A program made the position numbers and the translations under genes. Below, one piece after another: positions 1-64,000 of a stretch of DNA of 64,000 nucleotides. The stretch's first letter is position 1; each line of letters starts with the position of its first letter. Origin of the DNA: Sporomusaceae bacterium. Lineage in GTDB: Bacteria; Bacillota; Negativicutes; UBA1444. The notes under the pieces were generated by a model. That model was not told where the DNA came from. It made no database searches and saw only the letters and a list, made by a program, of their open reading frames with translations. The stretch is taken from assembly GCA_018434355.1 (NCBI GenBank), contig JAHDPL010000014.1, forward strand, positions 1 through 64,000, in the 5' to 3' direction.

Positions 1-21
1 AAAAGTGGACCGGCCGGATTC

Positions 22-51
22 AAAACTGGGGGCTGATATTAGCCCAGTTTT
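22..51. terminator. terminator-like hairpin in edge region
   Basis: An inverted repeat with a two-base bulge (arms AAAACTG..GGCT and AGCCCAGTTTT, loop GATATT) ends in TTTT. It lies outside any readable gene. Bases 1-114 otherwise hold no open frame I can support and are probably the interior edge of an insertion element lying mostly left of the window. Confidence 0.4.
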
Positions 52-114
52 CAATCTATTTTGAAGATCGTTTGGCTGGATATATTCGATAGCCTGTGTC
101 CGGGAGTAGGAATG

Positions 115-140
115 TTTACACAAAATTATTGACAGACCCT
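115..140. mobile_element. probable IS256-family terminal inverted repeat (element continues left)
   Basis: Read on the minus strand, the segment starts (A)GGGTCTGTC and runs on through AATAATTTTGTGTAAAC. That pattern resembles the terminal repeats of IS256-family elements as I remember them. The GHKL gene on the minus strand runs into it, so its last codons (R-V-C-Q-stop) are element-derived. No transposase is visible because only about 140 bases lie to the left. The family is recognised by pattern memory, not by a search. Confidence 0.55.
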
Positions 141-1820
141 AGCACTATAAGAATTCCACAAATTTTCCTGTTTTAAACGCAATCGCAACGCCTGCTCATA
201 GACGGTTCTTAGTATCATTCCTGTAGCTACAGGAAATGTTTCATAGGCCTTCTGCCTTCCACAGCTTTTAATAGATAGTTCATAGAGTTCGCTAATCGCA
301 AACAGCAATCCTGCATGTTCCCTGTTTACAGGATCTAGTTTATCATGCCAACTGATAGTTTCAAAAAATATTCGCGGCGATGGGCCTCCTGGTCGCGGTC
401 CACCGCTTTGACTTCTTTCTGAATCGCCACCTGAATTATCAGAACTTGATATTTCGTTCAAAGGACGATTGCCACTTTCGACCGGATTGGCATTTGTTGC
501 ACCATTTTCTGCAGGTTTATCATCTACATCGGTTGACACATTCGTCGGATCTTCTCTATCATTCGAACAGTTTAGGTTGGTCGCCTTCTGATCTTTTTTA
601 TAGGCATTTTTTTGTTTTTTATCAGCAACATCAATGTTGAACAACATAAACATGATGACACCTTTAATAAGGTACATTAATTTTATGTAAGTTACGTTTT
701 GAATAAAATCTGCCCGCTCATTAGATATCTGCAAGGTCTCAAGATTCTCATTAAAGCAAGGAAAGTTTACATACCCAAAAACATTGTGCGGCTTTAACCG
801 AGTCGCCTTTTTTCGTTGAGAAAAATCGGCCAAACCAAGCCAATCATTTTCTTCAGCAAGGTAATTGTAAAGAGCAAAATCATTGACATAAACGTTAACG
901 CCCGCACCATAACTCTTTAACTGTCCAGCATTGTCATTATCATACACCAGTATTCTTCCTTCAAATGAAGGGACTTCCGAAAAATCATATTGCTGCGTTT
1001 CGTGATCATCAATCATGCGAGGTTTTATTTTTTCATTTATTCCATAATGACTTATCATTTTGCCAATTATACTTTCGATATCAAACTTATTCAAAGCCAT
1101 AATATCACTATTGATAGCTTTGCCTTGAGAAATACAACCAAACGTCAATGTGCCAGATTTTTTGTCAAAGAAAAATTCTGCAGAATAACTCATCGGTGGG
1201 AATGTGCATGAAAAATTTATGTCATGCTTCTGCCCATCGGTGTGTAATATCATTTGGGGAAATGGGGTCTTATCCGCTTTGTAAAGATTACTACTAATAT
1301 GTCGCAGTTTTCTAACTTCCGCCGGCGAAGACAAAAATTGCATATTTTCCTGAGTCACATTCCGGATCGTAATCCGAGTGAAATGCTCTATAAACTTTTG
1401 ATTTGTCACAGTATCTTCTATAGCACCAGTTTTTTTATTCAAAGTAATTATGTGAACTTTTTCGTCGTCTGGAGCTGTAATTATTTCAGTTTCGTCACTA
1501 AGTAAAAAAACAGACAGTAAGCCTAAGCCTTTGCTGCCCGTAAAATACATTCCATGTTCGTTGGTCAAGTTATTATTATCACTTTTTTTCGCCGATGATC
1601 CAGGAGTAGATAATGCTTGAATTTCATCAGAAGAAAATCCTTTATGATCATTTTCAACGGTAATGGTTCTATTCTCTTTGTCATAATATACGTCAATTTT
1701 CCTAGCGGATGCATCAACCGCATTTTTTATTAGCTCGGCTACAACAACAAGTGGACTACCAACTGTTCCGACAACTTTTGCAATTTGCTCTGGAGACATA
1801 CTTAAAAACTGTTTAGCCAT
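126..1820 (-). CDS. GHKL (Hsp90/MORC-type) ATPase partnered with a DNA methyltransferase, 3' end truncated
   Basis: The protein carries the Bergerat ATP-binding fold: an N-box with E29, N33 and D36, then END-HKG at 56-61, then the G2 loop TGSKGLG at 94-100. A Ser/Gly/Pro-rich low-complexity linker follows at roughly 410-485, with a short helical C-terminus after it. The first codons overlap the end of the methyltransferase gene by 8 bases, so the two proteins are translationally coupled. GHKL ATPases of the MORC/MutL type are known partners in bacterial restriction-modification operons. Here no endonuclease domain is visible, and the frame ends inside a probable IS end, so the natural C-terminus is missing. 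It is likely a damaged effector or accessory ATPase. The fold is clear; the role is inferred. Confidence 0.75.
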   Translation of the reverse strand: MAKQFLSMSPEQIAKVVGTVGSPLVVVAELIKNAVDASARKIDVYYDKENRTITVENDHKGFSSDEIQALSTPGSSAKKSDNNNLTNEHGMYFTGSKGLGLLSVFLLSDETEIITAPDDEKVHIITLNKKTGAIEDTVTNQKFIEHFTRITIRNVTQENMQFLSSPAEVRKLRHISSNLYKADKTPFPQMILHTDGQKHDINFSCTFPPMSYSAEFFFDKKSGTLTFGCISQGKAINSDIMALNKFDIESIIGKMISHYGINEKIKPRMIDDHETQQYDFSEVPSFEGRILVYDNDNAGQLKSYGAGVNVYVNDFALYNYLAEENDWLGLADFSQRKKATRLKPHNVFGYVNFPCFNENLETLQISNERADFIQNVTYIKLMYLIKGVIMFMLFNIDVADKKQKNAYKKDQKATNLNCSNDREDPTNVSTDVDDKPAENGATNANPVESGNRPLNEISSSDNSGGDSERSQSGGPRPGGPSPRIFFETISWHDKLDPVNREHAGLLFAISELYELSIKSCGRQKAYETFPVATGMILRTVYEQALRLRLKQENLWNSYSARVCQ

Positions 1821-3075
1821 TTACATCCACCTTTCTATATACCTTTACATACTCCTTACTCATAGAATTAACTGACCCAATATTCTTAACTGCCGAAACT
1901 TTCTTCGGCATTCTCTTTCCGCTAATGTTTCGAGTAATAGTAGAATCTAATTCTAAACCAACCTTCTCGGCCAAGTCATCATTAAATCTATCGAATCTCA
2001 CCTCTTGGTTATCAACACGACGATTCCCCAGGGTCAACACCATTAATTTTCCTGGTTTCAAGATTCGCGCTAAATTTCTAAAAACCGATTCATAGTCTTC
2101 GAGAAATGCAATCACCTTCTTTTGTTTTGAAGGAGATATGCCTATCAAATAGTTAGCGTATTTGTTGCTGTTTTCTCGGTCACGTTTAATCGCACCACCA
2201 AGGCTTGCGGTGTCTATCGCGGAAAAGTTTCCGAGCAATCGTTCATCCCATACAGATAAATCCTTATTATCAATCCATAGCAAAGGAAGGATTGAAAACT
2301 GTCCATACGTCACAGTTGTATGATTATCGCCATATGGTGGTGATGTGCAAATTAGGTCAATAGAATTATCTTCGATCGCAGATAATAATTGCTTTGCGTC
2401 GCCACATACGACATTAATTTTCCCATCCGTAATTATATCGTTACAGATATTTTTTTTGTATTGCTGTCGAATATGATTCGTGAAAAAGTCAATTGAATCA
2501 TCAACAGTCGCGATAATCTGCGAAGCCTCTTTAGCGTGCAACTTAAATGTTGACGTTCTAGTATTGCTATATCGCTTTACTGTTTCAGCAAAACAACACC
2601 AAAAAAAATTACGAATCCGCTTATCCGATTCTCCCATAATAGCGTGACGAATGACGCTCAGTGATAGGATAATATCCTCATTAAACCACTTCTTAATATT
2701 AAAAAAATTATGGGCTGAAACATTGCCGACCGACATAATCAAGCGAGTATTCAGCGCGTTTATACTGTCATGAATCCCGTGTTGAGGGATTCCTTCCAAT
2801 TGAGTTTTAGCAATCAATGTTGCAAGCGGGTTAATATCAAATCCTATAACGTTTAAACCGAGTTTCTTCCCTTCATTAAGAACAGTACCTGATCCAATAA
2901 AAGGATCCAAAATGCAATCGATTGTATTATCAGCTGCTATAATCTCTTTAATAATGCACTCTTGCATAGGCGCGACCATTACAGCCGGATACCTAACTAG
3001 TGCTGTTTCGTTGCGGTACTCAGAGAAATCCCAGTAATCTTCCGCATATAAACTCAATTTTTCTGCCAAAGACAT
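1813..3075 (-). CDS. DNA methyltransferase, N4-cytosine/N6-adenine class
   Basis: This 420-residue protein has the AdoMet-binding motif DPFIGSG at 57-63 and the catalytic motif TSPPYGDN at 244-251. About 180 residues between them probably hold the target-recognition region. This motif order is alpha-like, and S-P-P-Y (rather than D-P-P-Y) is typical of N4-cytosine enzymes. The start is chosen at the ATG preceded by GGAGGGG, not at the in-frame ATG 51 bases upstream. The gene lies just beyond the prophage late terminator and has no other gene upstream on its strand. With the overlapping GHKL gene it forms a two-gene modification/ATPase unit without an obvious nuclease. Confidence 0.8.
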   Translation of the reverse strand: MSLAEKLSLYAEDYWDFSEYRNETALVRYPAVMVAPMQECIIKEIIAADNTIDCILDPFIGSGTVLNEGKKLGLNVIGFDINPLATLIAKTQLEGIPQHGIHDSINALNTRLIMSVGNVSAHNFFNIKKWFNEDIILSLSVIRHAIMGESDKRIRNFFWCCFAETVKRYSNTRTSTFKLHAKEASQIIATVDDSIDFFTNHIRQQYKKNICNDIITDGKINVVCGDAKQLLSAIEDNSIDLICTSPPYGDNHTTVTYGQFSILPLLWIDNKDLSVWDERLLGNFSAIDTASLGGAIKRDRENSNKYANYLIGISPSKQKKVIAFLEDYESVFRNLARILKPGKLMVLTLGNRRVDNQEVRFDRFNDDLAEKVGLELDSTITRNISGKRMPKKVSAVKNIGSVNSMSKEYVKVYRKVDVNG

Positions 3076-3182
3076 GAGAACCCCTCCATACCCAAATAGA
3101 AAAGTCTGAACTAGTGGACATCGCATAAAAACAACTCAAATGATACCTTTCGTGCCATTTTTCCAATTTCCTGCCTAAACCC

Positions 3183-3211
3183 AAAAAAACCGCCCCGGTT
3201 TCCCGAAGCGG
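3183..3211 (-). terminator. Rho-independent terminator of the phage late operon
   Basis: On the minus strand a 9-bp GC-rich stem (two G-U pairs) closes a GAAA tetraloop and is followed by seven Ts. It sits 9 bases after the stop of the last late gene. It separates late phage transcription from the methyltransferase-GHKL pair. Confidence 0.85.
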
Positions 3212-3219
3212 CCATATCA

Positions 3220-3825
3220 TCAAAAATATTTCGTGCCCATCACGAATACCCGGCTGCGCGTAGTCACGCCGGCGCTGGCAGACCAGTCCTTGTTATGATA
3301 CGCCACCCCCGCCCCGAACTCGACCGAATCAGACCCGCCGGCCAGCGCCAGCCCGGACACTCCCCAGCGGGCCTTATCCAGCGTGATCCTGTACACGTCC
3401 ACCTTCTGTTCGGTCTGGTTCGGCGTCACCACCGTCTTGTCCGCCGGGATCTTGTTTGCCGGGCTCTTGCCGGCGTCGATATCCTTGCGCACCTGCTCGG
3501 CAGCTTTCTCGATTGTCGGTGCTTGAACAACATACCGGATATCCGGATCGCGATTCTTGGCCGCTGCGAGTTCAGCGGTCAGTTTTTGCGCCTGGCTCTT
3601 TGATATGTCCAGCGCCTTGGCCAGCTCGGCAGCCTGCTGGATCTGCTGCTGGTTTAGCACAACCGCCTGCTCATGCTTCAGCCAGTGATAGCCTGCCACG
3701 GCAGCGGCGCTCATGAGCGCGATCACCAAGACGGCCACGGCGATTTTCACCCACAGCGGGACCGATTTCTGCGCAGCCGCCATCTCCAGCTCTCTTAATT
3801 TGGCCAGCAGTTCCTCATTGTCCAT
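3220..3825 (-). CDS. membrane-anchored coiled-coil protein with beta-rich C-terminus, last gene of the lysis module
   Basis: Start chosen at the ATG preceded by AAGGTGGTG. The 201-residue product has one transmembrane helix at about 20-42. A long Gln/Ala/Lys-rich predicted coiled coil follows. The last ~50 residues alternate polar and hydrophobic residues in short strands and end in aromatic ...KYF. A C-terminal phenylalanine after amphipathic strands is a hallmark of outer-membrane beta proteins. If the host is diderm, a spanin-like role linking inner and outer membranes would fit the position after holin, amidase and glucosaminidase. I recognise no family, so the role is inference. Confidence 0.55.
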   Translation of the reverse strand: MDNEELLAKLRELEMAAAQKSVPLWVKIAVAVLVIALMSAAAVAGYHWLKHEQAVVLNQQQIQQAAELAKALDISKSQAQKLTAELAAAKNRDPDIRYVVQAPTIEKAAEQVRKDIDAGKSPANKIPADKTVVTPNQTEQKVDVYRITLDKARWGVSGLALAGGSDSVEFGAGVAYHNKDWSASAGVTTRSRVFVMGTKYF

Positions 3826-3838
3826 GCCATCACCACCT

Positions 3839-3979
3839 TCAGAACTTAAACGGATTGGGCAACTCCGGAAACAAAAAGCACAGTCCCTGGTACACGCCGG
3901 CAATCGCGCAGATCAAGACGATGTACCATTTATTTTTCAGCTCGGTTTTTACGGTGTCCCAGTTTGGCAGGTTGTTCAT
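3839..3979 (-). CDS. 46-residue single-pass membrane protein of the lysis module
   Basis: A short frame with ATG at 3979 is preceded by an excellent ribosome site (GGGAGGGAG, six bases away). It encodes one hydrophobic helix at about residues 18-37, flanked by WDTVKTELKNKW and a proline-rich tail. It ends 13 bases before the start of the next gene and reads in the same direction as holin and lysins. Possible roles are second holin, antiholin or spanin component. Nothing in the sequence decides between them. Confidence 0.6.
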   Translation of the reverse strand: MNNLPNWDTVKTELKNKWYIVLICAIAGVYQGLCFLFPELPNPFKF

Positions 3980-4054
3980 GATTTCTCCCTCCCTTAATTT
4001 ATTGGCAGGATATAAGCGACGTTTGTGGAATCCATCCCGAAAAGAAAGGATGTG

Positions 4055-4570
4055 ATGCCGATGACCAATTCAGCTATTTCCCATGTAAGCGACTACTTTA
4101 TTCAAGTATTAACCTTCAATGACTTTAAGACCCTGTTTTTGATGATTGTTGCAATTTTCATAGTAAAACCGCTTTCTGATCCTGCTTATAATCTTGCACC
4201 GATGATTGTTTCAAAGGTGAAAAATGTTTTGAAACTTGAAAACGACGAAACCTTGTCTAATCGATGTATCTTGTCGGCGCTGTATTGTCTGTTGTTCTTT
4301 TTTGCGCTTCTATTGGTTCATTTTAAATTCCCGGAGTTCCCCGCGCATCAAAAAGTTATCAGCGCCTTTATGTGGCCAATTTTTGCTTATGTATTATTAA
4401 CAATCCTCGGAATTCTTCTCACAACGTTTTTCATGCTTCCGGTCGACTTGTTGCGAATTGCAATTGCTGTTTGGATGAGATTCTCTCAAAAAAAGGCCAA
4501 CCAAATGGTGGGCATGAAACAGGGCAACGACGAGCATGATCAAAAGAACGAATCCGGGAAAATAGATTAA
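4055..4570 (+). CDS. three-helix membrane protein of unknown function (probable moron)
   Basis: It is the only rightward gene inside the leftward lysis module. The start at ATG 4055 is preceded by AAAGGA; a second ATG follows two codons later. The protein (about 171 residues) has hydrophobic helices near residues 25-40, 75-95 and 105-135 and a charged C-terminus. Its AT content is higher than that of its neighbours, as expected for an independently acquired gene. No family is recognised. A cargo role such as immunity against other phages is possible but unsupported. Confidence 0.55.
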   Translation: MPMTNSAISHVSDYFIQVLTFNDFKTLFLMIVAIFIVKPLSDPAYNLAPMIVSKVKNVLKLENDETLSNRCILSALYCLLFFFALLLVHFKFPEFPAHQKVISAFMWPIFAYVLLTILGILLTTFFMLPVDLLRIAIAVWMRFSQKKANQMVGMKQGNDEHDQKNESGKID

Positions 4571-4597
4571 AGCAACAGTTTCATCACCAGCAAACAT
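4397..4597 (-). CDS. small membrane protein overlapping a convergent gene
   Basis: ATG at 4597 is preceded by GGAGGTATCCAAA. Residues 1-40 contain a convincing single helix (FPGFVLLIMLVVALFHAHHL). The Arg/Asn/Lys-rich rest overlaps the end of the rightward gene ending at 4570. It directly follows the glucosaminidase gene and reads with it. The ribosome site and helix argue for a real gene. The antisense 3' part may be an extension created when the rightward gene was acquired. Confidence 0.4.
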   Translation of the reverse strand: MFAGDETVALIYFPGFVLLIMLVVALFHAHHLVGLFLRESHPNSNCNSQQVDRKHEKRCEKNSEDC

Positions 4598-4611
4598 TTT
4601 GGATACCTCCA

Positions 4612-5106
4612 TCACAGGTTGTCATATCGCTCCAGCCCCCACACCCGGATAATCGACCGAAGTTTCCACGCATAATCCGGATCAGTAGCCCACACTCTGG
4701 CCAGCGTGTCGATAAAGGCGCCCCTGCTTGACCGGTCGACGTCCTGGTACTCGGGCTGAAAATTAATTTTGTCGCAGTAGGCTTGCACCCCGACCGCCAG
4801 ATCCGGATATGCCTGAAATAGCAGCTTTCCCTGCCAATACTGACCGTCATATATCTCCCACGTCTGTTTGCTGAAGCAAGGCGCAGCCCGGCACTTGATG
4901 CCCCAATAGTTGTAATAGTGGACCGCTTCCGACTTGCCCCAACCGGTTTCCAGTGCCGACTGTGCAATGAAAACGGATGGATATAATCCAGCCTGCTGCA
5001 CAATCGGCAGGTATGGCTCCAAGCTGGTAATGAATGTTGCGGGCGAAGCAAAGGCGACGCCCGAAAGCGCCGCCATCAACAACAATATGATCAACAGCCG
5101 TTTCAT
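4612..5106 (-). CDS. secreted endo-beta-N-acetylglucosaminidase (GH73/LytG-like) lysin
   Basis: The 164-residue protein has a clear signal peptide (positive MKRLL, hydrophobic core, cleavage near AFA-SP at 20-22). A glucosaminidase domain follows, with the catalytic glutamate in SALETGWG and a downstream NYWGIKC segment, as in FlgJ/LytG enzymes. It would cleave glycan strands of peptidoglycan at host lysis. The export signal implies it reaches the wall without a holin, possibly as a signal-anchor endolysin. It overlaps the amidase gene by four bases. Confidence 0.85.
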   Translation of the reverse strand: MKRLLIILLLMAALSGVAFASPATFITSLEPYLPIVQQAGLYPSVFIAQSALETGWGKSEAVHYYNYWGIKCRAAPCFSKQTWEIYDGQYWQGKLLFQAYPDLAVGVQAYCDKINFQPEYQDVDRSSRGAFIDTLARVWATDPDYAWKLRSIIRVWGLERYDNL

Positions 5107-5570
5107 GCCCGCACCGCCGCCGCAACAATATCTGGCAGCAAGGCGTCAAGGTTGGCGCCCGGGCACGCCGTCGCATTCCAGACGTTGTGGCCAGTCACTT
5201 GCTCCGGCGGGATGTTGTACTGCCGCATCAGATCCGACAAGAGCAACACCAACGCATCAAACTGCTCTTGCGTCGGCTGATCATATTCAAAGTTGCCGGT
5301 CAGGTTGACCCCAATCGAGCGGTTGTTATACCCCTCGCACTGAGCGCCCATGGTGTCCAGCGGCCGGCCCTGGTGCACCGACCCGTCAGGGTAGATAACC
5401 AGGTGATAGCCGATTCCACTCCATTTGTTGCGCAGGTGCAGGGCGTGGATATCTTCAACAGTGATATCAGGGCTCGATGCCGTGTGATGCACGATGATCA
5501 GATCCGTCCGGCTGCGCCGACTCAGATCGTTTGCCCACTCATAGTCGTGCGGGATAATTGCTGTTATCAC
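5103..5570 (-). CDS. N-acetylmuramoyl-L-alanine amidase (Amidase_2, T7-lysozyme/PGRP type)
   Basis: 155 residues with zinc ligands visible as IIVHHTA (near 27), GHNVWNATACPG (His near 128, Cys near 137) and the YHLVIYPDG core. It cuts the amide between muramic acid and the stem peptide. It lacks a signal peptide, so release depends on the holin encoded immediately upstream, whose gene shares one base with it. With the glucosaminidase it forms a two-lysin system. Confidence 0.9.
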   Translation of the reverse strand: MITAIIPHDYEWANDLSRRSRTDLIIVHHTASSPDITVEDIHALHLRNKWSGIGYHLVIYPDGSVHQGRPLDTMGAQCEGYNNRSIGVNLTGNFEYDQPTQEQFDALVLLLSDLMRQYNIPPEQVTGHNVWNATACPGANLDALLPDIVAAAVRA

Positions 5571-6196
5571 TATTTATTCCCCTCCTTGTCGTTTGGGTCC
5601 GGGGCGAAATTTGGCCGCACCGTTGGACGGCCCGGGACGGTTACTGTCGGCCGGTTGCCATAGCGCTGATAGTCTGGTTGGCTTGCGTCAGTCATTTGAT
5701 TGCGACGCTGCTCTGCCCATCCGGACAGCGGCGTCAGACCCTTCATGCCGCATTCGCTCAGGTTTTCCGTAATGGACTGAATCTCGACTAATGCCAGCCA
5801 TGTCGAGATAAACGCGTTCGGGATGCCAGCAAAGTTATAGCCGAACATCACATCGGGGATAATCTTATCCACCAGGTTAAAGCCGATCAGTAGAATCAAA
5901 TACCCGAGCGCCTTAGTTTGAAACTGGCACCGCATGGCCTCGGAGTTGATGCGCCGATCAAGGATGGCCCAGTAAACACCAAACCAAACTGACCCGGTCA
6001 TTTTATTGTCGGACAACGTTTTTCGCCCGATCGCCGCCCAGCGCGTGAAGGTGTCCAGTACCACCAATACCCATAAAGCAATGAACGGTGCCGCCGTAAC
6101 ATCACCCAAAAGAAAAGTGAGGCAGGTTACTGCCCCACTTTGCATCATTCTCATGTGCCAACTATCGGATATTTTTTGCCAGAGGTCGTCCATCAT
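5570..6196 (-). CDS. phage holin family protein (holin_4_1 type)
   Basis: 208 residues with about three hydrophobic helices and the pattern ALWVLVVLDTFTRW near 40-53, then the ITENLSECGMKGLTPL segment typical of Gram-positive phage toxin-secretion/lysis holins. The tail after residue 165 is hydrophilic and proline-rich. It would form the membrane lesion that releases the amidase. Its stop overlaps the amidase start. Confidence 0.8.
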   Translation of the reverse strand: MMDDLWQKISDSWHMRMMQSGAVTCLTFLLGDVTAAPFIALWVLVVLDTFTRWAAIGRKTLSDNKMTGSVWFGVYWAILDRRINSEAMRCQFQTKALGYLILLIGFNLVDKIIPDVMFGYNFAGIPNAFISTWLALVEIQSITENLSECGMKGLTPLSGWAEQRRNQMTDASQPDYQRYGNRPTVTVPGRPTVRPNFAPDPNDKEGNK

Positions 6197-6203
6197 GCAC
6201 CGC

Positions 6204-6806
6204 CTACGCCCAGGCTATGGCATTAATCGCCACAATCGCCTCGGCTTCGGTTTTTGTCGGCGGGGTCGCGGTTGTTTCTTCGACAATCGCCTCGATGTCA
6301 GCCTTGAGTGCATTGTAATGCGCGTGGCATTCGCCGCTGCGTGCGATTTCAGCCTGACGGAATGCCATCCAGTCGGCAATGGTCATGTTGCGCTTGGCGT
6401 TGTCTTGCAAAGTCCACTCGGCCACCACAGTACTGGTATCCATACCGGAGATTGCAGCAATCGTCGCGCCACTGATCGCCGCGTTGATCCGCTCACGACT
6501 CAGAGCATCATAATCAAAGCTGCTGCCATCATAAACAAATGGGGAAGCAGCTTCGGCGGCGTTGCGGGCGGCTTTCAGTTCGGCAATCTTTGCGGCCTGT
6601 ACTTCGGCCAGTGTCGGCACTGGATTATACTCCACGATCTGTAGCGTAGATAGATCGACGCGACGCCGTCCTGGATTATTGATGCAGTCTTGATGTGTTG
6701 CTGTGTCGATCTCGATTGTCGGTTCCGGAATGGATGGGTAGGGAATATCGTCAGGATAATAGCCGAGGATTTCCCCAGTTACAACATTATAATTAACTTT
6801 AATCAC
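6204..6806 (-). CDS. DUF4376-containing tail fibre-associated protein
   Basis: 200 residues. The second half has the AKIAELKAARNAAE...FVYDGSSFDYDALSRERINAAI and WTLQDNAKRNMTIADW pattern of the DUF4376 family, common right after tail-fibre genes. The N-terminus resembles short fibre-assembly proteins. A role in fibre assembly or as an accessory tip is inferred from position. Confidence 0.65.
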   Translation of the reverse strand: MIKVNYNVVTGEILGYYPDDIPYPSIPEPTIEIDTATHQDCINNPGRRRVDLSTLQIVEYNPVPTLAEVQAAKIAELKAARNAAEAASPFVYDGSSFDYDALSRERINAAISGATIAAISGMDTSTVVAEWTLQDNAKRNMTIADWMAFRQAEIARSGECHAHYNALKADIEAIVEETTATPPTKTEAEAIVAINAIAWA

Positions 6807-6824
6807 TTGATTTTCACCTCCTTA

Positions 6825-7619
6825 TCAATAGCCAATTGCAAAAAACTGTTCCGTTCCAGGCTGTAACGCTCCTGTATGATTGACTGACATCATAAACGTT
6901 CTTGACAACGAATTGGATGAATTGCCAACGTTCCACCCGATGATGTTGATATCGTCAGCGGAACTTGAATCAGATATTAAAGCATGTCCAGTAACAAGCC
7001 ATACAGAGTTTGGAAACGTCAAAGGAAAAGTTACTTGCCATTGTCCGGTCAACGACGCGGGTTCCCGCCACCATTGCATTATCAGTCCACCTAGCCATGA
7101 CGGGAATTTTATATAGCCGTTTACTCCCGGTAGGTAAGCAAATCCTGCAGCTGTAGCCACCGCCGCGATGCACTCGGACACCAGAGACTGGATATTACTG
7201 CGAATCCATGCCGTGGTAGATATCCGCGTGCTGTTATCGGTCGAGCCTGATGCCACCCGCAAGTCCCTGACAATCCACGTCACGCCGCCATCTGTCACCG
7301 TGCCGCCTACTACTGGCCACGTCGGTTCTGTGCTGCCGCTGGTACCGGCAATGGTGCACTCAAGATATTTGTACGCAAAGTCAGATGGAAGGCGAACATC
7401 GCCGACAGAATACGCAGTTGAGGCCTGCCAAAACAATGTATCATTGGCATCCTTCAACGCCTTCGCCTTCATATCAAGCTGCTGGAACAGATAGTTAAAC
7501 AATTCCACCGTTGGCGGCGCACTACCTAGAAAATCAAAGCCCTGAAGATATTGCGCATCTGTCGGTTCCGAAACATTGCCGTTACTACCCCAAATTTTCG
7601 AAAAATCCACGAACACCAC
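6825..7619 (-). CDS. tail fibre protein with gp53-like C-terminal domain
   Basis: 264 residues. The N-terminal ~60 residues probably attach to the baseplate. A central stretch has the carbohydrate-binding-like pattern STAYSVGDVRLPS. The C-terminus has NGYIKFPSWLGGLIMQWW, close to the gp53-like fibre tip domain, and ends in a short beta-rich sequence. It probably binds the host surface. No reverse transcriptase or template repeat of a diversity-generating retroelement is nearby. Confidence 0.7.
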   Translation of the reverse strand: MVFVDFSKIWGSNGNVSEPTDAQYLQGFDFLGSAPPTVELFNYLFQQLDMKAKALKDANDTLFWQASTAYSVGDVRLPSDFAYKYLECTIAGTSGSTEPTWPVVGGTVTDGGVTWIVRDLRVASGSTDNSTRISTTAWIRSNIQSLVSECIAAVATAAGFAYLPGVNGYIKFPSWLGGLIMQWWREPASLTGQWQVTFPLTFPNSVWLVTGHALISDSSSADDINIIGWNVGNSSNSLSRTFMMSVNHTGALQPGTEQFFAIGY

Positions 7620-7625
7620 TCCTTT

Positions 7626-8288
7626 TTAAAACTCTTTTGCCAAAATCCCTGTACCAAATCCTAGATAACCTTGATTTTGGTTTGAAAACCCGAACGCGCT
7701 GCCGTCAATAAAATATGACTTGACCTGAATCCCGACTCCGCCAGCCCGAACAAGCAGGTTCAGCGCATTTGCCAGCAATATTTCCGCTTCCGTAAGTTCT
7801 CGACCGATTGCGATCCGGATCTTGGCATTACCAGTTTCGGCCACCACAATCTTGGCCGCATACAATCGATACAGGCTGTCGATCGTGCTTTCAGCCGTTC
7901 CGTCGGTAGTGTTCTTGGCAACCTTGGACCATAAAATTTGACGATATTCAGCGTCAGCAAGTTTTGCACTGGTCAAATACGCCTCTCTGTTTTTCCGGAT
8001 GCGCCCCTGGCTGAAACCTGTCGCGCCGGTTTGGCCATCAAAGCCGAAAAATGCAATGGCAATTGCCTGCTTGATTGTCCTGCTCTGTTGAACGATTTCA
8101 CCGCATCCGTCGAGTTGCTGCCCTTCGCCGGTATCAATCCAGCGCAGGTCTCGCAAATCATCATAAACAGCGGTTAACTCCTCTAGCTCGCGTCCGATTG
8201 CGGCCAGCACTCCATTTAGGACCGGCGAACTATGGAACTGCATCAACAGCCTGTCTTGCATTTGCTTAGTGTAATTCACGCTGCTCAT
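7626..8288 (-). CDS. DUF2612-like baseplate protein
   Basis: 220 residues with LDGCGEIVQQSR near 58-70 and a C-terminus of LLVRAGGVGIQVKSY followed by Gly/Phe-rich repeats. It follows the baseplate J gene with a four-base overlap and precedes the fibre, the place of the P2 gpI / XkdU type fibre-attachment protein. The call rests on position and family pattern. Confidence 0.65.
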   Translation of the reverse strand: MSSVNYTKQMQDRLLMQFHSSPVLNGVLAAIGRELEELTAVYDDLRDLRWIDTGEGQQLDGCGEIVQQSRTIKQAIAIAFFGFDGQTGATGFSQGRIRKNREAYLTSAKLADAEYRQILWSKVAKNTTDGTAESTIDSLYRLYAAKIVVAETGNAKIRIAIGRELTEAEILLANALNLLVRAGGVGIQVKSYFIDGSAFGFSNQNQGYLGFGTGILAKEF

Positions 8289-9706
8289 GACGCCACCGTC
8301 ACTTCAATTCTGGCTGCGGCGAAAGATGCGATAGCCCGAACGCCAACCTCAATGTTTGTCGCGCTAAAGTCAACACCATTTGTTGACCCGGTCAGTTCCA
8401 AATAGCTGATGCCGGGAACGGTTTGAAGCACATAGGCGGCCAGTTTTTGCAGGATCACATCGTCGCCAACTCCCAGCGCAGTCCCTTGTCTCAACAGGGT
8501 TTCGGCAATCGTCTGTGTGGCGTCACCAGCAAGTCCGGTTTCGGCATGCTCGTGGACAACACAGTTTAGATGAATGGGAACTGCAGTCGGTCGGTTGAAA
8601 CTTATGGTGTGTTCGACGCCCTGGCTGTCTGTGACTGTCCGACTCGTCGACCCATAAGTATCTATTCCGGCCGCTTTGGTTTGCCAGATCATCGCGGCAA
8701 TGTCGTCTTCATCGCCGCCCATGACGACGGCTTCGATCGAATGGGCTGGTCGACCATCGCCATCAGTTGAGTCTGCAGTATTTTCAAAAACTATGGCAGC
8801 TGTCACGCCGCTCACGTTTTCTTCAAGGTTCGCTTTGATTGACTCAACCATGGCGGTGCCTGCTGCACTGACCGTCGATGCATATCGCAAACGCATGGCA
8901 ATATCAGTTTCAACAGCCCGCCCCGGATATGCCGCGCTTTCGTTTGAAACACCATTCCATCCGGCTATTTTCGTCACAATGGAAGCAACTGTGCCAATAG
9001 CCGGATTTAAGGCGCCAGGATTTGCTGCATAAAAAACGACCGGGCTGCCGACGCTTCTCACCGTCAGATTCGTCGATGCGCTGGCCACAGCACCGTTGAT
9101 TCGGTCTGATTGACTGAGCGTAAGCACATTATTGTTGACGCTTCCACTCCACCCACTTGGTAGTCCGCTGGTCAACACGACCAACACAGTGTTCACCGTG
9201 TCGCTGGATCCAGCCGTATGTGATGCGGTAGTTCCGTCGATGGTTACGCTATAAACCGCTCCGGAAGTAACGTTCCCAAGAGTTAGGCTGAAACTGACTG
9301 CGTTATCAAGACTGATCCGGCTCTCTTCATACGCTTCGTAGTAACTGCTGTCCGTCCCCTGTATTTGCGCCCCTTTCGGGATGGTTATATTTATTTCTCC
9401 ATAACACACTGCATATATTTTTGTTTTTGCAGCATTCAACCGTGTAACGCCGGCGAACCCGGCAGAACTGTCCAGGCTCGTTCCAGCGGCCGTATTGGGG
9501 TACATGGCGTTGTAAGTGTCTTCTGCCGCCTGCCACAATTCGTCGATTGAAGCTGCGGCCACACCGACCAATTGACCGATCACGCTGTTCGGGCTCGTAC
9601 TGACGGGAACGCCAAAAGCTAGTGCGAGATTCGCTTCCAAATCCGTTTTGATTTCTGCAAGGCGCTTGCGCGAAAACCCGTTGGTCGTGACCCCGTAATT
9701 ACTCAT
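8285..9706 (-). CDS. baseplate J/gp47 family wedge protein
   Basis: 473 residues from the ATG at 9706 (GGAAGTG upstream; an in-frame start 33 bases earlier lacks such a site). Hallmarks include the N-terminal SNYGVTTNGFSRKRLAEI segment, the TSPNSVIGQLVGVAA region and the IPKGAQIQGTDSSYYEA beta segment. The insert near 110-200 is rich in Ser/Thr. The protein forms the periphery of the contractile-tail baseplate. It overlaps the gp25-like gene by eight bases. Confidence 0.85.
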   Translation of the reverse strand: MSNYGVTTNGFSRKRLAEIKTDLEANLALAFGVPVSTSPNSVIGQLVGVAAASIDELWQAAEDTYNAMYPNTAAGTSLDSSAGFAGVTRLNAAKTKIYAVCYGEINITIPKGAQIQGTDSSYYEAYEESRISLDNAVSFSLTLGNVTSGAVYSVTIDGTTASHTAGSSDTVNTVLVVLTSGLPSGWSGSVNNNVLTLSQSDRINGAVASASTNLTVRSVGSPVVFYAANPGALNPAIGTVASIVTKIAGWNGVSNESAAYPGRAVETDIAMRLRYASTVSAAGTAMVESIKANLEENVSGVTAAIVFENTADSTDGDGRPAHSIEAVVMGGDEDDIAAMIWQTKAAGIDTYGSTSRTVTDSQGVEHTISFNRPTAVPIHLNCVVHEHAETGLAGDATQTIAETLLRQGTALGVGDDVILQKLAAYVLQTVPGISYLELTGSTNGVDFSATNIEVGVRAIASFAAARIEVTVAS

Positions 9707-10070
9707 ATCCAAGCACTTCCTTCCCGGTAACAAGACCAAAAGTTGTTTCCGCTACATATTCGACCGCCAGTGCTCTGTTCTGCCTATCAAACGATAGTGT
9801 CAGATCCTGCACTTTTGAAACGTCGGCCACTTCGCTGATTTGCTGCCTTAGGATGCTCCGGATATGCGTCATGTTTGGTTGTTTTACCAATATGTATTCG
9901 AAATACGGGACTCCGTATGACGTATCCAGGAACCATTCGCCCAAAAACGACTTGAGCTTTATCTGGATCTGCTGCGCAACACGTTCGGCATTGTCGATCA
10001 ACAGAATGTCGCCGCTCTCTGTTGCCATCAAATCATGGCGACCGATCTGCAATGCGATGTCATATGCCAT
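9699..10070 (-). CDS. gp25/GPW-like (XkdS/DUF2634 type) baseplate wedge protein
   Basis: 123 residues with the short lysozyme-like wedge fold signature: LIDNAERVAQQIQIKLKSFL, GEWFLDTSYGVPYFEYIL, then a beta C-terminus. It lies between the spike and the J-like gene, as in PBSX- and T4-type baseplates. Confidence 0.8.
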   Translation of the reverse strand: MAYDIALQIGRHDLMATESGDILLIDNAERVAQQIQIKLKSFLGEWFLDTSYGVPYFEYILVKQPNMTHIRSILRQQISEVADVSKVQDLTLSFDRQNRALAVEYVAETTFGLVTGKEVLGYE

Positions 10071-10079
10071 ACCTTCCTC

Positions 10080-10613
10080 CTATTCCGGCGGGCCAGTAAC
10101 GGTCCCGATGCTTTCCGGGTGAACGTGTCCCAGAAACGAGATCCCGCCAATCACGATATCCGTATTGAGACTAACCGGACCTCCTTCCGGCATCCGGAAC
10201 GTACACCCGCCATGAGTTATTTCAATGGCATCGTTGCTGTGAGACCGCCCCGGCTTCATCCCAACAAAACACATGGCATCAGTCATGTCGAACTTTCGCG
10301 GATCGTCTGACTCACCGCCCTTGAGCCAGTCGTCGATCGACCGTTCGGCGAACACAATGCAGCAGTCATCCCCAGGCTTTATCGGGTAAGTGATGCTGGC
10401 GTTGCTGCCGGTCGGAAAATATACCGGAACATTGACAATCACCGGCGCGTCCAGCACCCGGCCATCCTCAACCTTGTATTTGATCGACGGTTGTACGCTG
10501 GCTAGGCCTTTCTCGTAGGAAACAACCTTGCCCGGTGCAGCCGTGTGGATCCCGGATATTTTGCTTTCCATCATATCCGCCAATGCTTGGCTAAATGCAT
10601 TCGGATTGCTCAT
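10080..10613 (-). CDS. Gp138-N-like cell-puncturing / baseplate spike protein
   Basis: 177 residues. The N-terminal half is an OB-like domain (GKVVSYEKGLASVQPSIKYK, PGDDCCIVFAERSIDDWLKG). A short beta stretch follows, and the C-terminus has GHVHPE...TGPPE. The His-rich tip resembles metal-binding spike tips of contractile tails. It overlaps the hub gene by four bases. Confidence 0.75.
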   Translation of the reverse strand: MSNPNAFSQALADMMESKISGIHTAAPGKVVSYEKGLASVQPSIKYKVEDGRVLDAPVIVNVPVYFPTGSNASITYPIKPGDDCCIVFAERSIDDWLKGGESDDPRKFDMTDAMCFVGMKPGRSHSNDAIEITHGGCTFRMPEGGPVSLNTDIVIGGISFLGHVHPESIGTVTGPPE

Positions 10614-11509
10614 GTGCTCACCAACTCAATCAGCTCCATTTCGCTGTACCACTCGCGCCCATGCGTGTCGCCTCGGTGTTTCATTGATTCAACCCTGAAC
10701 CAATCGGTCACCGTTACCGATTCCACCCTGACCAGGTCGCCCGGGTTAACCGTCGGAGCAAGAAGTGATTTGATCTTCCATCCGGCCTTCTTGGCCTTTT
10801 TATCTTTCTTGACCTTGCGTTTTTTCTTTGCCTCTTCATCCGGACGGGTAACGCCTTTTACGATCCGTTCAGGGCTGCCAATGAGCCCGCTGGATGGGGA
10901 AAAAACCAGAGCTTTGATATTGGTGCTGCCGCCGGCCATGATGACCTGCAGTGCTCCGTTTTGGACGCTCCATGTAGCGCCTGATGCGTCAAGAATCTTC
11001 GAGAGACAGTCACGGCCCTTGCCAACAAAGGAGAACCCCGCCGGGTAAGACGCAAACTCCATGTCCGGGGCGATCTGCGTCGTGACTCCCATCTGTGCGG
11101 CCACGTCGTTCAACACAGTTTTAGCGCTGACGCCGGCGGAATATCCAAGCGAAACCACAGTGTCACGCAGTGAATCCTGCCCATCCGCCAGTTCCAGTTC
11201 CGTAATCTTGTCCGCCCCTTCGCGCCTGGTGGTGACATACGTGACATTACCCAAAAAAATACGCCGAAGCCCTATGTCTTCAGCGTATCCGACCTGCAAT
11301 TCGCAAACCCGATCATCCACCTCAAGTTTTTTGCAACTTTCATCGGTCAGGTTGTAGATCTTGATGCTCGACTTGTTGGTCTGCTGCGTGAGATCCTTGT
11401 CGATATCAAACTCTATCCTCAGACTGTCGTTTTTGCCATCCGCCTCGATCAGCAGCCCTTCGCCGCCTTCTTCACCGGCAATAAGGCGAAAAATGCGATT
11501 AAATTGCAT
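10610..11509 (-). CDS. baseplate hub protein (gp27/XkdQ-like)
   Basis: 299 residues, with an IEFDIDKDLTQQTNKSSIKIYNLT N-terminal beta domain, a central ADGQDSLRDTVVSLGYSAG region and a C-terminal beta domain. An unusual lysine-rich stretch (about 225-245, EEAKKKRKVKKDKKAKKAG) interrupts the last third. It probably forms the hub ring above the spike. Position and domain pattern support the call. Confidence 0.7.
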   Translation of the reverse strand: MQFNRIFRLIAGEEGGEGLLIEADGKNDSLRIEFDIDKDLTQQTNKSSIKIYNLTDESCKKLEVDDRVCELQVGYAEDIGLRRIFLGNVTYVTTRREGADKITELELADGQDSLRDTVVSLGYSAGVSAKTVLNDVAAQMGVTTQIAPDMEFASYPAGFSFVGKGRDCLSKILDASGATWSVQNGALQVIMAGGSTNIKALVFSPSSGLIGSPERIVKGVTRPDEEAKKKRKVKKDKKAKKAGWKIKSLLAPTVNPGDLVRVESVTVTDWFRVESMKHRGDTHGREWYSEMELIELVST

Positions 11510-11828
11510 TCATTTCATCCTCCGTCACATACACCAAAACGACTTTCCCGCTTGCAAAATCTGCCCGGCCGATCGCCGCAAGGGAATCATCCTGGGTGAT
11601 AGCCATCAATTCTCCTGGGGGGACATTGGGGCGATGATATTGCCAAAGCAAGGGGTAGTTTGGCACAACCTTGATCCCTTCCAGCAAGGAAGACCCGTCT
11701 TCTTGTCGAACGCTTATCGTCCAATAACCACCGGATGAGTTCCAAAGCATGCGCAGTTTATAAACCGCACCGTCCAGTGTGGCTTTGAAAACGATATCGT
11801 TGGCATCAAGAAAGGAAATGTCTTGCAT
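11499..11828 (-). CDS. DUF6983-like tail/baseplate protein
   Basis: Start set at the ATG preceded by GGGGTGATG; the longer open frame upstream overlaps the previous gene deeply. 109 residues with VFKATLDGAVYKLRMLWN, WTISVRQEDGSSLLEGI and VPNYPLLWQY, the pattern of small baseplate or plug proteins in Firmicute myophages. The exact location in the tail is not known from sequence. Confidence 0.65.
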   Translation of the reverse strand: MQDISFLDANDIVFKATLDGAVYKLRMLWNSSGGYWTISVRQEDGSSLLEGIKVVPNYPLLWQYHRPNVPPGELMAITQDDSLAAIGRADFASGKVVLVYVTEDEMNAI

Positions 11829-11832
11829 ATCA

Positions 11833-12438
11833 TCACCCCGTAATCCCTTTGAGTATTGATTTTCTTTTTGCCGAAGTGGAATTTGAACTGTCAGTTTGAT
11901 TGGAGGATCCACCATCTTTATTCGTTGGCCCGGCACTTTCCTTGACATCAGAAGATACAAGCCCTTCAGGAATGTCCGTTGTCTTTACTGCGACTTTTCG
12001 GATTTGCGTAAATTCACACGGGATCCGGATCAGGTTCTTTGCATCGACGGAGCGAGGAAATGCCGCGGAAGTCATGAGCATGTTTGTGTAGATATCAGTA
12101 GGAGTAACGATGGTAATCGGTTGAGCGTCTTTGTAAATTCGCTTGAATTCCATTAGAGCGTTGACGACCTTGTCTTCTTTTTGCCCCAATTTATCGAGCC
12201 AAGTTACAGGGCTCTGCGTGATCCCAACAACCATCGACAGTTTTAGTGGCTTTCGGATTACATGATCATGAACAGGAAAACCATCCTCGACCGGGTGTTC
12301 GGTAACTTCCGACTCCAGCTTGTGTTCCTGTTCAACCAAAATATCCAGCTCAATCGAATCGATCTTGCTTGGCGAGGTCAATGTTGGCCAGAATATGCTG
12401 CCTTTTTTCTCGGATGATGCTGTTGCTTGATCAGCCAT
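11833..12438 (-). CDS. Dit-like phage baseplate protein
   Basis: 201 residues. The core HPVEDGFPVHDHVIRKPLKL and the beta-rich body match the N-terminal fold of Dit-like tail proteins next to the tape measure gene. The last 45 residues are Ser/Asn/Lys-rich and probably disordered. Confidence 0.6.
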   Translation of the reverse strand: MADQATASSEKKGSIFWPTLTSPSKIDSIELDILVEQEHKLESEVTEHPVEDGFPVHDHVIRKPLKLSMVVGITQSPVTWLDKLGQKEDKVVNALMEFKRIYKDAQPITIVTPTDIYTNMLMTSAAFPRSVDAKNLIRIPCEFTQIRKVAVKTTDIPEGLVSSDVKESAGPTNKDGGSSNQTDSSNSTSAKRKSILKGITG

Positions 12439-12449
12439 TCATAGCCCCC

Positions 12450-14297
12450 CTAATCACCAAATTGCAGATTCCTGGTCATTTTTGCAAGAGCATCGGTCGT
12501 TGCTCCCGCCGTAGCGCCGGCAATTTCAGTTGGCTGCAAATTAGCCCCGGCATTGTTTTGCTCGATGTTGACGGTTTGGTTGACTGTTTGAGCAACGGGA
12601 CCCGGCGCTGTTGTCTGCGTTGCCAGCGCAGCAGGCGTTACCCCTCCTGGTGCTTGCACAAGGTTTACCCCTCCCACGTTCCCGCCGCTCGGACCGCCTG
12701 TAGGTGTCTGTCCCCCGCCACCGGTAATCCCAAGGAATCCGAGCAACGAAGATTTCGCCTGAGCCAGCTTATCAAGCACATAGTTTCCTATTGCAGCTCC
12801 AATTTGCCGTAATATCGAAAGCACGGTGTCAAGCAGATTTTTGAAATAACCTGCAACCGTGTCAATCGCGCCGGAAAAATCACCTTCAAATATTTGCCGC
12901 CAAAATTTCAGCGCCATCAGTATGGCATTGACGATACCGCGCCATGCCGTCAGCAGGATGTTCAGAATCACTGACCCGCCATCGGTCAATTCGCTCAGTT
13001 CTTTCAAAATCCACTGAACCAGTGGAACAACCACGTTCTTGATTGCATTAGCTAACTGCACCACGGCATTCCAAATCAAAGCGATTGTGGGTATGACATC
13101 GGTTTGAATTGCAGATGCCAACCGCCTAAACCCATCAATCAATGGGTCGATATACTGTGCATTTTTTGCCCGAAACTCATCCCACGATCCAAGCCAATCC
13201 CCGATCACGCTTTCGCCACCGGTGATCCAGGTATATACATCCTCAAGCGCCAACGCTACCAGCGCAATGGCCGCCGCTATGAGAAGTATTGGCGCAATTT
13301 TTATGAGAAACAGCCCCATCGCTTTGGCTGCTGCCACGATGTTTTTCCCCAATATCTGAAACCCAATGGACCAGAGTTCCAACGTAAACAGTCCTTCTTT
13401 GACAATAAACATCGCCGCTGCAAAAGAAAGTACCGCAATAGCTGCCATCTTAAGCATGTTGCCGAATCCGCCAACCTTTTTCGCTGCCCATTCAAACTTG
13501 TCCGCAATCCAGTCGGCAGCCCTCACTATTCCTCCGGCAATGGCCTGAAACACACTTGTTTCCTTGTTCAAATTAAAAATCAGCTTGCCAATTCGGTTCA
13601 GCGCATATGTCACGGACTGTTCAATCGTCACCGGCATTTTGCTGAACTCTTTGTCCATTTTCGACTTTGCCTTTAGAATGGCCTTGAAAACGCCCTCAGC
13701 AGTTAGCTCTCCCTGAGCCCCCATGTCCTTCAGCTTGCCGATTGTCACGCCATAATAATCGGCGATGGCTTGGAACAATAGCGGGGCATTTTCCGAGAGG
13801 GACCGAAGCTCATCACCGGCCAGCCGGCCGGATGCGAGAGCTTGCCCCAACTGCAAAATCGTCGATTTCGCTTCGGTTGTACTGGCTCCTCCAATCACAA
13901 GAGCTTTATTCACTGTTTCAGTCGCGTCCAGGACATCCTGCTGCGTTGCTCCCAGTTCTTTGGAGTTCCGGGCCATCTTGACGTACAAATCGGCCGTTGA
14001 ACTATATTCCTGGCGCGTCTTTTGCGCAATCGCAAAGACTTTTTCCTGCATTGCAGCCTGTTCTTCTGTGTTTTTGGTAACCAGGCCAATTCGGCTGTAC
14101 ATGTTGGTCCATTCATCAGCTGCTTTGACAATTTCTCTTGCGCCAAAAGCGACGCCAATTATGGCCGCAATCTGCCCGAAAGCGCCGGCGGCGGATTGAG
14201 CGGAAGATTTCAGCTTTTCGATTCCCTGGTCGGCCTGCTTGATTTTGGAATGATCAAGGTTGAATCCGAGGCCGATTAAGAGTTCACGCACAACCAC
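12450..14297 (-). CDS. tail tape measure protein
   Basis: 615 residues from GTG 14297. The N-terminal tape-measure domain is clear: AADEWTNMYSRIGLVTKN, ASTTEAKSTILQLGQALASGRLAGDELRSLSENAPLL. Two hydrophobic segments follow near 285-350. The C-terminal third is Gly/Pro/Thr-rich. It sets tail length and forms the channel for DNA entry. At the usual ~0.15 nm per residue the tail would be only about 90 nm. It begins just beyond the end of the frameshifted chaperone frame. Confidence 0.85.
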   Translation of the reverse strand: MVVRELLIGLGFNLDHSKIKQADQGIEKLKSSAQSAAGAFGQIAAIIGVAFGAREIVKAADEWTNMYSRIGLVTKNTEEQAAMQEKVFAIAQKTRQEYSSTADLYVKMARNSKELGATQQDVLDATETVNKALVIGGASTTEAKSTILQLGQALASGRLAGDELRSLSENAPLLFQAIADYYGVTIGKLKDMGAQGELTAEGVFKAILKAKSKMDKEFSKMPVTIEQSVTYALNRIGKLIFNLNKETSVFQAIAGGIVRAADWIADKFEWAAKKVGGFGNMLKMAAIAVLSFAAAMFIVKEGLFTLELWSIGFQILGKNIVAAAKAMGLFLIKIAPILLIAAAIALVALALEDVYTWITGGESVIGDWLGSWDEFRAKNAQYIDPLIDGFRRLASAIQTDVIPTIALIWNAVVQLANAIKNVVVPLVQWILKELSELTDGGSVILNILLTAWRGIVNAILMALKFWRQIFEGDFSGAIDTVAGYFKNLLDTVLSILRQIGAAIGNYVLDKLAQAKSSLLGFLGITGGGGQTPTGGPSGGNVGGVNLVQAPGGVTPAALATQTTAPGPVAQTVNQTVNIEQNNAGANLQPTEIAGATAGATTDALAKMTRNLQFGD

Positions 14298-14300
14298 CGC

Positions 14301-14986
14301 TTATTCGCCGCCTTTCTTTTGGTCTTTTCTCGCATCATCGATTGCCTGCTGTTGAATGTCGCTCTGCATGTCAAGCAGAGCATTCAGTTTTTGCAGGTCA
14401 ACTAGGGTATATATACCGGCTTTCACTTCTTCGAGCCGGCACTTTCCGGCAAGTATGGGACGCCATATCAGGAGTTCGTTTTCTAGATCTGGCCGGAGTG
14501 TGCCGGGGATGGTTACGCTTTTTCTTCGTCGGTTGCTGATCCAGTAACCGGAATCACTGGCAGCATTTGAAAAAAATCGGCGTAATTCACCCGCAGCACT
14601 TGCCAGGCCAGTTCAAACATCCCTTTGAGGTTTCCCTGATAGATTTCCATCAGCTTGGCCTTGTCAAGCTTTTCTGCCGGCTTGCCGTTTCGCTCAACGG
14701 CAATGTAATCCGTATTCAAGATGCGCTGAAGCATGCTAGTGAGGTTGGTTCCGTTAATGGCCGACGATAGCGTTGCAAGTCCATTGCCGAAATCGATGTT
14801 TTTGTTCAGCAATGAGGCCATGGTCAGGTTCTTTTTGTCTTCGCCGGAAAACTCGGTCTTATTGAAAGCGGCGCCGACAGCCGGGAGAAATGTTTTTTGC
14901 AAATCTCCCAGCAATTCCAGCGCCTTGAACGGATCCATCGGTCGGATGTAGAACGTGTTATCCCCCTGTGTGAATTCGGCTTGCAT
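14301..14986 (-). CDS. tail assembly chaperone, long form by -1 frameshift (G-T type)
   Basis: Reading the upstream frame to AAA at 14519-14521 and slipping back one base gives codons AGC GTA ACC... and an open frame of 72 more residues to TAA at 14301-14303 (about 228 residues in total). The extension has no ATG, GTG or TTG for its first 31 codons, and its start overlaps the stop of the short form. The slip site is GAA GAA AAA GCG: an A-site AAA can re-pair at -1, while the P-site pairing is poor. Many phages make a tail-assembly chaperone pair this way (lambda G/GT). The extension contains LIWRPILAGKCRLEEVKAG and LVDLQKLNALLD. Confidence 0.65.
14513..14986 (-). CDS. tail assembly chaperone, short form (XkdN-like)
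   Basis: 157 residues beginning MQAEFTQGDNTFYIRPMDPFKALELLGDL, in the place and size range of the first tail chaperone (XkdN/gpG). It ends SATDEEKA at a TAA immediately after an A-rich slip site. It probably coats the tape measure during tail assembly and is not in the mature particle. Confidence 0.75.
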   Translation of the reverse strand: MQAEFTQGDNTFYIRPMDPFKALELLGDLQKTFLPAVGAAFNKTEFSGEDKKNLTMASLLNKNIDFGNGLATLSSAINGTNLTSMLQRILNTDYIAVERNGKPAEKLDKAKLMEIYQGNLKGMFELAWQVLRVNYADFFQMLPVIPVTGSATDEEKA

Positions 14987-15441
14987 TATTCATGACCTCC
15001 CGGGAACAAAATTCCGCCGGCAGTATGGATTATCCATTCCTGTCCTCCATCTGCGGCATCATTGGTCCGATTGACTTCCGGATTGCTGACGATCCATGCC
15101 TGCGAATCGACAAACGTCATCCGCCCGGACAGGTCCTTGATGACCAGCGGCAAAACGCCGTCTCCAACACTCTTGTCTCGCTGGTAAATAACAGCCAACA
15201 CGTCGTTTGACGCAGAGGATTGCAGCAGGCTCAGCGTAACTTCATGGCGGTTGTCTGGACTGATCGTCCGAACAACATCGCCATGAGCGCCGACAATAGA
15301 AGTGCTTCCTTCGCTCATCGGCTTGACTTTGATCATGCTGTCTTCGGCGAACCCGGTGATTTCTACGCCACCGAACAGTACAATCACTTTTTTGGGGTCG
15401 TAAGTTCCAAGCGAAAAACGCTGCAGATCGAAATTAAACAC
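14986..15441 (-). CDS. tail tube protein (DUF3277-like)
   Basis: 151 residues: YDPKKVIVLFGGVEITGFAEDSMI, the STSIVGAHGDVVRTISPDNRHEVTLSLLQSS segment and LVIKDLSGRMTFVDSQAWI, the DUF3277 tube pattern. It follows the sheath gene and precedes the chaperone, as expected. It forms the inner tube through which DNA passes. Confidence 0.8.
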   Translation of the reverse strand: MFNFDLQRFSLGTYDPKKVIVLFGGVEITGFAEDSMIKVKPMSEGSTSIVGAHGDVVRTISPDNRHEVTLSLLQSSASNDVLAVIYQRDKSVGDGVLPLVIKDLSGRMTFVDSQAWIVSNPEVNRTNDAADGGQEWIIHTAGGILFPGGHE

Positions 15442-15459
15442 TATTCGCGACCTCCTTGA

Positions 15460-16821
15460 TTAAAATTCATACACCAGGCTGCCGGTGATTTCTGCAACAT
15501 GAATTGCCCCGGCCAGTCGCGCGGTAAAAGTCATGTCCTCCAGTATCCGGGATGCCTTGGTGTTTGCAGAAATGTTTGCAGCCAAAGGAACATCAATTTT
15601 CCACCCCGGGATCTCGTTCCCGTCCTCGTCGTATTCGGTCGGAGCAATTCCGCCTCGACGTTGTCCGAGCTCGAGCGCTTTGATCATCTGCCCCTCGATG
15701 GCGGCAATTCCTTCATCGGTATAAGGAACTTTGTTGCGGTTGATCAGCAGGTTGAAAATATTCACCTGCATCTCTTCCTGCAACCAATCGCGGAACCGGA
15801 TCACGTCAATCCACTCCCCGGCTGCAACTTTCCCAAGTTGGGTGATGGATACCGAGTCGCGGAACGATTCAAAGGTGTTGCAGTTCTTCCCTTTTGCGGC
15901 CAAAAACTGAGTTTCCGTCAACCGGTCAGTCGTTACGCCGGCCAACTTCTTGTTCGCCCATGTTTCACCGCCGGGAAGTACCGCAAAGCATCGAGCCATA
16001 CAGGCAATCTCCGGGAAATCGGTTGCGGCATCCTTGTGGTAGAACCCAAACGTCCGGTAGAAGTTGTTCTCTTTGAGCAGATACGGCGTGTCACTGGTGC
16101 TTGACGCCGATATGGCTCCGGCTTCGGCGACAGCATAGCCGAACAGTTTGATCTCGGATTCTGCCCACGCCGCAGCAGCCTGAATGTCCGCTGAAACACG
16201 ACTCGTGATGCCAAACCCGTACCAGGCTTTATCCTCGGCATTGATGGCCGTCATGTCTTCGGCAACCGTATCGGCAGCAGCGGCCGTCTTTACCGACATG
16301 CTTGCGGGAAGAACTACTGCGAAAGCAGTCCCGGCAATTTTGTTGGTCAACACCAGATCATTTCCGCTGACGGATGCATCAACCGGTGAATTGGCATCGG
16401 CATCAATAAGCGCCTGCAAGCCGGCCGCGATCTCAGCCGCTGTCGCGTCGGCATCCGACTCGAAGGTATAGGTGAGCGTGGTTGTGCTGCTGTCTGATGC
16501 CAATTTTTGCACGGACATCACATATTCAGCCGTGTTGGACAGATCATCGATTTGCAACGTTACTTCATCAACCTGGCGCCGCCCGATTTTGATTTGCTTG
16601 GGTCTCGGTATCTGGCTGAACGCATCGACAGCGGCCAGATATAACGGGTCTGTTGGTTCAAACCCATCGCTGATCATGGCGCTAGCCGACGTGTATGTGG
16701 ATACTCTTGGTAAACTGACAACATGCGGACCGGCAATCAAAAGCGTGTCAAAAGTCACTTTGTTGATTCCCGTTGTCTGCAAGCTGATTTGAACATTGGC
16801 AATCCTAGTAATGTCAGCCAA
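15460..16821 (-). CDS. tail sheath protein (DUF3383-like)
   Basis: 453 residues starting MADITRIANVQISLQT, with LIAGPHVVSLPRVSTYTS, PRPKQIKIGRRQVDE and C-terminal NANTKASRILEDMTFTARLAGAIH. These match the DUF3383 contractile sheath family. Its presence makes this a myovirus-type phage. The next gene downstream is the tube. Confidence 0.85.
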   Translation of the reverse strand: MADITRIANVQISLQTTGINKVTFDTLLIAGPHVVSLPRVSTYTSASAMISDGFEPTDPLYLAAVDAFSQIPRPKQIKIGRRQVDEVTLQIDDLSNTAEYVMSVQKLASDSSTTTLTYTFESDADATAAEIAAGLQALIDADANSPVDASVSGNDLVLTNKIAGTAFAVVLPASMSVKTAAAADTVAEDMTAINAEDKAWYGFGITSRVSADIQAAAAWAESEIKLFGYAVAEAGAISASSTSDTPYLLKENNFYRTFGFYHKDAATDFPEIACMARCFAVLPGGETWANKKLAGVTTDRLTETQFLAAKGKNCNTFESFRDSVSITQLGKVAAGEWIDVIRFRDWLQEEMQVNIFNLLINRNKVPYTDEGIAAIEGQMIKALELGQRRGGIAPTEYDEDGNEIPGWKIDVPLAANISANTKASRILEDMTFTARLAGAIHVAEITGSLVYEF

Positions 16822-16823
16822 TT

Positions 16824-17372
16824 TTATGACTCCCCTTTCACGGATATTTCAACTTCTGCCGTTGCGTCGTCCGTCACCGGCGCAACGATTTCAGGTTCAC
16901 CAAACTCTCCCGGTACAGTAACTGTCGTGATGTACCCGGGGGAATCTGTGGTGGAGATGCTATAAGTAACGATCAGGTCAATATTGGCTCGTTCTTCCCA
17001 ACTGCGCCCGTCAACTAGCGCGGTCAGGTCTTGCGGGGTTTCGGCCCGAACAAAAGCAATTCTTGCGGAAAGACACCGGTCGACAATTGTCGGCCGCCTG
17101 AGCGCGAGCCAAAGCGAATTGCATATGTCAATCGCTCCGCGACCAAAGGCGTTGACTGATAACGTTGCCTCTCGTCGCCCTAAAATGTCCAGCGTACCAG
17201 ATCCGTCGTTTCGCCGCCTGACCTCATTCCCAAGATCGCGTTCCGGCGACAGGTTAAGGGAAATGTATGGATTTGCCGGTTTGGGTGCGTTTTGCTTGTC
17301 CCATATGCATTTTGTCGCTGTAAGCTCCGCAATCAGTGATAAAACAAACGCTTTGATCTGCGCTTTCGTCAA
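16824..17372 (-). CDS. neck/tail terminator protein (LIC_12616-like)
   Basis: 182 residues with an N-terminal helical segment, then beta-rich TLDILGRREATLSVNAFGRGA and CLSARIAFVRAETPQDLTALVDGRSWEERANIDLIVTYS. It sits between head-tail adaptors and the sheath gene. The last 35 residues are acidic and poorly conserved in appearance. Call from position and pattern. Confidence 0.65.
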   Translation of the reverse strand: MTKAQIKAFVLSLIAELTATKCIWDKQNAPKPANPYISLNLSPERDLGNEVRRRNDGSGTLDILGRREATLSVNAFGRGAIDICNSLWLALRRPTIVDRCLSARIAFVRAETPQDLTALVDGRSWEERANIDLIVTYSISTTDSPGYITTVTVPGEFGEPEIVAPVTDDATAEVEISVKGES

Positions 17373-17713
17373 TTCACCTTCACCTCCACGGCCAACGCTT
17401 TGTAGTGCGGGAGTACACCCATTTGATAGCCGTCACAGGCGACAATCTCCCATTGTTTTCCTTGCCATGTCACTTGGTCGGCGTTTTGTCTAGCGCCCTG
17501 ATCTGCCGGCAACAACTGTGACTCTGCGTAGATTTTTACAGCCTTGGAACTGCGACGCCCTTCGGGCAAGGCGTCCATTTCTTCAAGTCGCAGCGGCTGC
17601 ACACTCATTCGCACTGATAATTCTGCGGGAATTCCTTCCACCCATACGCCTTCATCGTTATAATCTCCCTGGCCAGTCCGAGTTACAGTGATCGGTTTAC
17701 GAAAACTGCTCAT
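17369..17713 (-). CDS. head-tail joining/closure protein
   Basis: 114 residues. The beta-rich sequence PITVTRTGQGDYNDEGVWVEG, VTWQGKQWEIVACDGYQMGVLPHYKALAVEV fits small head-closure proteins. It overlaps both neighbours by four bases, a sign of coupled translation in the connector module. Confidence 0.6.
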   Translation of the reverse strand: MSSFRKPITVTRTGQGDYNDEGVWVEGIPAELSVRMSVQPLRLEEMDALPEGRRSSKAVKIYAESQLLPADQGARQNADQVTWQGKQWEIVACDGYQMGVLPHYKALAVEVKVN

Positions 17714-18342
17714 TTCTTTTTACCCTCCCCTCGACCACGGATGATATACCGAACTGACGAGCGCATGCGGCCGGAATCGATAAGTGGTGTAATCGCACCT
17801 CTTTTTTTCTTTCTTTTTTTCCGGATGGTTGATGGTGCGTTTGGCGTGAATGGGCCATCAACAATTTTCTTTTGGATGTCTCTTTGGATCATGAGCCCCA
17901 GAGCATCCAGTACCGTCGCGGCGTCTTTTTTCCCTGCAGTGACCAAGTCAACCTGCTTGATTGCAGCCCGCTCCCATTCCTTGTTTTTTTCATCAAAAGT
18001 ATTTTTTAAGAATGGCCTCTCTGGAATCACAATGGAATACGGACCAACATTGTGTTGCATCGCAAAGTTGGCCCGTTTTTTCTTGACAAACTTGGATATG
18101 CTGGTTTCCCCGGTTTTCCGATTCAACTTCATCTTATGGTAGGTCATAATGCTGTGCGCTTCACGGTTAATTGTTGCCCCGAACTCATGAATGGCGCCCA
18201 GCTGTGCGACAGTCATTTTTCCGTCTTGGGTCATGTCTCCGGCCTGCAGTCCGACCGCAACCTCCTGTTTTCGCAGCTTGATCAGTTCCTGTTTGATCTT
18301 TTTGTAGCCACGATCAATGTCCTTGACATAGCTTTTCCCCAT
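17710..18342 (-). CDS. tail completion / virion morphogenesis protein (gp10-like)
   Basis: 210 residues, strongly basic. It has VAVGLQAGDMTQDGKMTVAQLGAIHEFGATI and IPERPFLKNTFDEKNKEW, the pattern of HK97 gp10 / Mu-type morphogenesis proteins, and a Lys/Arg-rich stretch around 180-190. It probably acts at the head-tail interface. Confidence 0.7.
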   Translation of the reverse strand: MGKSYVKDIDRGYKKIKQELIKLRKQEVAVGLQAGDMTQDGKMTVAQLGAIHEFGATINREAHSIMTYHKMKLNRKTGETSISKFVKKKRANFAMQHNVGPYSIVIPERPFLKNTFDEKNKEWERAAIKQVDLVTAGKKDAATVLDALGLMIQRDIQKKIVDGPFTPNAPSTIRKKRKKKRGAITPLIDSGRMRSSVRYIIRGRGEGKKK

Positions 18343-18348
18343 GCCGCG

Positions 18349-18738
18349 TCACCCCATGCGGGTCGCCAACGGGACTATCGCCATCCGTACGAGGCGTTTA
18401 AACTCCAACCCGTAAGCTGTGCGTTCCAGATTGTCAAAGAAACTGCCGCTTGCATTCGGCGATCTGCTGTTGTCAGCATAACTGCGGGACAAATCGCCTT
18501 CCCGCTCAGAAGTGACTCTTCCGCCGGTAGTCATGCCGGCAGAACTGCCCGACGACGTGACAAGCGCCTGCCATGCAAGCCAGTGAGCTGCCAAATACGC
18601 AAGCGCTTGCGGATATAGCTTGCCGAACTTAGACTCACTGACTTGTGGTGCAACGAGCGAAAAGACCACATCGACGGTCTCATCGCTCGTTGCGGAAAAC
18701 TCAGAAGCTACCAAGCGGAATGCCTGTAGCGCCGTCAT
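18349..18738 (-). CDS. head-tail connector (DUF4054-like)
   Basis: 129 residues. FRLVASEFSATSDETVDVVFSLVAPQVS, YPQALAYLAAHWLAWQAL and the flexible SAGMTTGGRVTSEREGDLSRSY loop match DUF4054 adaptor proteins that dock on the portal. Confidence 0.75.
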   Translation of the reverse strand: MTALQAFRLVASEFSATSDETVDVVFSLVAPQVSESKFGKLYPQALAYLAAHWLAWQALVTSSGSSAGMTTGGRVTSEREGDLSRSYADNSRSPNASGSFFDNLERTAYGLEFKRLVRMAIVPLATRMG

Positions 18739-18740
18739 GG

Positions 18741-19049
18741 CTAACCCTGGTCAGCTGCGCGGATTGCGGCGATAATATCCGTCTTGGATTTTGCAGGCCC
18801 CAAGTCGATGTTTTCTTTGGCCGCAAGCGCCTTCAGTTGAGACACGGTCATGTCCTGGAGCGGATCTTCTTCAGGCAATGCAGGCTTGTCATCTTCGGTC
18901 AGCGTCAAAATCTTATTGGCTATCTTTGCGGCGATGCGCGGATGCGCAATGTCTTTTTCGGTCACCGGCGTAGGGTCGGCGCCGGGAATGAGGTTTTTCC
19001 CGCCAATGCAGATAATGCCGACACTATTGTTTTGTAGATATTTCGCCAT
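18741..19049 (-). CDS. small head protein with HeH/LEM-like C-terminus
   Basis: 102 residues. The C-terminus (MTVSQLKALAAKENIDLG...KTDIIAAI) is a HeH/SAP-like helix-extended-helix, often found in accessory capsid proteins or fused to connector proteins. The gene lies between capsid and connector genes. The precise role is not clear. Confidence 0.6.
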   Translation of the reverse strand: MAKYLQNNSVGIICIGGKNLIPGADPTPVTEKDIAHPRIAAKIANKILTLTEDDKPALPEEDPLQDMTVSQLKALAAKENIDLGPAKSKTDIIAAIRAADQG

Positions 19050-19052
19050 GAT

Positions 19053-20027
19053 TTAGCACCCCTCTGCTTTGATGATGGACAACGGATAGTATACGATCAG
19101 GCCGGCGCAGCGGCTATGGCACGGAATGACAAATTCCAACCCTTCGGCTTGCGGCGGAAACTGTTCGAACGGTTGCGGGATTTCGAGGGTCAGTTTGTCC
19201 GGGCTCTTTTTGTACATCATGCAGACGTTCGTCCCGTCAGTACCCGCTCCGTTCAGTTCCGGAACAACCTCAACGTTTTTGACATACGGGGAATTTTTGA
19301 GGAAGAACTCCAGGATGGTGGTGTCGGAATTGTCCGATCGAGGACGTGTCGCCAGATCGGCATGAGTTTCATGGTCCAGAAGCAAAGTGTCGGGACGTTC
19401 AACGTTTTGCGTCAACTCAAGCATTTTGGCAACCATGCCGTTCAGGTCGCGAAGCACCTGCGCCGCAGTTTTGTCGGCAAACTTGGTGCTGGCGGCATCT
19501 TCGGCGTCGACGCCATCGTCAGGCAAGGTGTAGTCAGTGATGTTCGGATGATTGATTAGACCAACCAGGCCGTGCTTGGCATCACCAAAATAGGCAATGC
19601 GATTCACTTCCTGATCGTTTGCACGCCGAACTGCGTTTGCCTTGCGTTGCTCCAGCGGCTTGCCTGCCATGCGGGCGGCCCGGATGTCCTGAATGGAATA
19701 ACCGTAGCTGGCGCCGATCGATTTCACCTTTGCCGTGAATTCTTTGCCCACCAGGTCGACACGCGGCAGATCGGTTGCGTAATTGCTGATGATTTTGGCA
19801 AATCCAACCGCATCATACTGTTGATACGTGATGGTCTCAGCTCCAGATCCCGCTTCGCTCGACACCGGAATGTTCTTGGTTGCGGTCAATTCCGGATATT
19901 TCACGTCATAAGACTGAGCCTTGACATGTTCGAGTTCGCGAGCGAAGAATACCGATTCGTTGGCATCCAGTCGCTGAGATGCCTGGATTACGGCAAAATC
20001 ACGTTCGTCATAGCGTTTTTCTTTCAT
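19053..20027 (-). CDS. major capsid protein (DUF2184-like)
   Basis: 324 residues. RDFAVIQASQRLDANESVFFARELEHVKAQ, the YDVKYPELTATKNIPVSSEAG region and TLLLDHETHADLATRPRSDNS match DUF2184 capsid proteins, an HK97-fold family. It forms the shell after the scaffold is removed. Confidence 0.8.
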   Translation of the reverse strand: MKEKRYDERDFAVIQASQRLDANESVFFARELEHVKAQSYDVKYPELTATKNIPVSSEAGSGAETITYQQYDAVGFAKIISNYATDLPRVDLVGKEFTAKVKSIGASYGYSIQDIRAARMAGKPLEQRKANAVRRANDQEVNRIAYFGDAKHGLVGLINHPNITDYTLPDDGVDAEDAASTKFADKTAAQVLRDLNGMVAKMLELTQNVERPDTLLLDHETHADLATRPRSDNSDTTILEFFLKNSPYVKNVEVVPELNGAGTDGTNVCMMYKKSPDKLTLEIPQPFEQFPPQAEGLEFVIPCHSRCAGLIVYYPLSIIKAEGC

Positions 20028-20041
20028 TGTTCAACCCTCCC

Positions 20042-20779
20042 CTAGTTAAGTTCCACCACGGCGATTCCCGCGCCGGTGGTAGATGTTTTGAATTTTGCTC
20101 CGGCAATGGCCGTTGCAGTGCTGGAAATGGTGATGTCAAACCCTTCACCAACAATGAAGTCCTGAGTCCCATCAGCAATGGCAAACTTGATGTCGTTGGC
20201 GAAAGTGGCGCCGACAGCAACGTCACCCAGGACAAAGCCATCAGGATCGATCACGCGGAACGTTCCGCTGTTGCTGGCCGCCGCAATGCAGCGAACCGTG
20301 TAAACACCAACCTTGGCGCCGGTGAGAATCGGGGTCGTTGCGTCGAGCGTCAACGCACCCGTATTTGCCGCGTTGCCTCCAGACTTGGCTGCCGCAGCTG
20401 CGGACAGTCCGGCCGAAGCAGCGAATTTCCCCGCGGTGGCTCCGGTGTGTACCAGGAATGCCTGCGCATCAACCGCAACAGCCACAGTCACAGGAACCCA
20501 AATGCGCCCTTTATTGAGGACGGGAACCGTATCTTTGTCACCAAAAACAACAGCGCCTGCTGCGTTTTGTTCTTTGGCTTGCAACAAGGCAATTCCCTTG
20601 AATGCAGTCACGGCGGCGGCGGGCAATTTCACTTGATTTTCTGTGGTACCGCCAACGACGCCATAACCGGGATAAACATTGTCTGTCTCCACGGCAAAGG
20701 AATCGATCGTGCGCCCCGTCAGATCGCACAGAGTGCCGGCAATGGCCGGGTTCATGTTTGCACTATAGGTCAATTGCAT
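20042..20779 (-). CDS. structural cement / decoration protein (Gp24-like N-terminal domain)
   Basis: 245 residues. The N-terminal part (NPAIAGTLCDLTGRTIDSFAVE, PGYGVVGG) is the structural cement domain. The remainder is Ala/Gly/Thr-rich beta sequence suited to a capsid surface or head fibre extension. Located directly between scaffold and capsid genes. Confidence 0.7.
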   Translation of the reverse strand: MQLTYSANMNPAIAGTLCDLTGRTIDSFAVETDNVYPGYGVVGGTTENQVKLPAAAVTAFKGIALLQAKEQNAAGAVVFGDKDTVPVLNKGRIWVPVTVAVAVDAQAFLVHTGATAGKFAASAGLSAAAAAKSGGNAANTGALTLDATTPILTGAKVGVYTVRCIAAASNSGTFRVIDPDGFVLGDVAVGATFANDIKFAIADGTQDFIVGEGFDITISSTATAIAGAKFKTSTTGAGIAVVELN

Positions 20780-20781
20780 GA

Positions 20782-21345
20782 TTATTTACCTCCTTTGTCG
20801 CCTTTATAGGCGTTTTTCTGGTCTTCGATCATTTGTTGACGCCGCTCCGCAGCCGACAACTCCTCGGTATCCTGTCGTTGATTAGGCGGCGCAGAAGCTT
20901 TCTTGCGCTGATCGGCCATTGCGTCATTGCGCTTATCAGACTTGGCCAGGTCAAACGCTGCGTCAAGATAGGCGTCGGATTTTCCCGCCGGATCGAACGA
21001 GTCACCGCGGACCGCCTTGATAACTGCAATTTTGATTTCCTGGTCCGTCATTTCTTCGGCTTTGTCAATTCGGAATCCGGCTGCGGTATAAATTAGCTCA
21101 ACACGGGCCTTGACATTCTCTGCCAGCGCTTCGGCCGCATCCTTACGGACCTTCTCCAGTTCTGCCGGATAGCCGTCGACTTTTGCCTGCAGCCCGTCTT
21201 TCTCGGCGGTAACCGAATCAAGACGCTTTTGCGTTTCGGTCACCTTTCCCTCGGCTTCATCTGCGCGTTTTGATTCTTTGTTCAAGGCGTTGATTACCTC
21301 GGGGGCGGCTTCGTATTCGATGCCGTCCAGTCTGATTTTTGCCAT
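20782..21345 (-). CDS. nested scaffold protein from an internal start
   Basis: An internal ATG at 21345 (MAKIRLDGIEYEAAPEV) is preceded by GAGGAGG at an ideal distance, inside the protease-scaffold gene. It would produce a free 187-residue coiled-coil scaffold lacking the protease. This is the arrangement of lambda C/Nu3 and many other phages. That the internal start is used is inferred from the ribosome site. Confidence 0.6.
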   Translation of the reverse strand: MAKIRLDGIEYEAAPEVINALNKESKRADEAEGKVTETQKRLDSVTAEKDGLQAKVDGYPAELEKVRKDAAEALAENVKARVELIYTAAGFRIDKAEEMTDQEIKIAVIKAVRGDSFDPAGKSDAYLDAAFDLAKSDKRNDAMADQRKKASAPPNQRQDTEELSAAERRQQMIEDQKNAYKGDKGGK

Positions 21346-21888
21346 GGGTTTTTCCTCCTCGTTTTCGAAAATTTCTTCGCCATCAAGGTTTAGGCGGGCA
21401 ATTCGCCCAGCTTTACCTCGTGGAAGGACTGATAAATGGTTTGTTTCGATGTTTCGCTGCACGCCATCATAGGGTTGGCCGTCCGGTGTTGTTCCCGGAG
21501 TTGGATCGTAGTCAACTCGATATCCGACCGATAACTCTCGATAACTCCCCAACGCCGCTGGGTCATGAATTACAATATCGGCCCGGACGGTTTCGCCATC
21601 CTGCCGTCCTTCGCTTAGGATTGTCCCAACCGATACCTTCCGCGCGTTTTTCGGGGTTACATCTCCTTCAGTCGGATGGCGGATCGTGATCGGCTTTCCC
21701 TTGTACGATGCAAGGCTGTCGGCGCGGAAGACTTCCTCTGGTGGCCGATATTCGCGACGCATGGATCCGTCCGGATTACGGTAGATAAAAACCCCGCTGC
21801 GGGTTAAAATCGGTTGGTCGTGCAAAAAACCGTCTGCATCAATCCTTGCAGACGGTAATGCAACACTGTCAAATCGTGTTACTGCCAT
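20782..21888 (-). CDS. DUF2213 head maturation protease fused to scaffold
   Basis: Start set at the ATG after AAAGGGGGTG; an in-frame start 69 bases upstream overlaps the previous gene. About 368 residues. The N-terminal DUF2213 protease has GKPITIRHP (His about 71) and YRELSVGY (Ser about 120) as likely catalytic residues. From about 182 on the protein is a charged coiled coil typical of a scaffold, ending in a Gln/Lys/Glu-rich tail. It assembles the procapsid and then digests the scaffold. Confidence 0.8.
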   Translation of the reverse strand: MAVTRFDSVALPSARIDADGFLHDQPILTRSGVFIYRNPDGSMRREYRPPEEVFRADSLASYKGKPITIRHPTEGDVTPKNARKVSVGTILSEGRQDGETVRADIVIHDPAALGSYRELSVGYRVDYDPTPGTTPDGQPYDGVQRNIETNHLSVLPRGKAGRIARLNLDGEEIFENEEEKPMAKIRLDGIEYEAAPEVINALNKESKRADEAEGKVTETQKRLDSVTAEKDGLQAKVDGYPAELEKVRKDAAEALAENVKARVELIYTAAGFRIDKAEEMTDQEIKIAVIKAVRGDSFDPAGKSDAYLDAAFDLAKSDKRNDAMADQRKKASAPPNQRQDTEELSAAERRQQMIEDQKNAYKGDKGGK

Positions 21889-21928
21889 TATTCTATTCAC
21901 CCCCTTTCGCGGCAGGATGCAACAGTAA

Positions 21929-22768
21929 TCAAACCATTCCATTTGCTCCATAGACATTCATGGCATCGGTATCGATAACCGGCAAGGCAACGCACCGACA
22001 GCGGATCGGATAACCCGGTGGGCCTCCGACTGGCGGCGGATGGATGATTTTCCCGTTATGCACCTTTCCTTCTGCTCCGGTACCCGGCCATGCAAAATAT
22101 TTTCCTTCACGCTCTGCATGGCTTTCTCTCACCCGAGCGTCTAAGCTTGTAGACCATTTGTAGAATTTTATTCCAGCTGTCATTTGCCGATGCTGGCTGA
22201 TCAGACCGTTGAGCTTGCCGATTTGGTCGACTGCAATCAATTGAGCCCGCCCATTGCTTACCGCATAGATATCTTTGATTTCCTCGGCAATATCCGTGCC
22301 CATCGTCCCCTGTTGAAGCCCACGGGAAACGACTCCCTGTAGTCGGCCAAAGTATTCGGTTGGAATCGATTTGATAAGTCGAACGTTCTCAGCAGTCCAC
22401 TCTTCAAGAAGCCTTGAAAGATCAGGCTCGGCGATAAAAATATCTACTTTTAGCGCCGATTTTATAACAGCCTGAAATTCCTGCTTGGTATGACCGGACA
22501 ATTGCTGCGCGATCCGTTTGGCCTTGGCTATGGCGGCCATTGTTATACCGTCGCGCTCATAAATGTCTTGGATTAGCTGAACGATTCGCTCGCTGGTTGA
22601 AGACTGCCCGGACTGGTTATCTTCAAAGAGATTCGAATCAATTTGCTGCATGGTGGTATCATTCAGCGATTTGACGATTGCTCTGAGGGTTCTTTGGTAC
22701 TCTCTTTCCATCGACCGCGGATACCGCCAGATTCGTTTGCTTTCCACCAGGGTCTTTTTGTTGATCAT
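21929..22768 (-). CDS. minor head protein (Mu gpF-like head morphogenesis)
   Basis: 279 residues. The C-terminal gpF domain is visible: RAQLIAVDQIGKLNGLISQHRQ, FYKWSTSLDARVRESHAEREGKYF, then Cys-x-Cys near the end (GYPIRCRCVALP). The start at ATG 22768 follows GGAGAGG and lies 110 bases inside the end of the portal gene in another frame. It probably caps or enters with the DNA at the portal vertex. Confidence 0.8.
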   Translation of the reverse strand: MINKKTLVESKRIWRYPRSMEREYQRTLRAIVKSLNDTTMQQIDSNLFEDNQSGQSSTSERIVQLIQDIYERDGITMAAIAKAKRIAQQLSGHTKQEFQAVIKSALKVDIFIAEPDLSRLLEEWTAENVRLIKSIPTEYFGRLQGVVSRGLQQGTMGTDIAEEIKDIYAVSNGRAQLIAVDQIGKLNGLISQHRQMTAGIKFYKWSTSLDARVRESHAEREGKYFAWPGTGAEGKVHNGKIIHPPPVGGPPGYPIRCRCVALPVIDTDAMNVYGANGMV

Positions 22769-24065
22769 CGTCTGCCTCTCCAATCAGTTTCAGGCTTTCA
22801 TCAATCTCGAAATCATCGCCCTTGGCCAGTTTTCCCCTGACTTCACTCCCGTCAAGCGCCCCGATGCCGACATAGATTTCTGCCTCTTCGGCCCGGGCTT
22901 TCTTGGCTTCCGCTTCCAGTTTTTCCGTTTCGGCCTTCTCTTTTGCCGACGGCATCCAAAGCGGCAAGAACTTAATACACCAATTTTTGAGCTCGACGCC
23001 TCTGAACGGTCCCTTTTTCGACAACTGCACCAACTTAGTAAGACGATCCAAATTCCCTTTCAGCTTCCGTTTTTGCTGCCGTTTCACAAGCGAGTAGAAA
23101 ATCTCATTGTCGCTCTCGCCGGTCGCGTTCATCCCGGCAGGAGAACGGCCAAAAAGGACAGTGAACGGGATTCCTGTCTTTGCGCAAACGTCCAGGCCAA
23201 ATTGATCAAGCATTTCCGGCACATTGGATAAATTCAAATTGAACAACTGAAACTCATCGTTTTTGTCGATCGCTACGGTATTCAGCACCGACCGCGCCAT
23301 GTCAATCAGGGCCAATCGGTCCTTAACCTGCTTTTCGCCATCGTCGGTCATCATTTTTTCAATGAGCCCATCAAGCTTTGTCACGCTTTGCCCCATGCGT
23401 TCCAATATCAGTATGGCTAGTGCATGGGAATGATCGTTATTCCGAATAGAATCAAAAAGACCTTGCATTACCGGGAGTCCCCACCCGTTGCGTTGTTCGC
23501 GCTCTCTGTTCGGGAGAGGGTCGCCATCGAATATTAAGATTCGGCTTCGGTGTACATGAAATTGGGTACCGCGCACAGGGCTAATGAGCAGCCACTCCGG
23601 CAGGCCGAAATTCCGATCATTGGGATCATCGTTAAACAGCCAGTTATCGTAGATCACTTCTCGCCGATCATAGACTTTAATGCCTTCAATCTCGGTTATG
23701 TTCGATTCTTTCAATTCATCTTCAAAGGTACCACCATCGTTAATCGTCATCAAAATAGCGCTGCCGCCAAACAGTCGACTCCACCGCAGCGCATTGGCGA
23801 ACTCTTCCTCGGCACGAAGATCGTCGAGCGCCTGCATTATTTTTTCGTCTTCATCGTCGCCTTCGATTTCGATCCAGTTTTTTACACTTTCATCGGCTGG
23901 AAGATCGATAATGCGACGAACAAGCGCGTTACTGTATAGGGTCGCAAGCTGTTGGTCGGTTAATATGGGTGTGTCGAGAAACTGGAAGTTTGCCATTGGA
24001 TCCCGGCTTTTTAGCCCGTGGCCTACAACCGTATTCAGAAAACCATCGTTTCGTTTGTCGGCCAA
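22659..24065 (-). CDS. portal protein (DUF1073 type)
   Basis: 468 residues if started at TTG 24065, which has AGAGGTG eight bases upstream; no ATG fits the ribosome site. MANFQFLDTPILTDQQLATLYSNALVRRIIDLPADESVKNWIEIEG and PFTVLFGRSPAGMNATGESDNEIFY are diagnostic of DUF1073 portals. The C-terminal 90 residues are Lys/Glu/Ala-rich. It forms the dodecameric DNA gate. Confidence 0.85.
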   Translation of the reverse strand: MADKRNDGFLNTVVGHGLKSRDPMANFQFLDTPILTDQQLATLYSNALVRRIIDLPADESVKNWIEIEGDDEDEKIMQALDDLRAEEEFANALRWSRLFGGSAILMTINDGGTFEDELKESNITEIEGIKVYDRREVIYDNWLFNDDPNDRNFGLPEWLLISPVRGTQFHVHRSRILIFDGDPLPNREREQRNGWGLPVMQGLFDSIRNNDHSHALAILILERMGQSVTKLDGLIEKMMTDDGEKQVKDRLALIDMARSVLNTVAIDKNDEFQLFNLNLSNVPEMLDQFGLDVCAKTGIPFTVLFGRSPAGMNATGESDNEIFYSLVKRQQKRKLKGNLDRLTKLVQLSKKGPFRGVELKNWCIKFLPLWMPSAKEKAETEKLEAEAKKARAEEAEIYVGIGALDGSEVRGKLAKGDDFEIDESLKLIGEADDDQQKDPGGKQTNLAVSAVDGKRVPKNPQSNRQIAE

Positions 24066-24164
24066 GTGAACATCACCTCTTTTTTTCAAATGCAAGGAGG
24101 CCGGACCCGCCCCGGCCTTCGGGTCGAAGGATAACCCCCCGTGCAACGTTTTGCCCTCGCTAAT

Positions 24165-25406
24165 TCAGCTTGTAACGCCGGACCAGTCGCGGGATATTAT
24201 CACCGACTCCATGGCATAGCGCGTCATATCGATTGAATGGTTGTTTTTATCAGGATACCCAGATTTAAAGTTGCCATTTTTATCCCGCTCATATTCATAA
24301 CCAGTAAACTCACGAGCCGTGTTGGGGCAACGAACCGGATCAATTACGATCTGCGTTAGTCCTTGAAGCCATTTAATTCCGTGCTCAACACTATCCGGAC
24401 CTTTCTTGGCGCCGACAATATAAATGCCGCGTTTTTTGAGTTCATCAATACTTCGCGGCTCTGCGCTATCGGCTGTAATCTTGAGCCGCTTGGCCCTCGG
24501 CTTGATCGTATCGGCAATATTGTCATAACTGGCCCCGACTTTAAAGTACTCGTCAAAGATGGTTAGCGTTTTCATCGGGGCATAATAGTTCATCTTGCCC
24601 CATGCTGTCGGATCAATCGCATAGCCCCAATCAAGGCCGCTGTAAAGTTTGTCGAACCGCGCAATTTCATCATTTGTAACCGACCGCAAAATTACATTGT
24701 CGAACACCGCGCCACCGGTACCAGTTGCCTCGCCAAGATACTCGTGCCGGTACGCCGTTTCATTGGTTTGCCGAAGTATCTCCGCTTCACGAAAAAACTG
24801 CTCCCCTAGCCACTGGCGGGGAACAGTTCGATAGTCACTATGATGCACTAGCCGGTCTGGCCTGGTTATATTTGCTTCGGCATTCACCCAGTTGTTTACC
24901 GACTTCGGCGGGTTGTAGGAGTAGAAGAAGCGGAACTCTTCGCCACCACGCATGAGAGACTGGTTGATATTTCGCACCTCTTCCATGCCGTCAAACTCGT
25001 CCAGCTCTTCATACCAACCGAGCTTAAAATACCCATGCGGCAGCTTGATCGACTTGATTTTCGCCTTGTCATCGGCACCACGAAAAATAATTCGCTGCCC
25101 GGTTGGCAGATATACGAATTCAGGCGGGCTCTTGTATGCCTTGAAATAATCCTTTACCTGCAGAGCTTCAATGGCCCATTGAATTTGCGAGTATACGCTA
25201 GTTACCAAGGTCACACCGACTTTGCGCAACACTATTGCGTTGGCCAGTGGATCCTTTATGATTCCAAGAACAATTTCTAACCCAATACAGGAAGATTTCG
25301 TGCTGCCGCGTCCGCCTTTGAGCCAATAATGAACATGTCCCCCTTGCCGGACATCTCTATGAACGTCTTTCAGCCCAGGGGCAATTAACTCACTTAGGTT
25401 AATCAC
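24165..25406 (-). CDS. terminase large subunit (Terminase_3/PBSX type)
   Basis: 413 residues from GTG 25406. Walker A is GGRGSTKSS at 31-39 and Walker B is in LGWYEELDEF. The nuclease acidic residues appear in YSGLDWGYAIDP and TADSAEP and near the C-terminal DKNNHSIDMTRYAME. It packages DNA and cuts concatemers. Its start shares one base with the stop of the small subunit. Confidence 0.9.
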   Translation of the reverse strand: MINLSELIAPGLKDVHRDVRQGGHVHYWLKGGRGSTKSSCIGLEIVLGIIKDPLANAIVLRKVGVTLVTSVYSQIQWAIEALQVKDYFKAYKSPPEFVYLPTGQRIIFRGADDKAKIKSIKLPHGYFKLGWYEELDEFDGMEEVRNINQSLMRGGEEFRFFYSYNPPKSVNNWVNAEANITRPDRLVHHSDYRTVPRQWLGEQFFREAEILRQTNETAYRHEYLGEATGTGGAVFDNVILRSVTNDEIARFDKLYSGLDWGYAIDPTAWGKMNYYAPMKTLTIFDEYFKVGASYDNIADTIKPRAKRLKITADSAEPRSIDELKKRGIYIVGAKKGPDSVEHGIKWLQGLTQIVIDPVRCPNTAREFTGYEYERDKNGNFKSGYPDKNNHSIDMTRYAMESVIISRDWSGVTS

Positions 25407-25930
25407 TATACATCATCAACTATCTTAGGCGGATTAGTGATTTCGACCTTTTCGGTCAGCATTTTTTCAATCTTGGCCATCAGCTCAAGTGCAGCAACTT
25501 TCCCATGCAGCTTAATGCTTCGTTCTGACACATTCCCCGACTTTTGGCTTATTTCGGCAACTGCAGCTAAGTCAAGTTTGGATATCTTGTCGAAATCCTT
25601 AAATTTCAACCGATTGTTTTTGACTTCTACAAAGCTGTCCATTCTTGAGAAACCTATCATTGCCAACTCGTTCCTGATCCGATCGGCCGTGATCGACAAC
25701 CTGCCAAGCCGGTCCGCTTCAAGTTTATCAATCAAATCGCGGACACCAGGATGCTTTAACAACCTTGACCCGGCTTGTTTTGCAGTCTTTGGCGAGTATC
25801 CAGCGCGGATGGCGGCCTTCGTCGCGTTATATTTGTTGTCGATGAGGTATTCATGGCAAAAACGAACCATTTGATCTGTTAGGTCGATTGGTAAATCGTC
25901 AATCTTGGGCAGTTTTGGCCGTCCAGCCAT
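25406..25930 (-). CDS. terminase small subunit
   Basis: Start at ATG 25930 after GGGAGGTGAG. 174 residues with the terminase_2 helix-turn-helix (FCHEYLIDNKYNATKAAIRAGYSPKTAKQAGSRLL) in the N-terminal half and a helical oligomerisation region. It recognises the packaging site on phage DNA. Confidence 0.85.
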   Translation of the reverse strand: MAGRPKLPKIDDLPIDLTDQMVRFCHEYLIDNKYNATKAAIRAGYSPKTAKQAGSRLLKHPGVRDLIDKLEADRLGRLSITADRIRNELAMIGFSRMDSFVEVKNNRLKFKDFDKISKLDLAAVAEISQKSGNVSERSIKLHGKVAALELMAKIEKMLTEKVEITNPPKIVDDV

Positions 25931-25964
25931 GAATCTCACCTCCCGGTTTCATTAACGACGAACT

Positions 25965-26474
25965 TTAAATATCGTCAATAATCATTGCCTTTCCAAGATG
26001 GCCATTAGGATTTTCATCATCGCGCCGGTCCCGCCACCGTTTCGACTGCCGGTTGATCAGCCACAAGCGGCATGCCCTGACGTCACCCGGAATATGCTTC
26101 TTGACCTTTTTCACACGGAGTGGCTTGCCATCCTTGGTGGCGACCACTTCCGTCTCCTCGATGTCGTACCCAAGCGCCCGCTTGAACAGGCTTTCCTCAA
26201 CTTCGAAGTCTGCAAAATTTTTGCCTGCAGTTTTGGCCTGACATAATTCGGGATATAGCTTGTACCAACGATAGAGTTGCCGGACCGACATCCCGAACTC
26301 GCTGGCTATTTCTTCGTCCGTGGCGCCAGCCCGACACATCCACTTAATCATCTTGGGATGGTACCCAGGCTCGTAGGTGCATTTCGCGCCCCGACCCGTA
26401 GGAACATTTGTTCTATTTTTTATTGCCGACACCCCCAACCGTGTGATACGATTGTGTCGAGGTAGTAGTTTCAT
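25965..26474 (-). CDS. helix-turn-helix protein, second small-terminase-like
   Basis: 169 residues: DEEIASEFGMSVRQLYRWYKLYPEL is a clear helix-turn-helix as in phBC6A51/transposase-like small terminase subunits. EESLFKRALGYDIEETEVVATKDGKPLRVKKVKKHIPGDVRACRLWLINR matches the packaging-protein body. It sits just upstream of the terminase pair, so this phage appears to encode two small-subunit-like proteins. Confidence 0.6.
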   Translation of the reverse strand: MKLLPRHNRITRLGVSAIKNRTNVPTGRGAKCTYEPGYHPKMIKWMCRAGATDEEIASEFGMSVRQLYRWYKLYPELCQAKTAGKNFADFEVEESLFKRALGYDIEETEVVATKDGKPLRVKKVKKHIPGDVRACRLWLINRQSKRWRDRRDDENPNGHLGKAMIIDDI

Positions 26475-26526
26475 AAAACCGTGGCCACGGCCTTTCCTAC
26501 TATCTCCCGCCGGGGGTGTCCCGGGA

Positions 26527-26560
26527 AAACGGGGTAGACGTTAGCGCGTCTGCCCCGTTT
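26527..26560 (-). terminator. strong stem-loop after the ParB-methyltransferase gene
   Basis: A 14-bp stem (AAACGGGG.AGACG and CGTCT.CCCCGTTT) closes a six-base loop with TTTT after it on the minus strand. It lies between the methyltransferase and packaging genes and may attenuate early transcription before the late genes. Confidence 0.6.
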
Positions 26561-26563
26561 AAT

Positions 26564-27781
26564 TTACTCCTGCATTGCGGTATGGCTGGTGAAATCATTC
26601 CACCGCTTCACAATCACATCGCAATACCTTGGGTCCAGCTCAACTGCATAACAAACTCGCCCTAGTTGCTCCGCTGCAATGACGGTCGTTCCGGATCCAC
26701 AGAACGGATCCAGAATCAGATCGTCTTTTTTTGTGCTGTTGCCAATCGCCATCGCCACCAGCTCCACCGGTTTCATCGTCGGATGCTCTGGGCTCGCCAT
26801 CGGCCTGTCCACATTCCAGACCGTCGACTGCTTGCGATCGCCGAACCACGAGTGAGCCGCCCCGTCTTTCCATCCGTAAAGAATCGGCTCGTGCTGCCAG
26901 TGATAGTCCTGGCGACCCATAACAAAGTGCTGCTTCACCCAGATGATGCACTGTTTCAGCAGAAAACCTGCTTCGACCAGTGCCGTCCGGAAGTTGATGC
27001 CTTCCGTGTCAGCGTGGCAAACATAAATGGCGCCACCTTCCTTGGTCACGGTCGCCGCCGCGGTGAAGGCCGCAAGTAGAAAAGCGCGGAAGTCTGCGCC
27101 TGACATATTGTCATTGGCAATCTTCAGCGCTTCGTCTGTCCCTCCGGTGTAGTCGACATTGTAAGGCGGATCCGTGAAAACTGCATCAACCATGCGCCCA
27201 TCCAGCAATTTCTGCAATACTGCAGGGTCCGTGCTGTCGCCACAGATCAACCGGTGCCGACCAAGTTGGATGATGTCACCCAGTTTTGTCACCGGATCCG
27301 TGATGCCGGCAATCGCCTGGTCAACGTCAAATCCATCGTCGACAACACTCTTATCTTCAAACTGAGCCATCATCTTGTCGATGTCTTTGGTCGAAAACCC
27401 TGTTAGCTCTCGGTCAAAATCAATTTCGAATTCAGCAAGCAGTTTGCTCACTGCCTCATCATCCAGATCACTGAGTTCGGCAATTCGGTTGTCGGCAATC
27501 ATGTCTGCCCACTCTTCGGCTTCGGTTGCATAGTCCTGCCGATCAACCGGCACATGAGTCAATCCAAGTTTCTGCGCGGCAGCCAAGCGGCCATGACCGC
27601 GAACGATAAAACCAGAGCGGGTGCTTACCGTAATCGGTGCACGCCAGCCCTGGTTCTGAATAATCTTGGCCAGAAGTTCTATTTGTTTGTCCGGATGCCG
27701 GTTCGGGTTTCGCGGGTTTGGCACCAGAGTTGTGATGTCTGCAAGTTCATCGTGAGCGCAATGTACTGGAATGTTACTCAA
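26564..27781 (-). CDS. orphan DNA methyltransferase with N-terminal ParB-like domain
   Basis: 405 residues. Residues 10-120 are a ParB/sulfiredoxin-like domain (NPRNPNRHPDKQIELLAKII, IVRGHGRLAAAQKLG). The catalytic domain has DPPYN (motif IV) before DPFCGSGTT (motif I), the beta order. Fused ParB-MTases are common in phages and plasmids; they methylate phage DNA to evade restriction or mark packaging sites. No nuclease is adjacent. Confidence 0.85.
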   Translation of the reverse strand: MSNIPVHCAHDELADITTLVPNPRNPNRHPDKQIELLAKIIQNQGWRAPITVSTRSGFIVRGHGRLAAAQKLGLTHVPVDRQDYATEAEEWADMIADNRIAELSDLDDEAVSKLLAEFEIDFDRELTGFSTKDIDKMMAQFEDKSVVDDGFDVDQAIAGITDPVTKLGDIIQLGRHRLICGDSTDPAVLQKLLDGRMVDAVFTDPPYNVDYTGGTDEALKIANDNMSGADFRAFLLAAFTAAATVTKEGGAIYVCHADTEGINFRTALVEAGFLLKQCIIWVKQHFVMGRQDYHWQHEPILYGWKDGAAHSWFGDRKQSTVWNVDRPMASPEHPTMKPVELVAMAIGNSTKKDDLILDPFCGSGTTVIAAEQLGRVCYAVELDPRYCDVIVKRWNDFTSHTAMQE

Positions 27782-27796
27782 GAAATATTCACCCCA

Positions 27797-28000
27797 TCAC
27801 CTAAATCCTTTGTTCCTGTTCTCGGCCCACCGGCCGTGCTTCTTGTGTCCAGGCTGAACCGTCTCATGCACGACATTCGATCGCGGGACCGGATCATAAC
27901 ACTGAACCTGGCCGACCCCGTCGATACCGATGCGCCTGGCTATACAAATATCGCGGCCGTGTTTGGAGCAGTCGATAAGTTTGCAGTCTACGGTTGGCAT
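27797..28000 (-). CDS. small cysteine-containing hypothetical protein
   Basis: ATG at 28000 is preceded by GAGGAGGTG. 67 residues: MPTVDCKLIDCSKHGRDICIARR then a basic tail with GHKKHGRW. Four cysteines and several histidines suggest metal binding. No family recognised. It ends 16 bases before the methyltransferase start and probably shares its transcript. Confidence 0.5.
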   Translation of the reverse strand: MPTVDCKLIDCSKHGRDICIARRIGIDGVGQVQCYDPVPRSNVVHETVQPGHKKHGRWAENRNKGFR

Positions 28001-28020
28001 CCGGCACCTCCTCGGGCATG

Positions 28021-28047
28021 AAAAAACCGCCTCGATTTTCGAAGCGG
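28021..28047 (-). terminator. Rho-independent terminator
   Basis: On the minus strand CCGCTTCGA and TCGAGGCGG pair (one G-U) and are followed by six Ts. Located between the ArpU/DUF1492-like gene and the small gene at 27797-28000. It resembles the terminator at 3183-3211 in stem sequence. Confidence 0.8.
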
Positions 28048-28113
28048 CCCGTTTGAAAAATCCCACGTCTTCAATATACCACACTTTTTGCCAAAAACAG
28101 TCTCATAAAAGTC

Positions 28114-28602
28114 TCATTTTTTTCTAAACCGGGACGGCAGCACATCGCATATAAAATTCAAGGCCAAAACCAACGTCCGGTAAAACGTTGGTTTTGCACA
28201 GAACAGTTCCCCGTATATCTGCTCATCCGGTGCCGTCTTCTTCCGGTACTTCGCATGAATAATATTGTTGGCCAACGGCCCCCACTTCTCATCCTGCACC
28301 ATCTTCTCCATCGCCGATTCATAGTCGGTGAGGTTGCGCTGGTAATCCGCCCGCAGCACCAACAGATAGTCTATCCGCTCCTGATCCCCGTTGTACCCGG
28401 CCTCCGCCATAGCCCCGTCCTCGGCTGGCCGGCTGATGTTTGAGTTTGTGCAATAGATGCTATCGTAGGTTGTTGCCTTTACCCGTCCCTGGGAGAGGCG
28501 ATGCTCGATCTCGTCAATTGACCGATCGAGGTCTTTGATCGCCCACTCTACCCTATTCAAACTATATAGCCACGACGAAACCGCCCTCTGTTCAGGTGTC
28601 AT
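28114..28602 (-). CDS. ArpU/DUF1492-like late transcription regulator
   Basis: 162 residues, with an N-terminal helical part and a C-terminal sigma-region-4-like helix-turn-helix (YRKKTAPDEQIYGELFCAKPTFYRTLVLALNFI). Such proteins lie just upstream of the packaging genes in Firmicute phages and switch on late transcription. The gene precedes a terminator. Family assignment is by pattern and place. Confidence 0.6.
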   Translation of the reverse strand: MTPEQRAVSSWLYSLNRVEWAIKDLDRSIDEIEHRLSQGRVKATTYDSIYCTNSNISRPAEDGAMAEAGYNGDQERIDYLLVLRADYQRNLTDYESAMEKMVQDEKWGPLANNIIHAKYRKKTAPDEQIYGELFCAKPTFYRTLVLALNFICDVLPSRFRKK

Positions 28603-28633
28603 CCGCCGAATACCTCCCCGCCTTGACTACCGC

Positions 28634-29662
28634 TTACGCACTCGCTTTCTTGGCTTCCTGGCAAAGCCGGAAAATCACCAGATCAGGCCGATCCGTCTCC
28701 ACGACATACTGCGCGGGTCCGCCAACCAGCGCATGGATTCGCTCGATCGCTGCCTTGCATGTAATTTTGACGCAGCGTGCCTTTTTGTTTACCATCGCGC
28801 CGGAATCGGTTTTCTTCAGCGCCACCTGCTGTCCGTCCGGCTTTACCATGATCGCGCAGAACGCCCAATCCCGAATATGCTCCACGTCTTTGCCAACGTA
28901 GAAATCCTGCGATACCGACAGCCGGTTGCCGAGCGACTGGAACCGACTGATCCCCCCCTGAAATTCCAGCCATCCGCCCAAGTCTATCTGCCCTTCATCG
29001 TCCGGGCGGAACACGTCTTCCAGCTCGGTCTGTGTCGGCACATGGATTCTTAGGTTGTGCCGGTCCTGGTAGTTCAGGCCGTCTTCGTCTTGATCCGTTG
29101 CGGCCGCTTGCGTTGGTTCCGGTTTGCAGCCTAGTTCGGCAAGTCGTTTATCAATGCGCTCTAGCTCAGCATCGATCTCCTTTTCTGTCCGAATCGCCTT
29201 ATCAATCTCCTCCTCCGGCCCCTTCGCCAGCCTGGCGGCCCTCGCCTTGCCGGGCGCGGTGTCGTGATAACTGCGCGAGAGGTCCATCGGAGGTTTTTCG
29301 GCCGGCGCCACCGGCTCAAAATTGCCCGACCTAAGCGATTTTTTCTTGCCCCCAGGCGCTGCCGGCGGGATCCCCCATTGTTTCAGCTGTGGGAAAAACG
29401 CATTAGCGTAGCAGTGGAACAGGTTCATGATCTCCGTGCGGGTGAGCCCGTATTCGTCCAGCTGCAGGAACAGTTCCTTGGTCAGATCGGCGGGTCGCAT
29501 CCGCCGGACCTTGTCTTCCCACGGCAGCTTGATTTTAAGTTCCAGCGCCTCGGCCGGCGTCGGTTTCGGCAGGGTTCGACAGGGCTCCGGTGGTTCATGT
29601 TTCGACGACACTTTGTTGGAGTCGATGAATCCGCTCTTGTGGATTTTTCCATCAGTGTTCAT
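28634..29662 (-). CDS. hypothetical phage protein with coiled-coil centre
   Basis: 342 residues. Not recognised. It shows a Pro/Lys-rich N-terminus, an EYGLTRTEIMNLFHCYANAFFPQLKQWGIPP helical block near 72-100, a Glu/Arg-rich predicted coiled coil (about 150-185) and a C-terminal alpha/beta part with YVGKDVEHIRDWAFCAIMVKPDG. The block near 72-100 could bind DNA. It overlaps the 44-residue membrane gene by four bases. Confidence 0.6.
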   Translation of the reverse strand: MNTDGKIHKSGFIDSNKVSSKHEPPEPCRTLPKPTPAEALELKIKLPWEDKVRRMRPADLTKELFLQLDEYGLTRTEIMNLFHCYANAFFPQLKQWGIPPAAPGGKKKSLRSGNFEPVAPAEKPPMDLSRSYHDTAPGKARAARLAKGPEEEIDKAIRTEKEIDAELERIDKRLAELGCKPEPTQAAATDQDEDGLNYQDRHNLRIHVPTQTELEDVFRPDDEGQIDLGGWLEFQGGISRFQSLGNRLSVSQDFYVGKDVEHIRDWAFCAIMVKPDGQQVALKKTDSGAMVNKKARCVKITCKAAIERIHALVGGPAQYVVETDRPDLVIFRLCQEAKKASA

Positions 29663-29793
29663 GGGGTTTCCTCCTCGCTATAGTTATTGGCCGCACTCAC
29701 TTTGCACATCGCCATGACCACGACGCCGACGCAGCACCCGACAAACATGCTGGACAGAACGATCATGAATAATCCGTAATAGCTTACAAACAT
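29659..29793 (-). CDS. 44-residue single-pass membrane protein
   Basis: ATG at 29793 follows GGGGAGGAG. The first 30 residues form one hydrophobic helix (FVSYYGLFMIVLSSMFVGCCVGVVVMAM). The stop overlaps the next start in an ATGA arrangement. Function unknown. Confidence 0.55.
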   Translation of the reverse strand: MFVSYYGLFMIVLSSMFVGCCVGVVVMAMCKVSAANNYSEEETP

Positions 29794-29795
29794 CG

Positions 29796-30020
29796 CTATC
29801 TCCTCCCCGTTGTCGGCAGTTTCGGCGGGGTGACGTTCAGGCCGCCCCGAAAACTTCCGCAATCCTTGGCCCGCCGATCCGTCAGGCTGACAACCGTAGC
29901 CGCAGGTTGGCCGTTGATCGTCTGTAGTTCATAGCAGACTGGCTTTCCGTAGGCCGTCCCGGTCTTTACATTCAGGCAGTCGCCGCAGGTCTTTGCCGGC
30001 TGCTTGCCTATTCCGAACAT
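29796..30020 (-). CDS. small four-cysteine (zinc-ribbon-like) protein
   Basis: ATG 30020 follows GGGAGGTG. 74 residues with CGDC near 13, C near 29 and DCGSF near 56, a likely zinc site. It reads in line with the ASCH gene, which ends 13 bases inside its start. No known family identified. Confidence 0.5.
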   Translation of the reverse strand: MFGIGKQPAKTCGDCLNVKTGTAYGKPVCYELQTINGQPAATVVSLTDRRAKDCGSFRGGLNVTPPKLPTTGRR

Positions 30021-30559
30021 GGTGGCACCTCCCAGTTCAAAATCCATGGTGTCTCCCATTCCCATATCCGCTGCATCCCTTTTGCCGGAATCGGTTCAAT
30101 CGGCCTGACGTTTTCAAGCAACCACGCATAGCGGCCCGGAGTCCAATCGCCAAATGCGATTTCCTTGGGTGTAGGAACAAAAATCTTGCTGAAATTGGGG
30201 TCACGTTTGTTTGTGGTTGAGGATTCAGCGCCTACTTCAATACGTTTAGCAATTTCAACATCTGTACCGGGATAGTACACAATACTCATGCAATCAACCA
30301 AATCCGCAATCGCAATCACGCAGCCATTATGTTTGAGCTTGAATCCAAGCTTGCCGCCCGGGTACTCCGTAAACATACCCGCTTTGGTAAGTTCAGACTT
30401 GAACGGTTCTTGCCAGGCACAGCGCGGAGTGTCTTTATGCTGGGCCACATGTATCGCAATCGGCCCCCGGTATTTTGTCGACCACGATCTTGTCTCAATC
30501 TTCTTGGCTCCGCAGGCTATCAGGCTGGCCCACGGCTGCAGGATTGTCAGCGCCTTCAT
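30008..30559 (-). CDS. ASCH-domain protein
   Basis: 183 residues. MKALTILQPWASLIACGAKKIETRSW and the RGPIAIHVAQ strand are characteristic of ASCH domains, a PUA-like RNA- or nucleotide-binding fold common in phages. A 50-residue insert separates the two halves of the domain. Specific substrate unknown. Confidence 0.75.
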   Translation of the reverse strand: MKALTILQPWASLIACGAKKIETRSWSTKYRGPIAIHVAQHKDTPRCAWQEPFKSELTKAGMFTEYPGGKLGFKLKHNGCVIAIADLVDCMSIVYYPGTDVEIAKRIEVGAESSTTNKRDPNFSKIFVPTPKEIAFGDWTPGRYAWLLENVRPIEPIPAKGMQRIWEWETPWILNWEVPPCSE

Positions 30560-30625
30560 GTTTCACCCTCCCATCCTTTTCGCTCCACCGTCACGCGCAC
30601 GCGCGAGGGGGAAAGTAAACAAAAG

Positions 30626-30985
30626 TCAAGTTTCAACTTCCATATTTTGTATATCAATAACCGTTTTCCGTTCTCTACCCTTCACGATATCCCACGTCAC
30701 CTTCACCCAGTCGCTGCGGTCATCCTGGATGACGCCGGCATTGACGAGCCCGTCCAGGATCATCTTCGGCGCGTAGTTGTCGATGTCGCGCCGGCGCACG
30801 ACCGGGAAAATCAGCGTGATGCGCACTGTGGCCAGCTTGTAATGCGGCCGACCGATCTTGGCCGACAGACATGCCGCCTTGATCAGCCATGCCCATTCGT
30901 GCTTCGTTGCCTGCTGCACCGTCCAGTGCTGCCGCATCCATCGGTTCAGGCTGGGCGGCGTGCCATCGATTTCAAGGCGGATCAT
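30626..30985 (-). CDS. RusA-like Holliday junction resolvase
   Basis: 119 residues from ATG 30985, whose first base is also the last base of the preceding stop. IDGTPPSLNRWMRQHW and the acidic pair in RRRDIDNYAPKMILDGLVNAGVIQDDRSDW are the RusA catalytic pattern. It resolves branched DNA in phage recombination or before packaging. Confidence 0.85.
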   Translation of the reverse strand: MIRLEIDGTPPSLNRWMRQHWTVQQATKHEWAWLIKAACLSAKIGRPHYKLATVRITLIFPVVRRRDIDNYAPKMILDGLVNAGVIQDDRSDWVKVTWDIVKGRERKTVIDIQNMEVET

Positions 30986-31713
30986 CAGGCCGACCTCGAT
31001 TCCCGCAGGGATTCGCCGGCAAACTTCACAACCTCGGTTGTCTGGCGAATCCGGTCGAAGATGCGGCCCGAATAGGTCTTTGCGAATAGCTTCCCGGTCA
31101 GGTTGCTGGTGAGCAGGATCGGCTTCATGCGGTTGTACCGCTCGCTGACAATCGCATCGATCTTCGTGTGCACCCATCCTTCTGAGCGCTCTGTCCCGAG
31201 ATCATCCAGCAGCAGAATGCCGACTGTGCGCAGCCGCTCTTCAAACCGCGCCCACTCTTCACGGTTCGTTTCTTTCAGCGTGAAAATCGTGTCGAGCAGG
31301 CTCGGCATCGTCAAAAACATGCCGCTGATTCCCGCCTTGAGCCCCGCCTGCAGAACCGCCACCGCCAGCGAAGTTTTCATCAGACCAACCGGGCCGAGAA
31401 ACGCCATGCCGAAGCCTTGGCTGACAAGGCTCTGAATGTTGTCGGCATAGAACTTCGCCTTTTCGTATCCATCCGCCACCGACTCCGGGATCTCCCTGGC
31501 GGCCAGATTTTCAAACGTGCAGTTTCGATACCGGCGCCAGATACCAGCCCGATCCAGGGAGTTCTCCCAATCACGGCTCAACTTGGCTTCCTCTTCGGCC
31601 TTGCGTTTAGCTGCAATCTCACCAGCCAGGACTGGATCGATCTCGTTCATACTCTGCCGCTGTTGGAGCTCGTTGATCACTGCCCGAAAGTCCATTTTTA
31701 CCGCGTCTGCCAC
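30985..31713 (-). CDS. DnaC/IstB-like helicase loader with altered P-loop
   Basis: Start at GTG 31713 after GGGAGGTTG; 242 residues. An AAA+ core with Walker B LLLDDLGTE near 165, an SNLT sensor and an Arg finger region RIFDRIRQTTE are all DnaC-like. The P-loop reads GPVGLMKTS (about 107-115): methionine replaces the glycine before the lysine. It would load the host DnaB helicase at the phage origin with the DnaD-like protein. The start lies about 95 bases inside the preceding gene. Confidence 0.75.
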   Translation of the reverse strand: MADAVKMDFRAVINELQQRQSMNEIDPVLAGEIAAKRKAEEEAKLSRDWENSLDRAGIWRRYRNCTFENLAAREIPESVADGYEKAKFYADNIQSLVSQGFGMAFLGPVGLMKTSLAVAVLQAGLKAGISGMFLTMPSLLDTIFTLKETNREEWARFEERLRTVGILLLDDLGTERSEGWVHTKIDAIVSERYNRMKPILLTSNLTGKLFAKTYSGRIFDRIRQTTEVVKFAGESLRESRSA

Positions 31714-32512
31714 TATTCTCAACCTCCCATGGTTTGACATCGAAGTTATTGTATTTGGCAACCCATGCCTGCAGGATCGTGTCCACGTACTTGACTGTCT
31801 TCCCTCCCTGGTCCTTGGCAATCAGGATCGCATGCTCTATCCAGTCCCTGGGCATCGTCTCGATCCAGTCGGAAACCATATCGGAATCCACCCTGCTATT
31901 CACGGTACAAATTTTCCCAAGTTGCTGAACAACAAACTCAAAATCCGACGGTTCATTTTCCTCGTTTTTTTCTGTCGGAATTTCTGGGGGTAAGGGGGTT
32001 GTTTCTCTACTCTTCTTTACTATACTCTTCTTTTCTTTGTCGATTTCTGTCGGAATTTCGGGGGGTGTGCTAGGGTTTATGTTGGTAGAAACGTCCGCTT
32101 GCTCGGGTTTATGTATGAATAACTCCCCGTTTTTCTGACAGAAACTCGGTTTCACTGGCGGAACTTGTCTGCGCCTCTGATAAAGCGGCCGCAATCCTTC
32201 AACAAAATTGTCTGACCAGATTACCCGATGCTCGACCCAAAGGTCGTGATCGATCGCATCGAGATCGGACAGCTTGTTCAAAATATCTGTCGCCAGTTGC
32301 TCCGATACCCGGGAATTCATGTACAAAAAATCCCAGTCATCGACTCGTTTGCAATCGATGTAATGACCTGGAGCATTCCCCAGGCACTCCAACAGTTTGA
32401 ACCAAAATGCATAGGCGTCATTCCCCCACCGACCCTCAATGATCGCCATGGTCTTTTTGTGAGTGGTCATGTGGGGGAAATAGTCAGCGGTTGATTTTGA
32501 TGGTCTGCCCAT
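31619..32512 (-). CDS. DnaD-like replication initiation protein
   Basis: ATG 32512 follows GGAGGCG. 297 residues. The N-terminal winged-helix domain is of Lin1244/DUF4373 type (DYFPHMTTHKKTMAIIEGRWGNDAYAFWFKLLECLG). A low-complexity Pro/Thr/Glu/Lys linker follows around 135-190. A DnaD C-terminal domain comes next (FVVQQLGKICTVNSRVDSDMVSDWIETMPRDWIEHAI, ending YVDTILQAWVAK). It probably recognises the phage origin. A C-terminal basic tail overlaps the loader gene. Confidence 0.75.
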   Translation of the reverse strand: MGRPSKSTADYFPHMTTHKKTMAIIEGRWGNDAYAFWFKLLECLGNAPGHYIDCKRVDDWDFLYMNSRVSEQLATDILNKLSDLDAIDHDLWVEHRVIWSDNFVEGLRPLYQRRRQVPPVKPSFCQKNGELFIHKPEQADVSTNINPSTPPEIPTEIDKEKKSIVKKSRETTPLPPEIPTEKNEENEPSDFEFVVQQLGKICTVNSRVDSDMVSDWIETMPRDWIEHAILIAKDQGGKTVKYVDTILQAWVAKYNNFDVKPWEVENSGRRGKNGLSGSDQRAPTAAEYERDRSSPGW

Positions 32513-32540
32513 GCCGCGCCTCCATGTATTACAAATTATC

Positions 32541-32715
32541 TCTGGGGCCGGGATTCGAACCCGGTACACTTGCCTTATCCCGATATCGACCATCCATCCG
32601 CCTCGTTACGGCGAAAGCTCACGTTCACTCAGCTATGCCGGCGCTTTTTATAACTTTGCTTCTGTCGATATGGTGTGTCGCCAAAGCCCCGCGTGTCCCA
32701 CCACGCCGCCCCAGA
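32541..32715 (-). other. tRNA-like element with 8-bp closing stem
   Basis: On the minus strand TCTGGGGC (32715-32708) pairs perfectly with GCCCCAGA (32548-32541). Just before the 3' arm is a perfect T-arm (CCGGG TTCGAAT CCCGG). The interior holds a second tRNA-like start (GCCGGCATAGCTGAGT...) with D-arm- and anticodon-arm-like hairpins. The whole is about 175 bases, twice a tRNA, and no CCA is encoded although the other tRNAs here do encode it. It may be a tRNA remnant, a fusion of two tRNA pieces or a tRNA-mimic. It lies in the 221-base gap between two phage genes, which is otherwise empty. Confidence 0.4.
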
Positions 32716-32733
32716 TTGTCACGCTGATTTCTA

Positions 32734-33960
32734 TTACTGCCTGAACGGGTCACATGGATCCCGATACCCTTTGCGCTGAGGTTGTTCCGCCGGCAATGCG
32801 GCCGGGGCTGGTGCTTTAGGCATTCCCCGATCGACAAAGTACCGATTTGTCATCAGCGTCGCCTGCATGTCAGTTACGGCATCGTATACCGTGGCCGCCT
32901 GGCGATCAGGAAACACGCTGGAATTGCAGTTTCGGCAGCGGGCCCGATCACGGCCGGTATTCATGCTGCAGAAATATTCGGCTCCGCATCGGCACTCTAC
33001 ACGGTACCGTTCGACCTTTCCGCTATCGTCGAACGGTCGCATTGTCGGAGCAGGTTTGTTCTTCGCCGGGATTTCCGCTGTCATGCCGGGCGCCTTGATC
33101 ATTACCACCTCTGCCATGTCGACCACGACCATTTCCCCGTCAACCTGGCAGGCGCAAATGGATCGGTTCTCCATCCCGGGCCGGCGCATATCTTCCAGCA
33201 AACACTTGGCCAACCTTTCCGGCAGATCCATCTCGGCTGTCGTGCCGCTGGCCATGACCAGCGTTACCTGAATCATCCCGGGCTGTTTCTCTCGCGCTTC
33301 CGGTCCCTGGGTAACCTCGGCAACCTGGTCGGCGCTGGCCTGGAGTTCGTTCGCTTCCAGGCGGTCCCGAAGCTCTTGCAGTTTTGTTTCCAGCGCCATG
33401 TTTTGCGCCACCGCATAGTTGTACTGGCGGACCGGGACCGTTTCGGCCTCCGTCTCTGGCGCCGGTTTCTCCGCCATGTCTGTCCCAGCATAGCTGTACT
33501 GGCATTTGTTTTTTGCCGCCGGGTCGGCCGGGAATACATCGTATTTCGTCAGGACCCGTCTGGCCGGACACTCGGCATAGTTTTCCCGCGTGCAGGTTTT
33601 GCAACTATCCTCGATCACAAAGCTGTACCAGTCTTCGAAATCTTCCAGACTCATCGGCAGTGTGCTTTTGAGCGCCAGCATTTCCTGAGTGGCCTTCTTT
33701 GCCTCCGGCGTGGCCATAAACATCAACTTCAGCTTGGACGCCGCCCGATAGAGGTTTTGGTTCGCTTCCGGATCCAACGCTTCCAACCGGATGTTCAGCG
33801 CTTTGTCCAACCTGGTCCGGGCGTGCTTCAGTTCAGACAGGAACGGCTTGTCGATATTCTTAAGCCCGGAGTATGTTCCGATCGCGTCGTCTATGACCAC
33901 GCGTAGGCAGGTCAGGCGAATATACTGTTCACGTTCCTCCCTCGACAGGTAAGCGTTCAT
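32734..33960 (-). CDS. DUF5651-like phage protein with zinc-binding segments
   Basis: 408 residues. The N-terminus (YLSREEREQYIRLTCLRVVIDDAIGTYSGLKNIDKPF) resembles DUF5651 proteins. Cys clusters follow: CKTCTRENYAEC near 120 and CRCGAEYFC...CRNC near 325-350, which look like zinc ribbons. A coiled coil lies around 190-210. Function unknown; it sits upstream of the replication genes. Confidence 0.6.
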   Translation of the reverse strand: MNAYLSREEREQYIRLTCLRVVIDDAIGTYSGLKNIDKPFLSELKHARTRLDKALNIRLEALDPEANQNLYRAASKLKLMFMATPEAKKATQEMLALKSTLPMSLEDFEDWYSFVIEDSCKTCTRENYAECPARRVLTKYDVFPADPAAKNKCQYSYAGTDMAEKPAPETEAETVPVRQYNYAVAQNMALETKLQELRDRLEANELQASADQVAEVTQGPEAREKQPGMIQVTLVMASGTTAEMDLPERLAKCLLEDMRRPGMENRSICACQVDGEMVVVDMAEVVMIKAPGMTAEIPAKNKPAPTMRPFDDSGKVERYRVECRCGAEYFCSMNTGRDRARCRNCNSSVFPDRQAATVYDAVTDMQATLMTNRYFVDRGMPKAPAPAALPAEQPQRKGYRDPCDPFRQ

Positions 33961-34148
33961 GGGGCCACCTCCCTTTTCTTCCGTTGCCGCTGCGGCTTTG
34001 GTTTTTTATCTGCATCAAACAAACTGATGCAGAACTTCTCAACATAGGCCTGGTGCTTGCGGTAGCATGTTTTTCCCATCCCCCGCGACAGGGAGTCCGG
34101 ATCCTTCAGCTTTCTGTTGCAGCGGTCGCAACGAGGAACGTCATTCAT
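33957..34148 (-). CDS. small DUF6011-like zinc-finger protein
   Basis: 63 residues: CDRCNRKLKDPDSLSRGMGKTC, the CxxC...GxGxxC motif of DUF6011-type phage proteins. A Lys/Arg-rich tail follows that could contact nucleic acid. It overlaps the next gene by four bases. Confidence 0.65.
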   Translation of the reverse strand: MNDVPRCDRCNRKLKDPDSLSRGMGKTCYRKHQAYVEKFCISLFDADKKPKPQRQRKKREVAP

Positions 34149-34743
34149 GGGCGTTCGCCTCCTCCGCTACCGACACAAACCGGCCAGATGCATCGCGATT
34201 CCGTTGGTCATGATGAGTACCGTACACGTGTTCGCCAATACTTCTGATGAGTTCCAAGTTTTCCGGACGATTATCGTCTTTTATGCCATTGAGATGATGG
34301 ACGATCTCGGCGGGGTCAAGATATCGCCCAAGCTTCTTTTCCATCACCAGACGGTGCTCGCAAACTTCTTTGCGCACGTTGCAATATGGATGGTCAGGAG
34401 CATAAACCTGAATATAACCGTCCGGATCTTTACGGCGACCGCCCCGCCATTTTGGATTGTTTGACCCGGACTTATCATAAGGATTTGCCGTTATGCTCAT
34501 CGACTTCATCATTATGTTTACCATGCTGCTGACGCAACCATACTTTTCGGCAACCGCTGCCTGGGTGCCGAGCTCCCTATAGTCGGCTTCGAGATTGCTC
34601 CAGTCAATGCGATTAACCGGGATTCCGCGCTTAACCATCTGCTTGGATACCGCCTTGTTAGTGCATCAGTACTTTTCAGCAACAGCCTTTTGGCTCCCCA
34701 GCATGGCATAATCCGCAGCTAAGTTTGTCCAATCAATTTTCAT
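34141..34743 (-). pseudogene. HNH endonuclease with duplicated N-terminal helix unit, interrupted by a stop
   Basis: Reading from ATG 34743 (good site AGGTGG after the SbcC-like stop) the frame is open except for TGA at 34666-34668. The unit IDWTNLAADYAMLGSQKAVAEKY before the stop repeats after it as IDWSNLEADYRELGTQAAVAEKY. In the second copy the next codon is glycine, so a single G-to-T change explains the stop. The rest is an HNH domain (EHRLVMEKKLGRYL, VHHLNGIKDDNRPENLEL). The downstream ATG at 34638 has no ribosome site. Likely a decayed or weakly expressed homing-type nuclease of 165 residues or less. Confidence 0.65.
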
Positions 34744-37299
34744 TTAAGCCACCTTCACTTCTACAGCTTCCGCATTGGGATGGAAAGTAATCTGCTGTTC
34801 AAAAGACTCTTGGACTTGTTTGATGTGAGATATCACGAGAACCATTCCAAATCTTCCAGCGATGTTCTTTACAGCTTCTATCACCAATGGAAGATACTCG
34901 TCCGACTGGCTCCCCCATCCTTCGTCGATTGTTAGCCAATCAATGCGGCTCCCCGCACGTCTGGCCAAAAGTTCTGCCAGGGCAAACCTGATAGCAAAAT
35001 CGATGCGCAGTTGCTCACCGCCGCTGAAGGTTTCATAAATCCGTTCGCCGGCCCAGTCGCCGACGATGATGTCGAGCGTCTCGGTCATGCCGGACTTCGA
35101 CTTCAGTTCCCGCTGCGTTTCAAACCGCAGATTGTGACGGCCGCCGGACATCTGGCCCAAGATATCGTTCGCGATTCGTTCCAGTTCCGGTACCGCGTTT
35201 TCGATGATCAGCGCCGGGATCCCATCACGGCCGAACGCTTTCACCAGTGTTTGCCACCGGGTCAGTTCCTTGGCCAGTGGCGCCATGCGGCTGGCAATCT
35301 CTTCCCGATCGGCGGCGTCTTTGTCCAGGGCTTCCAGTTTGGCCGTAAGGGCGCCGATGCGGATGTTGATCGCAATAATGTCCTGACCGATATTGTTCAG
35401 TTCCCGCTGGCGCTCCGCCAGTGCATCGTTCCATCCGGAGACCAGCCCGCCCTCGGGCACCGTGTCAAAGTATTGCTGCTTGAGTTCGTCAATCCGTTGT
35501 TTCAGCGCTTCAATTTCGGCATCGAGAGCCGCAACCTGTTCCTGTGCTGATTTCTTTTGTTCCTGAATCGCCGGCAGCATTTCGCGCTGCTTGACGAACT
35601 TTTCCAACTTGGCCAGCTGCTCAGATAGTGTCGGCAGCTCGGCCAGTTCATCCCGAAGTTTTTTGTAGTCTTCCCGTAGCTGCTGGCGTCGCTCGGTCAG
35701 CGCAGCCTGCCTGGTTTCCAGATCGGTGCGTTGTTCCTGCAATGTTTCAAGCAGCTGCTTAGTCCCGGCCCGCGACATCAGGTTTTGCTGCGCCATATAT
35801 GAGATATCAAACTGCACTTTTGCCTTGCTATGTTCTTCCGAGTCATAGGCCAGTTCGGCAATCCGTCTTTCAGCCGCGGCCTCGGCAGCGAAAAATTCGG
35901 CCAGCTCGGCATCCTTCTCCAGTTTCCATGCGGCAAAAGTCTTCTGCAGTTCGGGGATCTTCGCCCGGGCTGCTTTGGCATCAGCAAGGAATCGGCACTC
36001 TGCCCGCTCGATGTCGATGCACTGCGCATCGGCCAACATGGCCGCCCTCGTTTCGTATCGGGTGATTTCGTCCTGTCGGGTTTTGGTTTCCAGCTCGATA
36101 AAGTTTCGCTTGTTGTTCATAGATTGCTTGGCGTCTGCCAGTTGCAGCTGGGCCCGGTCATGATTCAATTTTTTCTCTTCCTGGGCGGTCAGCTTTTGCG
36201 CGTTGTCGGCGTGCAGTGCCGCTGCAGCTTCCAGCCCGGGCATTTCCAGCAGCAGGCTTTCGTTGTCGCAGATATCCATGTGGACCTTTTTTAACTGGCT
36301 TTCGATCCGCTCAAGGTCAATCGTGATTTGTTCCCCATCTCTGGCCAGAGATTTCCGCTGATCATCCTTCGCCTGCAGCGCGGTCACTTGGTCGCGGATC
36401 CGGTCGTAATCGGCGGCAGCAACCAGAATTCCCTGCTCGTCCTGCAAATAAGCGGCCGCCTTGTCGAGCCGGTCTTGCTGAACGGTGCGGGCCTGCATCT
36501 TCTGCGCGATATTGTCCTGTAGCGGGGAGATTTGTTTCATAATCTGATCGGCTTGCTGTTGCCGCAGTATCAGCTTGGCCAATTCTTCCCGGCCGAAAGA
36601 GATTCCGGCCTCGGCCTTCTTTTCCAGCTCAACCGTATCAGCCAGCAGCATATTTGCTGAAACCAGCTCATCTTGCATCGCGGATCGGTCGGCCAGCCTT
36701 GCATCAATGGCAGCCAGCATCGCCTTGTCGCGCTCGAGGGAAATGTTTGTGGCCGCAACCTTGGCCCGGGCCGCGTCCTGCAGTGATTCGTACTGGTCCA
36801 GCTGCAGCACCTGGGCAAGAATCGCCTTGCGCTGTCCGGCCGGACGGCTGGTGAATTCGTTGGCCCGTCCCTGCAGGATCATACTCGAGGAGGAAAAGGT
36901 TTCTTCATCCAGGCCGAGCAAGTCGACGATCTTCTTTTGCGTCTCGGCGATCGAGGCGCCGGATTCGCTGGCCCATGGTTCGCCGGATTGCCGCTGCAGC
37001 TCCAGTGTCGACTTTCCCTTGCCTTTGATCGACCGCGTCCGGATCACGCGCCACACGCTGCCATGGTGATCGAAATCAAAGGTGACGGCAGCTTCGCTGG
37101 TGCCGGTTTTCACCATATCGTCGGCGCTGGTTCCGGCCTTGGTCGTGCCGAACAGTGCGAACATCGGGGCGATGGTAAAGGCGGTGGATTTGCCGGCGCC
37201 GTTCGGCCCGGCGATAGCGGCGCAGGTGATGCCGTTCAGATCGATGTCGGCTGCCGGGATGGCGCCGAAGTTTTTAATTGCGATTTTTAATGGCCTCAA
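34744..37299 (-). CDS. SbcC/Rad50-like recombination ATPase
   Basis: 851 residues from TTG 37299 (GGAGG upstream). Walker [10 protein letters not shown] is near 32-40, the ABC signature [20 protein letters not shown] lies near the C-terminus, and Walker B is [10 protein letters not shown]. The middle is a very long coiled coil with CIDIERAEC near its turn, an unusual spacing for a zinc hook. With the SbcD-like nuclease it would process DNA ends (T4 gp46/gp47 type). Confidence 0.85.
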
Positions 37300-37811
37300 G
37301 AAGCTCGCCTCCTGTTGTTGATTTGTTCTTTACGCGTCGCCCATCGGCAATTTTCTTTCGAATATCCTTTGTTGTTATCAATACGATCAAGGGTTGTGTT
37401 TGTGTTCCCATGTGTTTTTAGATGCTCCAGATAAGAACTTTCCATGTCTTGAACAAAGTTATTAAAGTCATCCCACTCAGCCGAAACTTTGATACCGCGG
37501 CCTCCATAGTTTTTATACGCTCTATCACCTGGACTATTGCAACGTGTTTTCATTGACCCCCAAACTCCATATAACTTAGATTTTTTATTGCGGCAAGCAT
37601 ACCCATGCTTCGATTGTTTGCGCGATTCATCCAGTGCGCATCCACATGAAACTGTATGCCCCGTTCTAAGATGACATCCCAAAATAGAAACTCTTCGGCC
37701 GCACTGGCACTCGCAAACCCATTTAGGGCGAATATATTTCCCGTCGACATCTTCATAAAGCACTGTCAGCCGCCCAAATCTTTTCCCGACCATATCAATC
37801 TTTGCCGGCAT
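37296..37811 (-). CDS. HNH/AP2-type phage endonuclease family protein
   Basis: ATG 37811 follows GGAGGTGAG. 171 residues. An N-terminal [18 protein letters not shown]...[26 protein letters not shown] zinc-like domain is followed by [34 protein letters not shown] and [21 protein letters not shown]. This is the layout of AP2/HNH-family phage proteins, often free-standing homing endonucleases. It overlaps the SbcC-like start by four bases. Confidence 0.7.
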
Positions 37812-37816
37812 ACCGC

Positions 37817-38035
37817 TCACCTCCACGCCGCTTCGCGGGCGTCAAATGTTGCACTTTCTTTTCTCATCTGATCCAGAATGCCGAACCGTGCGGCAGTCAT
37901 CTCAAGGCATTTGACGGCATGTTTGCGCCCGATGTCGGAAGCATCAACAGCGTTCAGCGTTGCCGCCAGCAGGCTGAGCAGAAATATTTTGGCGTCGCGT
38001 TCGGTCATGGTTTCAACCATGTCTCTCGCATTCAT
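37817..38035 (-). CDS. small helical hypothetical protein
   Basis: ATG 38035 follows GGAGGTG. 72 residues, almost all helical by composition ([33 protein letters not shown]...). No motif or family recognised. It lies between the Cys-rich gene and the HNH gene in the recombination operon. Confidence 0.5.
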
Positions 38036-38355
38036 GCCAGCACCTCCGCCCATCTGTTTTTCTTTGCGTATCGGTTCAAATCGGTCTGCGCCTCGTCAAA
38101 GGTCTTGCGCCATTCGAAATTTCTGCATCCATGGCCGCCACCGGACTTACCAGGCTTCAAATAAAATGGCTTGAAACAGTCCTGGCCGAGTCCAGCGCGT
38201 ACATAGTATTCCCATCCGCGATTATCTCGATATACTTTTACAAACCGGCAGTGTGTGTCATTTGGATGTAGCGTGCCAACCATGCCTGGACAAATCAGCA
38301 GCGGAGAATCATGCTGAGGACACATGCAGCAACGATGCTCAAGATATTCCGCCAC
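38032..38355 (-). CDS. cysteine-rich hypothetical phage protein
   Basis: 107 residues: an HRCCMCPQHDSPLLICPGM motif at the N-terminus and HGCRNFEWRKTF near 76. Five cysteines with His suggest a zinc site. It starts one base before the stop region of the SbcD-like gene and overlaps the next gene by four bases. Function unknown. Confidence 0.5.
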   Translation of the reverse strand: MAEYLEHRCCMCPQHDSPLLICPGMVGTLHPNDTHCRFVKVYRDNRGWEYYVRAGLGQDCFKPFYLKPGKSGGGHGCRNFEWRKTFDEAQTDLNRYAKKNRWAEVLA

Positions 38356-39534
38356 TTACGCCACCTCCATCAGCTGCGCGGTCATGGCCGCCAGCTCTTC
38401 GACGTCCTCTGCCGGTATCTCCTGATTGGCACACCACTTTCGCACAGCATCGATCGGACCAAGCTGCTCGGTCACTTCGGCGTCACGCTGCCGATCCGCC
38501 CGGGCGATGTCTCCCCTGATTTCGGACACAAAAAATGCACCTGCATCATAGAGCGACTGCTCCAAGGCGCGGCGATTCAGTTGCTTGTTCAGCGCGTCGT
38601 CGCAAGCGTACACAACTCGGACAATAGCGTCCTTAATTTTGCCGATATCGTTCGCAAAAACAAGATTTCCGTTCACAAAACCGGCAATATCGTCATTTTT
38701 TAGCGTAATAGTGTGATATTTCCGCGCCGGCGTGTCGATGAAGTGGGAACTAAACTTCCCGGCGTCATCCGTCTCGTGGATCCAGAACCCGGCGCCCACG
38801 TTCTCGTCATTGAACGACAATCTTTCAGGGCTGCCGCTGTAGAATACAGACCCGTTTTGCTGTGGCCGGTGTATGTGCCCGAGGCATGCCAAGTCATAGC
38901 CCTGGACGGCCTCCTGTGTTAAAATTGCCTCGTTCTGCATCAACACGTCTTCGAATCCGGTGTCGGCGAGGTCATAGGTCAGGTGGCCGACCAGGATGGC
39001 CGGCGTGAATGTTGCAGTTACCAATAGGCGCTGGCAGGCCTCGGTGATTTGCTCCGTCATCATCTGGTGCATGACGTGCGCCGGCAGCCCGCGAAAGTCT
39101 TCACGGTTTGCAAAAGTGGAACGGTCCATGCCAGGCAGGCAAGCAATCGACACCGCAGCATGATTGGTTTCAAAATCAATCACGTCCGTGCCCGTGACAA
39201 TCCGCACTCCTGGCAGTTCAAATGCCTTCAGCAGCTCGTATGCGCTGATCGGGTCATGCGACGGCGTACCGCTGATCACAAGCACCTTGATGCCGGCATT
39301 CGTCAGCTTGCGCAACCAAGCTACCGCTGCCCGGATCTCCCGCGATGCTTTTTCAAGTGACACGTCGGCTTTCCGGAACATGTCGCCCGCCACCAGAACC
39401 AGGTCCACCTGCTCGGCGATCATCCGATCGGCGGCCCAGTCCATCACCCGGCAGATATCGTCGAAGCGGGATTGAGGATTGGGGCCTGGGTAACCAAGCC
39501 CCCAGTGGATGTCGGCGATGTGAGCGATGCGCAT
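38356..39534 (-). CDS. SbcD/Mre11-like exonuclease subunit
   Basis: 392 residues. Metallophosphoesterase motifs appear in order: IADIHWG (near 5), VAGDMF (near 49), GTPSHD (near 86), GHLTYDL (near 186) and GHIHRP (near 220). It is the nuclease partner of the SbcC-like ATPase. Start ATG 39534 overlaps the previous stop by one base. Confidence 0.85.
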   Translation of the reverse strand: MRIAHIADIHWGLGYPGPNPQSRFDDICRVMDWAADRMIAEQVDLVLVAGDMFRKADVSLEKASREIRAAVAWLRKLTNAGIKVLVISGTPSHDPISAYELLKAFELPGVRIVTGTDVIDFETNHAAVSIACLPGMDRSTFANREDFRGLPAHVMHQMMTEQITEACQRLLVTATFTPAILVGHLTYDLADTGFEDVLMQNEAILTQEAVQGYDLACLGHIHRPQQNGSVFYSGSPERLSFNDENVGAGFWIHETDDAGKFSSHFIDTPARKYHTITLKNDDIAGFVNGNLVFANDIGKIKDAIVRVVYACDDALNKQLNRRALEQSLYDAGAFFVSEIRGDIARADRQRDAEVTEQLGPIDAVRKWCANQEIPAEDVEELAAMTAQLMEVA

Positions 39535-40490
39535 CACTTGCCACCGCCCATCGCCAAATCAATGACCAGATCTTGCAGGTCCGATTCGCTGACCTTGCCG
39601 AGCCAATCAATGATCGCCGAAGCTTCCGCCTTGGTCAGTTCTGCAATCGGCTTTTTCTTTTCCGCCATGATGATTGCCTCGATGTCAGCTTCCTTGACGT
39701 TCTTCTTCTCGGCGTCATAGTGGATTTTGTTCTTCTGGGCAATGGTGATCATGCCGCCGGAGGCAGATGGATTGAATGTGGTTTTTTCGTCGGCCGCCGC
39801 CGGCGCCGGTTTTTGTTTTTCCAGCCGCTCCTGCTTCGGGATCTCGTCGCTGTCCAGCCATGCATCCAGTTCCCCTTCGGTCTGGCAGAACATGCCCGAC
39901 GTGCGGGTGGCGGCCAGTGTTGCATCAACAAGCGCCCGCTTCTTAGCCATTTTCAGGACGGTGTTCCACTGATCGATCAGATCCGGATTTTCGAGGCGGT
40001 ACCGTGTATACTCCTTACCGGTCTTCTTGCTCTCGAAAGTTTTGCTGACCAGTCCGGATTTGTCAATGTTTTTGGGGATGTCGCTTTCAAATACCCAACG
40101 GTAGCGATATTTTGATTCATACGAGCTGCACTCGCCGACACCATCCGCGACGATGATCCCGCTGGCAGCGTGTGTCAGCTGGACAGTCACTTCGGACAAA
40201 TAATAGCCCGTCGCCAAATCCCTGGTTTCGACTTTGCTCAAAACGCGCTGTGAAAATCCGTACAGTGCGCAGAGCTTTTCGGCGCCAGGTTTATATAACG
40301 CGGGCTTGTCTGTTCCGGGGATAATCCCGTAATCGATGTCCTTGATCATCTGTGTTTTGAAAAACGTCTTGACCAGGTCAAGTTTGTTGCTCATGTCTGC
40401 CAGGCGGGCAGCCATATCCATCGTTGTCCCGCTCATATCCATAATGCCACTCGATTTCTGTTCAGTCGTGGCCAGTGCTCCGTTACTCAT
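39534..40490 (-). CDS. phage recombination-module protein, possibly single-strand annealing
   Basis: 318 residues. Conserved-looking core DIDYGIIPGTDKPALYKPGAEKLCALYGF near 52-80, basic/aromatic SSYESKYRYRWVFESDIPKN, and a C-terminal helical region after a Pro/Ala linker near 225. Such proteins occur beside SbcC/SbcD-like genes in Firmicute phages. I cannot assign the family with certainty. The position is where a RecT/Sak-type annealing protein would be expected. The first bases after the gene (40491-40570) are non-coding. Confidence 0.5.
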   Translation of the reverse strand: MSNGALATTEQKSSGIMDMSGTTMDMAARLADMSNKLDLVKTFFKTQMIKDIDYGIIPGTDKPALYKPGAEKLCALYGFSQRVLSKVETRDLATGYYLSEVTVQLTHAASGIIVADGVGECSSYESKYRYRWVFESDIPKNIDKSGLVSKTFESKKTGKEYTRYRLENPDLIDQWNTVLKMAKKRALVDATLAATRTSGMFCQTEGELDAWLDSDEIPKQERLEKQKPAPAAADEKTTFNPSASGGMITIAQKNKIHYDAEKKNVKEADIEAIIMAEKKKPIAELTKAEASAIIDWLGKVSESDLQDLVIDLAMGGGK

Positions 40491-40570
40491 GAATAAGCCC
40501 TCCTCGTTGTACTTTCTTTGGTATTGACGATTTTAACCATGCTTGATACACTTTTGGTGAGTGGTTGTCC

Positions 40571-41008
40571 TTAGCGGCCTCTGTGTTCCAGCACAGGGGC
40601 TGCTTCTTTTTGTGCCTGGACGGCAATCTGCAGGGCAAATACCGCTTTCTGCAAATCGACAAATTCCTTCATGGCCTGATCGGATGGCAAACCGCCGCAG
40701 CTGTCTTTGATCAGAATCCCCTCCACGGCATTGGCTTCCTTCAGCTCCATGACCAACCGGAGCGCCGCCCCGGAGAGTCCGCCAACCGGAATCTCGTAAC
40801 CGCATTGTCGCCCGATCGGACACCTCAGTGCACAATACCTGAGCGTCAGGTTCGGCTGCCGGTATATGCCTGCCATGGCCAGTATCATGGTCTGTTCCAA
40901 CGGCGTGGGATTTTGTTCTATCCTGGCCAGCGTCCGCCGGTCCATGTGCAGATGATAGGCTGCCATTTCCTGCGACAATCCTGCCTGTTCCCGGGCCTCT
41001 CTTAGCAT
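40571..41008 (-). CDS. XRE-family helix-turn-helix regulator
   Basis: ATG 41008 follows GGAAGGAGGTG. 145 residues: an N-terminal HTH (LREAREQAGLSQEMAAYHLHMDRRTLARIEQNPTP) and a C-terminal helical region with CALRCPIGRQCG in between, three spaced cysteines that may bind metal. Probably regulates the recombination operon immediately downstream. Confidence 0.7.
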   Translation of the reverse strand: MLREAREQAGLSQEMAAYHLHMDRRTLARIEQNPTPLEQTMILAMAGIYRQPNLTLRYCALRCPIGRQCGYEIPVGGLSGAALRLVMELKEANAVEGILIKDSCGGLPSDQAMKEFVDLQKAVFALQIAVQAQKEAAPVLEHRGR

Positions 41009-41040
41009 CGTTTTTCACCTCCTTCCGCTATATGATGTTG

Positions 41041-41229
41041 TCAAGGAGCCAGGATCAACATTAGGAAGAAAACCAGAATGGATGCCGCGGTTAGAATGAC
41101 CAGGCGCCTCATTGTCTTCTGCTTGTAGCAGCTTTGGTTCAAACTGTATTCCAGGCAGTCAGAGCATGGTTTTCGACGCGAGTCCGTCTCGAAGAACTGA
41201 CATGAAAAGCAATCTCTTCCATCGATCAT
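41041..41229 (-). CDS. 62-residue cysteine-rich membrane protein
   Basis: ATG 41229 overlaps the stop of the preceding 34-residue frame. The N-terminus has CFSCQFF...CSDC...C; the C-terminus is one transmembrane helix (MRRLVILTAASILVFFLMLILA). Unknown early-gene product. Confidence 0.5.
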   Translation of the reverse strand: MIDGRDCFSCQFFETDSRRKPCSDCLEYSLNQSCYKQKTMRRLVILTAASILVFFLMLILAP

Positions 41230-41330
41230 TTCGCCACCGCCACCACCCAGAGAGCCACCAGGCACATGCCGGCAATAATCCCTTTGGTATGCTCGATCCG
41301 CTGCAGTTTCACCGCGTCCTGTGTTTTCAT
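41226..41330 (-). CDS. 34-residue membrane peptide
   Basis: ATG at 41330 follows GGAGGGAG at a good distance. After a polar start (MKTQDAVKLQRIEHTKG) comes one hydrophobic helix (IIAGMCLVALWVVAVAK). It is coupled to both neighbours: the start directly follows the preceding TAG and the stop TGA overlaps the next ATG. Confidence 0.5.
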   Translation of the reverse strand: MKTQDAVKLQRIEHTKGIIAGMCLVALWVVAVAK

Positions 41331-41501
41331 CTACGCTCCCTCCTTCAGGTCTGGCCGCTTGATCTTCAGTAGCGGCTGCTGGCAACTCCGCCCATCCGCG
41401 CACACATCCACGACCCGCTTCAGTTTCTCGTCATACATGCGGTGATAGTTCTTGCCCGCCAGCAGCTTCCCGCATGTATGGCACTTTTTGGCTTTGCTCA
41501 T
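41331..41501 (-). CDS. 56-residue zinc-ribbon-like protein
   Basis: ATG 41501 follows AAGGATGG. CHTCGKLL near the start and VCADGRSC later form a probable zinc site; the tail is Lys-rich. Part of the early small-gene cluster. Confidence 0.55.
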   Translation of the reverse strand: MSKAKKCHTCGKLLAGKNYHRMYDEKLKRVVDVCADGRSCQQPLLKIKRPDLKEGA

Positions 41502-41514
41502 GACGCACCATCCT

Positions 41515-41697
41515 TTATCCCGCTTTTTGCGTTTCGTTTTCTTCCAGGAATCGCTCAATGGCTGCGGCCCGAATAATCCGATGGCGGCCAACCATGACAT
41601 AGGCTAGCTTCCCGCGTCGCATCAGCTCATATACCGTGGCTCTGCTCATGCTCATTTGCTCGGCTGCCTCTTTGACTGAGTAAGCGTGTTTTGGCAT
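41515..41697 (-). CDS. excisionase / MerR-like DNA-binding protein
   Basis: 60 residues from ATG 41697 (GAGGTG six bases upstream; an in-frame GTG lies nine bases earlier). YSVKEAAEQMSMSRATVYELMRRGKLAYVMVGRHRIIR is the winged-helix pattern of the excisionase/HTH_17 family. Candidate excisionase or early regulator. Confidence 0.7.
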   Translation of the reverse strand: MPKHAYSVKEAAEQMSMSRATVYELMRRGKLAYVMVGRHRIIRAAAIERFLEENETQKAG

Positions 41698-41766
41698 CTT
41701 TTTCACCTCGCTTTCTATGCAGGAATCACTGTCGTTTTGTGGAAGCCTCCATGTGGAGGTGTTACT

Positions 41767-42150
41767 GTGGACGATAAAACTTGTGATTTAGTTATGAGTA
41801 GTTTGCTTAAGTTTCCCAACAACAAGCCTGGCATAAATCTTTCCATTCCAATAACCGATTTCGGCGAACTTTTTCCTGGGTTATCTGTTATCCAAGTTCT
41901 TCCGGTATTGAAATTGCTCACAGATCAAGGCGTAATTAAGGCGACAAACTTGGAAGGAAGTTGCGTTCAAATATTTATGCCCGCTGCAGCATTCGGCTAT
42001 TTTGACGCTAAAAGAGCTGAGGAAGAGCGTCAATCCAAACAAAAATGGGATGAAAGAAAATGGAATCTTAAAGTTTCTTTACTCATGTACATGTTGGGAT
42101 TTATTTCCGGCATTGCTTCCATGTGGATTAAAGCTAAATTTTTCCCGTGA
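41767..42150 (+). CDS. tail-anchored membrane protein of unknown function
   Basis: GTG 41767 follows GGAGGT. 127 residues: a soluble N-terminal part (CDLVMSSLLKFPNNKPGINLSIPITDFGELFPGLSVIQVLPVLKLLTDQGVI), Lys/Glu-rich 85-105 and one C-terminal helix (LLMYMLGFISGIASMWI). It reads against the early operon and is AT-richer than its neighbours. The sequence LKLLTDQGVIKATN resembles the wing of a winged helix, but this is not firm. Confidence 0.5.
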   Translation: MDDKTCDLVMSSLLKFPNNKPGINLSIPITDFGELFPGLSVIQVLPVLKLLTDQGVIKATNLEGSCVQIFMPAAAFGYFDAKRAEEERQSKQKWDERKWNLKVSLLMYMLGFISGIASMWIKAKFFP

Positions 42151-42211
42151 TCCAAAGAAAAAATGCAATTCCGCTGAATAAGCCTGCCACTAAAGCAATT
42201 ATTGGCATCAT
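42134..42211 (-). CDS. 25-residue hydrophobic peptide
   Basis: Frame from ATG-ATG at 42211: M-M-P-I-I-A-L-V-A-G-L-F-S-G-I-A-F-F-L-W and four more codons. Its start overlaps the stop of the upstream gene. It could be a tiny membrane protein made by coupling, but the ribosome site is weak and its end overlaps a convergent gene. Confidence 0.3.
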   Translation of the reverse strand: MMPIIALVAGLFSGIAFFLWITGKI

Positions 42212-42417
42212 GGCGCTTTTCGGGCATCTAGGGTTTCTTTGGCTACGATTGCAGAAACGATTGTCGCATTGCAGGCTTCAACTTTTACTGCTTCAAACAC
42301 TTGATCCATGCCCGAAATCGGTATGTTATGTTTAGCCAGTGCAATAATAATCTCGGCTACTGGGGCTTGTGCGCTGTATGATCGGCAGCCAATTCTCCCG
42401 GCGACTGTTTTATCCAT
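42208..42417 (-). CDS. small hypothetical early protein
   Basis: ATG 42417 follows AAAGGCGGGG. 69 residues: DKTVAGRIGCRSYSAQAPVAEIIIALAKHNIPISGMDQVFEAV, a mixed alpha/beta sequence without known motif. Its leader shares a 29-base near-identical repeat with the gene at 42737. Confidence 0.5.
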   Translation of the reverse strand: MDKTVAGRIGCRSYSAQAPVAEIIIALAKHNIPISGMDQVFEAVKVEACNATIVSAIVAKETLDARKAP

Positions 42418-42422
42418 TCCCC

Positions 42423-42451
42423 TACCCCGCCTTTCTCGGTTTGTTGTCGTT
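42423..42451. repeat. 29-base leader repeat, copy 1
   Basis: TACCCCGCCTTTCTCG followed by GTTTGTTGTCGTT; matches copy 2 at 42944-42972 in 28 of 29 bases. On the minus strand it contains the ribosome site and upstream leader of the gene starting at 42417. Confidence 0.8.
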
Positions 42452-42507
42452 TTGTGAAGGAATCTCACCTCTCCCGCCGAAATCTATGGCGAAGGGAGGT
42501 GATAACA

Positions 42508-42762
42508 ATGACAAAGATTTACGCGTGCCTTATTGGCAACTGGGTGTGCCTAAACGACGATCCAGATTGCAAAATCGGTCCCAACATGGCGTCGCCCTAT
42601 ATTTGGTGGGAAGAAAATGCAGAAATATGGGCACCATTCCAGAGAGAAAAGCCGGACACGTTGTATCAACTTGATTACGTCAAAATTTGTTACAAGGGCG
42701 CCGAATACCGCATAAACCCAGTATTTATTCAGATAGTTAAGACCCCAAATGATCGCGCGTAA
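42508..42762 (+). CDS. small hypothetical protein (rightward)
   Basis: ATG 42508 follows GGGAGGTGATAAC, a perfect site. 84 residues with WVCLNDDPDCKIGP, PYIWWEENAEIWAPF and KICYKGAEYRINPVFIQIV, probably a small beta barrel. Its 3' end overlaps the end of the leftward gene at 42737. Unknown function. Confidence 0.5.
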   Translation: MTKIYACLIGNWVCLNDDPDCKIGPNMASPYIWWEENAEIWAPFQREKPDTLYQLDYVKICYKGAEYRINPVFIQIVKTPNDRA

Positions 42763-42940
42763 AATTTCTCCGGATTAGCTCAATGTCAGAACCATCAAGC
42801 TCCACCTTGGTGGTTCTGCCTTCATAAAAAACCTTAACTTGATGCGCAATCATCGCCCATTCGTAGTATTTAAGTCCGGGAAGAATCGCCAGCACCGCCT
42901 CCAGCGCTTCTTTTCTCTTTTGTTTTGTTGCCTCGTCCAT
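42737..42940 (-). CDS. small helical early protein
   Basis: ATG 42940 follows AAAGGCGGGG. 67 residues, highly charged: MDEATKQKRKEALEAVLAILPGLKYYEWAMIAHQVKVFYEGRTTKVELDGSDIELI. No family recognised. First or second gene of the early leftward operon. Confidence 0.5.
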   Translation of the reverse strand: MDEATKQKRKEALEAVLAILPGLKYYEWAMIAHQVKVFYEGRTTKVELDGSDIELIRRNFTRDHLGS

Positions 42941-42943
42941 GAT

Positions 42944-42972
42944 TACCCCGCCTTTCTCGATTTGTTGTCGTT
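42944..42972. repeat. 29-base leader repeat, copy 2
   Basis: Same sequence as copy 1 with one substitution. It forms the leader and ribosome site of the gene starting at 42940, so two early genes carry the same upstream element. Confidence 0.8.
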
Positions 42973-42981
42973 GCTGCAATC

Positions 42982-43221
42982 CTACGCGCTATGCGCTTCC
43001 CGAATATTCTTGCGCATTTTTTGCGAATTAGCGGGCAAAAAAAGTTCATCTACAGTCGATCCCAAAACTGCTGCAATTGAGTTTGCCAACACAACATCGA
43101 CGTTTTTTTGGTCTCCGCTTTCAATTTTTGAATACTTATATCGTGGAATCTTCAACAACAACGCTAGTTCCCGTTGCGTCATGCCAGCCCGTTTTCGTGC
43201 CAGCAAAAGTTTTTCTCTCAT
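42982..43221 (-). CDS. Cro-like XRE repressor
   Basis: ATG 43221 follows AAAGGAGGTGG. 79 residues: LLARKRAGMTQRELALLLKIPRYKYSKIESGDQKNVD is a classical HTH. It faces the LexA-like repressor gene across a short operator region and begins the leftward lytic programme, the expected place of Cro. A TGCGCA-type element also lies at its 3' end (43011). Confidence 0.75.
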   Translation of the reverse strand: MREKLLLARKRAGMTQRELALLLKIPRYKYSKIESGDQKNVDVVLANSIAAVLGSTVDELFLPANSQKMRKNIREAHSA

Positions 43222-43236
43222 GATGTAGCCACCTCC

Positions 43237-43340
43237 TTTGCGCAATTTCTATTCATATTATAATGCGCATTTTTTGCGCAGTCAATAGTGCAACCAATAT
43301 TTTGCAACATTTTTGCGAATTAATTGCGATTTTTGCGCAA
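43237..43340. promoter_or_regulatory. operator/promoter region of the lysogeny switch
   Basis: The gap between the divergent repressor genes holds four TGCGCA elements (43239, 43264, 43275, 43334) and two near copies (TTGCGAA at 43313, TTGCGAT at 43324). TGCGCATTTTTTGCG at 43264 recurs at 43011. These are probable binding sites of one or both repressors. Exact -35/-10 boxes are not clear. Confidence 0.6.
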
Positions 43341-43373
43341 TATATATACCATTCAACTATAGGGTGGTGCTTT

Positions 43374-44078
43374 ATGAATACATTCGGCGCAAAATTGCGA
43401 TCACTAAGAAAACAAAAGGGGCTCTCTCAAGAGGAAGCCGCAAAGCTTTTAGGTTACTCGCGTGTGCAGGTGTCAAATTGGGAAATTGCGCGAAGCGAGC
43501 CAGATATTCAAGCGCTGGGAAAACTTGCTGAGTTTTATGGGGTTACTGTCGATTGCATTACAGGAACTTCTCTCCCACCCATTGATGGAACGGCCACAAC
43601 TTTGGCCGAGCCCGTTATTAAAAAAGGGAAAAATTTAATAACGCGTTATAACGAAATGCTTGCGGCCAAACGGGCACTTGAAGCTATTCGAGTCCCTCCC
43701 CAAATAGAACTGCCAATCATTGGTGTTGTCAGGGCCGGCCCAGGTGGAATTGCTTTCGAAGAACCGATTGGACATGCATCGGTTGATCAAGACGCGATTT
43801 CCAATGGCAGCCGTTATTTTTACTTGCGCGTGAAAGGCGAATCGATGTCGCCGGAAATCATGCCTGGTGACCTTGCCTTGGTTCGCGAACAACCGGAAGT
43901 TGAATATGGAGAGCTTGCAGTGGTGATCGTTGACGGAGAAGAAGGAACAATTAAGCGTGTGTTTTTCAAGAATGGCGAAGTCTTCTTGCAGGCCACCAAC
44001 CCCAGTTACAACCGCACAGAAAAAGCCGACAACGTAAAAATTGTCGGCAAAGTAAAGCAAACGGTCAGAAAATATTAG
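43374..44078 (+). CDS. LexA/cI-type phage repressor (S24 peptidase)
   Basis: Start at ATG 43374; 234 residues. The N-terminal XRE domain is LRSLRKQKGLSQEEAAKLLGYSRVQVSNWE. After a linker the C-terminal S24 domain shows the cleavage site VVRAG-PG (Ala-Gly), the nucleophile serine in GESMSP and the general-base lysine in EGTIKRV. DNA damage would cause RecA-stimulated self-cleavage and induction. It reads rightward, opposite to the lytic genes. Confidence 0.85.
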   Translation: MNTFGAKLRSLRKQKGLSQEEAAKLLGYSRVQVSNWEIARSEPDIQALGKLAEFYGVTVDCITGTSLPPIDGTATTLAEPVIKKGKNLITRYNEMLAAKRALEAIRVPPQIELPIIGVVRAGPGGIAFEEPIGHASVDQDAISNGSRYFYLRVKGESMSPEIMPGDLALVREQPEVEYGELAVVIVDGEEGTIKRVFFKNGEVFLQATNPSYNRTEKADNVKIVGKVKQTVRKY

Positions 44079-44207
44079 TTTGATAGTGTTCCCGCTGAAG
44101 ATAAAGAGACTAACTGTAGGTAATATCAAATTATTTAAATTATCGACCATTCATTACATTTTGGTAGATACTGGGCAGAAGTCGAATTGCGATTTGGGAG
44201 GTTGGGT

Positions 44208-44921
44208 ATGCGCAAGATAATCCCCTTGCTGTTGGTCATCACAATAGCTTTTTTGCTTTTCGGATGCGGCAAAGCCCCAAAAGAATATGCCATCGAATTT
44301 AATAATGATTTTTCGATTACCAAAAACAAAATAAAAACACTAAAAGATTCATTTGATTCAATTGTCGACAAAGGCGAAAATGATCGCCAAACCGATCTTT
44401 CTGCCAATAAATTTGTAAAAGAAAAAATCTTACCGGAACTTTCAGTCGAACTGAAAAAGTACAAGAACATGAAAGCGAATGATTCCATAAATAAATTACA
44501 TACACTCTCTATCAAATACATCGAAACAGTTATCGGTTTTTTTACTGAAACTTCAACGGCAATCGACAATGATGAAAGTGTCGAAACAGCAACACCTCGG
44601 CTAATAAAGCTTCACGCACACTCCAACTTGTCGCTCCATGCTTATAAAAATGAATATCACATTATGACTACTGGCGCAGGACTGCCTCTTCTAACGCTTG
44701 AAAAATTCGAAGCGGTAAAGCCGGGCATGTCGTATGCTAAAGTAGTAAATATTTTAGGAATGATTGGCGTAGAAAAAAGCCAAAATGAAATTGGAAACTC
44801 CTACACGGGAAAAATCAATTCCGTTAGATATGATTGGAAAGATGATTTTGGCCCTGGTTTTATTACATGTGTATTCCAAAACGGTAAATTGACCAGCAAG
44901 TCACAAACAGGCCTAAAGTAG
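44208..44921 (+). CDS. prophage lipoprotein with BamE/DUF3862-like C-terminus
   Basis: ATG 44208 after GGGAGGTTGG. 237 residues with a lipoprotein signal (lipobox LLFGC). A helical Lys/Asp-rich middle follows. The last 75 residues (LEKFEAVKPGMSYAKVVNILG...VRYDWKDDFGPGFITCVFQNGKLTSKSQTG) resemble BamE/SmpA or DUF3862 domains. It is expressed from the lysogen side beside the repressor and is AT-rich. Prophage lipoproteins often block superinfection; that role is a hypothesis here. Confidence 0.6.
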   Translation: MRKIIPLLLVITIAFLLFGCGKAPKEYAIEFNNDFSITKNKIKTLKDSFDSIVDKGENDRQTDLSANKFVKEKILPELSVELKKYKNMKANDSINKLHTLSIKYIETVIGFFTETSTAIDNDESVETATPRLIKLHAHSNLSLHAYKNEYHIMTTGAGLPLLTLEKFEAVKPGMSYAKVVNILGMIGVEKSQNEIGNSYTGKINSVRYDWKDDFGPGFITCVFQNGKLTSKSQTGLK

Positions 44922-44947
44922 TGAAAGGTTTTTAAGGGAGGGACCCA

Positions 44948-45394
44948 ATGAAGTACATCGCCGGCGATTTCCCTGAAATAAGCAAAATATCTTGCGGACA
45001 AATCGTCTGGGGTTGGGGCGATGCCAAATGTGTCAAGTTGGCCGACCACATAATAGCTGCAGACGTGTTGACCGAAGAAAGCAAAACCAGCATTTTAGGA
45101 AAAGCAGGCTGGGGAGCTGTCGGAGCAATTGCATTGGGACCGTTGGGGCTACTTGCAGGAGTTCTTGGCGGTGGGCGCAGCAAGGAGATCTGCGTAGCCT
45201 GTGAACTTGACGATGGCAGGAAGTTTATCGCCACTGCATCCGCGTCTGAATATCAAGATCTGCTTAAAAGCGTTTTCAATAATAAAAAAAGGCTGCCCCC
45301 TCCATTGCCACCAATACAGTTTTGCGGGAAGTGTGGCTCTCCCAGGCACCCAGGAGCTAATTTTTGCGGAGCGTGCGGTACTCAGCTTGTCTAA
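44948..45394 (+). CDS. zinc-ribbon protein with glycine-rich hydrophobic segment
   Basis: 148 residues; good RBS (GGGAGGGACCC). Residues 50-77 (LGKAGWGAVGAIALGPLGLLAGVLGGG) form a Gly-zipper-like hydrophobic stretch. The C-terminus is a zinc ribbon (FCGKCGSPRHPGANFCGACGTQL) after a proline-rich hinge. The N-terminal domain is beta-rich. No specific function known; proteins of this build occur in prophages and hosts. Confidence 0.55.
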   Translation: MKYIAGDFPEISKISCGQIVWGWGDAKCVKLADHIIAADVLTEESKTSILGKAGWGAVGAIALGPLGLLAGVLGGGRSKEICVACELDDGRKFIATASASEYQDLLKSVFNNKKRLPPPLPPIQFCGKCGSPRHPGANFCGACGTQLV

Positions 45395-45397
45395 AAC

Positions 45398-45424
45398 AAA
45401 AAGCCGCCCGAGGCGGCGAAAGGA
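45398..45424 (+). repeat. 27-base hairpin/RBS repeat, copy 1
   Basis: AAAAAGCCGCCCGAGGCGGC then GAAAGGA. A six-base-pair stem (GCCGCC/GGCGGC) with loop CGA sits right after the stop of the previous gene and before the start of the next. Identical to 45641-45667. Confidence 0.8.
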
Positions 45425-45434
45425 ACAGGGTAAT

Positions 45435-45617
45435 ATGTGCAAAGAAAAGTGTCCAACATGTAACGGGCGGGGAGAAATATACAACCCCCAATATGGTGAA
45501 CTCGTTGATAGCATGAGCGACAATTATCCTTCTCTAGCTATAATCGAAAAAAGGCTAAAGGACAGGGGAATACCAGCCATGATTCCTTGCCCAGATTGCC
45601 AAAAGCGGACTATTTGA
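45435..45617 (+). CDS. small DnaJ-type zinc-finger protein
   Basis: 60 residues from ATG 45435. CPTCNGRGEIYN at the start and CPDC at the end pair as in DnaJ/tryptophan-attenuator zinc fingers (two CxxC). Ribosome site is weak (ACAGGG). It lies between two copies of the hairpin repeat, and its stop lies inside a terminator-like stem (45601-45627). Confidence 0.55.
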   Translation: MCKEKCPTCNGRGEIYNPQYGELVDSMSDNYPSLAIIEKRLKDRGIPAMIPCPDCQKRTI

Positions 45618-45627
45618 GCCCGCTTTT
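45601..45627 (+). terminator. terminator at end of small zinc-finger gene
   Basis: AAAAGCGG and CCGCTTTT form an eight-base stem with an 11-base loop, followed by Cs. It overlaps the stop codon of the gene ending at 45617. Confidence 0.5.
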
Positions 45628-45640
45628 CCCCACCCCGACA

Positions 45641-45667
45641 AAAAAGCCGCCCGAGGCGGCGAAAGGA
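45641..45667 (+). repeat. 27-base hairpin/RBS repeat, copy 2
   Basis: Identical to copy 1 at 45398-45424. Its 3' end merges into the strong ribosome site AAAGGAGG of the NYN gene. Confidence 0.8.
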
Positions 45668-45674
45668 GGTAGAA

Positions 45675-46199
45675 ATGAAGAAAGTAATGGTGTTTATCGA
45701 CGGAAGCAATATGTACCACAATTTGCGTGCCTGTGCGGGAAGAAATGATATCGATTACGAGAAATTTGCTCAAAAGCTATGCGGACCACACCGTGAATTA
45801 ATTAGAACGTATTACTACAACGTCCAATTAAACCAGGCCGCTGACCCGGCAGCCTACGCTGCACAACAAAAATTCCTGTCATGGATGAACAAGACTCCTG
45901 ATCTTGAAGTCCGCTTGGGGCGCCAACAAAAAAAGAGTAATGGAACATGGGAAGAAAAAGGCGTTGACGTAAAAATTGCAGTCGACATGCTAACAAAAGC
46001 GAGCAAAGGGCATTATGATGTTGCAATCTTAGTCAGCGGCGACGGCGACCTTTTCGAAGTCGTTCACGAAGTTAAAGAACTGGCAAAACATGTCGAGCTG
46101 GTTGTCTTTAGCGGGCAATCATGTTATCACTTGCAGCAAAAAGCCGACAGATGCATTGATGTCGATTCGGCGTTTTTAAGCGGATGTTGGCTGCGATAA
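45675..46199 (+). CDS. NYN/LabA-like ribonuclease
   Basis: 174 residues. VMVFIDGSNMYHNLR (Asp 8, Asn 11), GVDVKIAVDMLTKA and VSGDGDLFEVVHEVK carry the acidic residues of the NYN/PIN-like RNase fold. Related LabA-like proteins act on RNA. Next to the integrase and in the cargo region it may be a lysogen-expressed effector, such as an RNA-targeting exclusion factor. That role is inference. Confidence 0.75.
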   Translation: MKKVMVFIDGSNMYHNLRACAGRNDIDYEKFAQKLCGPHRELIRTYYYNVQLNQAADPAAYAAQQKFLSWMNKTPDLEVRLGRQQKKSNGTWEEKGVDVKIAVDMLTKASKGHYDVAILVSGDGDLFEVVHEVKELAKHVELVVFSGQSCYHLQQKADRCIDVDSAFLSGCWLR

Positions 46200-46208
46200 A
46201 AAAAATAA

Positions 46209-46232
46209 CGAGGGGGTCAAACAACCCCCTCG
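46209..46232. terminator. terminator-like stem after NYN gene
   Basis: CGAGGGGGT and ACCCCCTCG form a nine-base stem with a six-base loop. A T-rich tract follows on the minus strand and A-rich sequence flanks it on the plus strand, so it may act in both directions. Confidence 0.6.
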
Positions 46233-46275
46233 GAAAATTCGCCTGCAGTTGCATGCAACCACAGGGAGCTAATTG

Positions 46276-46299
46276 CTTGCCGTTGAATTCAACGGCAAG
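46276..46299. repeat. perfect 24-base palindrome upstream of the integrase gene
   Basis: CTTGCCGTTGAA and its exact complement meet without spacer. A shorter palindrome GTTGCATGCAAC lies 25 bases upstream. The remaining gap 46300-46408 is AT-rich (TTTATAGTTTATATAAAC) and probably carries the integrase promoter. The palindrome could be an operator or a directionality-factor/arm site. Confidence 0.6.
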
Positions 46300-46408
46300 G
46301 ATTTAATGTAGTTGAATTGTAACATGGCAGTCCACTGATGTCAATAGACGCTTTTATAGTTTATATAAACTTGATTGCTTTGTCAATATGCGATTGATTG
46401 GAGGCCGC

Positions 46409-47542
46409 ATGTCAGTCCGCAAACGTGGAAAATACTATCACATCGTCCTTGAAAAAGGCCGAGATGCCGACGGCAAAAGAATACAGGAATGGATGGCTAC
46501 CGAGTTCACGCGCAAGGCTGATGCCCAGGCGAAAGAGGAAGAACTGAAATTTGCGCTGCGCAAAGGAACGTATATCAAGCCGACAAAGAAAACCGTCGGT
46601 GAATTCCTGATTGAGTGGCTGGAAGATCGGAAATCGGAAATCAAAGCCTCCACCTGGGAACACTACGACTGGCTCCGGCGCCTTCACGTGGACCCGGTGA
46701 TCGGGCAGGTCGAACTCATGAGACTTTCGCCGGCAAACTTGTTGGACGTATATCGAAAAGCGAAGGAAATCCCATCGCCGCCCAAAACGCCCCAGAAAGG
46801 CCGTGGAGCTGTCCGGAAGAAAGCGGTATCCCCAACTACCATAAACGCCATTCACCGCTTCCTGCACAAAGCCCTGGGCGATGCATCACGGTCCTATCAG
46901 CTGACCTATGTAAATGTTGCTGAAAAGGTCGACCCTCCCAAGAAAGCAAAGTATGAACCGAAAATATATGAGGTTGACCAGATCCAGAAAATGCTAGAGC
47001 TGATGGCGGGGACCAATATCGAGATCCCGCTTGTTTATTGCGTCAAATGCGGGATGCGCAGCGAGGAAGCCCGGCTGCTCACATGGGACGATATCGTCGG
47101 CAACACCGCCATTATCCGCGATGCAAAGACGCCGTCCGGGGAACGGGTCGTTGAACTCCCTCCGACAGTAATCAAGCTCAACGACACCGCAAAGGAACAA
47201 ATCGAAAAATGGAAAGTCGACAACAAGGATCTCTGGAAAGAAAACAACCTGATCTGGTGCAAGGAAGACGGCACACCGTATAATCGGTTCTATTTCATCC
47301 ATCGCCTGCAGGCCCTTTTAAAACAGCACGAAATGCCCCGAATTCGTGTGCACGATCTACGGCACATGTATGTATCCCTCATGCTTGCCTCCGGGGCCAG
47401 TCCTGTCGACCTGGCGGCCCAGGTTGGGCATTCCAGTGTGTCGTTCATGCTCAAGGTCTACGCCCACTCGATGCCAACCAATCGAGCGGCGCTGGCCAAA
47501 CTTACCGACAAAATATTGGGCAAGAAAAAGCCGAAAAAATAG
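46409..47542 (+). CDS. tyrosine-type phage integrase
   Basis: ATG 46409 after GGAGG. 377 residues. The N-terminal AP2-like arm-binding domain (VRKRGKYYHIVLEKGRDADGKRIQ) and SAM-like core domain (TVGEFLIEWLEDRKSEIKASTWEHYDWLRRLHVDPVIG) precede the catalytic domain. Catalytic residues appear in CGMRSEEA (Arg), HDLRH (His-Arg), VGHSS (His) and KVYAH (Tyr). It inserts the phage, probably into the tRNA-Arg 3' end 80 bases downstream. Confidence 0.9.
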   Translation: MSVRKRGKYYHIVLEKGRDADGKRIQEWMATEFTRKADAQAKEEELKFALRKGTYIKPTKKTVGEFLIEWLEDRKSEIKASTWEHYDWLRRLHVDPVIGQVELMRLSPANLLDVYRKAKEIPSPPKTPQKGRGAVRKKAVSPTTINAIHRFLHKALGDASRSYQLTYVNVAEKVDPPKKAKYEPKIYEVDQIQKMLELMAGTNIEIPLVYCVKCGMRSEEARLLTWDDIVGNTAIIRDAKTPSGERVVELPPTVIKLNDTAKEQIEKWKVDNKDLWKENNLIWCKEDGTPYNRFYFIHRLQALLKQHEMPRIRVHDLRHMYVSLMLASGASPVDLAAQVGHSSVSFMLKVYAHSMPTNRAALAKLTDKILGKKKPKK

Positions 47543-47585
47543 CCCTGCAAAAACCACGTTAGCAAAATGTGTGCAAAACGAAGAA

Positions 47586-47616
47586 AAGCCTTCCGAGAAA
47601 AACTCTCGGAAGGCTT
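47586..47616. terminator. bidirectional terminator between integrase and tRNA-Arg
   Basis: AAGCCTTCCGAGA and TCTCGGAAGGCTT form a 13-base-pair stem with a short A/C loop. The TGATTTTCTT tract follows on the plus strand and TTTTC on the minus strand. It can end both the integrase and the leftward tRNA transcript. Confidence 0.8.
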
Positions 47617-47624
47617 GATTTTCT

Positions 47625-47700
47625 TGGCGTCCCAGGAGGGAGTCGAACCCCCGACCAACGGATTAGAAGTCCGTTGCTCTATCCCCTGAGCTACTGGGAC
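47625..47700 (-). tRNA. tRNA-Arg (anticodon TCT)
   Basis: 76 bases with encoded CCA. Acceptor GTCCCAG/CTGGGAC, D-arm TAGCTCAGGGGATAGAGC, anticodon loop CTTCTAA, T-arm GGGGGTTCGACTCCC. Its 3' end faces the phage integrase and is the likely attachment site, with host gene function kept intact. Confidence 0.95.
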
Positions 47701-47727
47701 ACTGGTCTGCCCATTCTGACAAAAAAA

Positions 47728-47801
47728 TGGAGCGGGTGAAGGGAATCGAACCCTCGTAATCAGCTTGGAAGGCTGACACTCTACCATTGAGTTACACCCG
47801 C
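47728..47801 (-). tRNA. tRNA-Gly (anticodon TCC)
   Basis: 74 bases with encoded CCA; acceptor GCGGGTG/CACCCGC, anticodon loop CTTCCAA, T-arm with GGTTCGATTCC. Second in the leftward Pro-Gly-Arg cluster. Confidence 0.95.
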
Positions 47802-47809
47802 ATTTTGTA

Positions 47810-47886
47810 TGGTCGGAGCGGCAGGATTCGAACCTGCGACCCCCTGCTCCCAAGGCAGGTGCTCTACCAAGCTGAGCCACGCCCCG
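47810..47886 (-). tRNA. tRNA-Pro (anticodon TGG)
   Basis: 77 bases with encoded CCA; acceptor CGGGGCG ends against CGCTCCG with wobble pairs, anticodon loop CTTGGGA, T-arm GGTTCGAATCC. First of the cluster, just after its promoter. Confidence 0.95.
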
Positions 47887-47900
47887 TCGATGCGAAGATT

Positions 47901-47930
47901 ATTGTACTACAAATTATTCAGGGGTGTCAA
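47901..47930 (-). promoter_or_regulatory. promoter of the tRNA Pro-Gly-Arg cluster
   Basis: On the minus strand TTGACA, 18 bases, then TACAAT, placed 15 bases before tRNA-Pro: a near-consensus housekeeping promoter. Overlapping TTGACAGGCTTGACA gives two possible -35 boxes. Confidence 0.8.
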
Positions 47931-47968
47931 GCCTGTCAAACTGTTTTTTCGAATATGCCTTGCTTCGC

Positions 47969-49192
47969 TTAGCGCCCGATGCGAGCGGCGGCGCGGGAAC
48001 GCACCTCTTCCGGATCAATTTTTACGCGGGCTACGTCAGTTTCAATCGCGACTTTTGCTACAGCAGCGGCAACCGCCGGCGCAACGCGGGGATCAAAAGC
48101 ATCCACGACAACAAAGTCGTCCCGCAAATCTTTTTCCGGCACCAAACCGGCGATTGCGTACGCAGCAGCTAATTTCATCTCTTCGGTGATCCGGCGGGCC
48201 CGCACATCGAGTGCGCCGCGGAAAATCCCGGGAAATACAGTCACATTGTTGGTTTGGTTCGGTGCGTCCGAGCGACCGGAACCATATATTCTGGCGCCCG
48301 CCTCCATAGCCTCGGCATACATCACTTCCGGCACCGGGTTTGCCATGGGCAGAACAATCGAATCCTTGGCCATGCTGCCGATAATTTCTTTTGTAAACAG
48401 CCCCGGTCCCGATACCCCGATCAATACGTCGGCGCCTTTGGCGATTTCCGCCAGATTTCCCGTCAGTTTCTCCTTGTTGGTAGTCTTGGCCAATTGTTCC
48501 TGAATCCGGTTCAAACCAGGCATTCCATCATAGAGGGCGCCATGAATATCGACCATGGTCAGATTTTTTGCGCCGGCATTGACCAACAACCGACCGATCG
48601 CCGTGCCGGCTGCTCCGGCTCCATTGACAACGATGCGCGCCGTAGCCAGGTCCTTTTTCACCAGACGCAACGCACCGATCAAAGTCGCCAGCGCTGCAAC
48701 CGCCGTACCATGCTGATCATCATGGAATACGGGAATATTCATCTTTTCTTTCAAAATGTCTTCGATGTCATAGCATTTGGGCGAAGAGATATCTTCCAGA
48801 TTGATCCCTGCAAACGAGGGTTCCAGCCGCCTGACGGTTTCAATAAATTTTTCCGGGTCTTTTTCATCAATACAGATTGGAATCGCATCCACATCAGCAA
48901 AAACCTTGAACAGGATCGATTTTCCTTCCATGACCGGCATCGCAGCAGCCGGGCCGATGTCGCCCAAACCAAGCACCCGTGTTCCATCAGAAACGACCGC
49001 TACCATGTTGCCACGGCAGGTCAGTTCAAAGGAAAGGTCGGGGTTTGCCTTGATGTCTTTGCATGGCTCCGCCACGCCGGGCGTGTAAATGACGCTTAAC
49101 TCTTGCCGGTTGGTCAGTTGCGTTTTCGGGCAGGTGGACAACAAACCCTGGGTTTCTCTGCGCAATTTCAATGCCTCTTCCCGGATATCCAT
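47969..49192 (-). CDS. NAD(P)-dependent malic enzyme
   Basis: 407 residues; ATG 49192 has GAGG seven bases upstream (an ATG two codons earlier is possible). Malic enzyme motifs: SVIYTPGVAEPC, GDIGPAAAMPVMEGKS, FAGINLEDISSPKCYDIE, FHDDQHGTAVAALA (metal/active site) and the Rossmann VVNGAGAAGTAIGR. It converts malate to pyruvate with CO2 and reduced cofactor. Single-gene transcript next to the tRNAs. Confidence 0.92.
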   Translation of the reverse strand: MDIREEALKLRRETQGLLSTCPKTQLTNRQELSVIYTPGVAEPCKDIKANPDLSFELTCRGNMVAVVSDGTRVLGLGDIGPAAAMPVMEGKSILFKVFADVDAIPICIDEKDPEKFIETVRRLEPSFAGINLEDISSPKCYDIEDILKEKMNIPVFHDDQHGTAVAALATLIGALRLVKKDLATARIVVNGAGAAGTAIGRLLVNAGAKNLTMVDIHGALYDGMPGLNRIQEQLAKTTNKEKLTGNLAEIAKGADVLIGVSGPGLFTKEIIGSMAKDSIVLPMANPVPEVMYAEAMEAGARIYGSGRSDAPNQTNNVTVFPGIFRGALDVRARRITEEMKLAAAYAIAGLVPEKDLRDDFVVVDAFDPRVAPAVAAAVAKVAIETDVARVKIDPEEVRSRAAARIGR

Positions 49193-49289
49193 CTTCATCC
49201 CTCAGTTCTCACTGTATTCATTCGGCGGTACCATCACTTGCCCCGCAAAATGTTGAAGTAATATATTCTACATTGGCAGAATAATTCCT

Positions 49290-49775
49290 TCAGGGTAGGC
49301 TAATCAGCTGGAAAAGAAGTTGGTGCTGGCTTGCGTTCAGTTCAAGCAGTCCGACTGTGCGCTTATTACCGCGACGCGGTTGCGAAACGCTACCCGGGTT
49401 GAAAAATTGAATCCCGTCCTGCGACCAGGTCGCCGCCTGATGGGTATGTCCGTATACGACGATATCGGCTTCATAACGCAGCGCCCAGTCTGCCAGATCA
49501 TGCGTGTCCTGCTTTACACCATGCCTGTGCCCGTGGGTCAGCCAGAGTTGAAAACCCGCCAGTTCAAGAAATTCATCCGGTTTTGCTTCATTACGGCCAT
49601 CGCAGTTTCCCGCCACCATCAGTACCGGCGCGGTGGTCAGCGTCGCCAAAAACATTGCATCCCGGCAAAAATCACCGGTGTGCAACCACAAATCGACCGC
49701 GCCGGTCAGAGAAACCGCCTGGTTGATCGAACGGATATCGCCGTGGCTATCGCCGAGAACGCCAATTCGCAGCAT
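49290..49775 (-). CDS. YfcE/MJ0936-type metallophosphodiesterase
   Basis: 161 residues with GDSHGD (near 9), HTGDFCRD (near 32), VAGNCDG (near 57), THGHRHG (near 79) and YGHTHQA (near 109): the calcineurin-like metal ligands in order. It hydrolyses phosphodiesters; the substrate is unknown. Last gene of the operon behind rph and rdgB, a common arrangement. Confidence 0.88.
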   Translation of the reverse strand: MLRIGVLGDSHGDIRSINQAVSLTGAVDLWLHTGDFCRDAMFLATLTTAPVLMVAGNCDGRNEAKPDEFLELAGFQLWLTHGHRHGVKQDTHDLADWALRYEADIVVYGHTHQAATWSQDGIQFFNPGSVSQPRRGNKRTVGLLELNASQHQLLFQLISLP

Positions 49776-49784
49776 TGTCCAGCT

Positions 49785-50384
49785 CTACTTTGGCTGCAGT
49801 TGCATTTGCAACTTCTGTTTCAATACTTTCAGCGCATTGCCGCGGTGACTGATCGCGTTTTTTTCCTGCACCGTCATTTCCGCCAACGTCTTCTGCTGGG
49901 CAGGCATCCAAAACAGTGGATCATAACCAAACCCGCCATCTCCTTTAGGCTCGGTCAAGATAATCCCCTCGCAGGTTCCTTCTGCGAGTAGCAGTGAACC
50001 ATCGGGCCCCGCCAAAGCCAATACGCTGCGAAACCGGGCGGTACGTTTCTCCTCTGGCACATCCTGCAGAGCCAGCAACAGTTTTTGGTTGTTTGTGGCG
50101 TCCGTTGCACCTTCGCCGGAGTAACGGGCTGAGTACACGCCGGGCGCGCCATCCAGGGCATCCACTTCCAGCCCGGAGTCATCGGCCAGGCAATATTCGC
50201 CGGTATGCTGGGCATAATAGCGCGCTTTCAAGATTGCATTCTCGCTAAATGTCACGCCGGTTTCTTCGACATCCGCCAGTCCTTCGTCAGGAATACCACT
50301 GACCTCAAACGGCAATTCGGCCAACGCCTGCCGGATTTCACGCACTTTGCCCGCATTGCGCGTGCCTGCGACAATCTTGTTCAT
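49785..50384 (-). CDS. XTP/dITP diphosphatase (RdgB/HAM1)
   Basis: 199 residues: KIVAGTRNAGKVREI, ENAILKARYYAQHTGEYCLADDSGLEVDALDGAPGVYSARYSG, GGFGYDPLFW and ISHRGNAL are diagnostic. It removes non-canonical purine nucleotides. Start three bases after the rph stop. Confidence 0.95.
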   Translation of the reverse strand: MNKIVAGTRNAGKVREIRQALAELPFEVSGIPDEGLADVEETGVTFSENAILKARYYAQHTGEYCLADDSGLEVDALDGAPGVYSARYSGEGATDATNNQKLLLALQDVPEEKRTARFRSVLALAGPDGSLLLAEGTCEGIILTEPKGDGGFGYDPLFWMPAQQKTLAEMTVQEKNAISHRGNALKVLKQKLQMQLQPK

Positions 50385-50387
50385 CGG

Positions 50388-51125
50388 CTATTTTCCCACC
50401 CTAGCCGCCAGATCGCCCAGCACGTCGCGCTGCATTTGCATTAGTCGGCGAATTCCCGCTTCGCCAAGCTGCAGCATGGCATCCATTTCCTGGCGGCTGA
50501 ACGGCGCCTGCTCGCCGGTCCCCTGGACCTCGACAAAGTTTCCGCCGCCGGTCATGACCAGATTCATATCGACAATTGCCGACGAATCCTCTACATAGCA
50601 AAGGTCCAGCGCCGGGCCTTCCTTTAATATGCCGACACTCACCGCCGCCAAAAAGTCACGCACCGGGAAAGTGGTCGTCTCGGCAAAGCCGATTCGGTTT
50701 AAGGCATCCACCAATGCGACAAATGCACCGGTGATCGAGGCGGTGCGCGTGCCGCCGTCAGCCTGGATTACATCGCAGTCCAACCAGATTGTGCGCTCGC
50801 CGAGCGCTTTCAAATCGACCACGCTACGTAGGGAGCGCCCGATTAGGCGCTGAATTTCATGGGTTCTGCCGGTCAGCTTGCCTTTGGCCGACTCGCGCTG
50901 GTTGCGGGTACCGGTTGAGCGGGGTAATAATGAATATTCGGCTGTCACCCAACCGCTGCCGCTGCCTTTGAGAAACGGCGGCACTTTTTCTTCCACGCTG
51001 GCGCTGCACAGCACCCGGGTATCACCCACTTCGATCAGTACCGAACCCTCGGCAAACTTCAGATAGTCCCGTTGCATTTTCAGCGGGCGCAGTTCGTCCG
51101 CCGCCCGTCCATCAACTCTTTGCAT
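50388..51125 (-). CDS. rph: ribonuclease PH
   Basis: 245 residues from ATG 51125 after AAGGAG; longer in-frame starts are not needed. [53 protein letters not shown]-like region and [20 protein letters not shown] match the family. It trims tRNA 3' ends with phosphate. It is followed by rdgB, a frequent pairing. Confidence 0.95.
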
Positions 51126-51150
51126 TGTACATTGCTCCTTCATTCTTATC

Positions 51151-52479
51151 TTATATTCTGCCGCAGCTATCTTCTTTTTTATCCTGCAACACAAAATATT
51201 GGTGATCGCGTTGCCGCTTTGCTTTGATCAAGGCGTCTTTGCCACGTTCACGACAGACCAGGCAGGACTCCTGTTGAAGCACCACTGCGAAGGCAGATTT
51301 ATCGCCAGTGCGGCTGCCACTCGATTCCGTCGATATCGCCATATAACCGGGACAGTGCGGGCAGTAATGGATCGATTCCCGCTGATGCTCCATGATCTGG
51401 CTGTCATCATAGTAGATGTCCCGTTCACGTTTCCAAGAGTTGCCGGCTGCCGCCAGCGCCGAGCGGCGCAGTTGCTCGCGGTTCGCCCATTTGCCTTGCC
51501 AGTCGGCTATCAGTTTGCCAATGTAAGCCGTCGTGGCCGCCGATTGCACCGGCGCCCGGTCCAGATCGGGTTCCAGTACCCGACGATAGTCCAGTCCTGC
51601 CATCGCCAAGATAATCCCGACATTCACATACGGCAGTGCATCTTCGATGGAGTAACCGCCCTCCAGCACCGCGACATCGGCACGCAGTTTTTCGGCCAGG
51701 CGGGCATAGCCCTGCGCCGTCACTGCCATATTGGCCAGCGGATCGCTGTAGTGATTATCCTGTCCGGCGGAATTTACAATCAAATCCGGCTGAAAATCTG
51801 CCAGCATCGGCAGCACCAGTTCATCAAGCACGGCGTGTAAACCCTGGTCGGTTGTGCCCGGTGGCAGCGGGATATTGACCGTAGACATTAAAGCTGCCGG
51901 GCTACCGGCTTCATTGGGAAAACCGCTGCCCGGATATAATGTTCGCCCGTCCTGATGAAACGAAATGAACAAGGTATCCGGATCATGGTAATAAATATCC
52001 TGGGTTCCATCGCCATGATGCACATCGGTATCGACGATCGCCACCCGGCGCAAACCATACTTCCGCCTCAGCGATTCAATCATCACCGCTTCGATGTTGA
52101 CGGTGCAAAATCCCCGGGTCCCATGTACCACCCGCATCGCATGGTGGCCGGGCGGACGCACCAACGCAAAAGCCTTGGCCGTTTCACCACGCAGCACCGA
52201 TTCCGCCGCTGTGATCGCTCCACCGGCCGACACCCGGTGTGCATCGGTAATAAGCGATGCAATGTCAGGCACGCCGATGTGAACCCGTTCCAGATCGGCA
52301 ATTGATGCCAGGCGCGGCTTATATTCGCGAATCTGCGGCAAATCAAGCAAGCCTTCTTCCAACACTTGATCGCGGGTAAACAGCAGCCGCTCTTCCCGTT
52401 CGGGATGCGTCGGCGATATCGCCCAGTCAAACGCCGGAAAAAACACCAGTCCCAGTGGTTTTGCTTTTGCATTGCTCAC
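51151..52479 (-). CDS. histone deacetylase-like zinc amidohydrolase with extra C-terminal cysteine domain
   Basis: 442 residues. Catalytic features of class II/acetoin-type HDACs are present: RPPGHHAM near 110, [15 protein letters not shown] near 150 (metal ligands Asp, His), [13 protein letters not shown] near 241 and LEGGYS near 275. After about 370 the protein has an unusual tail with [10 protein letters not shown] and [10 protein letters not shown], a likely zinc site. It overlaps the HyuA-like gene by four bases. It probably removes an acyl group from a small molecule or protein; the substrate is unknown. Confidence 0.8.
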
Positions 52480-54155
52480 GTCCCTGCACCTCCCGTTGCT
52501 GCCGCATCGATCAAGCCGGCGATAATCCCCGGCTTGATCTGTACGCCGACATGAACAATCTTGCCTACGGTACTGAATCCGCGCACCAAATTGAATTCTT
52601 CGCCAAACGTGGTTTCGATTTCATCCGCTGTTATCCCGGCTGCCGCGGCCATTTCCTGCAAATGCAGCGCCGCCTGTTTAACGGCCTGCTGGATCGAATA
52701 CCGTCGGTCATTCAGCGGCAGGCGCAAGCTGAGCTCAGGCACGGTATATTCTCCAGCCGCCGTATCAGCCCGTAGGCTGATATGCAGAGTCGGACGGGCC
52801 AGTGCCGCGCCGAGGGCATTGGCGACCATCGCCAAAGGCGGCACTTGCCATGCGAGTTTAAATTTTTCGGCTATTAGCGGCGTCAGGCCGGCCGCACCGC
52901 CGCCCACACCGATCAGCAATTCTGGTCGCAGCAATTCCGGCCGGACGATGTCTTCCACTTTATATACCGGCGCCGCCGCTTCGATCGCCAGCATTTCGCG
53001 CACTGCATTCGCCACGATTTCCGCCGCCTGGTCAATGATGACCTGCGCCGTTTCCTGTAAAGATTTCCCGGGAAATACTAGTCGCTGTATCGCCGCCTCG
53101 GCCAGTCCCCGGTCGCCAAAATCTGACAAACCGGCTACGATCAGTGCATCGGTCACTGTAGGTTCCGCGCCGCCGAGCGCCATCGCCGAACCCTTGCGCT
53201 CTGGTCCGATCAAAAGCCGATCGCCATCCCGGCGCAGCCAGCTGTCGCCGCCGAGCCCGATCGAATGCAGTCGGAAGGTGCGGACCGCCGTCAGATAGCC
53301 GTTGATGGCCGCCCCCTTGGCATCCATGAGCGGTGCGCCGCCTTTCCAGAGGGCAATATCGGTCGTGGTTCCGCCGATGTCGAGCGACACAGCAGGTTTC
53401 GCCGGCGGGCACAGCCCCATGACGCCCAGCACGCTGGCCGCCGGCCCGGTAAAGATCGACTCCACCGGCAGTTCACGCGCTTTCGCCAGCGGCAAAGTCC
53501 CACCGTCGGCTTTTAAAATCAGAATCGGAGCCTGAACACCGCGCTCCGCCAGTGCAGCGGCCGCCGCATCGGCAAAATCTTGAAACCGCTGCCAGACCGC
53601 CGCATTGTAATAGGCCGAATTGGTCCGGCGAATAAAGTTCAAATTGCCGGAAACCGTAGAGCCACAGGCGATATGTAGCGGCTGCATTGCGGCGGCAAGA
53701 ATGCCGGCAACCTTTTGCTCCTGGGCTGGATTGCGCACGGCAAATTTGCCGCTGACCGCAAACAGTTTTACGCCAGCCATTTTTTTGCAAGTCTGCTTCA
53801 CTTCATCTAAAGCTATTTCCTGTCGCTCCCGCCCGCGGTGATCGACATAGCCGGACAGCACCAACGGTTCCGCCGCCAATCGCCCCCGCCAGTCAGCGCC
53901 CGGCCCAGGCATGATAAACAACCCCACCGGGTCCAGCTTCCCTTGGACGATCGCATTGGTCACCAAAGTGGTCGATAACGCCACCCGCTCGATGCACTGC
54001 GTCTCGATACCCTGCAGGATTTCGTCCAGCGCAGTCAGGATGCTCGCCAGCACCTGGCCGTGCTCGGATGCGACCTTGATTTGCCGAATCACTTTGCCGG
54101 CATCGAGCAGTACCGCATCGGTATACGTGCCGCCAACATCAATTCCGACTAACAT
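52476..54155 (-). CDS. hydantoinase/oxoprolinase (HyuA-like) family protein
   Basis: 559 residues of the actin-fold ATPase family: VGIDVGGTYTDAVLLDAGKV, VALSTTLVTNAIVQGK, VSLDIGGTTTDIALW and GGGAAGLTPLIAEKF. The usual partner subunit HyuB is absent. It sits between a dehydratase activase, with which it shares 17 bases of overlap, and a deacetylase. ATP-dependent activation of an amide or thioester is possible. Confidence 0.8.
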   Translation of the reverse strand: MLVGIDVGGTYTDAVLLDAGKVIRQIKVASEHGQVLASILTALDEILQGIETQCIERVALSTTLVTNAIVQGKLDPVGLFIMPGPGADWRGRLAAEPLVLSGYVDHRGRERQEIALDEVKQTCKKMAGVKLFAVSGKFAVRNPAQEQKVAGILAAAMQPLHIACGSTVSGNLNFIRRTNSAYYNAAVWQRFQDFADAAAAALAERGVQAPILILKADGGTLPLAKARELPVESIFTGPAASVLGVMGLCPPAKPAVSLDIGGTTTDIALWKGGAPLMDAKGAAINGYLTAVRTFRLHSIGLGGDSWLRRDGDRLLIGPERKGSAMALGGAEPTVTDALIVAGLSDFGDRGLAEAAIQRLVFPGKSLQETAQVIIDQAAEIVANAVREMLAIEAAAPVYKVEDIVRPELLRPELLIGVGGGAAGLTPLIAEKFKLAWQVPPLAMVANALGAALARPTLHISLRADTAAGEYTVPELSLRLPLNDRRYSIQQAVKQAALHLQEMAAAAGITADEIETTFGEEFNLVRGFSTVGKIVHVGVQIKPGIIAGLIDAAATGGAGT

Positions 54156-54927
54156 TTTGGTCGTTTCCTTTCATCGCCTGAATCGCACAACCGATCGCGC
54201 CGTTGATTTGCGGCTGCGGCGGCACCACGACCTCGCTACCGGTTTCCTCGCGAACCCAGTGGGCCACGGCCGGTCCCAGCGCCACCCCGCCGGTAAATAC
54301 CACGGTCTTGCTCGCCAGAGCCAGCAGCATCGGCTTGATGCGGCGGAAAATTGAGTAGTTGACCCCGGCGGCCAGCTCCGCCACCGGCACTCCTTCCACG
54401 ATCCGACCGATCAATTCCGACTCGCCGAAAATCGCACAAGTGGCTGACAAATCAATTGGATTCAGATAGTGTTGGCTCATTTCATCGAGTGATATCCCCA
54501 GCACTGTCGCCATGTTTTCCAGATAACGCCCGGTACTGGCTGCACATTTGTCGTTAAGTTGAAAATCATCCATGCGACCGCCGCGCACCCGGATCACCTT
54601 GCTATCCTGCCCGCCCAGGTCTAGTAGCGTAAAATCAGTCAGTCCGGTCTGCCATAGCGCGCCAATCGTATGCGCCTTCAATTCGGAAATGATTTCCGCA
54701 CCGACGATGTTCAATGAATTTCGCCCATAACCGGTCACCGTCAATACCGAAGGCAACTGTGAAATCAGCGCGTCAAAATTGACGGCAAACCCATCGGCGG
54801 TATGCGCGCCGCACTGTTTATAAAAATGAGCGGTTTCCACCACTTTTTGTTCCGTAATCGCCGTTCCGTCAAATACGACAATCTTGACAGCCCGACTGCC
54901 GAGATCCATCCCGCAAAACACCGGCAT
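54139..54927 (-). CDS. 2-hydroxyacyl-CoA dehydratase activase (BadF/HgdC family)
   Basis: 262 residues. FCGMDLGSRAVKIVVFDG and LLDLGGQDSKVIRV are the actin-fold phosphate-binding loops. The cysteines of CAASTGRYLENMA and SATCAIFGESE hold the [4Fe-4S] cluster between two subunits. It drives low-potential electron transfer with ATP hydrolysis into the dehydratase-like partner encoded three bases upstream. Confidence 0.9.
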   Translation of the reverse strand: MPVFCGMDLGSRAVKIVVFDGTAITEQKVVETAHFYKQCGAHTADGFAVNFDALISQLPSVLTVTGYGRNSLNIVGAEIISELKAHTIGALWQTGLTDFTLLDLGGQDSKVIRVRGGRMDDFQLNDKCAASTGRYLENMATVLGISLDEMSQHYLNPIDLSATCAIFGESELIGRIVEGVPVAELAAGVNYSIFRRIKPMLLALASKTVVFTGGVALGPAVAHWVREETGSEVVVPPQPQINGAIGCAIQAMKGNDQNVSRN

Positions 54928-54930
54928 CCC

Positions 54931-55908
54931 TCACTTCAACATTTCGATAAACCCGTCGAGCCGCAGACGTGTCCGGGCATCCAGACAGCCCGGCTTGTCG
55001 CCTTCGATCGTCAGGATCGGCAAATTTAGCTTTTTGCGCACGATCATATCTTCGATCTGCCGGTAGCAAAAACTCTGCACATAATGAATCACGCCGTCAA
55101 GCTGGCGACGCGCCGCTTCGGCCAGAATGTCTTCAATCCGGTAGAAAATTCCGTGCGGATAGGTATAGCGGCGATACTGTTCAATGATGTCCGCTTCGTC
55201 ATACGGCATCGCAAACTGACGCTGCACTTCATTAAATACGACCCGCGCCCCCATCGACTCGACGTGATCATACAGGTCGGGGAAAATCGGCGGCACTCCA
55301 ATATAACCCAGACGCAATTTTTGTTTGCGCGGCGGCGCAACGATCGCAGTCGCCAGAAACTCATCCAGTTCCCGTTCAAACTTCTCCACGTCACTGTTGA
55401 AATCACTGCAGCAGATTTGCCACAGATGATTGTCTGTGCCACCGACCCTGTTTTCAGCCCAGGTCAGCCGGTCCACCTCGGCGACTTTGCGCCGGATCCG
55501 GTCCAGCTCCGCCTTGACTTCCAGCACCCGGTCCCAGCTGGCCTCCAGCGCACTGGCCATCTTTTGCATCTGCAGCCGCAGCATGTCGACATCGCGGTCA
55601 AACGGATAGGCAAAAGGAATGATTTCTACACCGGCCATCTGCCAGGTTTCCATCAGGGCATGGGTGTTGCTGCAATCACCCTGGGTCACCGCCACCACCG
55701 CATCGACGCAGTCGGTATCGACCACCGTCGAATACAGCCCCTTGATCCAGCCGCAGATATTGCGGGGATAGCCTGCGTCTTCGGCCGCTTCCACCCGCCG
55801 CACCGGGTCTGCTCCGGTAATAAATATGTTATTCAAATCCACCGGCACATGGCCGCCAGCCAGGATAATCTCGACCGGCACCGTGGTCGTCATGCCAATC
55901 CGCGCCAA
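54931..55908 (-). CDS. 2-hydroxyacyl-CoA dehydratase D-component-like / double-cubane-type protein
   Basis: About 325 residues. The start is uncertain: TTG 55908 lies seven bases after AAGGAG, an in-frame GTG is closer and ATG 55893 farther. AGGHVPVDLNNIF, YPRNICGWIKGLYS, VAVTQGDCSNTHAL and HYVQSFCYRQIEDM give the cysteines expected for cluster binding. Only one subunit is encoded, unlike HgdAB; a single subunit plus activase fits double-cubane cluster proteins (YjiM/YjiL type). First gene of the operon. Confidence 0.8.
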   Translation of the reverse strand: MARIGMTTTVPVEIILAGGHVPVDLNNIFITGADPVRRVEAAEDAGYPRNICGWIKGLYSTVVDTDCVDAVVAVTQGDCSNTHALMETWQMAGVEIIPFAYPFDRDVDMLRLQMQKMASALEASWDRVLEVKAELDRIRRKVAEVDRLTWAENRVGGTDNHLWQICCSDFNSDVEKFERELDEFLATAIVAPPRKQKLRLGYIGVPPIFPDLYDHVESMGARVVFNEVQRQFAMPYDEADIIEQYRRYTYPHGIFYRIEDILAEAARRQLDGVIHYVQSFCYRQIEDMIVRKKLNLPILTIEGDKPGCLDARTRLRLDGFIEMLK

Positions 55909-55966
55909 AGGTTCCACTCCTTACTGCAATTCTGTTTCCATCATACTATGGAGCAGGGCGAAAAAA

Positions 55967-55986
55967 AAGAGGGGCTAGCCCCTCTT
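55967..55986 (-). terminator. terminator after the CofE-like gene
   Basis: AAGAGGGGCTAGCCCCTCTT is a perfect palindrome that contains the stop codon; on the minus strand it is followed by eight Ts. It separates the CofE-like transcript from the dehydratase operon. A TATGAT box at 55940-55945 may belong to the promoter of that operon. Confidence 0.85.
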
Positions 55987-56646
55987 GGCGGCAGCAGCCG
56001 CATAGTTCTTGATGATTACGATCGGCGTCTGTTGGTTGGCATTGCCAAACGGATTGTGAATCAGAATCCGGGAAAGTTCGGCAGGTTGCAATCCTTCGGT
56101 CACGCCGAGCACCGCCGCCCGTTTCAGGTCATTGACATCGGCCACCGCCGCACCGTAACAACCGAGCCGCGCTTTGATCGCTTCCGCCACTTTTACCGGA
56201 TCTTTGGGCCCAAATACCAGCATCTTGTCAAACGGCGGCATCGTCCCTGTCACATCGTCGATCAGCGCCGCCTGTTCACCGGCTAGGCGATAGAACACGC
56301 CCGATTTGCCGAACACCTTGGCAATGCCGCCGACAATGAACGCAAACAGCACCCGCAGCGCACCGCCTTCGTCAATCGTCGCCTGCATGCCGCAAGCGCT
56401 GGAGCAGCTGGAATCGCGATGGACAAAGCGAGCCAGCACATGGGCCAGAATACTGGGGCTCATCTCTTCCGGCCGCCGGTAGCGCCCCTGGGTGATCGCC
56501 ACCACGCTTTCCGCCACTGAAACCACATCATCCGGCCCCATATCCGGGCCGGCATATTTTTCAATCACATCGACAATATTGTCCCGTTTGGTGACAATAT
56601 GGGTTTTTACCGGAACCAGTTCCACTCTTGCTTCTTCCACTGCCAT
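55975..56646 (-). CDS. CofE-like (F420-0:L-glutamate ligase family) protein
   Basis: 223 residues from ATG 56646 (TAGGAGGC upstream). VKTHIVTKRDNIVDVIEKYAGPDMGPDDVVSVAESVVAITQGR matches the N-terminus of the F420_ligase family; GDxSxx-like RDSSCSSACGMQAT and the IHNPFGNANQQTPIVII end fit too. No other F420 gene is visible, and Firmicutes generally lack F420, so the true amide-forming substrate is unknown. Confidence 0.75.
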   Translation of the reverse strand: MAVEEARVELVPVKTHIVTKRDNIVDVIEKYAGPDMGPDDVVSVAESVVAITQGRYRRPEEMSPSILAHVLARFVHRDSSCSSACGMQATIDEGGALRVLFAFIVGGIAKVFGKSGVFYRLAGEQAALIDDVTGTMPPFDKMLVFGPKDPVKVAEAIKARLGCYGAAVADVNDLKRAAVLGVTEGLQPAELSRILIHNPFGNANQQTPIVIIKNYAAAAAKRG

Positions 56647-56651
56647 GCCTC

Positions 56652-57197
56652 CTACTTCTGCCCTCTGCCATTTTGCATCGCGGCGTGAAACTCTTCCATC
56701 GGCAGTTCCAGCATCGTCTTGGACAAATACCACTCGGCGCGGGCCACAACTTGATAAACGATATTCAACGGCAGATCAACAATCTGGTCCATTGCCTGGC
56801 GAATATCGCCGCCCTCACTATGGAATCGCAACTTGATTACCGCTATGTCATGCTCCAGCTTTTCATTGGGGAACAGTGTCGCTTCCCAATAACCATCACT
56901 GCGGGGACACGAGGCCACCGTCACTTTGGTCGTCAACTCCGCCGCCGAAAACTGCTCTTTCGGGATCCAAGGACGGACAAACACATCCATCAGCGTCCCC
57001 TGCTGCGAACCGCGATTACGAAAGGGAACGTTGAACGTAAACACCATTTCATCGGCGGTTTCCTTTTCCAACTCTAATCGCGAGCGATTGGCCGTATCAA
57101 AGACGAAATCCGCATCACCCTGTCGCCAGATATACAAAGCCAGCGCCAGGAACACCAGTCCCAGAAACGCCAAAAAATAACCTGCGTAAACCAACAC
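56652..57197 (-). CDS. membrane-anchored hypothetical protein
   Basis: 181 residues from GTG 57197. One N-terminal helix (LVYAGYFLAFLGLVFLALALYIW) is followed by a soluble beta-rich domain (FVFDTANRSRLELEKETADEMVFTFNVPFRNRGSQQGTLMDVFVRP). No family recognised. It starts on the thioesterase stop and ends five bases before the CofE-like start, so the three genes are one transcript. Confidence 0.6.
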   Translation of the reverse strand: MLVYAGYFLAFLGLVFLALALYIWRQGDADFVFDTANRSRLELEKETADEMVFTFNVPFRNRGSQQGTLMDVFVRPWIPKEQFSAAELTTKVTVASCPRSDGYWEATLFPNEKLEHDIAVIKLRFHSEGGDIRQAMDQIVDLPLNIVYQVVARAEWYLSKTMLELPMEEFHAAMQNGRGQK

Positions 57198-57619
57198 TAT
57201 GCCAACCCTCCATCTTTCGCCTGTCGTAAGGCTTGAATCCTGTCGCAGTAAAGTTGCGGCAAGCGGGAAATTTTTCCGTTCGTTCCGGTAAAAACATTCT
57301 GCGTCTTGCCTTCAGCTAACAGAACATCATCTGCATCCCGCAAAACCCGGTAGGCAAAACAAAGCTTAGCGCGGGAAAAGTCGACCAGCTCAGCTTCCAC
57401 GCGGACGATCTCGTCAAAATAAGCCGACTGGATATATTTGCACTGGACGTCCGTAATCGGAAACAGGATTCCGGCGGCGATCAGCTCCGGCAACATGACA
57501 TTGGCTCGGCGCAAATACTCCACCCTCGCCATTTCAAACCAGCGCAAATAATTTGAATGATGCACGACTCCCATCAGGTCGGTTTCGACAAATCTAACCC
57601 GGTCTTTGATTGCGATCAT
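57197..57619 (-). CDS. acyl-CoA thioesterase (4-hydroxybenzoyl-CoA thioesterase/YbgC type)
   Basis: 140 residues: RVRFVETDLMGVVHHSNYLRWFEMARVEYLR with the catalytic Asp in ETDLMGVVHH, and SAYFDEIVRVEAELVDFSRAKLCFAYRVL, a hot-dog fold. It hydrolyses acyl-CoA; the natural acyl group is unknown. Confidence 0.88.
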   Translation of the reverse strand: MIAIKDRVRFVETDLMGVVHHSNYLRWFEMARVEYLRRANVMLPELIAAGILFPITDVQCKYIQSAYFDEIVRVEAELVDFSRAKLCFAYRVLRDADDVLLAEGKTQNVFTGTNGKISRLPQLYCDRIQALRQAKDGGLA

Positions 57620-57623
57620 TTTG

Positions 57624-58046
57624 TCAACCTTTCATTCCGGTGATAATTTCTGCAATCCTGGCGCTGGCATCACGAATGTTAGCCACCAGCGGTCGATTCT
57701 CCATTCCGACAATCTCAAAATGACCCTGGTTTACCGGCACCAGGACTTTGCGAGCTGCGGAAGCCGCCACTGCTTCAGCCATAGCGGAAGTTATTTCGCC
57801 CATCAACGCATTGGGAATAACGATACCGATTGGTCCGGCGATTATATCGGCGCTACGAGACATCACTTTTATCGCATTTTCACCAGTTGCACCACGTGAA
57901 GCGCCTGCCTTGACCATCGCCTGTGTCGCCCAGGCATTAGCCCCCACGCAGATTACTTCGACCCCGGCGGCAACCTGTCCGGACAACTGCGATACCAACT
58001 GGGCGCCGATTCCGCCACCCATGCCGTCAATGACCAACACCAGCAT
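57624..58046 (-). CDS. DUF3842 family protein
   Basis: 140 residues: LVLVIDGMGGGIGAQLV at the start is a Rossmann-like nucleotide-binding loop, then VICVGANAWATQAMVKAGASRGATGENAI and GPIGIVIPNALMGEIT. Family of unknown function common in anaerobic Firmicutes. RBS AAGGGGGAAC precedes the ATG. Confidence 0.85.
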   Translation of the reverse strand: MLVLVIDGMGGGIGAQLVSQLSGQVAAGVEVICVGANAWATQAMVKAGASRGATGENAIKVMSRSADIIAGPIGIVIPNALMGEITSAMAEAVAASAARKVLVPVNQGHFEIVGMENRPLVANIRDASARIAEIITGMKG

Positions 58047-58127
58047 GTCTGTTCCCCCTTGGCCCGATTAGGCGCTTTTCGTGACAGAAATGTAAAAAAA
58101 GCACGCTTGCGCATGCAGTAGTAACAT

Positions 58128-58202
<75 letters not shown>

Positions 58203-58228
58203 ATGAAGTTGTTTGGATGCCGGGTGTA

Positions 58229-58257
58229 ATTATAGCATACGAAATCAGCCCTGTCCA
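58229..58257 (-). promoter_or_regulatory. promoter of tRNA-Arg(CCG)
   Basis: On the minus strand TGGACA, 17 bases, TATAAT with an extended TGC before the -10, 26 bases upstream of the tRNA. Confidence 0.8.
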
Positions 58258-58276
58258 CCACCGTTTCGCAACTTCA

Positions 58277-58285
58277 TGTTATAAT
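58277..58285 (+). promoter_or_regulatory. extended -10 box of the MFS gene
   Basis: TGTTATAAT (TG-N-TATAAT) about 70 bases before the likely start; no clear -35. Confidence 0.5.
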
Positions 58286-58355
58286 GAAGCATCGCTTTTT
58301 TCCTGACAGCTATGCTACCAATTGTGAAATATCATTTGTGGAGGATTCATTAATC

Positions 58356-59540
58356 TTGTTGAAACTTAAACCGGATTGGATGCCTAAACCACTGCTCCTG
58401 CTTGCCCTCAGCCATATGGTGACCGACCTTAGCCAAGGGGCACTGCCAATGCTGCTTCCGTCACTTAAGACAGCGCTCAATCTCTCCTATACCCAAATTG
58501 GCCTTCTCGTACTTATTCAAAATGTCACTTCTTCAGTGATTCAGCCAATATTCGGCGCAGTGACCGATAAAATGTCATTGCCTTGGCTGTTACCGGTCAG
58601 CGTATTTTTATCCGGCCTTGGCATGGCCGTTACGGGATTCATGCCATCGTATAACGCATTGCTTTTTGCAGTTGTTCTCGGTGGCCTCGGTGTGGCCGGG
58701 TTTCATCCCCAAGCTTCCAAATCTGCCCACTTTGTCAGTCCGGAAGCAATCCGCGGTCGCAGCATGGGAGTGTTTTCCGTCGGCGGCAACCTTGGCATGG
58801 CCCTCGGTGCTGGGTTTATGATGCTGCTGATGACAGCGGACGGCGGCCTGCATAATACAATCTGGTTCCTTGTTCCGGGTTCGGTCACCGCCATCCTGCT
58901 CTGGCGCAACTTGGGAAATGTCTCCCCCTCGTCGTTTCGCCGCGTTGGCGAAGTTAAATCGACAATCCGGCGAGCTATCAACGGAAAAATGCTTCTATTA
59001 TTGCTGACCTTTATCTTCTTCCGTTCGACTCTGCATGCCGGCCTGTCAACCTACATTCCCCTCTATTATGTCCATTATCTAAATGGCAGCCCAGTTTACG
59101 CCGGATACATGCTTTCATTGTTCCTCGGCGGCGGTGTGTTCGGAACGTTTTTCGGCGCAACCCTTTCGGACAAATTGGGCCGCAAAACCATCATCGCCGG
59201 GTCAATGCTTGTCGTATTGCCGATGGTTGCTGCCCTGCCCTATACCAGCGGACTAGTCACGATGATCCTGCTAACTGTTATCGGGTTCTTCCTGATTTCT
59301 TCATTTGCGACCACCTTGGTGCTGGCCCAAGAGATGATGCCTGGCTATGAAGGAATGGCTTCCGGACTGACCATCGGCTTCACGATCGGCCTCGGCGGGC
59401 TCGGTGTGACCATTCTCGGCTACATTGCCGACCTTTACGGCATTCCGACCATTTTCAGCGTGCTAGCATTCTTGCCGATTATCGGACTGCTGCTCGCATT
59501 GCCATTACCAGGTCGTCTATTTCAAAGCGACCATCGCTGA
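58356..59540 (+). CDS. MFS transporter, fosmidomycin-resistance (Fsr) type
   Basis: About 394 residues if read from TTG 58356 after GTGGAGG; the longer frame begins 72 bases earlier without a ribosome site. Twelve hydrophobic segments; LSHMVTDLSQGALPMLLPSLK, GAVTDKMSLPWLLPVSVFLSG and GLGVAGFHPQASKSAHFVS are the Fsr family signature. It should export small hydrophilic compounds by proton antiport. Confidence 0.85.
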   Translation: MLKLKPDWMPKPLLLLALSHMVTDLSQGALPMLLPSLKTALNLSYTQIGLLVLIQNVTSSVIQPIFGAVTDKMSLPWLLPVSVFLSGLGMAVTGFMPSYNALLFAVVLGGLGVAGFHPQASKSAHFVSPEAIRGRSMGVFSVGGNLGMALGAGFMMLLMTADGGLHNTIWFLVPGSVTAILLWRNLGNVSPSSFRRVGEVKSTIRRAINGKMLLLLLTFIFFRSTLHAGLSTYIPLYYVHYLNGSPVYAGYMLSLFLGGGVFGTFFGATLSDKLGRKTIIAGSMLVVLPMVAALPYTSGLVTMILLTVIGFFLISSFATTLVLAQEMMPGYEGMASGLTIGFTIGLGGLGVTILGYIADLYGIPTIFSVLAFLPIIGLLLALPLPGRLFQSDHR

Positions 59541-60542
59541 TCAGTAGCCAGCGGCTCTCCTTTGTAACTCGCTTAACCGGTCACGATGCCCGATGACTAA
59601 TAGTACATCGCCTACTTCGATGGTTTCTGCCGCTGCAATATGCGTCATCAAATTGCCTTGCCGATGAATCCCAACGATTAACGAATCGTATTGTTCCTTG
59701 ATGCCGCAAACCGCCAGACTGGTACCCACCAGTGACGAAGACGGCGAAACACGGATTTCTGCAATATCTAAATGCAGCTCCTCATTATAAAAGACATTGT
59801 CCATCAAATCGACAATCGCCGGTTTGGTCATTGCGGTCGCCATCTGGCGGCCGCCCATTATTTCCGGCGAAATTACGTTTGTTGCACCGCTGCGTTTCAA
59901 TTTTTCAATTGCTTCGGCTCGGTTAGCTCTTGCAACAATCGAGAAAGCCGGGTCCGGATTCAGATTGCGTGCGGTTAGCGTCACATATACATTCTCCGCA
60001 TCATGCGAAATCGTCGTGATAATCCCACGCGCCTTTCGCACACCAGCCTGCAGCAAAATCGAATCCAAAGTCGCGTCTCCCTGGATCGCCAAGAGTCCCC
60101 GATCCACCAAGCTCTGCCAAATCGTTGCATCCTGATCGATCACGACAAATGGTTCTTTGTCCTGTAGCAACCGCTCCATCACCACGTTGCCGACCCGGCC
60201 GGCGCCACAAACAATAATATGTCCAGACAGATTTTCAATTCGCCTTTGCATGCCTCTCCTCCCCAGTACATCTCGCAATTTCCCTTCCAGGACGACCTGA
60301 AATACCGAAGTAAAAACATAAAACGCACTACCCACGCCAAACAGAATCAAAACTATTGTAAACAGACGACCGGCATCGGATTTTGCCACCACATCGCCGT
60401 ATCCGACGGTAGAAACAGTAGTTACCGTTAGATAGAGCGCATCTAGTAATGGAAGTCGCTCTAGCACCATATACCCTGCCGTCCCCAGCAGCAGTAAACT
60501 GCCAAAAACACTGATGGCTAGCGCCAGATTTTTCGAAGCCAG
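59541..60542 (-). CDS. potassium channel family protein with TrkA-N domain
   Basis: The pore signature TVSTVGYGDV near 40 is followed by helix TM2, then RCK/TrkA-N (HIIVCGAGRVGNVVMERLL, IDQDA, GDATLD) and TrkA-C. The first canonical start (ATG 60470) would omit TM1. The in-frame sequence upstream encodes exactly that helix (ISVFGSLLLLGTAGY) and has no ATG/GTG/TTG before a stop. CTG 60542, nine bases after AGGG, is the best start. Gates K+ by NAD(H)- or nucleotide-binding. Confidence 0.75.
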   Translation of the reverse strand: MASKNLALAISVFGSLLLLGTAGYMVLERLPLLDALYLTVTTVSTVGYGDVVAKSDAGRLFTIVLILFGVGSAFYVFTSVFQVVLEGKLRDVLGRRGMQRRIENLSGHIIVCGAGRVGNVVMERLLQDKEPFVVIDQDATIWQSLVDRGLLAIQGDATLDSILLQAGVRKARGIITTISHDAENVYVTLTARNLNPDPAFSIVARANRAEAIEKLKRSGATNVISPEIMGGRQMATAMTKPAIVDLMDNVFYNEELHLDIAEIRVSPSSSLVGTSLAVCGIKEQYDSLIVGIHRQGNLMTHIAAAETIEVGDVLLVIGHRDRLSELQRRAAGY

Positions 60543-60682
60543 TTTCGCTCACCCTTCCCTCACTCATTCGAAAAAGCTACTCTCTTACATAAAGGATTCT
60601 GCCTTCGGCTGTCAAATTAACTATAGATAGTAGCCAAACTGGCGGACAGCACTTAGCAAAAATAACAAGGAGGCGTTTAACG

Positions 60683-61324
60683 ATGAAACAATTCATCCAA
60701 TGGCACCACGATGTATTTGGGGAAAAAGTAGTCAAAGCATTGGAAAAAAATAATTTTCAGGCCTATTACTTCGGCAACCGTGCCGATGCCGCGGCAAAAG
60801 TCCTGACACTAGTTCAACCCGGCGCCACAGTCGGCGTAGGCGGTTCCTGGACGCTGAAAGAAATGAATATCCCTGACCAGCTTGAAAAGAAAGGACACGA
60901 AGTGTTCGACCACAACCGTCCCGGCCTCACCATGGAGCAATCAATGGCGTTGCGGCATAAAGAACTGTCCTGCGACGTCTTTATTTCCGGCACCAACGCG
61001 ATTACGCTGGATGGCCAGATCGTAAACACCGACGGCTCCGGCAACCGGGTGGCCGCCATGAGTTTTGGCCCTAAAAAAGTTATTGTCGTAGTCGGCGTCA
61101 ATAAAATTGTCCCGGACCTGGATGCAGCCATGGAACGCATCGAAATGTTTGCCGCGCCGGTCAACAACAAACGTCTGGACAGACCCAATCCCTGTACGGT
61201 CACTGGAATCTGCATGGATTGCCAGGGACCCAGTCGCATTTGCAATATCACCACGATTCTGCACAAGCGCCCACCGACAATGGAGTTTCATGTAATCATC
61301 GTCGGCGAAGAACTGGGGTTCTAA
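60683..61324 (+). CDS. LUD-domain (lactate utilization-type) protein
   Basis: 213 residues, RBS AAGGAGGCG. GVGGSWTLKEMNI, FDHNRPGLTMEQSMALRHKELSCDVFISGTNAITLDGQIVNTDGSGNRVAAMSFGPKKVIVVVGVNKI are LUD signatures. The C-terminus (NPCTVTGICMDCQGPSRICN) has four cysteines that may bind an Fe-S cluster. Family members act in lactate oxidation or anaerobic redox; here it is a single gene. Confidence 0.88.
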   Translation: MKQFIQWHHDVFGEKVVKALEKNNFQAYYFGNRADAAAKVLTLVQPGATVGVGGSWTLKEMNIPDQLEKKGHEVFDHNRPGLTMEQSMALRHKELSCDVFISGTNAITLDGQIVNTDGSGNRVAAMSFGPKKVIVVVGVNKIVPDLDAAMERIEMFAAPVNNKRLDRPNPCTVTGICMDCQGPSRICNITTILHKRPPTMEFHVIIVGEELGF

Positions 61325-61381
61325 TCGCCGCCTTACCTTGATTCTACTGCTTTTTCGGTGTAAACACCAGTTGACGGCAAA

Positions 61382-61416
61382 AAATCGGGCTCCCTGTTTT
61401 GCAGGGAACCCGATTT
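61382..61416. terminator. bidirectional terminator
   Basis: AAATCGGG.TCCCTG and CAGGGA.CCCGATTT pair around TTTTG. Followed by TTTTC on plus and preceded by AAAA, between two convergent genes. Confidence 0.8.
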
Positions 61417-61425
61417 TTCAGTTCA

Positions 61426-61896
61426 TCATTGCGATACGTCGAGCAGTTTTCGCGTCTTGTCGACGATATTCATTTCGTTATACCCGGCAATTTTTTCATA
61501 CTGTTTGGCGGCCTCGCTGACCAACTGGGGATCGCTGTCAAGCTGATAGGAGTTGAGGATATTTTTTATTCGCAGATTGAAGCCATTATCAGTCGCTGCT
61601 GCATCAGCGGCAGGCGACAACGCCGCTTGCTGCTCCTCTTTTTTCTCCTTGGCTTTGACGTTGTAACTGGTCAAATCTTTGCCGATCAGCTTGCTGGCTT
61701 CAACTAGGTTCGCCTCGCGTAGATATTGTTTGAACTGTGTTTTAGTTTCATTGGGCAGTTGTTTATATTCGCGAATAAAATCTTCCCGCTCTTCTTTCGG
61801 CATCTGCTTGCGCAGGTTGCGAATCTCGGCCGGATAATCCGTCATGTTCTTTGCAATCAATCCACCGGCGGCAACCGCCAACAACAACGGTAACAT
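61426..61896 (-). CDS. membrane-associated hypothetical protein
   Basis: 156 residues. A short N-terminal hydrophobic helix (LPLLLAVAAGGLIA) precedes a highly charged helical region (EIRNLRKQMPKEEREDFIREYKQLPNETKTQFKQYLREANLVEASKL) and a C-terminal helical part. The linker is Ala/Lys/Glu-rich. No family recognised. Confidence 0.6.
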   Translation of the reverse strand: MLPLLLAVAAGGLIAKNMTDYPAEIRNLRKQMPKEEREDFIREYKQLPNETKTQFKQYLREANLVEASKLIGKDLTSYNVKAKEKKEEQQAALSPAADAAATDNGFNLRIKNILNSYQLDSDPQLVSEAAKQYEKIAGYNEMNIVDKTRKLLDVSQ

Positions 61897-62057
61897 ATCG
61901 CACCTTCTCTCTGAGAATTATTTCGCAAAATTTCTTACGCTATTAATATCGGAGTTTATCGACAAAACATAAGCGCCGCTTCTCTCTGTCGTCATATTCC
62001 ATATCGTGGTACAATAAAACGCATCTATAATAATATAGCTTCGGGAGGCTTTTGCGG

Positions 62058-62654
62058 TTGAAAACGAAGGTACGGCTAATCTTGTCTTTCATTCTAATTT
62101 GTTTCGTTTTGCTTGTTGTTGAAACCCCTGCGCTTGCTGCATCTGATAATACTTCCGATAAAACGCTTCCTAAATGGGTGCATTACAAAAATGTTGATTA
62201 CCAGATTCAAATTAGTCACCCAGCCACATGGAAAACACTTGAAAACTATGCCGGCTCGATTGTTGCCGTGTATGCACCGCCAGACTCTCCCGACGATCAA
62301 TTTGCCGAAAATCTCAACATTGTTTTCGAAGACATCTCCAGTTTTCCCGAGATCACACTTGAACAATATACAGAAAAAGGCAAAGAGGTCCTGGGAAAAA
62401 TGCTCACAAAGTTTTCCCTGCTCAAGAACGAATCAACAACCATTTCCAATATCAATGCACGAACATTGACGTTTACTGCAACGCAAGGAATCTATCGTCT
62501 GAAATTCAAACAGACTTCACTAATTGTAAACAAGCGGGCGTATGTCATAACATTCAGCGCGGAAGAAAATAAATTCGCCAAATATGAAAATACAGGCGCA
62601 AGCATCATCAATTCTTTTAGGATTATCACGCCTACTCTTTATCAAAGTCTATAA
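62058..62654 (+). CDS. PsbP-related secreted protein
   Basis: About 198 residues from TTG 62058 (GGGAGG nine bases upstream). Signal peptide to about ALAA (27-30), then WVHYKNVDYQIQISHPATWKTLE..., the N-terminal beta pattern of PsbP/DcrB-type domains, ending GASIINSFRII. Probably anchored in or outside the membrane; role unknown. A TATAAT box at 62026-62031 fits a promoter. Confidence 0.65.
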   Translation: MKTKVRLILSFILICFVLLVVETPALAASDNTSDKTLPKWVHYKNVDYQIQISHPATWKTLENYAGSIVAVYAPPDSPDDQFAENLNIVFEDISSFPEITLEQYTEKGKEVLGKMLTKFSLLKNESTTISNINARTLTFTATQGIYRLKFKQTSLIVNKRAYVITFSAEENKFAKYENTGASIINSFRIITPTLYQSL

Positions 62655-62722
62655 TTCTCATCTTTGTAGACAACCCAAAGAACAATAATCAAATGACTCA
62701 AGCCCAGGAGGATGATCTATCT

Positions 62723-63262
62723 ATGGAGCAGTCACCTGAAAACAGTTCTGACCTGGATATAGCCATTGATAAAATCTGCAACCTGTTCGGAAATCCGCCG
62801 CAATGGATGATCGGTCCGCGCCAAACGCCGCTGCCCGGATCGGATCGTCCCCATGTATTTCATATATTCCAATCCACAGAGTTGGCAAGCATCACAACTG
62901 CGCTGGAAGTTGCCAAGATTGGCTCCGTCGCCATAATCGGTATCACTCCCATAGCGGTTTCCGTCGGACTGGCGCTAAAGCGGCTTCAGTTCAAAGTTTC
63001 ATTGATTGCCTCTGGGCTGGAATCGTCTTTTGTAATGGAGCAGCTGCAAACAAACGCAGTGGCATCGTTTTTCGAATACCACGGGATTATTGTTCATCCC
63101 TACCCCGCTAAATCAATTCGCGGCTCGCAGGTCCACTGTCAGAGCGGTTACTGCGGCTTCGTCTGTGAAGGCCGTTTCATTAAGGAAAGCGACGAAGTTG
63201 GCTGCATAATAACCGGGCGCGGTAATGTTTACGCCGATGCAGCAATTATTGTTGAAGCTTAA
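62723..63262 (+). CDS. hypothetical protein with Rossmann-like segment
   Basis: Start ATG 62723 after AGGAGG (an ATG 30 bases earlier lacks a site). 179 residues. GSVAIIGITPIAVSVGLALKRLQFKVSLIASG has the beta-alpha-beta rhythm of a dinucleotide fold, but the glycine loop is G-I-T-P-I-A. CQSGYCGFVCEG gives three cysteines. A short NAD-like or degenerate oxidoreductase fold is possible; no known family. Confidence 0.5.
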   Translation: MEQSPENSSDLDIAIDKICNLFGNPPQWMIGPRQTPLPGSDRPHVFHIFQSTELASITTALEVAKIGSVAIIGITPIAVSVGLALKRLQFKVSLIASGLESSFVMEQLQTNAVASFFEYHGIIVHPYPAKSIRGSQVHCQSGYCGFVCEGRFIKESDEVGCIITGRGNVYADAAIIVEA

Positions 63263-63278
63263 TATACAATGTCACAAG

Positions 63279-63314
63279 AAAAAAAGGCATCTCCGACAAT
63301 TTGCGGAATGCCTT
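63279..63314 (-). terminator. terminator of the tRNA Glu-Val cluster
   Basis: On the minus strand AAGGCAT and ATGCCTT pair (inner CCG/CGG pair adds three) and a run of seven Ts follows. Ten bases after the tRNA-Val 3' end. Confidence 0.8.
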
Positions 63315-63323
63315 AATTTGCGT

Positions 63324-63399
63324 TGGTGGGCGATGACGGGCTCGAACCGCCGACATCTTGCTTGTAAGGCAAGCGCTCTCCCGGCTGAGCTAATCGCCC
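63324..63399 (-). tRNA. tRNA-Val (anticodon TAC)
   Basis: 76 bases with CCA; acceptor GGGCGAT/ATCGCCC, anticodon loop CTTACAA, T-arm GGCGGTTCGAGCCCG. Second of a leftward pair. Confidence 0.95.
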
Positions 63400-63404
63400 G
63401 GGAT

Positions 63405-63479
63405 TGGTGACCCGTGGGGGAATCGAACCCCCGATACCGCCGTGAAAGGGCGGTGTCTTAACCGCTTGACCAACGGGCC
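63405..63479 (-). tRNA. tRNA-Glu (anticodon TTC)
   Basis: 75 bases with CCA; acceptor GGCCCGT/ACGGGTC (one G-U), anticodon loop CTTTCAC, T-arm GGGGGTTCGATTCCCCC. Confidence 0.95.
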
Positions 63480-63493
63480 TCAAATGCTTTTTT

Positions 63494-63522
63494 ATTATAA
63501 AGGACCGACAGCAAAAAATCAA
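63494..63522 (-). promoter_or_regulatory. promoter of the tRNA Glu-Val pair
   Basis: On the minus strand TTGATT, 17 bases, TATAAT, 15 bases before tRNA-Glu. Confidence 0.75.
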
Positions 63523-63529
63523 TGCCCTG

Positions 63530-63538
63530 TGCTATAAT
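63530..63538 (+). promoter_or_regulatory. extended -10 box of the aminopeptidase gene
   Basis: TGCTATAAT at 63530-63538, 31 bases before the start codon; -35 weak. Divergent from the tRNA promoter. Confidence 0.65.
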
Positions 63539-63569
63539 TATTTTATCTTTATTTCCTTGGAGGTTAAAC

Positions 63570-64000
63570 ATGGACGCTCACACTGTGCAATTAGCGCAAA
63601 ATCTGATTCGTTACTCCACCGACTTGCAACCTGGCGAAAATATCCTGATTGAGATGTTTGACGATGCCCTGCCACTGGCGCAGGCGCTCGTCGATGAAGC
63701 GTACCGGGCCGGCGGCGTACCGTTCCTGTCGCTTAAAAACAACCGGTTGCAACGCAAACTCCTGTCCGGTGCATCCAGCGCGCAACTGCAAGCCATCGCC
63801 GGTTGGGAATCGGCCAGGATGAGCGCTATGCATGCGTACATCGGCATCCGAGCCAGCGAAAACATCAGCGAACTATCTGATGTACCGCCGGAAAGACTGC
63901 AAATGTATCAACAAGACTGGTTCAAACCAGTCCATTCGGAAATCCGGGTCAAAAAAACCAAATGGTGCGTATTGCGTTGGCCCAATCCCTCAATGGCGCA
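63570..64000 (+). CDS. M29 family aminopeptidase (AmpS/PepS type), 5' part only
   Basis: ATG 63570 after TTGGAGG. The first 143 residues run off the window: MDAHTVQLAQNLIRYST and QPGENILIEMFDDALPLAQALVDEAYRAGGVPFL, then QMYQQDWFKPVHSEIRVKKTKWCVLRWPNPSMA, the M29 N-terminal domain. M29 enzymes are about 400 residues, so roughly two thirds lies beyond the edge. Confidence 0.85.
   Translation, partial: MDAHTVQLAQNLIRYSTDLQPGENILIEMFDDALPLAQALVDEAYRAGGVPFLSLKNNRLQRKLLSGASSAQLQAIAGWESARMSAMHAYIGIRASENISELSDVPPERLQMYQQDWFKPVHSEIRVKKTKWCVLRWPNPSMA

Follow-up and report, generated by a model that had tools for sequence, protein, structure and literature searches.

HDACs hydrolyse amides without ATP, and bacterial HDAC-family proteins are usually regarded as stand-alone deacetylases. 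A survey of bacterial deacylases mentions no hydantoinase-type partner for them (PMC11532494). HydA-family enzymes are two-gene units, A then B, that phosphorylate amide carbonyls (PMC5214803). Among the dehydratase- and benzoyl-CoA-reductase-like enzymes, an [8Fe-9S] cluster is held by six cysteines, and the [4Fe-4S] site of BzdO by three (PMC11971306). We analysed a window of 64,000 nucleotides from a Sporomusaceae bacterium (Negativicutes; contig JAHDPL010000014.1, assembly GCA_018434355.1), in which an HDAC-like gene and a HyuA-like ATPase gene adjoin a dehydratase-activase gene pair. Comparison with 250 Negativicutes genomes and 299 further genomes of the phylum leaves little doubt that these four genes make up two independent two-gene modules, which in Negativicutes adjoin each other within a single transcription unit.

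Gene organization of the locus

The four genes run head to tail on the minus strand in the order dehydratase-like protein, activase, HyuA-like ATPase, HDAC-like hydrolase (Table 1). All of them are open reading frames at the place and of the domain families given in an earlier note on this DNA, and they are as tightly packed as it described, with a 3-nt gap between the dehydratase and activase genes, a 17-nt overlap between the activase and ATPase genes, and a 4-nt GTGA overlap between the ATPase and HDAC genes. Upstream, a hairpin resembling a terminator and followed by a run of T (55986-55967, minus strand; recognized by a consensus scan only) appears to end the F420-ligase-like gene. The transcription unit therefore probably opens with the dehydratase gene and has the hairpin as its 5' limit. 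At the other end the gene run continues past 51151: the ATG of rph lies at 51125, about 25 nt on, and is followed by rdgB and yfcE, and rph-rdgB-yfcE are conserved downstream neighbours in Negativicutes.

Table 1. Features of the locus and its flanks (positions within the window)
Feature	Position	Strand	Remarks
Intrinsic-terminator-like hairpin, interval between F420-ligase-like and dehydratase genes	55967..55986	-	8-pair stem + TTTTTT
Dehydratase-like protein, HAD/BCR-I fold (HGD-D)	54931..55908	-	325 aa; PF06050
ASKHA ATPase activase, acyl-CoA dehydratase activase family	54139..54927	-	262 aa; TIGR00241
Short HyuA/HydA-like ASKHA ATPase	52476..54155	-	559 aa; PF05378 + PF01968
HDAC-like Zn amidohydrolase	51151..52479	-	442 aa; PF00850
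rph (RNase PH)	50388..51125	-	next gene after HDAC gene
rdgB	49785-50384		follows rph
yfcE-like	49290-49775		follows rdgB

The HyuA-like ATPase and the HDAC-like hydrolase

The two Pfam domains of the ATPase are the N-terminal domain and the core of HyuA. Its phosphate-1 (GIDVGGTYTD) and phosphate-2 (DIGGTTTD) motifs are intact, with motif residues conserved in 127 to 132 of 132. The NCBIfam model that fits it best gives 89.6, the cut-off being 1000, and its PDB matches are 6yra, 7hk5 and 5l9w. HydB (PF02538) was found neither next to the ATPase gene nor anywhere else in the source genome, so that the HyuA-like protein is truly alone, as the earlier note had held. HydB was likewise absent from 28 of the 30 genomes searched (source genome included; control genomes positive), and on this ground we reject a HydB acting in trans. 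Where the HydB-interface fingerprint reads R/KERiDsxG, the ATPase segment reads xGYIDHRG, with no ER seen in an alignment that had no HydB-bearing HydA as an anchor. The closest non-paired relatives of the ATPase carry an insertion within the protein and lie in varied gene settings. Selenocysteine encoded by an in-frame TGA in the ATPase was considered and rejected: the sequences of loci L036 and L037 run through without a stop, and that of L035 contains one.

The HDAC-like protein (PF00850, 231.6 bits) has the zinc ligands, His dyad and catalytic Tyr of the deacylases of this family, and the residues concerned (His112, His113, Asp150, Asp152, His154, Asp241 and Tyr276) are invariant in 124 of 124 sequences. 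It bears a C-terminal CxxC...CxxC extension whose four cysteines are kept in 120 to 121 of the 124. The structures closest to its model (pLDDT 88) are A. baumannii Kdac1 and Bordetella HDAH; its best fold matches are thus of the HdaH type, and the acetylpolyamine amidohydrolases (ApaH, cluster 4) stand lower in the sequence match list.

Pairing and separation across genomes

Among the 250 Negativicutes genomes the ATPase gene was present in 109 and the HDAC gene in 110, both together in 109, and in 108 of these they were adjacent on the same strand. In the rest of the phylum 115 of 299 genomes have both genes, adjacent in every one, which brings the two surveys to 223 adjacent pairs in 224 genomes. 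The gap between them is -20 to +60 nt in 130 of 135 loci and exactly -4 in 38 (some genomes being sampled twice), a distribution that points to translational coupling. Among named genomes the HDAC gene comes next in 63 of the 65 loci that have a full-length ATPase gene and enough sequence after it; it was not detected near the ATPase gene in L127 (Desulfonema magnum) and L155. No ATPase-HDAC fusion was found among the loci compared, and what looked like a frame of 1696 aa in L061 consists of masked sequence (N) rather than a fusion.

The surroundings of the pair differ from group to group: it lies between miaB-mutS and mutL-miaA-hfq in many clostridia and between the F420-ligase-like gene and rph in Negativicutes, and its setting is varied elsewhere. 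It also occurs in Desulfobacterota, spirochaetes, Betaproteobacteria and archaea. Outside Bacillota its neighbours include an EpmA/GenX-like class II synthetase (several Desulfobacterota), RsmB, argininosuccinate synthase and MazG, among others, a variety that excludes a constant third partner. Trees built separately for the two proteins give matching groupings, with Methanosarcina inside Bacillota and Betaproteobacteria beside Myxococcota/delta groups. What is conserved in full is thus the pair of ATPase and HDAC, and the comparison shows that its two genes have been inherited, and apparently transferred, together among bacteria and archaea. We found no description of it in open-licence PMC papers.

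The dehydratase gene is rarer, being present in 39 of the 250 Negativicutes genomes. The earlier note proposed conservation of the four-gene order in other Negativicutes as a check, and within the class the order is conserved, in 33 genomes of several families. Outside the class dehydratase-activase was found in 54 of the 299 genomes, and the 36 that hold both pairs never have them within 20 kb. The same note suggested that all four proteins serve a single reductive pathway, driven by ATP, in which one substrate is activated and deacylated. The overlapping genes and the shared order favour such a pathway, as does the co-occurrence of the two pairs (Fisher p 2e-9 in the class and 1e-5 in the phylum, neither corrected for phylogeny). 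But the pairs separate freely: 75 Negativicutes genomes keep ATPase and HDAC without the dehydratase, three show the reverse, and the usual gene neighbourhoods of the two pairs differ. We therefore regard the four-step pathway as very improbable, and the genome comparison averts a false one built on gene adjacency. Dehydratase-activase and ATPase-HDAC appear instead to be two separate ancient pairs, brought together in one bacterial class.

Possible functions of the ATPase-HDAC pair

Our preferred reading, held tentatively, is that the pair may form a two-subunit ATP-dependent amidohydrolase with an HDAC-type zinc enzyme in place of HydB. The substrate would be an amide, lactam or imide of low reactivity. 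Its carbonyl oxygen would be phosphorylated by the ATPase, in the manner of HydA in HydAB enzymes, and the bond so activated would be hydrolysed by the HDAC-like zinc subunit, which would take HydB's place. The proposal draws on the invariant ATP motifs and HDAC catalytic residues, the absence of HydB from nearly all genomes searched, the analogy with HydA, and the cleavage of amides by HDACs. As HDAC-family amide hydrolysis runs without ATP, ATP coupling is not demanded by the chemistry, and as the ATPase is shorter than HydA and its non-paired relatives are diverse, its reaction could differ from that of HydA. A role as a third 5-oxoprolinase replacing PxpABC was rejected, because PxpA occurs in 13 of 36 carriers of the pair and 16 of 36 non-carriers, and the source genome has both.

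A somewhat unlikely alternative, in our assessment, makes the HDAC-like protein a plain deacylase of protein lysines or small molecules, with the ATPase as a regulator, a targeting factor or another enzyme working in that deacylation route. Its closest solved structures are lysine deacylases that need no ATP, its catalytic residues are intact, and the C-terminal cysteine extension could bind a substrate or partner. Yet a regulator should sometimes be lost, and here the genes are adjacent in all but one of the genomes having both and the trees match; moreover, the HydA-family proteins known so far use small-molecule substrates (PMC5214803). That the two are unrelated housekeeping genes held adjacent by conserved gene order alone is hardly credible, for although the clostridial pair sits in a strongly conserved mutS-mutL block, it stays intact across phyla while all its neighbours change, and the ATPase and HDAC trees agree even in their apparent transfers. 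Returning to the amidohydrolase, the pair could possibly represent an undescribed and widespread ATP-dependent enzyme, with an HDAC fold replacing HydB, that is conserved in groups as far apart as clostridia, sulfate reducers and archaea. A deeply conserved HDAC found nearly always with a 5-oxoprolinase-family ATPase would suggest that the HDAC fold can hydrolyse amides in an ATP-coupled manner. The pair offers a defined two-gene target for a direct substrate search.

The dehydratase-activase pair

The single-gene, three-cysteine dehydratase-like enzyme is a question separate from the ATPase-HDAC pair. Its gene starts with TTG, with a GTG at 55917 as an alternative. The protein scores 128.6 bits against PF06050 (HGD-D; cut-off 28.4), and its AF2 model (pTM 0.81) matches HadC best in a Foldseek search of the PDB (3o3m/3o3n, TM 0.77-0.79), with BzdNO (8s02) and DCCP (6eno/7yyl) among the other top matches. 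Its only invariant cysteines are Cys52, Cys79 and Cys281 (36 of 36 sequences), and by its HGD-D fold and three-cysteine [4Fe-4S] site it fits the HAD/BCR-I superfamily. Three invariant cysteines suggest one [4Fe-4S] cluster; the double cubane raised in the earlier note, which needs six, is rejected, and the corresponding NCBIfam model NF040772 reaches 44.6 bits against a cut-off of 350. The activase scores 115.7 bits with PF01869 and 168.4 with TIGR00241 (acyl-CoA dehydratase activase; cut-off 125.4), and matches PDB 1hux (E 2e-38). Its Cys128 and Cys164 are invariant (55 of 55 sequences), in keeping with the two cluster cysteines at the dimer interface that mark the family. This module would thus comprise a 2-hydroxyacyl-CoA-dehydratase/benzoyl-CoA-reductase-like protein, single-gene and probably homodimeric with one three-cysteine [4Fe-4S] cluster per subunit, and an ATP-driven activase that would pass low-potential electrons to it.

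Outside Negativicutes the pair often comes after glutamate mutase and methylaspartase genes, with GlmS, GlmL, GlmE and methylaspartate ammonia-lyase directly upstream in about half of 20 loci; this frequent position makes a C5 dicarboxylate or its CoA ester a candidate substrate, although we consider a link to C5 dicarboxylate chemistry doubtful. A place in the methylaspartate route (glutamate to methylaspartate to mesaconate and onward), acting for example on mesaconate, citramalate or CoA esters, would agree with these loci and with the GlmE gene found 8-14 kb downstream of the four-gene locus in several Negativicutes. It is nevertheless unlikely: many genomes have dehydratase-activase without GlmE (a proper GlmE is absent from the source genome too), several GlmE-bearing genomes lack dehydratase-activase, and the common murI...rph gene order could keep neighbours together without joint function. 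Strict dependence on glutamate mutase can be dismissed, as the presence of GlmE does not correlate with that of the dehydratase in Negativicutes.

Comparison with known systems

The dehydratase-like protein resembles HadBC and BzdNO in fold (TM 0.7-0.79), BzdO and HadB in having three cluster cysteines, and these systems in their BcrAD-type activase; but they are built of two subunits of about 375-440 aa, whereas here there is one short gene. DCCP/DCCP-R likewise combines one dehydratase-like gene with one activase, but has six cysteines.

The HdaH-type deacylases (Bordetella HDAH, A. baumannii Kdac1, K. pneumoniae HdaH, DmhA and PrpH) share with the HDAC-like protein the HDAC fold, the His-His dyad, the Asp/His/Asp zinc site and the catalytic Tyr, and are also among its best sequence matches. 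Unlike them, it has a near-obligate ATPase neighbour, the four-cysteine extension and family-specific invariant motifs (FFPAFDW...[28 protein letters not shown]). The HydAB family (5-oxoprolinase, N-methylhydantoinase, caprolactamase and acetophenone carboxylase) has the same PF05378/PF01968 domains and ASKHA phosphate motifs as the ATPase, and its A-then-B layout is paralleled here by ATPase then HDAC. HydA, however, is about 690 aa long, the present ATPase being some 130 aa shorter and without the HydA C-terminal region, and where HydA is partnered by HydB, the partner here is an HDAC-fold zinc hydrolase.

Arrangement of the four genes

The run of four genes that the earlier note had read as one ATP-driven reductive pathway was confirmed on the minus strand at 55908-51151, and the set is indeed unusual. 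Instead of one thing, however, it comprises two separate pairs, ATPase-HDAC and dehydratase-activase, of which the former is the interesting one. Along the run, a 3-nt gap is followed by a 17-nt overlap and then by a 4-nt GTGA overlap. A terminator-like hairpin 3' of the F420-ligase-like gene probably splits the four genes from the upstream 4HBT, 181-aa and F420-ligase-like genes. Downstream of the HDAC gene, rph, rdgB and a yfcE-like gene continue the run, and the transcription unit probably extends past 51151.

Features of the window
Feature	Position	Strand	Remarks
HGD-D dehydratase-like protein	54931-55908	-	325 aa; first of four genes
Activase	54139-54927	-	262 aa; second
HyuA-like ATPase	52476-54155	-	559 aa; third
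HDAC-like hydrolase	51151-52479	-	442 aa; last
Terminator-like hairpin	55986-55967
F420-0:glutamate-ligase-like protein	55975-56733	-	PF01996, 36.9 bits, far under CofE equivalog cut-offs
DUF3842 protein	57624-58046	-	Beside YbgC/MenI-like thioesterase; block kept upstream in several Negativicutes
Tyrosine-type integrase	46388-47542	+	Ends beside the tRNA genes
tRNA-Arg, tRNA-Gly, tRNA-Pro	47625-47886

The F420-ligase-like gene and that of the 181-aa protein (no Pfam family) adjoin ATPase-HDAC in most Negativicutes loci. The minus-strand genes left of the integrase (SbcC/SbcD-like, RusA-like, DnaC-like and HNH) resemble the terminal part of a prophage or integrative element.

Two gene pairs

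We queried 250 Negativicutes genomes with three of the proteins and then matched their places. ATPase and HDAC were both found in 109 genomes, adjacent and on the same strand in 108, and HDAC without ATPase in one, fragmented, genome; in the co-occurrence tests of pairs, genomes were counted without correction for phylogeny. The dehydratase-like gene was present in 39 genomes, and in 33 of the 250 it lies just upstream of activase-ATPase-HDAC, so that the order is conserved in relatives. Outside this order, G022, G070 and G090 carry it on a small contig, at a contig end or in a fragmented assembly, and neither ATPase nor HDAC was found in G006, G013 and G025. ATPase-HDAC occurred without the dehydratase in 75 genomes; in Negativicutes lacking the latter, an F420-ligase-like or 181-aa gene is usually directly 5' of the ATPase.

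Across the whole phylum (299 genomes, places matched), ATPase and HDAC were adjacent in all 115 genomes having both. The dehydratase-like gene was found in 54, 36 of them also with the ATPase, and never less than 20 kb from it. In many clostridia ATPase-HDAC lies between the DNA-repair genes mutS and mutL; the block reads miaB-mutS-ATPase-HDAC-mutL-methyltransferase-miaA-hfq (gene names from sequences, without family search). Dehydratase-activase is located between murI and rph, often directly 3' of GlmS, GlmL, GlmE and methylaspartate ammonia-lyase; in Negativicutes the occurrence of GlmE does not follow that of the dehydratase-like gene. Because both pairs, separate elsewhere, use the murI...rph site in Negativicutes, the four-gene order is best read as a juxtaposition within one class. 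A conserved protein of ~320 aa with no more than a sub-threshold TsaE-like match recurs in glutamate mutase or dehydratase clusters, sited between a metallo-beta-lactamase gene and rph (L180, L182, L187 and others).

Dehydratase-like protein and activase

The model of the dehydratase-like protein (pTM 0.81) matches HadC, BzdNO and DCCP. Its only invariant cysteines (36/36) are Cys52, Cys79 and Cys281, as in the [4Fe-4S]-OH2 site of BzdO, whereas the BzdN double cubane has six cysteine thiolates as ligands (PMC11971306). The NCBIfam double-cubane model failed by a wide margin, and the double cubane suggested earlier was rejected. The activase keeps both cluster cysteines (55/55). Taken together, the three cysteines, the failed model and the activase cysteines indicate a protein related to dehydratases and reductases and encoded by one gene, most likely carrying a single [4Fe-4S] cluster in each subunit.

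Distribution of the ATPase-HDAC pair

Named genomes were scanned for the ATPase and then checked for an HDAC next door. The pair occurs in Phascolarctobacterium faecium, Veillonella infantium, Moorella mulderi, Desulfovirgula, Herminiimonas contaminans, Desulfoprunum, Pseudodesulfovibrio and Halorutilus salinus, and in MAGs of spirochaetes, Oxalobacter, Geoglobus and Methanosarcina, where placements may include misbinned contigs (e.g., L146 and L149). HDAC directly followed ATPase in 63 of the 65 loci where enough downstream sequence was present (exceptions L127 and L155). Of 135 loci, 130 have a start-stop distance between -20 and +60 nt, and in 38 it is exactly -4, with some genomes sampled twice and a start codon rule that favoured closeness to the stop. 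Separately built ATPase and HDAC trees (78 loci, the HDAC tree taken before the end of a careful search) are alike in their main groups and out-of-place members. Forms from haloarchaea and Archaeoglobales are shorter, with HDAC matches that stop before the four-Cys extension. In several Desulfobacterota (L129, L136, L147, L159 and L112) a class II tRNA-synthetase-like gene (EpmA/GenX-like; PF00152 confirmed for L129) is directly 3' of the pair.

Proposed function

No description of the pair was found in papers open to searching. All classical catalytic residues are retained in the HDAC-like protein (124/124), which also has motifs invariant in and specific to its family and, at the C-terminus, a CxxC...CxxC domain (120/124); its model (pLDDT 88) matches Kdac1 and HDAH. 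On a rival reading it may be a plain deacylase, with the HyuA-like ATPase regulatory. In the ATPase, both ASKHA phosphate motifs (phosphate-1 and phosphate-2) are intact and Lys137 is invariant, and HydB (PF02538), the usual partner of such ATPases, was not found in 28 of 30 genomes searched. Among its closest relatives without an HDAC neighbour are HyuA-like proteins (L170, L172 and L178) that carry an insertion near residue 330 and are extended at the N-terminus (DUF1638 confirmed in L170). The simplest joint reading of the pair would be an ATP-dependent amidohydrolase whose B subunit has the HDAC fold, by analogy with HydA enzymes, which phosphorylate amide carbonyls and whose gene pairs stand in A-then-B order (PMC5214803); compared with HydA, the ATPase here is without the C-terminal part.
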